Source: a virus
IMG/VR virus record: IMGVR_UViG_3300048922_000469
Location: 1-34,051 of that record
DNA: 34,051 bases
Strand: one strand, 5' to 3'
A program made the position numbers and the translations under genes. Positions 1 to 34,051 of this stretch are shown in pieces (position 1 is the first letter of the stretch; each line of letters opens with the position of its first letter). A model generated the notes under the pieces. It did not search any database. It was given only the letters and a program-made list of their open reading frames with translations, and was not told where the DNA came from.

Positions 1-1527
1 CTGCGCGAAGTGGTTCATCATGCCCGCGGCATCACCGGCTGCCGTACTTTCCCGGCTGAGCAGGTCGATGCCCGTTTTCAGGCCGGTAGTTAGTTGTGCC
101 TGACCAAGAGTGATGGCGCTTTGAGTCTGGCTGAGGCGCTTCTGTGCCTTTTCCAGCGCGTCAGCTGCAATGTACTGATCGTCCAATGCTGAAGACAAAG
201 CGTCGGCAGCCTGGCGCCCGCGTGTGGTGCCTTTGCCCCAGTTGTCGATCTCCTTACGCAGGTCTCTTACCCGGTAAGTGGCCTTATCGTAAGTTTTTTG
301 CGCGTCATCAACGCTATCGCTGAGGCTGACCAGGCTTTCGCGCATGCGCGCAATGGACGCACCGACTTCGGTCGCTGACATCTCTTTGAATTTGCCAACG
401 AGACCGTTGACGCTGTCGGCCAGGTCATTGGCTTCCTGCTTCGCCTGCTGCGCGCGCTGGTAGAAGTAGAAGATGGCGGAGGCTGCCAGAGTGGCCACGC
501 CCGCCGGGCCGCCGATCAGCGCCATGGCGCCGCGGGCAATATTTGCTGCAGCGCCCATTGCGCCCTGAGCTGCTGCTACGCGGTAAGCGGCGGCCGCATT
601 AGATATCTGCGCGGCAGTTGCAGCGGCCAGCGCACCGACGTAGCGGGAGCCCATAATGGCGGTGACTGAGAGGATGACAGTGGAGACCACGTCGAGGTTT
701 TCGCTCAGCGTGATCACCGCGTCATTGAAGATAGCCACGCCAGCTTTAACGGTCGCCGAGCTACCGACGAACTGAGTGATGTTGTTGCCAGCAATCTGGA
801 ACGCCTGGCCGATTGTCTGGGTCGTGTTGGCAAATTCTTTTCCGATCACATCACCTTGGCCCAGCAGGCCATTGACCACGACGTCGGTGGTCAACTTGCC
901 CTGAGCGGCCATCGCACGCATCTGCCCGATAGAAACGCCCATCGAATCAGCCAGAGCTACGATCAGCCGGTTGCCCTGCTCGTTCACAGAGTTGAACTCT
1001 TCGCCGCGCAGCGCGCCGGATGCCAGCCCCTGCGACAGCTGAATGATGGCGTTCTCGGCTTCCTGCGCCGTGGCGCCAGACACAACGAACCCCTGGTTGA
1101 TGATCGTGGTGAGTTTAGCTACGTTTTCCGCACTGGTGCCGTACTCGCGAGTAGCACGCTCCAGACGAGCGTAGAGCGACGCTGTGGCATCGAGGCTTGA
1201 GCGGGTTGACTGCGTGATGTCAAACACGCGCTGCGTCACCTGCGTGAGACTTTCACCAGTCCGAATGGAGTTCGCCAGTTTGTTGTTAAGCGTTGTCCAG
1301 GCGTCGGCATAATGCGCCACCTGCTGAATTGACAGTGCCGCAGTGAGAGCTTTGGCCACGCGCGACAGGCTGCCCATTGAGTTCTCGACAGACTCGACAG
1401 CTTTTCCGGTGTCGTTAAACTTGCGCTCCATCAAGTCGAGGCGGGTATTTACCTGCTGCTGGGCGGTCAGTAGGCCGCGAACGTCCATCTCAATATCGTA
1501 GAAAAGCTCACCCGCTTTCTCGGCCAT
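1..1527 (-). CDS. Phage tail tape measure protein, N-terminal part (runs off the left edge)
   Basis: An open reading frame of 509 codons begins at ATG 1527 and is still open at base 1. It was read directly from the reverse strand. Residues from about 70 to 190 match the tape-measure N-terminal domain: a run of Thr/Ser-rich helices, then a stretch around ISQGLASGALRGEEFNSV-like sequence (written here as LSQGLASGALRGEEF). Two hydrophobic segments follow at roughly residues 260-290 and 335-355, and then long helical, Lys/Ala/Asp-rich sequence. Tape measure proteins set tail length and are ejected during DNA entry. The gene follows the tube and chaperone genes, the usual position. A terminator and an AT-rich moron separate it from them. 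Confidence 0.93.
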   Translation of the reverse strand, partial: MAEKAGELFYDIEMDVRGLLTAQQQVNTRLDLMERKFNDTGKAVESVENSMGSLSRVAKALTAALSIQQVAHYADAWTTLNNKLANSIRTGESLTQVTQRVFDITQSTRSSLDATASLYARLERATREYGTSAENVAKLTTIINQGFVVSGATAQEAENAIIQLSQGLASGALRGEEFNSVNEQGNRLIVALADSMGVSIGQMRAMAAQGKLTTDVVVNGLLGQGDVIGKEFANTTQTIGQAFQIAGNNITQFVGSSATVKAGVAIFNDAVITLSENLDVVSTVILSVTAIMGSRYVGALAAATAAQISNAAAAYRVAAAQGAMGAAANIARGAMALIGGPAGVATLAASAIFYFYQRAQQAKQEANDLADSVNGLVGKFKEMSATEVGASIARMRESLVSLSDSVDDAQKTYDKATYRVRDLRKEIDNWGKGTTRGRQAADALSSALDDQYIAADALEKAQKRLSQTQSAITLGQAQLTTGLKTGIDLLSRESTAAGDAAGMMNHFAQ

Positions 1528-1543
1528 CAGTTTTCTCCGGGCA

Positions 1544-1567
1544 TAAAAAAACCCGCCGAAGCGGGTT
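1544..1567 (-). terminator. Intrinsic terminator after the AT-rich moron
   Basis: Reading leftward, the stem AACCCGC, loop TTCG and stem GCGGGTT are followed by a run of T (A-run 1544-1549 on the plus strand). It sits between the stop of the secreted moron and the start of the tape measure gene, so late transcription must pass it. The same UUCG hairpin is used after the repressor gene at 22435. Confidence 0.85.
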
Positions 1568-1614
1568 CATTAATGATATTGAATGCTGTTGAGATTTAAA
1601 GAATTATAAGCGAA

Positions 1615-1980
1615 TCAAAATTCACAGGAATTTTTGGCATCTGAACTTTGCAAGTCACTTTCACCAATAAATTTAAAAATTTCACCAAACTTAGCTTCTT
1701 CGCCTTTTGTGGTTATGTGAACTCCGTAGACAGCAAGGTCCATTGCAGTTCCATCATTTTTTCTTCCGGAAATTTTAAGGCAAACATTTCCACTGCGAGA
1801 AGATGGATTGTCATGAGCATCAGGAATGAATTTTTCCTGTGAAAAGGATGTTGGCAATGAGACTTCAGTTCGGATTTCTTTTTTGCCTAGCGCGATTAAA
1901 TCCTGCTCAGAAAGACCGGCAGCATTGACACAGAAGGTTGATAAACCCAATCCCAGAATAAAGATTTTTTTCATTTTCAC
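1615..1980 (-). CDS. AT-rich secreted small protein (tail-region moron)
   Basis: This 121-residue protein is of unrecognised family. Residues 1-20 form a clear signal peptide: Met-Lys-Met-Lys-Lys, a hydrophobic core (IFILGLGLSTFCV), and Asn-Ala-Ala, with cleavage likely after A20 or A21. The mature part has cysteines only at C67 and C119, which could form a periplasmic disulfide. The start has a good ribosome site (AGGAGA). The gene and its 85-bp upstream spacer are clearly richer in A+T than the tail genes around it, and it has its own terminator. These are the marks of a moron expressed from the prophage. A periplasmic superinfection-exclusion or host-fitness role is a guess from context only. 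Confidence 0.8.
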   Translation of the reverse strand: MKMKKIFILGLGLSTFCVNAAGLSEQDLIALGKKEIRTEVSLPTSFSQEKFIPDAHDNPSSRSGNVCLKISGRKNDGTAMDLAVYGVHITTKGEEAKFGEIFKFIGESDLQSSDAKNSCEF

Positions 1981-2065
1981 ATCTCCTATTAGCTCTTAAG
2001 AATGCTATCAGATTGATATAGAAAATATTAGAGAAATTTAATAGTTTTTTCCCTACCAGAAATGG

Positions 2066-2842
2066 CTACAGAGCTTTGTTTATATTCTCGAGCTTCATCA
2101 TTTCCTGCCATCGCCGATCGTCGTCATCCATCACCGCGTCATACTCTTCGCGGGTGAAGCCTTTCTGGTTCGGGTATTTATCGTTCATCATCATCGCAAA
2201 CTCAGTCATCGTAAGCTGTTCGGCCTCCTGCCGGCTTAAACCAAAATGACTGCGCGCCGCGCTGATGTATTCGAATGCGTGGAAGGCTGTTGTGGTCTCC
2301 TGCTCCTCATGGCGCTGCAATTTTCTGACCCGGGCTTTACCGATTACGCCGTGAGCGAGCAGGTTTCGCGCGATGACAATCATGTGATCCACAGGCATGC
2401 GGCCTGGTCGCCAAATCATTTTTCGGCCGACGACGGCTAATGGCTTATACGGAACCCACATCCCGGCGCGCCCGGTTTTCCTTTCTTCCATCCAGCCTGT
2501 CAGGTGGGATACGTCGTCTTCACAGCAGGCCTGTATTACCCCTGCAGCTGCCTTCATCAGTCGGTGCAGGTAAATGCGCATATGGTTCAGCGCCCACATG
2601 GGAACATCAGCGCTGTGATTAAATGCAGCATAAACGCGCCGCTGATGCTCCGGGATCTGCGCATGCATATCCATGGCCGCGTTCAGAACTTGACTGATGC
2701 TGTCGCTGTGCAGTTCGACGTAAAGCGCAACAATCTCTTCCGGATCCCCGAGTCGCGTCATTGCGGCAAAAGAAGGCCGGAAAAAATATTCCCTGTCGCC
2801 ATCTGCCAGGACGAATTCGCCGATCTCTTTGATGGGTGTCAT
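2066..2842 (-). CDS. Probable tail assembly chaperone-type protein
   Basis: This 258-residue protein lies between the major tail tube protein and the tape measure gene, the position of tail assembly chaperones (lambda G/GT). The N-terminus (EIGEFVLADGDREYFFRPSF) is a short beta-rich module. The rest is helical, and the C-terminus (MTEFAMMMNDKYPNQKGFTRE) resembles helical tail chaperone tails. From memory it resembles proteins labelled DUF6246 in enterobacterial prophages, which I could not verify. I see no second reading frame or slippery heptamer for a G-GT type frameshift. The function is inferred from position. Confidence 0.6.
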   Translation of the reverse strand: MTPIKEIGEFVLADGDREYFFRPSFAAMTRLGDPEEIVALYVELHSDSISQVLNAAMDMHAQIPEHQRRVYAAFNHSADVPMWALNHMRIYLHRLMKAAAGVIQACCEDDVSHLTGWMEERKTGRAGMWVPYKPLAVVGRKMIWRPGRMPVDHMIVIARNLLAHGVIGKARVRKLQRHEEQETTTAFHAFEYISAARSHFGLSRQEAEQLTMTEFAMMMNDKYPNQKGFTREEYDAVMDDDDRRWQEMMKLENINKAL

Positions 2843-2893
2843 TAAACCTCCGTAAGCAGTATCAAGGGCAGCCGCAACTGCCCTTTGTACTGG

Positions 2894-3646
2894 TTAAGGC
2901 TCGGTAACCGTAATCGCTGCAGTGTCGGTTTTTCCGCCGTCAGCAGTGCTTGCGGTAATGGTTGCAGTGCCATCACTGACGGCAGTAACCAGACCGGCGC
3001 TGGTCACCGTAGCGATGGCCGGTGCTGAACTCTGCCAGGTAACTCCCTTATTGGTGGCATCGAGCGGAGCCACAGATGCATTCAGCTGAAGAGTAGCGCC
3101 GACATTGATGCTCCCAGTATCAGGTGTGACCGTCACACCAGTAACAGCAATCGGATCGGCAACTTCAAACACGACGGTATCAGCATCGTAGACTTTCCAC
3201 TCACCGGAGAAGGTGGAAATATCAGAGGTACCGAAGTCGCCAGACCATGAAGTGGTGTTGAAATACCCCATGATGAAGCTACCGACATCCTCACCCGCAA
3301 AGTCGAAGCGTACCCAGAGGGCAGGCTGGCGACCTGCCTGAATTTCGTCGAAGATATACTTCGACAGACGCATGGCACCGATTTCCGAGTCTTTGTCTTT
3401 TTTACGGAATTCACCTTCGCCAGAAATAGTGAAATCCATACTGTTGACCAGGTTCTCAACCAGCCCTTTGGCATCGTCCGCCTCGGAGTTGACGGTGTTC
3501 ATGGAGTAGTCGATACCCTTCGTGGTCATAGCGCCGAGTCGCTTCCATTCGCTCAGTGCGGGCACAGTGTCAGCACAGCCCATGGCCATGCGAAGCACAG
3601 CCACCTTGCCGATCAGCTTGCCAGTGTCATTAGCACAGCCTTGCAT
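2894..3646 (-). CDS. Major tail tube protein with C-terminal Ig-like domain
   Basis: This is a 250-residue structural protein. Residues 1 to about 165 form the tube domain and begin MQGCANDTGKLIGKVAVLR. Residues from about 166 to 250 are a bacterial Ig-like group 2 (Big_2) domain. It starts VTGVTVTPDTGSINVG and contains the typical TWQSSAPAIATVTSAGLVTA core, ending ITVTEP. Tube proteins assemble as stacked hexameric rings, and the Ig domain is displayed on the tail surface, where it may bind cell-surface glycans. It follows the tail terminator gene and precedes the chaperone-like gene, as in other siphoviruses. Confidence 0.87.
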   Translation of the reverse strand: MQGCANDTGKLIGKVAVLRMAMGCADTVPALSEWKRLGAMTTKGIDYSMNTVNSEADDAKGLVENLVNSMDFTISGEGEFRKKDKDSEIGAMRLSKYIFDEIQAGRQPALWVRFDFAGEDVGSFIMGYFNTTSWSGDFGTSDISTFSGEWKVYDADTVVFEVADPIAVTGVTVTPDTGSINVGATLQLNASVAPLDATNKGVTWQSSAPAIATVTSAGLVTAVSDGTATITASTADGGKTDTAAITVTEP

Positions 3647-3707
3647 GTATACCTCTCAAAATTAAAAAGGCCGCCTGCTGGCAGCCTGTGGGATAGATTT
3701 TTCGGGT

Positions 3708-4088
3708 TTATTCCCCGTATGTGCAGGAGATGTTCAGCTGCCAGACGAGGCGATTTTCTTCTGTGGGGATCGGGCGGGGAAAGCCACCGATGAGCTGCAA
3801 AGCGCCGACGCAGTCATCGGAACCGACCTGGGCATTTATGTACTCGACGATGCGGTTTACAGCACCCTCTGCCTCGTCAGGCTTATCCACCGTGCCAATA
3901 ACTGAGACCAGCACGTAATGCTCGCCGCCCAGGTCATAACTCTGGTTCGACCCGCCGTTCGGCATGAAGACTATGAACGCTGCGCTTTTGCTTGTGTCGC
4001 GCCACTGGCGCCACTGCACCGTCAGGCCCGCGGTCAGCCCGGCATAGACGAACAGGTCCTTAAGCCGCAGATAAATTGGAGGCGTCAA
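3708..4088 (-). CDS. Tail terminator protein (lambda U-like)
   Basis: This 126-residue protein has a tail terminator layout: an N-terminal helix (YLRLKDLFVYAGL), a central strand pair around SYDLGGEHYVLVSVIG, a helix (AEGAVNRIVEYINAQ) and a C-terminal strand (ENRLVWQLNISCTYGE). Terminators cap the finished tail tube and join it to the head. The ATG at 4088 overlaps the stop of the upstream HK97-gp10-like gene by 4 bases, consistent with coupled translation. The family is inferred from length, pattern and position. Confidence 0.75.
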   Translation of the reverse strand: MTPPIYLRLKDLFVYAGLTAGLTVQWRQWRDTSKSAAFIVFMPNGGSNQSYDLGGEHYVLVSVIGTVDKPDEAEGAVNRIVEYINAQVGSDDCVGALQLIGGFPRPIPTEENRLVWQLNISCTYGE

Positions 4089-4453
4089 AGTTTCAACTCC
4101 TGCAAAATGACGCGATCAATAAGCGCCTTCTGATCCTCAAACCCGAGCTTCAGAAACTCTTTTCTCGCGGATGACCGCCTGAATTTCTGAAGCACTTCCG
4201 GATCGTTAACGTAAACAGCATATTTCGCTGAATAACCTACCCGCCCGGTCACCACTGTGCCATTAACGATAATTTCCCGGTACTGGGAGTTGATCAGCGT
4301 GGATGTCTTGATAGGGGTATACAGAGCAGCCTGTGTGGATCCGATAATCATGGCAGACTGAAGCGCTCGAAGAACCTTTCGACCGTGCACGTCTTTGATA
4401 ATACGGTCGAGCTTGGCTTTCGCCTCCCTGACCCCACGAATTTTAGCCCCCAT
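4085..4453 (-). CDS. HK97 gp10-like / minor tail component
   Basis: This 122-residue protein resembles the HK97-gp10 family. It has a basic helical N-terminus (RGVREAKAKLDRIIKDV), the segment AALYTPIKTSTLINSQY, and a central hairpin (GRVGYSAKYAVYVNDPE), which is the usual 'sgxYAxyvE' motif of this family. These proteins act at head-tail joining or tail completion. It lies one base downstream of the head-tail stopper and overlaps the tail terminator. Confidence 0.78.
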   Translation of the reverse strand: MGAKIRGVREAKAKLDRIIKDVHGRKVLRALQSAMIIGSTQAALYTPIKTSTLINSQYREIIVNGTVVTGRVGYSAKYAVYVNDPEVLQKFRRSSARKEFLKLGFEDQKALIDRVILQELKL

Positions 4454-4454
4454 A

Positions 4455-4817
4455 TCAGGCTCCTGTGATTAGCGCGTAATCATCCGCCAGCCTTTCGAAT
4501 GTATCGGCGAATCGGGTGATCTGCTTTATGTCATCGGCACTGTCCGGCGGCACAGATTCTTCGGAAGCGCCCAGAAAGATGCGATCGCCCTCGTTCGCCA
4601 GCGCATACTCGGTCCAGATAGTGTTTTTGACCACAATCTCCTTTCCGATTTCGCCGACTTTAGCTGACAGGCCGCCCTGGTAGTCACACATGACTGCTTC
4701 CGGCGCATGCCAACCGAGCGGACTGCCTCCACCGTCGAGATACCCACCATCGGCATCGCGGATACGGCGCCAGATGGTTGCCTCGAAGGTGTAGGACCAG
4801 TTTGCGAGGGATGACAT
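4455..4817 (-). CDS. Head-tail stopper / head closure-like protein
   Basis: This 120-residue protein sits between the connector genes and the gp10-like gene. The sequence YTFEATIWRRIRDADGGYLDGGGSPLGWH followed by VMCDYQGG and later IFLGAS is a beta-rich pattern like small stopper proteins that seal the portal after packaging. I identify it by position and fold-like pattern, not by a sharp motif. Its start lies two bases after the stop of the 55-residue gene upstream. Confidence 0.62.
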   Translation of the reverse strand: MSSLANWSYTFEATIWRRIRDADGGYLDGGGSPLGWHAPEAVMCDYQGGLSAKVGEIGKEIVVKNTIWTEYALANEGDRIFLGASEESVPPDSADDIKQITRFADTFERLADDYALITGA

Positions 4818-4819
4818 TG

Positions 4820-4987
4820 CTACTCCTTCCAGCTTATGACTTCAGGGTTATCCGCAGCGATGCGCGGGCATTTAATCCGCCATTCGCCAGCAGCATTAAC
4901 GTGAGCTGTTGTCTGCCGGCCAGTGCTGGTTTTCACCCACACCAATTCGAATGGTTTCGGAAGGCGCGCTGATACGGGGATCCACAT
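4820..4987 (-). CDS. 55-residue DUF551-like microprotein inside the connector cluster
   Basis: The ATG at 4987 overlaps the stop codon of the upstream connector gene as TGATG, so translation is probably coupled. The product starts MWIPVSARLPKPFELVWV and ends PEVISWKE. The opening W-I-P-V-S-x-R-L-P is the hallmark of DUF551, a small beta domain usually found in early accessory phage proteins. The open frame continues upstream to 5056, but a start there would overlap the neighbour by 70 bases and has no homology-like sequence. A DUF551-type protein among head-tail joining genes is unusual. Its function is unknown. Confidence 0.68.
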   Translation of the reverse strand: MWIPVSARLPKPFELVWVKTSTGRQTTAHVNAAGEWRIKCPRIAADNPEVISWKE

Positions 4988-5367
4988 CAGCAGCCACCAG
5001 CAACCATGAAGAATCCGACGCTGGCCCCTGCACTGATTGGCAAGCCTGAAGTGCACCCTGACGTGTCCAGCGCCGAGAGCGAGTTACGCAACCAGGTGGT
5101 GCTATCCTCGCCATAATCAAACGACCGGGAAGCGCCAGATGGAGCGCCCTGCGATTTGATGCGCCGAGCGCCGGATGATGTTGCCATCAATGCGGCGGCG
5201 TACATCAGAATCAGCTTAGTGGTGCACTCGTCATGCCCCGCACCTTCGAGGCACGGGATAATCTTATTCACCAGGCAGAGGATCGGTGCCAGTAGCGATT
5301 CCGGGATGGAATAACCCAATTCACCGAGGAATTTTTGAATATCTGCGGATGTGATTGGGTCAGCCAT
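4987..5367 (-). CDS. Head-tail connector (adaptor) protein
   Basis: This 126-residue protein follows the capsid block. The N-terminus (ITSADIQKFLGELGYSIPESLLAPILCLVNKIIPCLEGAG) is a bundle of helices and then a Cys-rich segment (CLVNKIIPCL, HDECTTKLILMYAAAL), as in gp6-type or gp15-type adaptors that bind under the portal. The C-terminal part (SFDYGEDSTTWLRNSLSALDTSGC) is like that of related head completion proteins. The assignment rests mainly on position between capsid and stopper genes. Confidence 0.62.
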   Translation of the reverse strand: MADPITSADIQKFLGELGYSIPESLLAPILCLVNKIIPCLEGAGHDECTTKLILMYAAALMATSSGARRIKSQGAPSGASRSFDYGEDSTTWLRNSLSALDTSGCTSGLPISAGASVGFFMVAGGC

Positions 5368-5369
5368 CG

Positions 5370-5690
5370 CTATTTTCCTTTTTTCAATGCAGCTTCAGCA
5401 GCGTCGGCGCGCTTCTTCTCTGCTTCCAGAGCTTCGGCATGCGCCTGTTGCGCCGCTGAGAGCTCTTTTTCAGCCGCGTCGGCGCGCTGAGTTTCTGCTG
5501 TCAGCTCAGCTTTGAGCTTTTCCAGTTCAGCACCACCCGGCGTGGCCACTTCAAAGACATCCGCTGATACCGGGGAGGCTTTGCCGTTCAGCCAGGCTGG
5601 GAGGGTGGTACCTTCATAAACGTCACCCTTCTTCAGTTCGTGGCTGTCATGGGTGAGGATCCATTTCTGCTTTTTATCGGTCATGGTCAA
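5370..5690 (-). CDS. Structural-cluster protein with C-terminal coiled coil
   Basis: This 106-residue protein of unrecognised family lies directly after the major capsid gene. Residues 1-55 form a compact domain (KWILTHDSHELKKGDVYEG). Residues from about 55 to the end are a charged Ala/Glu/Lys helix with the hexamer RADAAE repeated (QRADAAEKEL, KKRADAAEAAL), a predicted coiled coil. It could be an accessory head protein or a head fibre base. It carries no catalytic motif. Its stop lies two bases before the connector start. Confidence 0.65.
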   Translation of the reverse strand: MTMTDKKQKWILTHDSHELKKGDVYEGTTLPAWLNGKASPVSADVFEVATPGGAELEKLKAELTAETQRADAAEKELSAAQQAHAEALEAEKKRADAAEAALKKGK

Positions 5691-5716
5691 TCTCCAGAAA
5701 AAGGGGCCGAGGCCCC

Positions 5717-6748
5717 TTATGCTTTGGTCAGCTGAACGTAACCGGCGTTACCTTCATCATCGTGTTTGAACTGCGGCGCCACGGCGGCCAGAACGCTGTA
5801 GACATAATCATCTTCAGGGTTAAGTCGCGCTTTAGGACGGATGGTGAGCGGCATGCCATTAAGGATCTGCACGACGTCAGGTCGCTTCACAACGCCCAGC
5901 ACTTCATTCGCGGGCACCTTGGACGCTGGAACGATTGCTGCCAGTCCCGGGATCTCCATCAGGCGCGTCAGGATGGTTTTCGGGTAGTTGGCCGCATAGT
6001 CCGTCACGGATGCGTAGAACCAGTCTGAGTAGTTCACATACAGTGTTACCGGGGCATAAAACTTCTTGGCGTGCAGCGCTGCAATGGCTGCAGTGACGAC
6101 ACTCACCCACTGTGCGCCGGTGGCTGAAGCTAGGTCGAAACCGTGAGTTCCGGTTGCACGCTGCGGGGCCGTACGGAAGCCGAAGATGGTGGACTCGCCA
6201 ACGCGAATGGTCGAATCGCCATTCAGCACCAGGTCTTCCATCTTCTCAGCCACTTTGCGCTGATGGTTTCCGATCGCATCGCTGTCCAGCGAGTAGCCTT
6301 CAGTCTGCGCGGCCAGCATCTGGCGCCAGCCGAAACTCAGCTCAGAATCGATGATCGGCAGTGGCGTGCCCTCATAGTTCATCACTGGTGAATCAACCTT
6401 GGCCTTACCGCGACCGTCCAGGCTGATGTTCACATCACCGGAGTCGGACAGGGTCATGAAGTAGTGAATGATTTTGCCGAGGCGCATCGGACGCGAGACG
6501 GTAGCAGCCAGGTCGTTAAACACTGACAGCACATCGCGCTGCACGGTGATCGCCGCACGGTCCCACTCACCCCATACATCTTTTGGCAGAGTGGAGGCGT
6601 TGCCCATCAGCTCGTTGTGCGCAATGAGCGCACCGTTGGCATGGTTCACATCAAAGCCATTCTGCGCGGCCATGATGTTGTGGGAGTGCTCCCAGCGGCG
6701 GCGCCCGTTGAGGATCAGCGCCTGCTGCTCTTTAGTAAACTTCAGCAT
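5717..6748 (-). CDS. Major capsid protein (HK97 fold)
   Basis: The protein has 343 residues, a normal size for this capsid group. The N-terminus ([21 protein letters not shown]) is followed by an E-loop-like region ([15 protein letters not shown]) and a long central domain with [23 protein letters not shown]. That string is typical of encapsulin-like phage capsids, where the spine helix precedes 'LNGD'. The C-terminal half ([46 protein letters not shown]) matches the P-domain sheet. It forms the icosahedral head. It follows the decoration protein gene and the DUF2213 protease/scaffold gene, the standard order. Confidence 0.9.
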
Positions 6749-6759
6749 TCTGTAATTCC

Positions 6760-7206
6760 TTAGGCCGAAGCCGGCTTAACGTAAGAGTTAACGATTACGA
6801 CATCAGCGAAACCAGCGGCAGCCAGGGTGCGGCCTGCTTTCTCATCGAAAGTCGCCACAACGATGTCACCGGCAGCTGCTGCTTTGAAAATACCGCCCGC
6901 GCCGACGGTCAGCTCCTGACCGATGGTGTAAGCAGCGGCGGCCAGGCGCACGTTGTATTCTTGGTCGACTTCGACGCGGTACTGCACGCCAGTTTCGTTG
7001 GCCGCGTATGCGGTGTTGATGTCCTGCCCAATGAAGCGACGATTGCCAAGGATCAGCAGGCGTCCGGTGGCATCAGCAGCTACGCCCACGCCGCCAGTCG
7101 TGTTTTTCTTCACCACCACACCTGGCGACAGCGCGCTGGCTACCGGCAAGTTGATGGTTTCCGGCTCGCGCTCGGCCGGGCCGCGGTAAATGACGTGTGC
7201 CACCAT
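6760..7206 (-). CDS. Capsid decoration / cement-type protein
   Basis: This 148-residue, Ala/Gly/Val-rich beta protein lies between protease-scaffold and major capsid. It reads [58 protein letters not shown], a pattern seen in DUF2190-like or gp24-type cement proteins that bind capsid threefold or quasi-threefold sites. Its ATG overlaps the upstream stop codon by one base (position 7206), so translation is probably coupled. Function is inferred from pattern and position. Confidence 0.72.
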
Positions 7207-8585
7207 TATTTTTTCTCCATTTCGGCGTTGAGGTCGTAGTCAGCCCACTGATCATGAGCCTGGCTGTTTGGTTGGAAGCCACCCACGATGCCGTGAGATT
7301 TCTGGCAGTTTGCATACAGGCGGTCGAGAGCTTTACCCTGCAGGTCAGCCACTTCCTCGTCGCTCATGTTCATAGCCAGCTTCACCGCATCGCGCTTCTG
7401 CTTCAGCTCGTTCGTTGAGTAAGCCTGCAGCTGTCCTTCCAGCGTGGTCAGCTTCTCTGTGAGCGGGGCGATGGCTGCATTGACTGCTGCGGTAATGGCT
7501 GCAGCGCTGACCTGTGACGCGCCAGCCGGGTCGCCGTTACCATCCTTCTTGAGCGACTGTTGGTTATAGGCATCCCAGACCTGATCATCGGCCAGCCCTT
7601 CGGTTTTAACGCCTGCGGCATTGAGCGCGGCGATCATCTTCTCTTTCATCGGGTTACTATCTCCGTTGGTTTTGACTTCATATTCAGTGGGTTTGCGAAT
7701 AACTTCGACAGGCTCACCGACCAGCGTCACCGCGCCATCGTCAATGAGGTACTTTTGCTGGAAGAGCTGCTTCCCTTCCTCGTAAATGAACTTGTCCGGC
7801 CAAACGCTGGTGACGTAGCGATAAAGGTCGGTACCGGCCGTTGAGCGGATGGCATCGCGCAGCATCGAATAAATCTCGTCAAACGATGCGTCGCCGTTGT
7901 GGTGCAGGAAGAACTTCGCCTTGTTGATCAGGCCGTCTTTCATATTGTTGGCGGTTTCCGTCAGGCTGGCCGCTTCTACCGCCCCCTCCTCGCCGTCTGC
8001 GTTCACAAAGATGCCAACGCCTTCGGCTGGTGTCGCCGCGCCGGGCTCGTCCAGCAGGATGGCCACATGGTCAAATCGCATGTTGCGGGCGATCCAGCTG
8101 TACTTTTTGCCCTTTGACTCACCCTTGCTGTTCTCTTTGTTGAGCAGCAGGCCGGTTGAAACGTGGATGGGTTCGACGCTGTTCCCGGCGATCATATCGT
8201 CGAGACGAGCAATCAGGCGCTTACCGTCCGGCGACTGGTCGGCAACGCGCTTATTCACATAAACGTCCATCACCACCTTGTCGCCTGATTTGGTGACGTT
8301 CTGTGCCCATGCGCCAACGTGGAACTTGTTCAGCGCGCGGGCATCGTTGGCGCTGACGAACTTGCCGTCGACTTTTGGGTGCGGCAGTGGGGTCAGTTTC
8401 CCCTCGATGCTGCCATAGCTGCTGTTAATCTCCTCCGCCGGGTACAAGCCGCCATTCATCACCACGTCATCAACGACAGGCACAACGCCGCGAATGACGT
8501 AATGCTCGTCACCGTCGATGGTTTTGGTTGAGATATTGGAGGCGTTTACGGCGAAGGATTTAACGTGGATGCTTGATAGCTTCAC
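7206..8585 (-). CDS. DUF2213-type prohead protease fused to scaffold
   Basis: The protein has 459 residues in two parts. Residues 1-200 match DUF2213, a putative capsid maturation protease with a herpesvirus-protease-like plan. Candidate catalytic residues are S143 in H-V-S-T-G, H69 in PLPHPKVDG and H173 in MRFDHVAIL. Residues from about 313 to the end are helical and Ala/Gln-rich ([26 protein letters not shown]), as in internal scaffolds. An in-frame ATG at 7649 (M313, [13 protein letters not shown]) has a GGAG element 11 bases upstream. A separate scaffold could therefore be translated from it, as lambda Nu3 is from within C. Confidence 0.83.
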
Positions 8586-8611
8586 GCGGGATCCTCATTT
8601 GGTTTGAATTG

Positions 8612-9586
8612 TCAGGCAGCCTTCTTCCACTGCTTTCTTTCTTCGATAAGGCGGTCGATCAGCCCTTGATTGACGATCTGGCCCTTCTCGTCCACCAGGC
8701 ACGGTATCTGGCTGCAGAAGCAGCGGTAGCGGTTGCCGTTCGCGGCGTAGAAGAATCGCACCTCGTCAGTCGTGTAAACCTGTCCATGGCGAGACGCATG
8801 CCACGGTCGCGTGGTTGGCTTCAGTGCGGAGATCCACAGTAGCGCGGTGCGCAGGCCAAGCCGCTCAGCGCTCCAGTCGGTTTCAGCCCACTGCGCCTGC
8901 CGGAGCGCGCCAACCTGTTCGGTCTGGGCTATGTTTTTGGCTCTTGCCATCGATACATCGAGGCGCTTGCTGATCACCCGGGCGGTTTCGCGAGGGCTAA
9001 CCCCTCTGCCGATGGCATCTGAAATCACATTAGCCAGGTCGGTGCGCGCGGCATCGCTCAACCCTTTCCAGTCGCTATAAGTAGAGACGTATGCCGCGGC
9101 TATCTGGTTCTGGTACGCCGGACTGCTCAGCAGCTGCGCCATGGTGGTCTGCTGGGCGTATACCGGCGACTGGGTAGACAGGTTTGTGAACGCCTGGTGG
9201 GTGCCGCGCTCGTATTCAGCTGCAACGTACTGCAGCGCCCACAGTTCCTGCTCTCCACCCTCCAGCAGAAAATCATCCAGGATGGTCTGAACAATTTTCA
9301 GGAGGTCGGAGAGCTGCGCCGCCGTCATGTCATAGACAAAGGTCGATGCGTTCGCCGTGTAAAGCGTTGGCATGTCACCGGACTGGTGGCAGAGGAAATT
9401 CCATTTCTGTCCGTTCCCCTCCCGCTCCCGCCCGGTCATGCGCTCGTCGATCAGCGCCTTGAGTGCCAGCTTTATCCGGTAATACCGTTCATCAATATCC
9501 TTCGCCATGCGGCTTACCGCGCCGCCTGACATCGTCGGGTCTTTACGCGACCTCGGTACTACCGGACTTTTCGGCTTCAGACTCAT
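8612..9586 (-). CDS. Minor head protein, SPP1 gp7 / Mu F type
   Basis: This minor capsid protein attaches near the portal and may be co-ejected. The C-terminal part carries the family signature: TARVISKRLDVSMARAKNIAQTEQ, followed by a His/Cys module with TRPWHASRHGQVY and NGNRYRCFCSQIPCLVDEKG, as in Phage_Mu_F/SPP1 gp7 proteins. The start is uncertain. I use ATG 9586 (MSLKPKSPVVPRSRKDP), which overlaps the portal end. Alternatives are an upstream ATG cluster at 9637 and ATG 9532, which lies just past the portal stop. None has a strong ribosome site, so coupling to portal translation is likely. Confidence 0.85.
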   Translation of the reverse strand: MSLKPKSPVVPRSRKDPTMSGGAVSRMAKDIDERYYRIKLALKALIDERMTGREREGNGQKWNFLCHQSGDMPTLYTANASTFVYDMTAAQLSDLLKIVQTILDDFLLEGGEQELWALQYVAAEYERGTHQAFTNLSTQSPVYAQQTTMAQLLSSPAYQNQIAAAYVSTYSDWKGLSDAARTDLANVISDAIGRGVSPRETARVISKRLDVSMARAKNIAQTEQVGALRQAQWAETDWSAERLGLRTALLWISALKPTTRPWHASRHGQVYTTDEVRFFYAANGNRYRCFCSQIPCLVDEKGQIVNQGLIDRLIEERKQWKKAA

Positions 9587-10988
9587 CGTCGGCAAGAGGG
9601 TCAGGACGCTGCTGCTTTGGTTCGCCATCATCATCACCCGGATCGGTTATTGCCTGCATCTCGCCTTCGGCGCGCACCTCGTTTTCGGTTATAGCAGACC
9701 TGCCGAAGGCACTGGCGGTCTTCACGCCGACATCGGCCATCGCGGACATGTTCGCAATCTTCTCGGCGCGGCTTGGCGCCAGTAAATCGGACCAGCCGAC
9801 GGTGATTTCATCACCTTTGGGCGCCGGGACGATCCCCAGCGTCCAGAAGCGTGTGATGATATCGGTGATGAACTCGGTGAGAATGCCATTGCGCCGAGAC
9901 ATGCGGGTTTTAGCCCAGCTCTTGCTGTCCTCGGTGGATGCGCGCTCGCCCGTCTGCATGCCCACCAGCTCCTTTATCGGGATCGGTACGGTGGCGCACC
10001 ACTCGCTCAGCGCCGTTCGCCACGTTGGTTCGGGGTCGGCAGCTGCCACTGACAGCACTTCAGCAGTGCCTGCCTGCATGAAGCTTGCGCTGTCGGTGCT
10101 GTCGTTCAGCCGGCGCACCTGCATATCCAGCCCCTCAGATAGCTGGCTCTCCGGCACGCCGAGGGCTTTGGCCAGCGCGGCAAAGTTGGTTTTTTCGCTG
10201 AATGAGTAGTTCAGCTGTCGGCTGGCATTCTTTAAGAAGCCCTCCGACGCGCCGCCGCTCACCTTCTCGATATCCAGCAGCTTGTTAAAGCCATCCTCGA
10301 GCATCGACCGGCCGGAGGTGATAGATCCATCCTCAGAGCCTTCAGCCAGGAGAATTACCCGGTCCGGGTGGACGTTGATAATTCGCCCTGGCCGCGCGTC
10401 CTGATTGTTGCCAACCGACAGCTCAGTGAACGAGTACATTTTCACATCGCCGAACGTCTCGCTATCCGGGTCGCTATCCCACTCTATCGGCTCAATCTGC
10501 GCTTCCCATGCGGGGATCAGCTTTACCAGCGCTTTCTCAGCCATGCGGGAAACGATGGTCTTATCGACTGGTGCACTCCATGGATTACTGTCCTTCACCT
10601 GGATCAGCAGCGCGGCATAGCGGCCCACCAGATTGCGGCGGTCGGTGCCTTTAATCTGCTTCCAGCAGCGCTTCATCAGCTTGTTGATGCGCTTATCCCA
10701 CGGTGTTTGTTTGGTAGCGTCCTTGGTTTGGTCTCCCTCATAGATTTCCGGCAAGTCCTCCCAGCAGCCATCAACCATGCGGCTGACGGATGCGCCGGCG
10801 ATCGCGTTTCGCGTATAGGCGCGATAGAAATCTTCAAAGGTCAGTTCGACCGGGTAGCCGAACTCCTGGTAAAGTCGCTGGCGTTTAGTGTTGCTGGTGC
10901 CGTTGAATAGCGAAGCCAGCCACTGCGCGCGATCCTTTTCGATGGCGGAGTTAGCAGCCCTCTGCGATTTATTTTGGCTTTCGTTCAC
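9543..10988 (-). CDS. Portal protein (DUF1073 type)
   Basis: The protein has 481 residues, a normal portal size. The N-terminus includes LTFEDFYRAYTRNAIAGASVSRMVDG, typical of DUF1073 portals, and later NVHPDRVILLAEG, then a helical wing and stem region (VPIPIKELVGMQTGERASTEDSKSWAKTR). The C-terminus is acidic and probably disordered. Portals are dodecameric rings at one capsid vertex through which DNA passes. The gene directly follows terminase large subunit. Databases sometimes label this family after anti-CBASS Acb1 because of a shared family name. The sequence and position here support a portal, not an Acb1 enzyme. Confidence 0.87.
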   Translation of the reverse strand: MNESQNKSQRAANSAIEKDRAQWLASLFNGTSNTKRQRLYQEFGYPVELTFEDFYRAYTRNAIAGASVSRMVDGCWEDLPEIYEGDQTKDATKQTPWDKRINKLMKRCWKQIKGTDRRNLVGRYAALLIQVKDSNPWSAPVDKTIVSRMAEKALVKLIPAWEAQIEPIEWDSDPDSETFGDVKMYSFTELSVGNNQDARPGRIINVHPDRVILLAEGSEDGSITSGRSMLEDGFNKLLDIEKVSGGASEGFLKNASRQLNYSFSEKTNFAALAKALGVPESQLSEGLDMQVRRLNDSTDSASFMQAGTAEVLSVAAADPEPTWRTALSEWCATVPIPIKELVGMQTGERASTEDSKSWAKTRMSRRNGILTEFITDIITRFWTLGIVPAPKGDEITVGWSDLLAPSRAEKIANMSAMADVGVKTASAFGRSAITENEVRAEGEMQAITDPGDDDGEPKQQRPDPLADDESEAEKSGSTEVA

Positions 10989-10998
10989 GGTTCCTCCG

Positions 10999-12471
10999 TC
11001 AGCGCGAGCGCACCAACATGCCGATTGATTGTGGTTCTGACAGTTCGGTCAGCGCGTAAACGGCTGCATCGAGGCGGTCGGGGGATTTCTTGGCGGTCGC
11101 GGGCACGTACTCCATAAGCTGGTTCTCCAGCTGATAGAGGCTTCCACGGTGCGCCACCCGGCCCTGCGCATAAAGCGCTGATATGGGTTCGGCGCGGGCA
11201 TACTTGCCTTTGCTGGCGTGCACGCGAATGATGCGCCCGGTGAATCCGGCATTTTTCAGGGTGTCTTCGGCCATATCGCCGCCCTGGTTGGTCTCGATGA
11301 CGATCGCATCTGCCTCGTGGTGGTGATACGCCTCGATAGCGCGAGTGGCCCAGCCGTTTGGCGAGTATTTGCCGCTGTAGTCAGCGTCCAGCGTGTACTG
11401 GCGCTCATCGCCGCTGCCATAAACGCTGGCAACCGCAATGCCTGACTCATCGCTCTCATCGCTATTGGTGGCCTGCGGGTCAATGGCGACAACGGTGCGC
11501 GCAAGCTCCTGCGTGATCCGCATTTCGTGCGCTGCGTTGATCATCTCCTCGTTCCACAGCGCGCCCTCGGCATTGAAGCGCTTCGGGTTCTGCATGTACT
11601 GCGCGTCGGCGGTGCGCCGGTGCGAGAACAGAGAAACCCGGTGCGACTCGTTATGCTTGAACGGCCACAGCCAGCCATCAGGCAGGCCGTGGTCGATGGG
11701 TATAGCGTGGGTGTTCTCGGGGTACACATCGGCATAGCTCTGGCTGTTGTCGATGATTACCGGGAGGTTGAGGTGGTGCCACTCCTCACCGCTACCGCCG
11801 CGTAGCAGATAGCCGCTCAGGTCGTGGTAGTGGATGCGCTGCATAATCACGATCATCGGCGTCGTTTCGACGGCCAGTCGCGATTTGATGGTTTCGTTAA
11901 AGCGGTTGTTCACCCCGTCGCGCACGATTTCGCTGTATGCGTCATCGGGTTTGACCGGGTCATCGATGATCAGCGCGCCCTGCCAGCCTGGTTCCATGTG
12001 CCCGGCGCGGAAGCCGGTGACCTGACCAGCTGCCGACGAGGCATACACGCCGCCGCCGTACTCGTTCCACCACATCGCTTTACTGTCGGCATCGTCGCGC
12101 AGCTCCATTGGCCACATGGCCTGGTAGACCTTCGACTTGATCATGCCGCGCGTGGTGGATGAGTTCTGCAGCGCCAGGTTGTGCGAATAAGACAGGTGCA
12201 TGAAGCGGGCGCGGTTGTTCAACGCCAGACCGCGCCCCATCAGGTTAATGGTGGCCAGTTCGGTTTTGGTATAACCGGGCGGAACGTTGATGATCAGGCG
12301 CTTTATCTCGCCGGATATGACGCGGTCGAGTGTGTCCTGAATCACCTGGTGATGCGGGGCAACAATCATCTTGCCGCCGGTGCGCTGCTTGAAGAAGTAC
12401 CGGGAGTAGTAGAGCCCGTCCTCTTCACACTCTATTTTTCGGGCATAGTTCCGCTGCTCAACAGTCGTCAT
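10999..12471 (-). CDS. terL: Terminase large subunit
   Basis: This is the 490-residue DNA packaging motor. The ATPase domain has a Walker A-like loop, PPGYTKTE, at residues 64-71 and Walker B, ALIIDD, at about 166-171, with the coupling region nearby. The nuclease domain has the RNase H-like acidic residues D331 (VVAIDPQATN), E393 (AIVIETNQGGD) and D468 (SPDRLDAAVYALTEL). It cuts concatemers and pumps DNA through the portal. The ATG lies inside the end of the small subunit gene (14-base overlap), which suggests coupled translation. Confidence 0.95.
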   Translation of the reverse strand: MTTVEQRNYARKIECEEDGLYYSRYFFKQRTGGKMIVAPHHQVIQDTLDRVISGEIKRLIINVPPGYTKTELATINLMGRGLALNNRARFMHLSYSHNLALQNSSTTRGMIKSKVYQAMWPMELRDDADSKAMWWNEYGGGVYASSAAGQVTGFRAGHMEPGWQGALIIDDPVKPDDAYSEIVRDGVNNRFNETIKSRLAVETTPMIVIMQRIHYHDLSGYLLRGGSGEEWHHLNLPVIIDNSQSYADVYPENTHAIPIDHGLPDGWLWPFKHNESHRVSLFSHRRTADAQYMQNPKRFNAEGALWNEEMINAAHEMRITQELARTVVAIDPQATNSDESDESGIAVASVYGSGDERQYTLDADYSGKYSPNGWATRAIEAYHHHEADAIVIETNQGGDMAEDTLKNAGFTGRIIRVHASKGKYARAEPISALYAQGRVAHRGSLYQLENQLMEYVPATAKKSPDRLDAAVYALTELSEPQSIGMLVRSR

Positions 12472-12937
12472 CCTCCAGCATCTCCTGTCGAGCCTTCTTG
12501 TATTCTTCCTTTGTCAGGGTGGCCGACTCGATGGGCGCGCCGTCTTTCCCAGTCAGTTCTACCTTCTGCTTGTTGGTATAAGCGTCGCCGCACTCCTTCG
12601 CTGCCTGCTCGATGATCTGCGCGGTCAGCGCGAAGTTCTTCATGCCCTCGGTGCGCGTGGCCATCCGGTCGAGCGTTCGCAGCCGATAGGCCTTATTGGC
12701 GATCGGGATGTCTGAAATCTCGTTCTGGAAGCGCGTGCGGGTCGAATAAAACATGTCCACCCACTTCTGAGCCAGACCGCGCCCATTTGCCTTCGTCGGG
12801 TCGTGCGTCTCGACCTGCTGGCGGCTGATCCCGATCCCGAATTCCTTCTTGACTGACTCCACCACTGTCGAAGGCGTGTCAAAACAGGCCAGCGACTGGA
12901 CGATGAAGGCTTTGACTTCACCTTTAAGGATCGCCAT
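12458..12937 (-). CDS. terS: Terminase small subunit (DUF2280 type)
   Basis: This 159-residue protein immediately precedes the large subunit. Residues 1-60 form a helix-turn-helix-like domain (VKAFIVQSLACFDTPSTVVESVKKEFGIGISRQQVETHDP), typical of DUF2280 proteins. The central helices (AYRLRTLDRMATRT) are suited to ring assembly. The C-terminal tail is charged (KKARQEMLEDDDC). It recognises the packaging start and loads TerL. Confidence 0.87.
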   Translation of the reverse strand: MAILKGEVKAFIVQSLACFDTPSTVVESVKKEFGIGISRQQVETHDPTKANGRGLAQKWVDMFYSTRTRFQNEISDIPIANKAYRLRTLDRMATRTEGMKNFALTAQIIEQAAKECGDAYTNKQKVELTGKDGAPIESATLTKEEYKKARQEMLEDDDC

Positions 12938-12968
12938 TGCTTACCTGCCTGTCATAATTGGTCAATAG

Positions 12969-13604
12969 TTAAGCCAGCTTCAGCAGGCATGTGCCGCATG
13001 CTCTGGCTATATCGTTTTTTGCCACCTCTGGCCGCTCCGCAGCGGCTTCGATTAGCTGTTGTACTTCGTCGCTGGCACCGTAGCGCCGCACCACACCCAC
13101 GAACTCCTCCACGTCATGCCCGCGCATGGTCAGCTTTGGCAGCCCTTCTCGCGTGAATGCCGGAGCGCCGAACTCGTCGGTTTGCTGGGCAATGTGGTAC
13201 AGCTCATGCTCGACCAGCGCGCAGAACTCCAGATCCGTGCACTGTGCGCAGAAGTCTGCAGCCATCGTGATGATGTAGCCCGGCACCCCGCCGAACCATT
13301 CATGCATCTGCTGTTCCATCCGGGACTTCTGCCAGCCACCGGCACGCATGGCGACTTCTTCGGCCTGGCCCAGCACGGTGCGACCTTTCTTCGTGAACGC
13401 AGAGGATGCCCACATAAAGCGGATGTCAGCGTCAATCAGGTGGGTGTGGTCAGGGTTATGCAGCAGCCCATCGGCTGATAGGATTTGCTGGGACACCCAT
13501 TCAAGAACTTCAGGGGCGGGGATCAGCTTCGTGTAGCCGTGGAAATCTTCGATAAGGCTCAGCGGCGGCATCGGCCTCAATATTTCTTCGCCGGTACCTG
13601 ACAT
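12969..13604 (-). CDS. Putative phage metallopeptidase
   Basis: This 211-residue protein carries a zincin-type motif, H133-E-L-Y-H137 (FCALVEHELYHIAQQ), and a downstream acidic His segment (MRGHDVEEFVGVVRRYG, residues 160-175) that could supply the third ligand. This matches the 'putative phage metallopeptidase' family usually found upstream of terminase genes in enterobacterial prophages. Its substrate is unknown. It lies two bases from the 68-residue gene before it. Confidence 0.85.
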   Translation of the reverse strand: MSGTGEEILRPMPPLSLIEDFHGYTKLIPAPEVLEWVSQQILSADGLLHNPDHTHLIDADIRFMWASSAFTKKGRTVLGQAEEVAMRAGGWQKSRMEQQMHEWFGGVPGYIITMAADFCAQCTDLEFCALVEHELYHIAQQTDEFGAPAFTREGLPKLTMRGHDVEEFVGVVRRYGASDEVQQLIEAAAERPEVAKNDIARACGTCLLKLA

Positions 13605-13606
13605 GG

Positions 13607-13813
13607 CTATTTCTCTTCGGTTTCGGTTTCAACCGCTGGCGCCGGGTCGAACTGCATTTTTAGAACGTCATCTGACGCGAGGTAAACCCATCCACCATCT
13701 TCCTGGGCAATGCCGATGAAGCCGTTAACGACTTCAGGCTGCGAACGATTCATAAGGCCGGTGTGAGTTTCACCTGATTTGGTTAGGGCGGTTATTCGGT
13801 AGATTTCAGGCAT
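13607..13813 (-). CDS. Small hypothetical protein paired with the metallopeptidase
   Basis: This 68-residue protein begins MPEIYRITALTKSGETHTGL and is predicted to be a small beta domain with an acidic tail (VETETEEK). It is closely packed with the metallopeptidase gene (two-base gap), so the two are probably co-translated and may work together. I do not recognise the family. Confidence 0.7.
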   Translation of the reverse strand: MPEIYRITALTKSGETHTGLMNRSQPEVVNGFIGIAQEDGGWVYLASDDVLKMQFDPAPAVETETEEK

Positions 13814-13830
13814 CGATTTCTCCCGGCATA

Positions 13831-13852
13831 AAAAAACCGCCCGAGGGCGGTT
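13831..13852 (-). terminator. Intrinsic terminator between lysis block and packaging genes
   Basis: Reading leftward, the stem AACCGCC, loop CTCG and stem GGCGGTT end in six or more T. It lies just after the 59-residue ORF and before the packaging operon, so packaging genes depend on readthrough by Q-modified polymerase or on another promoter. Confidence 0.85.
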
Positions 13853-13856
13853 TGCA

Positions 13857-14036
13857 TTATTTTGTTTCGGTTTTCGGTATTACCTTGGCGCTGATCGTGG
13901 AATAGATATGATTGAAAGTATCATTCACACGCGTGTAGCTCTTATGATCAACAGGATTTGTTTTTATCAGCTCTTTCGTAAGTTCAGTTGCAAGTTCCGC
14001 AATTCTTACTCTTGCTTCTGCAGTAGTCATCGACAT
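13857..14036 (-). CDS. 59-residue hypothetical protein before the terminator
   Basis: Read from the reverse strand, it starts MSMTTAEARVRIAELATEL and ends KVIPKTETK, with the stop directly before the terminator at 13831-13852. The helical Ala/Glu/Leu N-terminus is followed by a mixed segment, SYTRVNDTFNHIYSTIS. A GGA element lies about ten bases upstream of the ATG. A second ATG (M3) is possible. The region is richer in A+T than its neighbours. The family is not recognised. Confidence 0.6.
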   Translation of the reverse strand: MSMTTAEARVRIAELATELTKELIKTNPVDHKSYTRVNDTFNHIYSTISAKVIPKTETK

Positions 14037-14127
14037 TTTTTAAATTCCATATCAAAGCGACAATTCGCAATTATAACATGGGGATAAATCTTAAACTTTC
14101 AATAAAAAAACTGAAAATTACCATATT

Positions 14128-14592
14128 TCATTGAGTGCATTGCTCAATAATATACTGCTGCAATCCTGCTATCATCTTTCCGCTGATTTCGATTCGCTCT
14201 CTAAGGGTGAAATAATCCTGTTCAGCGGCGTCAGTAAGTCTGGGGCTGGTTGCATCATCCACGCTGGTGGTGCCGGTGGTGGATTGCTTCTGGCAGGTGG
14301 CGTTGACACGCAGCCCACACTTGCCAGAGCGAACACACTGCTGCAGATCTTCAAGCTTAGCTTTGGCATCAGCCAGTTCTCCCGTGTATTTGGCATCGAG
14401 TGCGGCTACGTCACGCTGGCGCGCCTGCATGTCAGTGATGGTTTCCTGACGCTGCTTGGCTAGGGCCTTTGCGGCGGTGGCGCGACCATCGGCGGCGATT
14501 GCCTGCCCGTGGTAATAGCTCGCCAGTTTGGCAGCAGCTACAGCCACAACCAAAAGCAGGCCCCAAACCATGGTTCGCCAGTCAAAGGTCAT
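14128..14592 (-). CDS. Rz: Rz inner-membrane spanin
   Basis: This 154-residue i-spanin has an N-terminal signal anchor (TMVWGLLLVVAVAAAKLASYY, residues about 7-27), then a long periplasmic coiled coil rich in Ala, Gln and Lys (KALAKQRQETITDMQARQRDVAALDAKYTGEL). It joins the outer-membrane Rz1 to fuse the two membranes in the last step of lysis. It overlaps the endolysin by four bases and carries Rz1 in another frame. Confidence 0.92.
   Translation of the reverse strand: MTFDWRTMVWGLLLVVAVAAAKLASYYHGQAIAADGRATAAKALAKQRQETITDMQARQRDVAALDAKYTGELADAKAKLEDLQQCVRSGKCGLRVNATCQKQSTTGTTSVDDATSPRLTDAAEQDYFTLRERIEISGKMIAGLQQYIIEQCTQ
14172..14369 (-). CDS. Rz1: Rz1 outer-membrane lipoprotein spanin, nested in Rz
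   Basis: A 65-residue lipoprotein lies wholly inside Rz in a different frame. It starts MPKLSLKICSSVFALASVGC. The lipobox L-A-S-V-G-C places lipid on the Cys at residue 20, and the short mature part is proline-rich (TPPARSNPPPAPPAW), the hallmark of Rz1. An in-frame ATG nine codons upstream (14396) is less likely because it would add a polar extension before the signal peptide. Confidence 0.88.
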   Translation of the reverse strand: MPKLSLKICSSVFALASVGCVSTPPARSNPPPAPPAWMMQPAPDLLTPLNRIISPLESESKSAER

Positions 14593-15128
14593 TTATCCAA
14601 TCCCCAGCACGTTAACTCAGCCTCCTGATCCCGGCGCTCAACTTGGCCATAGCAGCCATTCGCCTGACCTTTCGTGAGCCTGCAGTCGCGGCCCCGGTCA
14701 TGTACCCAACGCTTAATCTCAGCACACGCACCCGGTCGCTCACCGGCGTTGAGCTTTTTGTAAAACGTCGATGTGAAGCACTTACCCGGCCCTATGTTGT
14801 ACGGGCAGAACGAGGCAATCCCAGCTTTTTGCGGTTCAGTCAGCGGCACATGCACATTCGCATTAACCCAGGCCAAAGCCTTGCAGTTCTCGATTGCGTT
14901 AACGGCACGGCATTTTTCAACAGTCATTCTCATGCCAGATGTGACAGGCTTTCCATCTATGCGTGTGACACCTCGACAAATAGTCCAGATACCGGAACCA
15001 TCACGATATGAAGAGAGGCTGTTACCTTCTTTCTCATCAAGAAACTGATCCAGAATCAATGGAGCAGATGCACCACCTACCACCAGCGCCAGAACAGCAG
15101 CACTCAGCTTTGTTTTCAGATTTGCCAT
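14589..15128 (-). CDS. SAR endolysin (GH24 lysozyme)
   Basis: This 179-residue muramidase carries the exact E-x8-D-x5-T catalytic triad of T4-type lysozymes: E34, D43 and T49 (in DEKEGNSLSSYRDGSGIWT). Residues about 7-26 form a weakly hydrophobic Ala/Gly/Ser-rich signal-arrest-release segment (KLSAAVLALVVGGASAPLIL). The enzyme would therefore be exported by Sec, held inactive in the membrane and released when the membrane depolarises. C51 follows the triad, and several other Cys could stabilise or switch the fold. The stop overlaps the Rz start. Confidence 0.93.
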   Translation of the reverse strand: MANLKTKLSAAVLALVVGGASAPLILDQFLDEKEGNSLSSYRDGSGIWTICRGVTRIDGKPVTSGMRMTVEKCRAVNAIENCKALAWVNANVHVPLTEPQKAGIASFCPYNIGPGKCFTSTFYKKLNAGERPGACAEIKRWVHDRGRDCRLTKGQANGCYGQVERRDQEAELTCWGLDK

Positions 15129-15434
15129 TTATGCCTCAGCTTTAGCAGTCGCCTCAGATATGACTTCAACAGCGCTGGGGCGCTGCTCTAATGGTTTTTG
15201 CTGAACATCGCGGATGTAGTCTTCCATGATTTTTGTCCGGCGCTCGTCTTCTCTCCGGGCCGCCCGGGCATCAATACGTCCGTTGATATATGACGCGAGT
15301 GAAATGACGAGGCCAACAGCACCGAAGATGAAATAAATCAGTTCTTGGGTGGACCATCCGAGTCCCGACGCAATGATGCCGAGCCACGCAAAGAATTGAG
15401 TGACGATATTGCCAGGTTGTTGATCCATTTTCAT
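15129..15434 (-). CDS. Holin, pinholin-like, with Met-Lys-Met dual start
   Basis: This 101-residue protein has two membrane segments, about residues 10-27 (IVTQFFAWLGIIASGLGW) and 31-50 (ELIYFIFGAVGLVISLASYI), and a basic, charged tail (RIDARAARREDERRTK). The loop and tail look like phage 21 pinholin, which pairs with SAR endolysins. The start reads Met-Lys-Met-Asp. A GAGGT site is best spaced for the first Met, and the second Met gives a form without the extra Lys, as in the lambda S107/S105 pair. Its stop adjoins the endolysin ATG. Confidence 0.83.
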   Translation of the reverse strand: MKMDQQPGNIVTQFFAWLGIIASGLGWSTQELIYFIFGAVGLVISLASYINGRIDARAARREDERRTKIMEDYIRDVQQKPLEQRPSAVEVISEATAKAEA

Positions 15435-15486
15435 ATGCTCACCTCGGCGGTAGCCGTTGGTGCCGTGTGTGATGGGAAGGGTAAAT

Positions 15487-15515
15487 AAAAAAGGCTCACC
15501 TGAATGAGCCTTTTT
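15487..15515 (-). terminator. Terminator after the AT-rich cargo gene (works in both directions)
   Basis: The stem AAGGCTCA / TGAGCCTT has a six-base loop. It is preceded by an A-run and followed by a T-run, so either strand would show a U-tail. On the minus strand it follows the 279-residue cargo gene and precedes the holin. Confidence 0.85.
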
Positions 15516-15529
15516 AAATAAATAAAATT

Positions 15530-16369
15530 TTATTTCCTGGGCTTAGGTCCGAGACTTATTTTCGATTTCAATCCCTTTCGAGCGGTTGATGTAAAAGGGA
15601 AAACACCGCACATTAAATCAGTACAGAACACTAAACACTCACTTATAAGTTTCATGGCCATAAAAATATATGCATGATCATAAACATTAAAGCAACCAGT
15701 ACCTCTACCATTAACCTCAGCTTTATAGAAAGACATCGGAAGGATATGAGTATAATGAGATAGAAAATCAAAGAGGACCCTAAATTCATTAGGATCATCG
15801 CCCATCTCCATTAGAATCTCGTCACGAGATTGAATAGTCATAACCTTCCCATTTAATATTTTCTTTCTCAAACCTGCACTTAAAGAAAGAAAATATTTAT
15901 TTTCCATTAATTTATCTTCTATATCACTTTTCTGCTGGAGATAAAAATCTAGCAATCTTTGGTTATCTGAAGACGAAAACATGTCAATACGCTTAGCGCA
16001 ATCATTAAGATGCATAGTGAAGAGTTTTACAGCCCATTCATCTTCATTAGCAGGATCTTTTCTAATCGAAAATAATAGCAATTTAGCTTCAAGAATAGCT
16101 CTTGTATGTGATGCGACTAAAGAGAAATCCCAAACTTCATAATCTTTTTTTGCCCATCTCGACCCGGGCACGTTTGCTATCATTACACCAGCATGAATGC
16201 AAATTCTTAAAAAAATGTATGTACACCATGCGTGATGGGGTTCATCTGCTTCTCTATGTCCAATAGAGTTGCTAACAGCCTTTGCTTCGCAAACTGCAAT
16301 ATCTAACTCTCTTAACGCTAGATAATATTCATCCTTAGATATAGGATTTGGTTGCTCATTACCTGTCAT
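15530..16369 (-). CDS. AT-rich cargo protein between late promoter and lysis genes (DUF5677-like?)
   Basis: This 279-residue, mostly helical soluble protein has many aromatic and charged residues. Segments such as ASHTRAILEAKLLLFSIRKDP, WAVKLFTMHLNDCAKRIDMF and FDFLSHYTHILPMSFYKAE recall the helical DUF5677-type family, but I could not check this. The start has a strong GGAGG site. The gene is markedly A+T-rich, uses different codons from its neighbours and is closed off by its own terminator, all signs of horizontal gain. It occupies the Q-to-lysis interval, a common place for prophage cargo such as toxins or exclusion genes. No signal peptide or catalytic motif is visible. Confidence 0.8.
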   Translation of the reverse strand: MTGNEQPNPISKDEYYLALRELDIAVCEAKAVSNSIGHREADEPHHAWCTYIFLRICIHAGVMIANVPGSRWAKKDYEVWDFSLVASHTRAILEAKLLLFSIRKDPANEDEWAVKLFTMHLNDCAKRIDMFSSSDNQRLLDFYLQQKSDIEDKLMENKYFLSLSAGLRKKILNGKVMTIQSRDEILMEMGDDPNEFRVLFDFLSHYTHILPMSFYKAEVNGRGTGCFNVYDHAYIFMAMKLISECLVFCTDLMCGVFPFTSTARKGLKSKISLGPKPRK

Positions 16370-16445
16370 AGCACTATGCCTCCGTGTGTCAGAGAGATAA
16401 TGCTAAATATTAGATGGGCAAGTAAAGCTTAAATGTTAAGAAATC

Positions 16446-16470
16446 AAAAAGGCCCCGAGTTTGCGGAGCC
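16446..16470 (-). terminator. tR'-like terminator just after the late promoter
   Basis: On the minus strand the stem GGCTCCG, loop CAAACT and stem CGGGGCC (one G-T pair) are followed by TTTTT. It lies about 50 bases downstream of the late promoter and would give a short RNA unless Q modifies polymerase, as at lambda tR'. Confidence 0.75.
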
Positions 16471-16521
16471 TTCGAATTCGTTTAATTGTCTGTGAGCATT
16501 AAAATCCCACGATGGGAGAGA

Positions 16522-16549
16522 TATTTATCCAATTCCGGACAAAAAGCAA
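16522..16549 (-). promoter_or_regulatory. Late promoter resembling lambda pR'
   Basis: On the minus strand, -35 TTGCTT (16544-16549) and -10 TAAATA (16522-16527) are 16 bases apart. The sequence AATTGGATAAATATCTC, then ATCGTGGGATTTTAATG, closely follows lambda pR' and its start-proximal pause region (AATTGGGTAAATTTGACTC, GATGGGTTAAT). It sits just downstream of Q and upstream of a terminator, the arrangement needed for Q-dependent late transcription. Confidence 0.72.
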
Positions 16550-16573
16550 TAGGCATTTGCTATAATTTGTTCA

Positions 16574-17335
16574 TCAGCGGGTAATTTTCTGGAATTCATC
16601 CCCTGCACAACTCTCTTCCATCTCGCACTTAGTGATCAGTTTTTCATAGAACGGCTTCCAGTTGCGGCGCCATGTCCGTTCATTCAGTTCAGGGACCAGG
16701 TGCCGGATGGCTGTAAATGCCAGTGTGGAGGGCTGGCGCTTAAATCCTAAACCGCCGCACCTCTCGCAATCTTTCTCAACCGGAGCGCCCACCAGCTTTG
16801 ACTTCTCGAGGTCACGAACGCGCCCTGTTCCGCCACAGCGGCAGCGCGCTGACAGTTTTCCCTTGCCGTGACATGTCACGCATTGATTTTCCACCAGCTG
16901 CAACTGATGATTTGCTGGCGTTGATCCACACCCCGAATGCGTCATGACATTGGCCAGCGTATTCGTGACACCGCGCCCACGGCAATCAGCGCAATTAGTC
17001 GTATCAGCAGCAGAACGCGCGTAATCGTCGTATGCGAACTTAGCCAGGACAATCATGCACTGACCCATTTTTCTGCCAGCGGCCTTACTGAGAAGCTTAG
17101 GCGCGGTTTTATGGGCATATAGTGCCAGAGCTTTGGCTGCGTCTTCCCGATCCCGCTGGCTGATGCCAGCTTTGCCCAGATATGCGCTCATACCGAAACG
17201 GGCGGATGCCTGACACATGCCGATCGCGGCCATGACGTCGGTACCGCTCAAACTGTCCGATGCGGTCGCGCCGGGGATATCGGTGATCATCAGGCTTTTC
17301 GGGCTGAAATGTTTTAACACGGCTTCGATTCTCAC
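16574..17335 (-). CDS. Q: Late antiterminator Q (zinc-finger type)
   Basis: The protein has 253 residues. After a helical N-terminal half (SLSGTDVMAAIGMCQASARFGMS), it has four DnaJ-like CxxCxGxG-type clusters: C115-x2-C118, C152-x2-C155, C165-x-C167 and C190-x2-C193. They bind zinc in the lambda-Q-like 'Antiterm' family. Q binds DNA near the late promoter, loads on paused RNA polymerase and makes it ignore terminators. The start is GTG 17335 with an AAGGGG ribosome site. The lambda-like late promoter follows immediately. Confidence 0.86.
   Translation of the reverse strand: MRIEAVLKHFSPKSLMITDIPGATASDSLSGTDVMAAIGMCQASARFGMSAYLGKAGISQRDREDAAKALALYAHKTAPKLLSKAAGRKMGQCMIVLAKFAYDDYARSAADTTNCADCRGRGVTNTLANVMTHSGCGSTPANHQLQLVENQCVTCHGKGKLSARCRCGGTGRVRDLEKSKLVGAPVEKDCERCGGLGFKRQPSTLAFTAIRHLVPELNERTWRRNWKPFYEKLITKCEMEESCAGDEFQKITR
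16867..16880. repeat. 14-bp palindrome, copy 1 (inside Q)
   Basis: CGTGACATGTCACG is perfectly palindromic and occurs here within the zinc-finger codons of Q. The identical 14-mer lies at 30788-30801 in front of another gene. Confidence 0.6.
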
Positions 17336-17405
17336 TGTTGTTTCCCCTTATCGTTTCGGTCTGTTTTTCTTATCTGGCTCTACTGCTGTCACGGCTTCAC
17401 TGCGG

Positions 17406-17624
17406 TCAAACGTCGATCAGCACCTTGAGCGTGCGCGGCTTGCGGGCCTTGTTCGAAATGGCTCCCTTGTTCACCAGCGCCTTGATATGCACTTCTGCTG
17501 CGTTACAGGACTTCCAGCCAAAGTGGTCGCACATCTCCTGGCGCGAAGGTGAGTAACCGTTGTCAGCAGAGAAATCCCTGATGAAGCGGCAGACGTTTTT
17601 CTGGATCTCGGTCAGTTCTGGCAT
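17406..17624 (-). CDS. Stand-alone LexA-type DNA-binding domain
   Basis: This 72-residue protein aligns with the N-terminal winged-helix domain of LexA throughout and has none of the autoprotease domain. In E. coli LexA numbering it keeps S39, N41, A42 and E44 of the recognition helix (KSCNAAEVHIKAL), and has Val in place of E45. The start is backed by a GAGGAGG ribosome site. It lies between RusA and Q. Without the Ser-Lys protease it could not be cleaved after DNA damage, so it could act as a damage-insensitive binder of SOS-type operators, or bind a phage site near Q. Confidence 0.83.
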   Translation of the reverse strand: MPELTEIQKNVCRFIRDFSADNGYSPSRQEMCDHFGWKSCNAAEVHIKALVNKGAISNKARKPRTLKVLIDV

Positions 17625-17633
17625 GCAGCCTCC

Positions 17634-17990
17634 TCAGGCGGTTTCGATAATTTTGATGCTGCCGGTTTCGCCCCACAGCTTCGTAACACGCACATCCCAC
17701 ACCGCGCAGTCGTCGTGATAGACGGCATCCATCAGCGCCTTAAGCAGATTATCAGCGTCGGGTTTCTGCTGATGAGGCTGGCCAGCGTGCGCTTCGCGCT
17801 TTTTCTTACTCCAGCTAGTTGGCATAGGAATCACAAACGTGACGTGCGAACAGCAGACGGGCAGCGCCACACCGCGCAGGCGCACTTCGTCGCAGAACGC
17901 CCGGTACCGTACAACGGCAGGTCGCTTAGCCCAGCGGTCTCTCTGCGTCATTCGGGGCTTCGGCAATGGGCAGATGTCATGTACCTGCAT
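17634..17990 (-). CDS. rusA: RusA-family Holliday junction resolvase
   Basis: From ATG 17990 the product has 118 residues. This start has an AGGGAG ribosome site, while the open frame upstream to 18044 adds non-homologous sequence. The RusA signature KPDADNLLKALMDAVYHDDC supplies acidic residues D78, D80, D88 and D93/94. The N-terminal PLPKPRMTQRDRW is also typical. RusA dimers cut four-way junctions, which helps phage recombination and packaging of branched DNA. It overlaps the 63-residue gene before it by 14 bases. Confidence 0.9.
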   Translation of the reverse strand: MQVHDICPLPKPRMTQRDRWAKRPAVVRYRAFCDEVRLRGVALPVCCSHVTFVIPMPTSWSKKKREAHAGQPHQQKPDADNLLKALMDAVYHDDCAVWDVRVTKLWGETGSIKIIETA

Positions 17991-18168
17991 CAGAGCGCTC
18001 CCTGGACTCGGGCATGCTGCTGACGCCCAGCCATTCGCAGACACGGCGCATATCCTCTGCAGGCAGGATCCGCTGTCCGTTATCCAGCACCATCACGGTT
18101 ACGATGAGACCTGGCATCAACTCTTCTTCGTTCTGAGCGATTACCGTCGGTAAGTTGTCCTGCGTCAT
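17977..18168 (-). CDS. 63-residue hypothetical protein between helicase and RusA
   Basis: The ATG at 18168 overlaps the helicase stop as TGATG, so translation is coupled. A TTG one codon earlier is an unlikely start. The product reads [20 protein letters not shown] and then VMVLDNGQRILPAEDMRRVCEWL, a short beta-then-helix pattern. I do not recognise the family. Its position in the ninR-like interval suggests a replication or recombination accessory role. Confidence 0.68.
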   Translation of the reverse strand: MTQDNLPTVIAQNEEELMPGLIVTVMVLDNGQRILPAEDMRRVCEWLGVSSMPESRERSDAGT

Positions 18169-19550
18169 CAAAACTCCTCTCTCATTCTGCGTCCACCAGT
18201 TGACGCTTTCTCAGTGCAGATGCGCCGCGCTTCTTCCTGGTGGGTATCGTGGAAGTGGCCGTTGCGGAATTCCTGGTAGACCGTGCCCAGCGTGCCGAAT
18301 CGGTTTTTGGTCACGATGATTTCGGCGAAGCGTGCCGCCGGGCTGTTCTCGTTGTAGACGGCATCGCGGTACAGCATGATGATGCTATCGGCGTCCTGCT
18401 CGATGCTTCCACCGTCGCGCAGATCCGCATTCACCGGGCGTTTGTTCGGGCGCTTCTCCACCTCGCGCGACAGCTGGCTGAGCGACAGCACCGGCGTTTT
18501 CAGCTCCTTGGCCATTGTTTTCAGTCCACCCGAGATAACGGCGATCGCAAGGTCATTACGCTCGGCGCGTGGTTTCTTAACCAGGCCGAGGTAATCGACC
18601 AGAATCAGTGAGAGGCCGGGGAACTGGCGTTTATGGCGTTCGGCAATCGAGCGAATCTGCTCAATCGTAAGGTTCGCCGCATCCACCATCCACACGTCGA
18701 GGCCCATCAGACGACGGATACCCATCGAGATCCGGCCCCAGTCCTCATCACCCATGCGCGACGGCTTACGCAGGCTGGATACCGGCATATTGGACGCGCC
18801 GGCTATCTGGCGCTCTATCACCTGCTGGTTGCTCATCTCCATTGTGAAAATCAGCACGCCACGGCGCACAGAGTGATCGCCCATGACCCGCTCACTGGAT
18901 GCCACACCTTCGGCCACCTTCAGTGCAAATTCGGTTTTACCCATACCCGGGCGGGCAGCCACGACAACAAAATCTTCGTCGTTCATGCCGCCAGTAATCT
19001 CGTCAAGCTCGGGGATCCCGGTTTTCAGAGTGTCGGACTCTTCACCATTGGTTACTCTGCGTTCGAGCACACCAGCATAGGAATCCAGCAGCGTGTCGAT
19101 GTGCACCGGCATCACCTCGTTACCTGGGCGGCCCAGCGCCAGTACCTGGCTGGTGAACGCCTGGATACTGTCCATTGCCTGCTCATGGGTATTGGCCTGA
19201 GTAATCAGGTCGTAATTACCCTCCATCAGCTGCACAAAGCTGCGCACCACAAATTTTTCATTCAGGCGGGCCGCGTAGCCTTTCAGGTTGGCAGCGCTCG
19301 GGGTGTTCTTCACGGTTTCCATGACATCAGCAAAGACACCGGGTTCGTTACCCATCGATTCAGCCACCAACAGCGCGTCGATCATTTTCCGCTGTATCGC
19401 CTGGCGCTTAATCTCGCCGAACAGTTTCGCGTAGAACGGCTGAGTGAAAGCGCCCGGATCCAGCGTATTGAGAACGTCACTGGCGTCGGGCGTCAATCCG
19501 GCATGCAGCAGTGCGCCAATTACACTGGCTTCGAGATACAGGTCGCTCAT
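18168..19550 (-). CDS. Replicative DNA helicase, DnaB family
   Basis: This 460-residue helicase has an N-terminal helical domain, then a RecA-like core with Walker [11 protein letters not shown] (G202-T206), Walker [10 protein letters not shown] (D319), the [15 protein letters not shown] segment and [13 protein letters not shown], with an arginine-finger region near [10 protein letters not shown]. It is a phage-encoded DnaB, as in P22 gp12, and replaces the lambda P strategy of taking over the host helicase. Its ATG overlaps the end of the O-like gene by four bases. The initiator and helicase would act together at the origin inside O. Confidence 0.94.
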
Positions 19551-20602
19551 AGTGAACCCTCCCGCACCTTGCGCAGCGTGTCAGGCTTCAGCAGGAAATC
19601 GAGGTTAGCGCGCCAGCCAGACTGGCTTTCGCCGAAATAGTACGGGCGCGCCTCGTTGAGGAACGCAGAGAAATACGCGCGGAAGGCCTCCACGGTTTTC
19701 TTGCTCATGTGCGTGACGAACTCGCGAATCATCACTTCCCGGTCGCTGTCCAACTCTGCCGGTGGCATACGGTCAGCGGCCAGTTCGTTGTAAGCCTCGA
19801 CCACCGCGGCGCAGTCAATCTCCACGTAGGTATCGAGCCATGCGGATGCGTCGGCAAGATAGCCGTCAAAGCGGCTAACCCGGCAAATATTCGATGGCTT
19901 GGCCACCGTGCCGTTCCGGCGCTTCCAGGTGAGTACCACCCAGCGCACCACCAGCTTCAAGTCGTCGACGGTGTAAGCCTCACGCGCAGACCGCTCTGTC
20001 AATAAAACGGCAAAGGCTTCTGCAGAGCGGCAGGTGGTTCCGGTGAGCTCGTTGTAATACTCCAGGACCTGTTTTGCCTGTGAGATTACTTCCTCCGAAA
20101 ATTCCCCCTTGGGGGCTTTAGGGGGATCTGTATTTATTGTCTTTTGAATAGTGTCTTTTGTGTGTCCCTGTTTTGGTGACAACCCTGTCACGCTTTTGGT
20201 GACACTTTTTGTCACTGAATTGGTGACAAAGTCACTGTTTTGGTGACACTCAGGAATTAGCCAGTCAGAAAGGGCTTTATTTGGCCCTATCTGAGAGCCT
20301 TCGCGAACCAGAACACGCATGGCGATCAGTTCGTTTTTGGCCTTGTTTACCTTCTGGCGAGGTAGGCGTGTCAGCTCTGAAATCTGGCTATCAGAAATCC
20401 GGTCCAGCTTCTTGTTAAAGCCATACGTTTTGCGACAAATAGCGTGCGCCACCTTCGCCTGATTACGGGTCAGGTTTGCGCCTATCAGCTCCTCATACAG
20501 CTCATTAGCCAGCCGGGTATAACCGTCTTCGGTATCGGCCACGCGCTGCTCCTCACGCTCTGTGCGAGCGCGGAAATGGATAATCTCGGCGGTATTACTC
20601 AT
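19547..20602 (-). CDS. O: Replication initiator, lambda O-like
   Basis: This 351-residue initiator has three parts. Residues about 20-118 are a phage O-type winged-helix DNA-binding domain ([25 protein letters not shown]). Residues 124-141 form a repetitive linker ([15 protein letters not shown]) encoded by the origin iterons. Residues about 168-265 resemble the conserved phage C-terminal domain ([37 protein letters not shown]). An added C-terminal segment follows. O binds the iterons, opens the AT-rich DNA beside them and loads helicase. The next gene is a DnaB homologue. Confidence 0.88.
20100..20247. repeat. ori: Replication origin: four 17-bp iterons inside the O gene plus AT-rich flank
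   Basis: On the minus strand, four copies of an imperfect palindrome occur: GTCACCAAAACAGTGAC (20231-20247), GTCACCAATTCAGTGAC (20211-20227), GTCACCAAAAGCGTGAC (20187-20203) and GTCACCAAAACAGGGAC (20164-20180). Starts are 20, 24 and 23 bases apart. The CAAAAC centre matches lambda iterons. The flank at 20100-20163 is T/A-rich and would be the unwinding element, on the same side as in lambda. Confidence 0.82.
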
Positions 20603-20747
20603 GCCCTTCCCTCGCGCGTTTGTTTTGCTCGAGAATCTGGCGCAGGCGGTCGGCGACCTGAGGGTTAAACGCCCGGACGAACTCCTCCCGGACTATGTCT
20701 TTATGTACAGTAGTTTCTGGTTGCGCTTTACGGCGTTTCTGTCGCAT
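20595..20747 (-). CDS. 50-residue basic helical protein before O
   Basis: The ATG at 20747 has a GAGGT ribosome site five bases away. The product starts MRQKRRKAQPETTVHK and continues FVRAFNPQVADRLRQILEQN, ending REGHE. It is basic at the N-terminus and helical afterwards. Its stop overlaps the O start by eight bases. A longer form from ATG 20813 is possible and has an AAGGG site. The family is not recognised. Confidence 0.62.
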   Translation of the reverse strand: MRQKRRKAQPETTVHKDIVREEFVRAFNPQVADRLRQILEQNKRAREGHE

Positions 20748-20802
20748 AATTGACCTCGCTTTGGCTAAGCAATGTGGTACCCGGCTGTTCAGTTGCTGCT
20801 GT

Positions 20803-21000
20803 TCAGCCTTCATCTTTCCCTTCGTACTTCCTGAAAAACTTTTCGAAATACCACTTAGGCACAAAACACTCATGCGGATAATCTGGCCGGATGAAGATGA
20901 CTCTGCGTTCCTGCCTGTCATAGCTGATAACGCGCACGACAATCCCCCGCTTATCTCGCCAGAGCTGTTCTGTTTCAACGTAGCGTTCGTCATCCACCAT
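20803..21000 (-). CDS. DUF4222 family protein
   Basis: This 65-residue protein has the DUF4222 pattern: LWRDKRGIVVRVISYDRQERRVIFIR, then YPHECFVPKWYFEKFF. It is a small beta protein common in the CII-to-O interval of lambdoid phages, and its function is unknown. The start overlaps the CII stop by 11 bases, consistent with coupled translation. Confidence 0.85.
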   Translation of the reverse strand: MVDDERYVETEQLWRDKRGIVVRVISYDRQERRVIFIRPDYPHECFVPKWYFEKFFRKYEGKDEG

Positions 21001-21292
21001 TTCCCCCGACCGGGTTGCGCAGGTGCTCCAGCATCGCTAAAAGGGCCTTGGCTACTTCAGCTGTTTCTTCACCCTGGAACAGGACCAGGCCCTCGGGCTT
21101 CTGAAAGTCGATTACTGCCAGCAACTGACTGGCCTTCTCGACCAGGCCGCCCTTACTCTGCCAGCGGCTTACCTGCGATTTATCGACGCCAATTTTTTGT
21201 GCAACGGCCGTCACCCCCTTGGCGGCGATGCGACACAAAATTTCATTTTCGATATCACGCGCGATGTTGCGTGACGTTGCGTTTGATTCCAT
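20990..21292 (-). CDS. cII: CII transcriptional activator
   Basis: This 100-residue protein is of the lambda CII family. The helix-turn-helix at residues about 25-46 reads KGVTAVAQKIGVDKSQVSRWQSKG, close to lambda GTEKTAEAVGVDKSQISRWKRD. The C-terminal part supports tetramer formation. CII activates repressor, integrase and antisense promoters when lysogeny is chosen. It is the second gene of the rightward early operon, after Cro. Confidence 0.92.
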   Translation of the reverse strand: MESNATSRNIARDIENEILCRIAAKGVTAVAQKIGVDKSQVSRWQSKGGLVEKASQLLAVIDFQKPEGLVLFQGEETAEVAKALLAMLEHLRNPVGGNGG

Positions 21293-21319
21293 TGATAATT
21301 TTCCCTTAATGCTGATTGG

Positions 21320-21553
21320 TTATGCAGCGCTACTTCTTGCGGCTGCGAATACAAGATTTTCTTTGGTAACCGGCTGATATTTATCGAACTGCTTTGAGGC
21401 AATTTCGATATCAGACGCTTTGTCTGGAGAAGCACGGCGAAAGCCGTATGCAATCTGATCCAGGTAACCGATAGAGGTTTTAGCCAATGCGGCCAAGGCT
21501 TCCCAATCTTCTGTTGAAGACTCACGGCGCCAGCGGAGTAGTTCGTTACTCAT
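21320..21553 (-). CDS. cro: Cro-like early repressor
   Basis: This 77-residue protein is the first gene of the minus-strand early operon, directly facing the CI gene. ATG 21553 (MSNELLRWRRESSTEDWEAL) is preferred because the CAGGG ribosome site is eight bases away. An ATG two codons earlier is too close. The HTH-like stretch LAALAKTSIGYLDQIAYGFRRASPDKASDIE resembles Cro/YdaS-type proteins. It would repress from the operators at 21587-21651 and favour lytic growth. Confidence 0.8.
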   Translation of the reverse strand: MSNELLRWRRESSTEDWEALAALAKTSIGYLDQIAYGFRRASPDKASDIEIASKQFDKYQPVTKENLVFAAARSSAA

Positions 21554-21586
21554 AAGCATTACCCTGCAGTGAATGATAAATCGAAG

Positions 21587-21651
21587 TTTATCTCAATGAT
21601 AAATTATGCGCAATACGATTTATCAATGAGCGCATTTATCATTTAGATAAA
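21587..21651. promoter_or_regulatory. OR-like operator cluster between cro and cI
   Basis: Two perfect 17-bp inverted repeats of the form TTTATC-N5-GATAAA lie at 21587-21603 (TTTATCTCAATGATAAA) and 21635-21651 (TTTATCATTTAGATAAA). A degenerate site (TTTATC half only) lies at 21619-21635. An extra GATAAA half-site is at 21575. The cluster spans the divergent promoters for cro (minus) and cI (plus). The same sequence recurs downstream of cI. Confidence 0.8.
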
Positions 21652-21669
21652 AATTGGGATGATTAGGGA

Positions 21670-22404
21670 ATGGAAACTAAAGAGATAAGGCGCATTAACT
21701 TGCGCTACCTGATGGACGAGTACGTCCAGGCGGGTAATTCAAAAGCCAGCTTCGCCGATGAGATTGGCATGCCAGCCAGCCAACTAAGCCAAGTCGCTTC
21801 TTCAAAACCAGTTCGAAACATTGGTGATCTGGTTGCGCGCCGCATTGAAGAGGCTTTGGGCTTGGGCCGAGGCTGGCTTGATGTGCCGCACGAATTTAGT
21901 GATACGTCCTCTGATGCAAGGAACAACAGTGATTTCTCCTTGCAAAACCTTGCCAAAAACCATACTGATCATACATACAGGATAGAACAACTAGACACAG
22001 AGTTTAGTTGTGGTGGAGGGCGAATGAATAGTGAGTATCCCGATATAATACAGTCAATTGAAATTGATCCCGAGTATGCCAAGCGCATGTTCGGCGGGCG
22101 CCCTGCTGCCTCCCTGAAGATCACAACAGCTGTAGGCGATAGCATGCGCGGTTCAGTAGAACCCGGCGAGTTAGTAGTCCTCGATGTCACTGTTAACCGA
22201 TTTGTAAGTGATGGAATTTATGCGTTTTCTTACGGTGATAGTGTGCATATAAAACGCCTCCAATGGCTGAAGGACCGCTTAATGGTTATAAGTGACAACA
22301 AGACCTATGACCGTTGGGAAATTGGCTCCGATGACGAAAGCCAGCTTCACATCCAAGGTTTCGTAGTCGGGAAGTGGGAGATGAACTACACCAGACTTGG
22401 CTAA
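21670..22404 (+). CDS. cI: CI-type prophage repressor with self-cleavage domain
   Basis: This 244-residue repressor has residues 1-70 as an HTH domain (SFADEIGMPASQLSQVASSKPVRNIGD) and a linker to about 110. A cleavage site at Cys114-Gly115 (EFSCGGGRM) lies before an S24 peptidase domain with catalytic S158 (VGDSMRGS) and K195 (SVHIKRLQ). Host RecA activation after DNA damage would trigger self-cleavage and prophage induction. A 17-bp operator array lies on each side of the gene. Confidence 0.93.
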   Translation: METKEIRRINLRYLMDEYVQAGNSKASFADEIGMPASQLSQVASSKPVRNIGDLVARRIEEALGLGRGWLDVPHEFSDTSSDARNNSDFSLQNLAKNHTDHTYRIEQLDTEFSCGGGRMNSEYPDIIQSIEIDPEYAKRMFGGRPAASLKITTAVGDSMRGSVEPGELVVLDVTVNRFVSDGIYAFSYGDSVHIKRLQWLKDRLMVISDNKTYDRWEIGSDDESQLHIQGFVVGKWEMNYTRLG

Positions 22405-22434
22405 GCCGTTACATAAGTAAAATAAATCCCAAAG

Positions 22435-22458
22435 AAACCCGCTTCGGCGGGTTTTTTT
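22435..22458 (+). terminator. Terminator after cI
   Basis: The stem AACCCGC, TTCG loop and GCGGGTT are followed by seven T. It lies 30 bases after the cI stop and isolates repressor transcription from the early-left operon. Confidence 0.9.
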
Positions 22459-22476
22459 ACGCCTGCAGGAAATTTA

Positions 22477-22571
22477 GATAAATTTTAAAACTCTTATTTA
22501 TCAAATGGATAATTTGATATGCTAAATTATTTATCATTTTGCTATTTACCAATATTTATCCTTGAGATAAA
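22477..22571. promoter_or_regulatory. OL-like operator cluster and early-left promoter region
   Basis: The 17-bp operator recurs at 22555-22571 (TTTATCCTTGAGATAAA, perfect) and 22497-22513 (TTTATCAAATGGATAAT, one change), with a degenerate site at 22530-22546 and a lone GATAAA at 22477. The stretch is strongly A+T-rich and lies right after the cI terminator, pointing into the plus-strand early genes. It is the counterpart of lambda OL/PL. I cannot place the exact -35/-10. Confidence 0.75.
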
Positions 22572-22614
22572 TTTACCTCATCAGCACGACGCAGCCCACC
22601 GCAGAACGCTGACC

Positions 22615-22626
22615 CGCTCTTTAACA
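22615..22626 (+). promoter_or_regulatory. boxA element
   Basis: CGCTCTTTAACA is identical to the E. coli consensus boxA used in rRNA and lambda nut antitermination (NusB/S10 binding). It lies about 45 bases downstream of the last OL operator, on the transcribed strand. Confidence 0.75.
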
Positions 22627-22776
22627 ACTCGGTTTTCACAGCAGCCAGAAGCGGCCAACGCTCCCGGCAAAATGAAATAGCGCCGGTAAGGATACCAGGC
22701 AGGCGGGCGAGTCATCTGCGGGTGATAGTTCGCGAAGGGGAACCCGTAACCACGACGGGCTGCTGTGCAAATTCGA

Positions 22777-22806
22777 GCGCCCCGATGATGGGGCGCAGTT
22801 TTCTTT
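22777..22806 (+). terminator. tL-like terminator in the leader
   Basis: A perfect 7-bp stem GCGCCCC/GGGGCGC with six-base loop GATGAT is followed by AG and then TTTTCTTT. It would stop early-left transcription unless it is antiterminated by the upstream boxA structure. Confidence 0.7.
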
Positions 22807-22932
22807 GAGCTGCTCCAGCACCAGCGAGGCAGTCATAGCCGGACCACATGGCCGGGACTTAGGCTGATAGCGTGGGCTGGCGCAGCGTCAAAGAGGATTA
22901 GATTCAAGACTAATTAATTTACGGGGTGATTT

Positions 22933-23019
22933 ATGAAAAACGATGTGACTTTCGACGGCTATGCCCAGGATGAGCATGGCGAGACATTGGCACAATTTAC
23001 AGGTGATTTCGGTTTTTAA
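22933..23019 (+). CDS. 28-residue acidic leader microprotein
   Basis: ATG 22933 is preceded by GGGGTGA. The product is MKNDVTFDGYAQDEHG followed by ETLAQFTGDFGF and a TAA stop. It is acidic and too short to assign. It is the only translatable unit with a ribosome site in the 930-bp interval. It is not arginine-rich, so it is not an N protein. Confidence 0.42.
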   Translation: MKNDVTFDGYAQDEHGETLAQFTGDFGF

Positions 23020-23039
23020 TCACTGACTGATTTTTAACG

Positions 23040-23316
23040 CCTCACCAGGGCAAGCCCGGAGAACCGCAGCATTACATTGGGCTTAAAAGTAAAGGCGGCA
23101 AGAAGCCGGGCATCACCCCGGCACCCAACGAAAAGAGCATTGGCGGTGATCAAGCTGGAGCAGCTTCCACAGTCCGACAGTCCCCTCAGTGCTCTCCTCG
23201 TTGTGTCGCATGGGTATGACCAGCGCTGATCCCGACTGGGCCGGTTCGATTCCGGCAGGCACAACCCTAACCATTGCTGTGTAGTCTATTTGCCCTCGCA
23301 TCAGAGGGCTTTTTTT
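23040..23316 (+). ncRNA. Second structured, gene-free block with tRNA-like T-arm and terminator
   Basis: Several hairpins follow one another: AAGCCC/GGGCTT (23052-23084), GCCGGG/CCCGGC (23105-23122), and a 9-bp helix AGAGCATTG/CAGTGCTCT with one G-U (23134-23195) enclosing AAGCTG/CAGCTT (23152-23166). A T-arm GCCGG-TTCGATT-CCGGC follows (23240-23256), then a strong terminator. The T-arm has the tRNA consensus loop, and 6 of 7 acceptor-like pairs are possible with 23202-23208. No proper D-arm or anticodon arm can be drawn, and no CCA is encoded. It is a candidate small RNA or decayed tRNA. Confidence 0.45.
23292..23316 (+). terminator. Strong intrinsic terminator before the first early gene
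   Basis: GCCCTC, loop GCATCA, GAGGGC and seven T. It lies 23 bases before the GTG start of the next gene, so early genes need readthrough or another promoter. Confidence 0.88.
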
Positions 23317-23338
23317 CGCCCATTTCATGGAGGTGACC

Positions 23339-23746
23339 GTGCAAGCCATTCCCAAATTAACCCAGCAGCGCCTGGCAGAATTGCCGCCGGGCACGCGAAT
23401 CCGGATCGGTAGAGAGCTGGTCACCTTCAATAGCTGCAGCGTCCGCCCGAACTACAAAGGCGAGGCCGAAACGTTCGTTGAGTACACAGATGCCAAAGGT
23501 CAGGCGCTGCGTCACTGCGAGTTCACGGTGCTGCAGTCTGCTACCGAAGTGATCGACGCCGTGATGTGCAAATACTGCGGCAAGTTCAGGCATCCGGACG
23601 ACATCATGAAAAAGGTGATCTGCTTCTGGAACCGCACCGAGTATTTCGATTTTTGCGTCGGAGGCGTCTGCAGCCAGCGCTATCAACAAAGCATCCGCGT
23701 GCCGTCGCAGACCAGGGCACGCTTCTCCGGGAGGAAGTACCGATGA
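23339..23746 (+). CDS. Early hypothetical protein with Cys-rich (zinc-ribbon-like) C-terminal half
   Basis: The start is taken as GTG 23339 because GGAGGTG lies just before it; an ATG at 23327 lies ahead of that site. The 135-residue product has an N-terminal beta domain (LAELPPGTRIRIGRELVTF). The C-terminal half has C77-x2-C80 (MCKYCGKF), C95, C106 and C111, which could bind zinc. The tail is basic. The family is not recognised. It is the first full-size gene of the early-left operon and overlaps the next gene as ATGA. Confidence 0.75.
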   Translation: MQAIPKLTQQRLAELPPGTRIRIGRELVTFNSCSVRPNYKGEAETFVEYTDAKGQALRHCEFTVLQSATEVIDAVMCKYCGKFRHPDDIMKKVICFWNRTEYFDFCVGGVCSQRYQQSIRVPSQTRARFSGRKYR

Positions 23747-23877
23747 AACCTATTGACCGCATGCAGTTCCGCCACCGCCTTACGGGCGCCGACTTCAAGC
23801 CGCAGGCGCGGCACTGGACGAACCCGGTGCTGGCCGCCCTGCTTATCTTCGCGGGGACGTATCTGTTATGCAGGTAA
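23743..23877 (+). CDS. 44-residue single-span membrane protein
   Basis: ATG 23743 overlaps the preceding stop (ATGA) and has a GGAGG ribosome site. The product begins MKPIDRMQFRHRLTGADFKP and ends with one hydrophobic helix, NPVLAALLIFAGTYLLC (about residues 27-43). It is probably a small inner-membrane protein with the N-terminus in the cytoplasm. The function is unknown. Confidence 0.68.
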   Translation: MKPIDRMQFRHRLTGADFKPQARHWTNPVLAALLIFAGTYLLCR

Positions 23878-24068
23878 CGCTGATCCCCACTGAATTTGCA
23901 TTGAACGAAGCAATGCGCAACCTCGCTTTCAGCACAATCCTGACGCTGTGCGAACAACATCAACTTGGGCCGGCTGACCTGGTGCAGCTGGCCCACCAGC
24001 TGGCGCAGCGCGATGCAGCTGCCGATGCATTAACTGGAGAGCAGCATGCCCGTATTACGCGTAATTGA
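23868..24068 (+). CDS. 66-residue helical early protein
   Basis: The gene overlaps the membrane protein by ten bases and the nuclease by 23 bases. The product is helical (TEFALNEAMRNLAFSTILTLCEQHQ, then GPADLVQLAHQLAQRDAAADAL). The dense overlaps and in-frame ribosome site support a real gene. The family is not recognised. Confidence 0.65.
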   Translation: MQVTLIPTEFALNEAMRNLAFSTILTLCEQHQLGPADLVQLAHQLAQRDAAADALTGEQHARITRN

Positions 24069-24717
24069 TACCGAAACCACCAGCCTTGAAGGTGGAGTTT
24101 GCGAGATAGCCAGCGTCGATATCGTCGACGGTCAGATCTGCAACCCCATGAGTGATTTCGTTAAGCCGCCGGAGCCAATCACTGTCGGCGCCATGGCTAT
24201 CCACCACATCACGAACGAGGATGTGGCCGGCGCGCCGCCTATCGAAGCGGTAATTGACCGTTACCTCGGCGCTGATGTTTACGTGGCCCACAACGCCAAA
24301 TTTGACCGCAGCAAGCTGCCGCAAATCACCGCGCCGTGGATCTGCACCATGAAGCTGGCGCGCAAGCTCTGGCCGGAACTGGAGAGCCACGGTAACCAGT
24401 TCCTGCGCTATCACCTGCAGGTAAATGCGAACGTACCGGACGGCCTGCATGCTCACCGCGCGCTGTATGACTGCTATGTGACGGCGGCGATCCTGATTTC
24501 AATTAACCAACATGCCCGCTTCACCATCGCTCAGATGCGCGAAATCACGGCCAGGCCTTCTCTGCTGCACAGCATGCGGTTCGGCAAGCACAAAGGAAAA
24601 CCATTCGAGGAGATAGCGGCCAGCGATCGCGGCTATCTCAAATGGTGTCTGGCCAACATGGACCTCGACGAGGATCAGAAATTCACCATGCAGCACTACC
24701 TGCAAACGGGGGGCTGA
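24046..24717 (+). CDS. ExoX-like 3'-5' DNA exonuclease (DEDDh)
   Basis: The protein has 223 residues. The DnaQ-like fold has D8 and E10 (VIDTETTSL), D87 (HNAKFDRSKL), H137 and D142 (HAHRALYDCYVTA), giving the DEDDh set. Residues from about 178 (FGKHKGKPFEEIAASDRGYLKWCL) form the extra C-terminal module seen in E. coli exonuclease X. The enzyme would trim 3' ends during repair or recombination. The gene is followed within two bases by the Sak4-like ATPase and then SSB, so it probably belongs to one recombination module. Confidence 0.9.
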   Translation: MPVLRVIDTETTSLEGGVCEIASVDIVDGQICNPMSDFVKPPEPITVGAMAIHHITNEDVAGAPPIEAVIDRYLGADVYVAHNAKFDRSKLPQITAPWICTMKLARKLWPELESHGNQFLRYHLQVNANVPDGLHAHRALYDCYVTAAILISINQHARFTIAQMREITARPSLLHSMRFGKHKGKPFEEIAASDRGYLKWCLANMDLDEDQKFTMQHYLQTGG

Positions 24718-24718
24718 T

Positions 24719-25396
24719 ATGGGCACTCCTGTCTTAATCTTGGGTGACTCAGGGGCGGGTAAGTCATACAGCCTGCGGAACTTCAACCCAGACGACTGCC
24801 TGCTGATCCAGTGCATCCCCAAACTGTTGCCCTTCAGGCACAAGGGGGCCTGGAAGGTACACGGCAAGCCCGGCAAAGATGGTGAGCCACAGCGCGGCAA
24901 CGTGTTCCGGACAGACGACTGGGTGGACGTTGAAGACAAAATCCAGCGCATGGTCATGTCGAAAACGCGAAAGGTGCTGATCATCGATGATTTTCAGGTG
25001 GTGATGCAGCACGAAAACATGATGCGCGCGTATCAGACCGGCTACACCAAATTTACCGAAATGGCAGACCACGTATGGCGCATCATCACCGCTGCCACAC
25101 ACCTGCCTGACGACGTTCGCGTGTACTTCTTGGCGCACACCGAAGAGTCAGAAGGCAAAGTGCGCATGAAGACCGCCGGCAAGATGCTCAATGAGAAGCT
25201 CACGCCGGAGGGCTATTTCTCCATAGTGCTGCGCGCCATCAAAAAAGACGGCAAGCACGTGTTTCTCATTAAAGGCGATGATAACGACACCGCCAAAGCG
25301 CCACCCGACCTATTCCCCGATCAAACCGAAATGGACAATGACCTGTTCGCTGTCGATCAGGCCATCTGCAACTTCATGTCTGAAGGAGACATTTAA
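24719..25396 (+). CDS. Sak4-like RecA-fold ATPase (phage recombinase)
   Basis: This 225-residue protein has Walker A GDSGAGKS (residues 9-16) and Walker B VLIIDDFQ (D90-D91), and later FLAHTEE, typical of AAA_24/Sak4 proteins. These are minimal RecA-core ATPases that help single-strand annealing with a phage SSB. The next gene starts on its last base and encodes an SSB-like protein, the usual partner. The recombinase role comes from family and context. DNA annealing is not visible in the sequence itself. Confidence 0.83.
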   Translation: MGTPVLILGDSGAGKSYSLRNFNPDDCLLIQCIPKLLPFRHKGAWKVHGKPGKDGEPQRGNVFRTDDWVDVEDKIQRMVMSKTRKVLIIDDFQVVMQHENMMRAYQTGYTKFTEMADHVWRIITAATHLPDDVRVYFLAHTEESEGKVRMKTAGKMLNEKLTPEGYFSIVLRAIKKDGKHVFLIKGDDNDTAKAPPDLFPDQTEMDNDLFAVDQAICNFMSEGDI

Positions 25397-26103
25397 TGCA
25401 ATCACCACAACCTATGGGCTTTACCTTTGATCCAGAAGCAGCCAAGAAAGCGGGCGCTTCTTCCATGATCAACGAAACTGGCGCTTACGAAGGCGTCATC
25501 ACTCATGCTCACTACTCGTTCGGGACTGATAGCCAGTCGCAGACGCTGGAACTGGGCTTCGAGTCCAACGGAGCTAAATCAAACTTTTTGCGCATTAACT
25601 TCGTTGGTCGCGATGGCGAACCAACGTTCGGCATGGATATTATCTCTGCCCTACTCTGGTCGGCAGGCGTTCGTGATGCACAACCTCAACAGCGCCAAAC
25701 CCCAGACGGAATGGTATGGGCACTTACGCCAATTGAGGGCAAGACAGTGGGTCTCTTTCTACAGAAAGAGCTGCGCACAAAAGAAACTGACGGTAGCGAC
25801 ACGTATCGCATGCAGATCCGCCACGTTTTCCAGGCGAAAACTCGACTGACCTACTCGGAATTCGCGGAGAAATTGCCTGCCGAAGCCATCGAAAAGCTGG
25901 TGCTGTCCATGAAGGATTCCGACAAACGTCAGCCAGTTGCTGGAAATGGTACTGCCGGTGCAGTGCGGGGCGCCCCAACTGGAAACCGTTACGCTTCGCA
26001 GGGTAATCAGCCTCAGTCAAATCTGCAGCGTAACGCTGGGTCACGAAACGTCGGTCAGCAGCAAACCCCGCCTGATTTCGACGATGACATACCTTTTAAT
26101 TAA
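25396..26103 (+). CDS. ssb: Single-stranded DNA-binding protein
   Basis: The protein has 235 residues. The N-terminal part, about 1-155, is beta-rich with aromatic residues (GVITHAHYSFGTDSQSQTLELGF), fitting an OB-like fold. A flexible Gly/Gln/Asn-rich linker follows. The C-terminus is DFDDDIPFN, the E. coli SSB interaction tip plus one Asn. That tip binds host repair and replication proteins. It is coupled to the Sak4-like gene and would coat strands for annealing. Confidence 0.85.
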   Translation: MQSPQPMGFTFDPEAAKKAGASSMINETGAYEGVITHAHYSFGTDSQSQTLELGFESNGAKSNFLRINFVGRDGEPTFGMDIISALLWSAGVRDAQPQQRQTPDGMVWALTPIEGKTVGLFLQKELRTKETDGSDTYRMQIRHVFQAKTRLTYSEFAEKLPAEAIEKLVLSMKDSDKRQPVAGNGTAGAVRGAPTGNRYASQGNQPQSNLQRNAGSRNVGQQQTPPDFDDDIPFN

Positions 26104-26144
26104 GCCCTTGCTATTTCCGGGGCGTAATAAGTAGGAGATAGGAA

Positions 26145-26663
26145 ATGTCAGAAAAACGCTGTTTCAAATGCGGTCAGACAAAATCGCTGGCCGATTTTTA
26201 TCGCCATAATATGATGGCCGATGGCCACTTAAATAAATGCAAAGAGTGCGCGAAGAAGGACACCCGCGCCAACCGCCGCGAGAACCGCGTTTACTATCAG
26301 GAGTACGATCGCAAGCGCGCTAATTTGCCCCATCGAGTCGAAGCCCGAAAGCAGTACCAATGCACAGAGAATTATCGTGTATCGGCAGCCAAGGGCAGAA
26401 AACGATACTTGGAGCGCCATCCCGAAATTAGAAAAGCCCACATTATCGTGGGCAACTTTTTGCGCGATGGAAAGTTAACCAAAGCCGAAAGTTGTGAAGG
26501 ATGCGGATCGTCAGAACGTCTTCACGCGCACCACAGCGATTACTCCAGGCCTCTCGATGTAGTTTGGCTGTGCCATGTCTGCCACGTTGAGTGGCACCGC
26601 AAAAATCAGCCCGCCTACGCACCTCAAGTCAATCACGCATCAGGAATAATACCATGCGACTGA
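26145..26663 (+). CDS. HNH endonuclease-type protein with N-terminal zinc ribbon
   Basis: The protein has 172 residues. The N-terminal ribbon has C6-x2-C9 and C32-x2-C35 (CFKCGQ, KCKECAK). The basic middle part is followed by an HNH-like ββα-metal region: C117-x2-C120, the HAHHSDY segment (127-132) and CHVCHVEWH (143-151). Such genes are often free-standing homing-type nucleases. It splits the SSB and ANR genes, and codon use is slightly more A+T-rich. Cutting activity is inferred from family. Confidence 0.8.
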   Translation: MSEKRCFKCGQTKSLADFYRHNMMADGHLNKCKECAKKDTRANRRENRVYYQEYDRKRANLPHRVEARKQYQCTENYRVSAAKGRKRYLERHPEIRKAHIIVGNFLRDGKLTKAESCEGCGSSERLHAHHSDYSRPLDVVWLCHVCHVEWHRKNQPAYAPQVNHASGIIPCD

Positions 26664-26848
26664 CCTATAAAAACCTCGCCCAGCAGGCCGCTGACAGCGA
26701 GAAGAAAGGCGATTTTTCAGAAGCAGCTCACCAGTGGCAGCAGGCATCGCGCATCGCCACCGGCAGCAACATCCTCTGGGCTGAACAGCGCGCAGAGTTC
26801 TGCGCCGGTAGCGCCCGCCGCAACGCATCACAGGAACCGACAGCATGA
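26654..26848 (+). CDS. ANR-family regulator
   Basis: ATG 26654 gives 64 residues and overlaps the HNH stop by ten bases. The pattern LAQQAADSEKKGDFSEAAHQW, then A...N.LWAEQRAEFC, matches the ANR family, whose members bind AraC-type activators such as AggR and reduce their activity. A phage copy might adjust host virulence or stress regulators. The family is clear, but the target is unknown. Confidence 0.82.
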   Translation: MRLTYKNLAQQAADSEKKGDFSEAAHQWQQASRIATGSNILWAEQRAEFCAGSARRNASQEPTA

Positions 26849-27369
26849 CGTGGATTAACACCCTATCCGGTAAGCACCTGGATTTTACCAATATCAGCCC
26901 GGACAGCATCTGCATCGAGGACATCGCCGCCGCGCTGTCAAATATTTGCCGCTTCACAGGCCATCTGGAGGATTTTTACAGCGTCGCCCAGCATTCGGTT
27001 CACGTCAGCTACCTTGTGCCGCCAGAGTTCGCTCTGGAAGCCCTGTTGCACGACGCGGCGGAGGCTTACTGCAATGACATCAGCTCACCGCTAAAAGAGC
27101 TGCTGCCGGAGTACCGCGCCATTGAGGACCGGATTGATGCGGTGATCCGCAGCAAGTTCAACCTTCCACCAGCAATGTCAGCCCAGGTGAAGTACGCCGA
27201 CCTGATTATGCTGGCGACCGAGCGCCGCGACTTCGATATGGAAGACGGAACACCCTGGCCGATTCTTGAAAGAATTCCCTGTGCTGACTTCATCATGTCA
27301 CCGCTGACGCCGCGGCAGGCGCGAGTGCTGTTCCTGCAGCGCTATAACGATCTGAAAAAGACCAATTAA
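26845..27369 (+). CDS. HD-domain phosphohydrolase
   Basis: This 174-residue protein has an HD metal site: H50 and H53 (VAQHSVHVSYL), H69-D70 (LLHDAAEAY) and a later Asp in KYADLIMLATERRD, which resembles YfbR-type 5'-deoxynucleotidases. The substrate could be a nucleotide, which fits an early-phase DNA metabolism role. It overlaps ANR by four bases. Confidence 0.87.
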   Translation: MTWINTLSGKHLDFTNISPDSICIEDIAAALSNICRFTGHLEDFYSVAQHSVHVSYLVPPEFALEALLHDAAEAYCNDISSPLKELLPEYRAIEDRIDAVIRSKFNLPPAMSAQVKYADLIMLATERRDFDMEDGTPWPILERIPCADFIMSPLTPRQARVLFLQRYNDLKKTN

Positions 27370-27470
27370 ACCCCCTACTCCGCCAACACCCCGACCCTTA
27401 GCCTCCCGGTGCACTGACGCGCCAGAGCGCCTCTTTCGGGGTTGACGATCAACGCTTCGAAGGAGAGCCA

Positions 27471-28019
27471 ATGGCTACGAATACCGTGGAATTTGCCAAC
27501 CAATTACTGGCAGAAAACGAGAACTTGAAACAGCGGATCATCGCGCTCGAAAGCGATGCAAAGCTATCGACTGAAACGCTGAAGAACGCCGATAAGGTTG
27601 TTCTGGCGGCAAAGGATAAATTTGAACAGATTTGTGCTGATAACGATGCGCTGCAAAAGCAGGTCCGGGCGCTGACTGCTCAGTGGGTATTCGTCAGTGA
27701 ATCAGGCAACCCCTCTGTGCCAGCCGGAGAGCGGGCGGAGTTTTGGGTATGCCACGCAGATAAAGACGGTCAGCACTCTGTAACTAAACTCACCTGGTTC
27801 AACCATGTTGAGCCTCACGAGGATGATCAGGACGCCATCGATTGCTGCGAGATGAGCACTCCTGATGGGGAAAGTTTTTGGCCTTTTGGTTGGCATGAAG
27901 AATTCTCCAGCCATGATTTTGAGCATTTCTACGAGCCGTCACGGTTGAAGGTGGTGGCGTATGCACCATTCACTGCGCCAGGGGTTCCGCTCAGCATCCA
28001 CGCAGGAGAGCAGCCATGA
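27471..28019 (+). CDS. ea-type accessory protein with coiled-coil start
   Basis: This 182-residue protein has residues about 8-68 as coiled coil (LLAENENLKQRIIALESDAK, DNDALQKQVRALTAQW). Residues from about 72 form a beta domain (WVFVSESGNPSVPAGERAEFWV ... VVAYAPFTAP) resembling the DUF551-like ends of ead/Ea22-type phage proteins. The start has AAGGAGAG. It overlaps the next gene by four bases (ATGA). A role in phage-host interaction is likely but unproven. Confidence 0.72.
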   Translation: MATNTVEFANQLLAENENLKQRIIALESDAKLSTETLKNADKVVLAAKDKFEQICADNDALQKQVRALTAQWVFVSESGNPSVPAGERAEFWVCHADKDGQHSVTKLTWFNHVEPHEDDQDAIDCCEMSTPDGESFWPFGWHEEFSSHDFEHFYEPSRLKVVAYAPFTAPGVPLSIHAGEQP

Positions 28020-28945
28020 ACACACAAAAGTTAAAAGAGCTTTTTGTAGAATGGCAGAGCGCGAAGGTTGATTCACATTACCCAACCATAACCTTCGAAG
28101 AAAGCGACATGCTGGAAGCTTCCTTCAGTGTTTTAACTGTTCGCCTGGAAGCGGCAGAGCAGCGTGTTGCTGAATTGGAAAACGATGAATCTCGTCAGCG
28201 CTTAGCAAATGCCGAACATCAGCTTTACATGAAAGATTTGGCAATTAATAACATCAAAGCGAGCCGAAGAGCACAGTTTGAAAAACGACAGGAGGCAGAG
28301 CGAGAGCGCGACGAACTGCGCAAGACATTGCAGGCAACGCAGGGTGGCGCGGCCGAGGCGATCAAAAATGTCATGCGACTGCAGGAAGAGATTTCCCGAC
28401 TCGATAAAGAGTCGCAGCGCCTTTCCGATCAGCTTGGCTCATGCGACAGGGAGCGCCTAGATTGGCTTAAGCGCGCTGAAAAAGTAGAGGCAGAGCTTGC
28501 ACGGCGCGATGCGGCAGCGGGTGAGCCTACGGGGGTTGTCACAGGATATGCAGTAAATGGATGCGTGGTTAGCGGCAATAAATTAAGCATTGGTGATCAG
28601 GTCTACACCGCCGCAATGCCTTCCGTGTTGCCACCTGCTATCGGTACGCGCGAAGCTATTCAACGACTTGAACAGGAGGATACCCCAGGTTCGGTGAACG
28701 TTGCATATAAATGGGGATACAACCAATGCCGCGCCGATGCTATGGCGCTGGGCACACAGCAGCAGAAGGTTGTTCAGCTGCCAGCTGCCAGCGTGCCGCA
28801 TGGGTGGAAGTTGGTACCGTTAAAAGCATTTCCGTCACAGTGGGCCGCAGGCCAGAAAGCTTTCGACGCCGCTGGCATTAGCAAAATCGACCCAGTTTAT
28901 CACGCCATGGTTGAAGCAGCTCCAGCGCAGGGAGGTGACCTGTGA
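28016..28945 (+). CDS. Ead/Ea22-like accessory protein with long coiled coil
   Basis: This 309-residue protein has a long coiled coil at residues about 40-170 (VRLEAAEQRVAELENDESRQRLANAE, EAERERDELRKTLQA, LQEEISRLDKESQRLSDQLG). The C-terminal domain ends with PHGWKLVPLKAFPSQWAAGQKA and YHAMVEAAP, as in many Ea22-type proteins whose tails read 'MxxA...AAP'. It belongs to a coupled set of accessory genes (ATGA, then GTGA overlaps). Function unknown. Confidence 0.78.
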   Translation: MNTQKLKELFVEWQSAKVDSHYPTITFEESDMLEASFSVLTVRLEAAEQRVAELENDESRQRLANAEHQLYMKDLAINNIKASRRAQFEKRQEAERERDELRKTLQATQGGAAEAIKNVMRLQEEISRLDKESQRLSDQLGSCDRERLDWLKRAEKVEAELARRDAAAGEPTGVVTGYAVNGCVVSGNKLSIGDQVYTAAMPSVLPPAIGTREAIQRLEQEDTPGSVNVAYKWGYNQCRADAMALGTQQQKVVQLPAASVPHGWKLVPLKAFPSQWAAGQKAFDAAGISKIDPVYHAMVEAAPAQGGDL

Positions 28946-29538
28946 GTGACGATGTGGTTTACCAGCTCTGGTCTCCAGGCATTAATCAGTGGGTCGAATG
29001 CGACAAGACTCGTTTCGATGCTCACGATATCGCGCCGGGTCAGCGCCGTATTCTTTACACTGCCGCGCAATCGGGAGATATCCTGGGTTCCAATGTGTGC
29101 ACTCTTTGCAACGACGACGTCCCACGTAGCTATAAAATGGGCAATATCACGTGCAGTTCATCAGGCGTTCAAACTGCACCTTTAAGGCAGTCGTCTCTAA
29201 TCACGGACAGGGAAATGCTAAGTGAAAAACGTATACACGCAGAATGGCGGCAGAAGGTGGCATTGCCTTTTAACTGTCAAAATGAAGCCGATATATCTCG
29301 GCACATTCAATACAGCTGCCCGTGCGGAAATAGCTGGTCGATTATACAATTTTTGGCTTCGGGCGTTTGCTGTTGCAGAGATACCCGTGCGGCCGACATG
29401 GCGAGCGAGTTTTTTTCCGCAGTGAATCGCCTGTTGGATGTCGACGGTTCTCGCGGAACGTTCAGTGCCATCAGACGCAGTGAAGCCTTGGAAGAGGTCG
29501 AACGATTGCTGGCAGCAGCGCCGGGAGGTTCTGAGTGA
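28942..29538 (+). CDS. Hypothetical accessory protein with Cys-rich middle
   Basis: The gene starts at GTG 28942 with GGAGGTG upstream, overlapping the previous stop as GTGA. The 198-residue product has a short N-terminal module (VVYQLWSPGINQWVECDKT), then Cys pairs CTLCNDD, CPCG and CCCRDT. The C-terminal helix ends EEVERLLAAAPGG. A composite origin is possible because an internal segment (MLSEKRIHAEW) looks like another start. The family is not recognised. It is coupled to the integrase-like gene by GTGA. Confidence 0.68.
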   Translation: MSDDVVYQLWSPGINQWVECDKTRFDAHDIAPGQRRILYTAAQSGDILGSNVCTLCNDDVPRSYKMGNITCSSSGVQTAPLRQSSLITDREMLSEKRIHAEWRQKVALPFNCQNEADISRHIQYSCPCGNSWSIIQFLASGVCCCRDTRAADMASEFFSAVNRLLDVDGSRGTFSAIRRSEALEEVERLLAAAPGGSE

Positions 29539-30425
29539 AAAAGCTGGCAACGGGCGTTACCTCAGCCCTGATCGGATGGGCGCGTCCCTCTTGGCGCCCT
29601 TTATCTGCATGGCTCGTTGTCTATCAGTCAAGGCTGGAACGCCGCGGACTTGCGCTGAAAACTCTTCGCAACAAAACTGCATTGCTCCACCGGATAGCAC
29701 TTCACCTCGGTGATCAGCAGCTCAGGTCAATAACGCCGTTTCATTTGCAGTGTTTCGTGCAGCAATATATCGACCGAGGCACACCATGCGCGGCGAAAAG
29801 CGCGTGTATTTTGCTAAAAGATATTTTTCGCGAGGCTATTTTAACTAACTGGATTGAGAGCAACCCCGCTCTTTACCTGCGCACACCACCCACGCCTGTA
29901 CAGCGCGATCGCCTGATACTGGATGAATGGCGCGTTATTTACCAGGCAGCGCAGGAGGGTTGTCAAAATTATGTCCATCTCTCCATGCTGCTGGCGATTG
30001 TCTCGGCACAGCGCCGCGGCGATGTATCAGGATTTCGCCGCAGCAATATTCAAGACAATCATCTGTTCCTGGTGCAACAGAAAACCGGAATGAAGATCGC
30101 CCTGCCCCTCGAGCTATTTAACGAGGCGATTGGCATGTCATTGGGTGATGTGATTGAGCAGTGCCCGGGCAGTGATTACCTGTTGGGTGAAAGGCAGGTT
30201 AACCCCTGGTCACTGAGCTACGGATTCTGCGCCGCGCGCGATATGGCATACCCACGGGAACGTTGGACAGTGCCTCCCTCTTTCCACGAACAGCGATCGC
30301 TGGCCGAAAGGCTTTACCGCGACCAGGCCGTAAACACTCAGCGCCTGCTGGGGCATAAATCGTCAAAAATGACCGACAAATACAATGATGACCGGGGCAG
30401 AGAATTCCGCCGGCTAATCCTGTAA
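29535..30425 (+). CDS. int: Lambda-Int-like tyrosine recombinase without the arm-binding domain
   Basis: This 296-residue protein begins at GTG 29535 with GGGAGG and overlaps the upstream stop by four bases. It has a core-binding domain (about 23-115) and a catalytic domain with R160 (SAQRRGDVSG), K183 (QQKTGMKIALP), H251-x2-R254 (SFHEQRSLAERL), H274 (LLGHKSS) and Y283 (TDKYNDDRGREF). These correspond to lambda Int R212, K235, H308, R311, H333 and Y342. Lambda Int has about 60 more residues at the N-terminus that bind arm sites, and these are missing. It is either a distinct recombinase or a shortened integrase. More genes and an excisionase-like protein follow 3 kb on. Confidence 0.88.
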   Translation: MKKLATGVTSALIGWARPSWRPLSAWLVVYQSRLERRGLALKTLRNKTALLHRIALHLGDQQLRSITPFHLQCFVQQYIDRGTPCAAKSACILLKDIFREAILTNWIESNPALYLRTPPTPVQRDRLILDEWRVIYQAAQEGCQNYVHLSMLLAIVSAQRRGDVSGFRRSNIQDNHLFLVQQKTGMKIALPLELFNEAIGMSLGDVIEQCPGSDYLLGERQVNPWSLSYGFCAARDMAYPRERWTVPPSFHEQRSLAERLYRDQAVNTQRLLGHKSSKMTDKYNDDRGREFRRLIL

Positions 30426-30444
30426 ACGGTAAGTAGGAGGTTGA

Positions 30445-30783
30445 ATGGCTATGACACCTGCGGAACGTAAATCAGCGCAGCGCGCGCGGCAGTCTGCCAG
30501 CGGTGAGCAGAAGCTGGAGCTGATCCTGGATGCGCAGGAACTCGCCATGCTGGATTACGACTGTGCCGCGCGCCGGCCCGGTCGCGAACCATATGACCGG
30601 GCTGAACTGGTCGCCCTTATGATACGCAAGTTCCACGCGGAACTGCTGGCCACCCAGCAGGAACAGGCCAAGCGCTGCTGCGGGAAGTGCGGCGACCAGT
30701 TGCCGGTTCAGGAATGCTACTTCAAAGACGAAGTAGCGTGCTGGTTGAATCGGGGGTGGCACGAAACGAAACTGGTGGTATAA
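30445..30783 (+). CDS. Hypothetical protein, basic helical start and Cys4-like end
   Basis: This 112-residue protein has a GGAGG ribosome site. The N-terminus (MAMTPAERKSAQRARQSASGEQKLELILDAQEL) is a pattern found in small phage proteins with ribbon-helix-helix-like properties. The C-terminus (CCGKCGDQLPVQECYF) could bind zinc. DNA binding is possible. The family is not recognised. Confidence 0.68.
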   Translation: MAMTPAERKSAQRARQSASGEQKLELILDAQELAMLDYDCAARRPGREPYDRAELVALMIRKFHAELLATQQEQAKRCCGKCGDQLPVQECYFKDEVACWLNRGWHETKLVV

Positions 30784-30787
30784 AAGT

Positions 30788-30801
30788 CGTGACATGTCAC
30801 G
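30788..30801. repeat. 14-bp palindrome, copy 2 (in a promoter-like gap)
   Basis: CGTGACATGTCACG lies in the 38-base gap between two genes, about 20 bases before the start at 30822. It is identical to the copy inside Q at 16867. The position would suit a regulator site. Confidence 0.55.
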
Positions 30802-30821
30802 AATAAATAAAGGAGTTTTGA

Positions 30822-31181
30822 ATGGGGGATATTCTTCTTTGGGCGATTGACCGAATCATCGGATGGAGAACAGTTGAAAAACAAGCTCGTCTGAGAGCTA
30901 TTGATGGCCTTACACCAGCCGTATCAGCAAGTGTTGTCTATACGACACGATTATTAGATGGAATGGATCGTGACTCGTTGAGAGAAGATCAGCTTTATAT
31001 CCTCTGGAGCTCCGCATCGTCGATGGTTTCAGATTTTGATAGTCGCTTGGCTCAGGATTGTTTGCAAAAAGCAAAATATTGGTTAATGCCGCTTAATTAC
31101 TCAGTTGAAAAAGTAGACGAACTTAATATTCGCTTGGTGAGAATGCAAGCCGAACTTGAACGCTTAAAGCATAAAAGGTAA
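30822..31181 (+). CDS. A+T-rich hypothetical protein with own terminator
   Basis: This 119-residue protein begins MGDILLWAIDRIIGWRTV (a possible amphipathic or membrane-near helix) and continues with helical sequence ending QAELERLKHKR. The ribosome site is AAAGGAG. Its base composition is more A+T-rich than the genes around it. It has a gap with a palindrome in front and a terminator after, so it may be expressed independently. Function unknown. Confidence 0.68.
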   Translation: MGDILLWAIDRIIGWRTVEKQARLRAIDGLTPAVSASVVYTTRLLDGMDRDSLREDQLYILWSSASSMVSDFDSRLAQDCLQKAKYWLMPLNYSVEKVDELNIRLVRMQAELERLKHKR

Positions 31182-31210
31182 TTCTGAGTAAGAACCTCAT
31201 ACTTAATGTC

Positions 31211-31234
31211 AACCGCCAGCCTGGCGGTTTTTTT
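31211..31234 (+). terminator. Terminator after the A+T-rich gene
   Basis: A perfect 8-bp stem AACCGCCA/TGGCGGTT with a three-base loop is followed by seven T (counting two in the stem). It ends the unit 30822-31181. Confidence 0.88.
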
Positions 31235-31247
31235 ACGCCCCGATCCC

Positions 31248-31370
31248 ATGAAAACCAAAATCCGGGCGCACTTGCTGCGCCATCAACTTTTCTATGACGG
31301 CGCCCGCCCGGCGGCCGTGCTGATCCTGCTGCTTATCGCGGCCCTGATTGCGGAGCTATATCTCCAATGA
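31248..31370 (+). CDS. 40-residue single-span membrane protein
   Basis: ATG 31248 opens a 40-codon frame. Basic start MKTKIRAHLLRHQLFYDGAR is followed by a hydrophobic helix, PAAVLILLLIAALIAELYLQ. The ribosome site is weak. The basic-inside pattern and the clean stop 13 bases before the next gene support a small membrane protein, but a chance frame cannot be excluded. Confidence 0.5.
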   Translation: MKTKIRAHLLRHQLFYDGARPAAVLILLLIAALIAELYLQ

Positions 31371-31383
31371 AGTGAGGTTATAA

Positions 31384-33093
31384 ATGTCAGTTCACTGGCA
31401 CGGTGGACCAATATGGGGCGACAGGATAACGCCCTCCAACGATTTGATAAAAGCCCTCTACCGCAATGGATGCTCCCTTGTTTCGTTTGCACGTCCCGAC
31501 CAGTTAAAAAAAATAGCCGCCATTGACTGCAAATTAGTGCTAGATAACGGCGCTTTTTCAACGTGGCGTAAAGCCAATACCGATAGCTGTCCACCTGATA
31601 CTGAGTGGTGGCAGAAGCACTGGGATGCTTATTACGATTTTGTCGGCGGTTGGTTCAGCAGGATCGAGTGGTTCATCATCCCGGACGTTATCGAGGGAAG
31701 CGAGACAGAGAACGACAACCTTATAGGACAGGTGCCGCACTGGCTGATGGGTAAAGCAGTTCCGGTCTGGCACTCGGACGAAACCATAGAACGCCTGCTG
31801 CGCCTCTGTGAGCGCTTTCCCCGCGTTGCAATCGGCTGTTGTGGGCCTCACCGGGTAATACGGACGAAGGCCTGGCAAAAAAGAATGGATGAGGTATTCC
31901 GGGAGCTTTACATAAACCGGCAGCTCAGAGTGAAAATCCATGGTCTGCGCATGCTTGATGTGCGCGTGCTGAGCCGGTATCCATTCGCCAGCGCTGACTC
32001 AACGAACGTTGCGGTAAATGTACCGCTGACCGAAAAACGTTTCCCCGAAATCAAGGACAAGCTGACGCGCACAGCTGTGATGCGCGCGGCGATCGAGCGC
32101 GTCTTTCCGCCGACTGTTTCCGACTGGGTTGCTACTCAACCGCCAATGCAGCGGCCAATCATCCTTGCTTCTCCCACTACCATCAAAAAGAACGGAGCTA
32201 AACCACTGATGACAGAACTCGCAGTAAATCCCTATTGCGTGGCGCTGGATGCGCTGCGCGCTCAGCCCACGCATAAGCTGAAGGAAGTCGGCGACCAGTG
32301 GCGATCGCCGGAGGCTATCTGGTGGGGCATCAACGCGATGTTCGGCCCTTTCGTGCTCGACCTGTTCGCCGACGCCAGCAACGCCAAATGCGAAGCGTTC
32401 TACAGCGCCGAAGATAACGCGCTGACACAGGATTGGAGCGCCCGCCTGTCAGAGCTGCGTGGCGCCGCGTATGCCAACCCGCCCTATTCCCGCGCCAGCC
32501 AGCAGGACGGCCAGTACATCACCGGGATGACGCACATCATGGCGCACACCGCCGCGATGCGAGAGCTGGGCGGCCGGTACGTTTTCCTGATTAAAGCGGC
32601 AACTGGGGAACTATGGTGGCCGGAAGATGCGGATCATGTCGCGTTCATTCGCGGCCGTATCAGCTTTGACCTGCCCGTATGGTACCGGCCGGCAGAGGGC
32701 CAGCCGTCAGAGTCTTCAGCGGGATTCGGCGCGGCAATCGCAGTGTTCGATAAAACGTGGCGCGGGCCGAAATTCGATTACGTCAGCCGCGATGAACTGG
32801 AAGCGCGCGGCGCCGCGTTCATGCGTCAGATAGAGCTGGCCGCGGCAAAGTTGATGCCGCCAGCGGAAGTTACTGCCGCGCTACAGGTGCCGGAAACTGA
32901 AGATGATGTCTGGCCTGTTGAAGTGATACGGCTGGCCGGGCAGATAAAACATCTCAATGAGTTGCCGCCAGTGCACCATCGCAAGGTCATGCAGCACATC
33001 AACCATCTGCTGCTGGACCGCGCACCATCCGGCACGATCATCGTTATGGCTCAGTCACTGGCATCAACTTTTAAGGAATTCCCGAATGCGTGA
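31384..33093 (+). CDS. Two-domain protein: TGT/DpdA-like barrel fused to Dam-like adenine methyltransferase
   Basis: The protein has 569 residues with a GAGGT ribosome site. Residues about 1-230 look like a tRNA-guanine-transglycosylase-type barrel of the phage DpdA kind: L-D54-N-G-A-F58, IIP-D101, VWH (H130), IGCCG (about 150-154), KIHGLRM (184-190) and FASADST (201-207). Residues about 303-480 match phage N6-adenine methyltransferases: DQWRSPEAIW, DLFAD (326-330), NPPYSR (365-370) and later AGFGAAIAVFDK. Dam domains methylate adenine. DpdA enzymes swap guanine for a 7-deazaguanine base in DNA. One protein could therefore modify two bases for restriction evasion. The barrel role is an inference and the methyltransferase is firm. 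Confidence 0.85.
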   Translation: MSVHWHGGPIWGDRITPSNDLIKALYRNGCSLVSFARPDQLKKIAAIDCKLVLDNGAFSTWRKANTDSCPPDTEWWQKHWDAYYDFVGGWFSRIEWFIIPDVIEGSETENDNLIGQVPHWLMGKAVPVWHSDETIERLLRLCERFPRVAIGCCGPHRVIRTKAWQKRMDEVFRELYINRQLRVKIHGLRMLDVRVLSRYPFASADSTNVAVNVPLTEKRFPEIKDKLTRTAVMRAAIERVFPPTVSDWVATQPPMQRPIILASPTTIKKNGAKPLMTELAVNPYCVALDALRAQPTHKLKEVGDQWRSPEAIWWGINAMFGPFVLDLFADASNAKCEAFYSAEDNALTQDWSARLSELRGAAYANPPYSRASQQDGQYITGMTHIMAHTAAMRELGGRYVFLIKAATGELWWPEDADHVAFIRGRISFDLPVWYRPAEGQPSESSAGFGAAIAVFDKTWRGPKFDYVSRDELEARGAAFMRQIELAAAKLMPPAEVTAALQVPETEDDVWPVEVIRLAGQIKHLNELPPVHHRKVMQHINHLLLDRAPSGTIIVMAQSLASTFKEFPNA

Positions 33094-33125
33094 AATCATC
33101 GTCGACTATAAATTGGAGATTCTCT

Positions 33126-33461
33126 ATGGCCGGTAAACCCATCCATGGTCTTTCTTACACACCTGAATACCGCGCATGGCAGACGATGCGCCTACGCTGC
33201 ACAGTGCCAGACAATCCGGCTTACGCTGATTATGGTGGCCGCGGCATCAAAGTCTGTGATCGTTGGATGACATCGGTTGAGGCATTTGTCAGCGATATGG
33301 GACCTAAGCCAACACCAGACCACGAACTTGACCGCTATCCGGATAACAATGGGGACTATGAACCTGGTAACTGCCGCTGGGCGACCAGAAGTGAAAATGA
33401 CCGCAAGAGACGCAGTAACCGGATCATTGCGTTCGCCGGCGAAAAACTTACCCCAGCTTAG
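33126..33461 (+). CDS. HNH-type protein, cut short by an in-frame amber codon
   Basis: ATG 33126 has a GGAG site eight bases away and gives 111 residues. A GTG at 33090 overlapping the previous stop is the alternative. Conserved features are PEYRAWQTMRLRC, YADYGGRGIKVCDRW and LDRYPDNNGDYEPGNCRWATRSEN, typical of phage HNH/NUMOD-related proteins. Relatives continue with a small HTH after '..GEKLT.xQWAER', but here the codon at the Gln position is TAG (33459-33461), and the frame continues open beyond it. A single CAG-to-TAG change would explain this. Confidence 0.75.
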   Translation: MAGKPIHGLSYTPEYRAWQTMRLRCTVPDNPAYADYGGRGIKVCDRWMTSVEAFVSDMGPKPTPDHELDRYPDNNGDYEPGNCRWATRSENDRKRRSNRIIAFAGEKLTPA

Positions 33462-33773
33462 TGGGCAGAACGTTATGGCATACGCGCAGATACCATCATT
33501 AAGCGGCTTAATTCCGGCTGGCCAGTCGGCAAAGCGATAACGTCCCCGGCCAGATCCAAAGCACCCAACGGAAAGGCAAAGAGCCCACTCCGGAAGTGCT
33601 TCGACTGTACAAAAATGGTCTCAGGCCTCCGCTGTAAATCATGCGAGAACCGCCGGCGCGCCAAGGATAAGCAAGTTGCCCGCTGCGGCAACGCCGTGCT
33701 GCCACCATTCGCGGAAGCGCTGGTGCGGGCCAATCTGCCAGAAATGTGCATTACAAAGGAGAAAGTAGCGTGA
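33462..33773 (+). pseudogene. Readthrough half of the HNH-type gene with a C5-methyltransferase-like tail
   Basis: The same frame stays open past the TAG and reads WAERYGIRADTIIKRLNSGW, an HTH module common at the end of HNH/NUMOD proteins. It then reads RKCFDCTKM, CKSCENRRR and VARCGNAVLPPFAEALVRAN. The last string resembles motif X and tail of DNA cytosine-5 methyltransferases (GNAV.PP..E.L..AN). The stop TGA (33771-33773) overlaps the GTG start of the next gene, the coupling expected for an intact gene. It therefore looks like the end of a once longer gene, or a fusion of a nuclease with a methyltransferase relic. Confidence 0.65.
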
Positions 33774-34051
33774 AAGACAACGAAAGCTGGATGGACACAA
33801 AAGAGGTGTGCGATCACCTGTGCGTTTCGGCACGAACACTCGAGCGGTACCGGAAACGGGAAAGCGATGCTAACCCATTCCCGGATCCGGATGATTACTG
33901 CATTGGGCGGGCCAACAAGTGGCAGCGGGCTAAAGTGCTGGCGTGGCAGCAGGCAGAAGTGCAGCAGCCAAAAAGAAAGGCGCTGCAGCACATTCACGGC
34001 AAATTCCAGCGGGATCAGTACGGGCGCATCACCCGGCACTGCGCGGCGTGA
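33770..34051 (+). CDS. Excisionase-like HTH protein
   Basis: The 93-residue product begins at GTG 33770 (GTGA overlap, GGAGAAAG upstream). An ATG at 33791 is the shorter option. The helix-turn-helix reads MDTKEVCDHLCVSARTLERYRKR, followed by a wing-like NPFPDPD and GRANKWQRAKVLAWQQ, as in AlpA/Xis-type MerR-like excisionases. The basic tail (PKRKALQHIHGKFQRDQYGRI) suits DNA binding. It ends exactly at the right edge of the window. An integrase may follow outside, as Xis genes usually precede one. Confidence 0.78.
   Translation: MKDNESWMDTKEVCDHLCVSARTLERYRKRESDANPFPDPDDYCIGRANKWQRAKVLAWQQAEVQQPKRKALQHIHGKFQRDQYGRITRHCAA

Follow-up and report, generated by a model that had tools for sequence, protein, structure and literature searches.

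Can one phage polypeptide place two different marks on DNA, a 7-deazaguanine in exchange for guanine and a methyl group on adenine? The question is raised by an open reading frame in IMG/VR record IMGVR_UViG_3300048922_000469, all 34,051 bp of which were analyzed and are referred to here as the window. The record may be partial, at 34 kb against approximately 48 kb in related contigs. The reading frame, a prophage gene, contains no internal stop and joins a barrel of the DpdA type (DNA preQ0 transglycosylase) to a Dam-like methyltransferase. On homology, predicted fold, and analogy with related phages, its product is probably a bifunctional phage DNA-modification enzyme that would act on DNA, exchange the base using preQ0 made by the host, and thereby protect the phage.

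31384..33093, + strand: fused dpdA-dam gene, 569 aa, an uninterrupted ORF with an architecture shared with contigs L002 and L031/L126
31384..32133, + strand: DpdA/TGT-type (beta/alpha)8 barrel, aa 1-250 (PHROG 887, E 5e-79; hhalign to the DpdA of phage 9g, E 7e-10; AF2 pLDDT 88)
31540..31557, + strand: LDNGAF motif with the predicted catalytic D54, aligned with LDSGAF of 9g
31678..31692, + strand: IPDVI motif, in which D101 is the predicted base-binding aspartate by analogy with TGT, invariant in 36 rows
31933..31947, + strand: KIHGL motif with H186, aligned with the DpdA signature His196 of 9g
31993..32007, + strand: ADSTN motif with the predicted catalytic D205, invariant in 36 rows and aligned with CDSS of 9g

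Zero phage records in INPHARED cover 80% of the 569-aa fusion protein, and none of the plasmids and E. coli genomes searched does so. Each half resembles a different set of stand-alone genes: the N-terminal half matches those of HK106, PEAT2, and 7-11 (69, 65, and 59% identity, respectively), and the C-terminal half matches SfV-type Dam proteins.

The N-terminal half is unrecognised by Pfam and NCBIfam scans, and PHROGs alone provides a match, between residues 1-247 and PHROG 887, named “queuine tRNA-ribosyltransferase”. An AF2 model based on an alignment of 36 homologues predicts a fold in which helices alternate with eight strands. D54, D101, H186, and D205 fall at the ends of strands 3, 4, 7, and 8 or immediately beside them; the active-site geometry is judged from these strand positions only. 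The original prediction, made from the DNA letters, had proposed a transglycosylase barrel joined to a Dam-like methylase, to be abandoned if the fold were not a TIM barrel. Its motif positions are exact (DNGAF at 54-58, PD at 100-101, HGL at 186-188, and ADST at 204-207), the predicted fold is a barrel of eight beta/alpha units, and the two-part composition is upheld by PHROG 887, the 9g DpdA profile, the fold, and the methylase models PF05869 and TIGR01712. Of the proposed comparisons with DpdA and TGT, the former gave a match: the profile of this half aligns with 9g DpdA by hhalign (E 6.9e-10, probability 96.6), while a match to E. coli TGT was not found, so that homology was tested against 9g DpdA instead. 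In this alignment H186 falls on H196 of 9g. Among the residues invariant across the 36 diverse homologues are D54, G56, A57, P100, D101, PVWH at 127-130, H186, L188, and DSTN at 205-208.

In BFVD, the Foldseek neighbors of the barrel are largely phage queuine-TGT/DpdA proteins. In the PDB, the best Foldseek matches are generic TIM barrels, with the solved DpdA 7ui4, at rank 29 only, and Cap10 (9ntn) also among the matches, a ranking that tells against the DpdA reading; a PDB sequence search with the DpdA profile returned zero matches. The features of a DpdA (a TIM-barrel fold, homology to a tested DpdA, and the aspartate pair D54 and D205 with H186) are present, whereas those of bacterial TGTs are missing, as there is no Pfam TGT match and the zinc-binding CxCxxC is absent from the fusion protein. 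DpdA2 proteins are set apart by a missing His196 (Hutinet et al., PMC6884629), and the fusion retains this histidine. By homology and predicted fold, the N-terminal half thus appears to be a DpdA-type barrel, and it would insert a 7-deazaguanine by analogy with phages that carry related DpdAs.

It is improbable that the barrel instead modifies host tRNA, as a TGT would, or a protein, in the manner of Cap10, with the methylase attached incidentally. Members of the TGT superfamily act on tRNA, DNA, or protein, Cap10 binds a deazaguanylated protein N-terminus and is among the fold matches, and the PHROG family bears a tRNA-enzyme name. However, the E. coli TGT profile is unmatched, CxCxxC is absent, and the DpdA signature histidine is present; in addition, relatives have dADG in their phage DNA, and the gene neighbors include DNA methylases and preQ0 transporters.

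The C-terminal half belongs to a known family of phage adenine methylases.

32134..32208, + strand: linker, aa 251-275, of predicted disorder; the window and L031 differ in its sequence and length, the frame always being kept
32194..32197, + strand: GGAG 11 nt upstream of ATG 32209, possibly an internal ribosome-binding site, at the same place in L002 and L031
32209..33090, + strand: SfV-type N6-adenine methyltransferase, aa 276-569 (PF05869, E 3e-40; TIGR01712, E 1e-54)
32476..32487, + strand: NPPY, the methylase catalytic motif, by motif position

Residues 296-477 score 138 bits against Pfam Dam (PF05869; curated cut-off 28.1), and TIGR01712 scores 184 bits (curated cut-off 97); together, the phage adenine methylase models span residues 294-477. 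The methylase motifs named in the original prediction are present as LDLFAD (325-330) and NPPY (365-368). Identity to SfV Dam is 64% over 219 aa and reaches 87 and 80% in the stand-alone homologues L207 and L208. Methylase activity is accordingly predicted from family membership. In the full-length model, two confident domains are separated by a low-confidence linker around residues 257-281. ATG 32209 lies near the start position of the stand-alone Dam relatives, and the GGAG upstream of it weakly suggests a second translation start.

Of note, three related prophages (L210, L211, and L224) encode this SfV-type Dam with a PAPS-reductase-like domain joined to its N-terminus (PF01507, E 2e-8, in L210). 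Plain Dam proteins are labeled “phosphoadenosine phosphosulfate reductase” in PHROG 33262 and in RefSeq phage records such as NC_003444, a label that probably stems from the PAPS-reductase-Dam fusions inside this PHROG.

The fusion is an old one and is not confined to the window. The IMG/VR contig L002 encodes the same 569-aa ORF, its DpdA and Dam halves being 97 and 90% identical to those of the window, respectively. A 567-aa version, with halves 73 and 72% identical, is found in L031, in the overlapping locus L060, and in L126, a genome contig of Pantoea ananatis LMG 2665. The same gene in L003 carries a frameshift inside its Dam part, around 7100-7170. An assembly or frameshift artefact that joined two genes is scarcely credible: the virus record is of uncertain origin and the L003 copy is indeed frameshifted, but the same architecture is intact in L002, L031, and L126, and an artefact is refuted by these independent copies. 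That one architecture recurs in L002 and a prophage of Pantoea ananatis likewise argues that the fusion is no accident of assembly.

Both halves are under purifying selection, with Nei-Gojobori dN/dS values between the window and L002 of 0.14 for the DpdA half and 0.11 for the Dam half. Synonymous divergence differs between them (window 31384-33093 against L002 6001-7710), at a dS of 0.10 for the DpdA half and 0.61 for the Dam half, suggesting that recombination replaced the Dam half without disturbing the frame. Between the window and L031, the linker is strongly changed in both sequence and length, and the frame is still open. The selection data also bear on the possibility that the DpdA half is catalytically dead and helps Dam only by binding DNA or through regulation. 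A fused domain can take on a binding role; yet every residue invariant in the 36 homologues is kept and dN/dS is 0.14, making this reading highly improbable.

Two further fusions have different partners. In L029, a DpdA of the HK106 type is joined to a different PF05869 Dam, which is 31% identical to the Dam of the window and 93% identical to the stand-alone Dam of L111. A gene for Vut_1/YhhQ, a preQ0 transporter, lies directly upstream of the L029 fusion and overlaps its start. In L127, from Rosenbergiella, a third DpdA lineage is joined to a D12-family Dam. All three have DpdA at the N-terminus and a different methylase each time, and the DpdA tree places them in separate, supported positions; as read from the tree, DpdA-methylase joining has arisen at least three separate times. 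L127-like and BTP1-like DpdA queries retrieved 141 loci, in which gene pairs were numerous and further fusions were not found. Recurrence with different methylases suggests that viruses gain from the coupling of two DNA marks.

A possible, though rather unlikely, alternative to a coupled enzyme is that two separately working enzymes were merely joined when the stop codon separating adjacent operon genes was lost, with Dam also made alone from ATG 32209. The position of this ATG near stand-alone Dam starts and the GGAG kept in L002 and L031 would fit such an origin, as would the apparent recombination of the Dam halves; the fusions of the same Dam to a PAPS-reductase-like domain suggest that this Dam may be indifferent to its partner. 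Against such an origin stand the three independent fusions, each to a different methylase and each with DpdA N-terminal, and a reading frame that has stayed open between lineages whose DpdA halves differ by 26%, although the linker changes fast. The enrichment of methylases beside DpdA in general, described below, also speaks for coupling.

Methylase domains within 500 bp of dpdA were found in 19 of 145 flanks (74 clusters), against 2.4 expected from their density further out. For stand-alone DpdAs of the window's family, methylase genes are approximately eight times commoner within 500 bp than further away. The methylase HMMs used for this comparison by distance took part of their seed sequences from DpdA neighbors. 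An unbiased Pfam scan, which compared nearest neighbors with controls four genes away, provides weaker support for coupling: among the matches listed, which cover the 25 commonest families on each side, methylases occur in 13 of 123 neighboring and 4 of 117 control ORFs (p 0.04), and YhhQ transporters in 6 of 123 and 0 of 117, respectively (p 0.03). Most stand-alone DpdAs have no recognised methylase adjoining. In 61 records with a window-type DpdA, a PF05869 or D12 methylase, where present, is mostly fused to or adjoining dpdA, the exceptions being three in which it is far off and Pantoea phage MED16, in which it lies 1.2 kb away. Conversely, DpdA was found in none of 34 phage records with an SfV-type Dam; coupling is therefore visible from the DpdA side and not from the Dam side.

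Several arrangements recur among these loci. Of the 61 loci that the L127 query retrieved, 34 have a D12 gene immediately upstream of dpdA. The same position is taken by a D12 adenine methylase gene in many prophage contigs (L288-L318, L323, L333, and L336). C5 methylase genes are a recurring companion as well. In the plasmid or phage loci L037, L038, and L056, rdgC and dpdA occur together with one long gene, which in L037 encodes an 810-aa C5 and D12 adenine methylase; on a Pantoea plasmid, dpdA overlaps the gene for such an 810-aa methylase. In L061 and L062, which resemble the D12-dpdA prophage loci, dpdA precedes a phage GPA replication gene, an arrangement also seen in P2-like phages.

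The closest characterized systems clarify what is shared and what differs. The DpdA of phage 9g/CAjan, to which the N-terminal half is homologous by profile, has motifs of the same kind (DSGAF, HGF, and CDSS, with His196). In contrast to the fusion, it stands alone and is encoded with FolE, QueD, Gat-QueC, and QueE, whereas the fusion has a shorter barrel, an attached methylase, and no que genes. The singleton DpdAs of Salmonella phage 7-11 and MED16 belong to the same subfamily as the N-terminal half (59 and 40% identity, respectively) and also occur without synthesis genes. MED16 encodes a PF05869 Dam as well, and its DNA contains both dADG and m6dA. In both phages, unlike in the fusion, dpdA is a separate gene. 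Known SfV-type Dams either stand alone or, as in the prophages described above, carry a PAPS-reductase-like N-domain rather than DpdA.

The original prediction had stated that the window lacks que genes and that the host would make the precursor. The first point is supported by tblastn searches with FolE, QueD, QueE, and Gat-QueC of phage 9g and three phage YhhQ proteins, which revealed nothing convincing for preQ0 synthesis or transport in the window. The second agrees with the presence of QueC and QueF in the hosts of two related fusions, L126 and L127, from which preQ0 could be supplied. Relatives in which bases have been measured carry mainly dADG and not preQ1 or dG+, with 50 dADG per million nucleotides in 7-11. 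The base is scarce in 7-11 and MED16 (0.02-0.13% of G), and in MED16 it is apparently of little effect on the restriction enzymes tested; this scarcity and small effect place the benefit of the mark in doubt. To judge from MED16, dADG on its own may give little protection.

Under the preferred reading of a bifunctional enzyme, the N-terminal barrel would work as a DpdA-type DNA transglycosylase in which D205, together with D54, attacks the deoxyriboside of a chosen guanine in a finished DNA strand. The guanine would be replaced by a 7-deazaguanine, with preQ0 drawn from the host queuosine pathway and perhaps ending as dADG. The C-terminal domain would methylate adenine at N6 using SAM, and the flexible linker would keep both domains on the same DNA. 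New phage DNA would acquire two marks and may thus be protected against host nucleases whose recognition sites contain G or A. A more specific proposal, and an unlikely one at present, is that both halves act on one shared site, the methylase half directing base exchange such that the G and A of the same short motif are marked in one binding event. If so, the small DpdA family would take its specificity from a fused or adjoining methylase (Dam, D12, or C5), constituting a general DpdA-methylase module.

The presence of both activities in one phage via separate genes is already known from MED16. The fusion, its recurrence, and the coupling of DpdA to methylases are new as judged against the open-access literature, in which no report of the fusion, its repeated origin, or the general neighborhood was found; an earlier mention outside it is possible. 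The functional divergence of gammaproteobacterial singleton DpdAs was left open by Hutinet et al. 2019 (PMC6884629). That singleton DpdAs have repeatedly been joined to DNA methylases, or are encoded as a pair with them, is independent evidence that they act on DNA and work with methylation. The association also suggests, in a form open to testing, how a small DpdA that modifies few sites might choose its guanines. If a single chain does write both marks, 7-deazaguanine and methyl, it would represent a compact modifier of DNA.

A second methylase gene once followed the fusion, as indicated by remnants downstream.

33086..33106, + strand: remnant of the first codons of a C5-methyltransferase gene (MREIIVD), which overlaps the stop of dam, as it does in relatives
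33126..33461, + strand: HNH endonuclease gene in place of the C5-methyltransferase body (PHROG 3377, E 1e-39)
33636..33770, + strand: 45-aa remnant of the C-terminal end of a C5-methyltransferase, with 78% identity to residues 570-614 of the L002 protein

The full C5-methyltransferase gene is present in L002 (7703-9544; PF00145), and in both L002 and L031 it overlaps the end of the fusion. In the window, at 33086-33770, it is reduced to its first 7 and last 45 codons.
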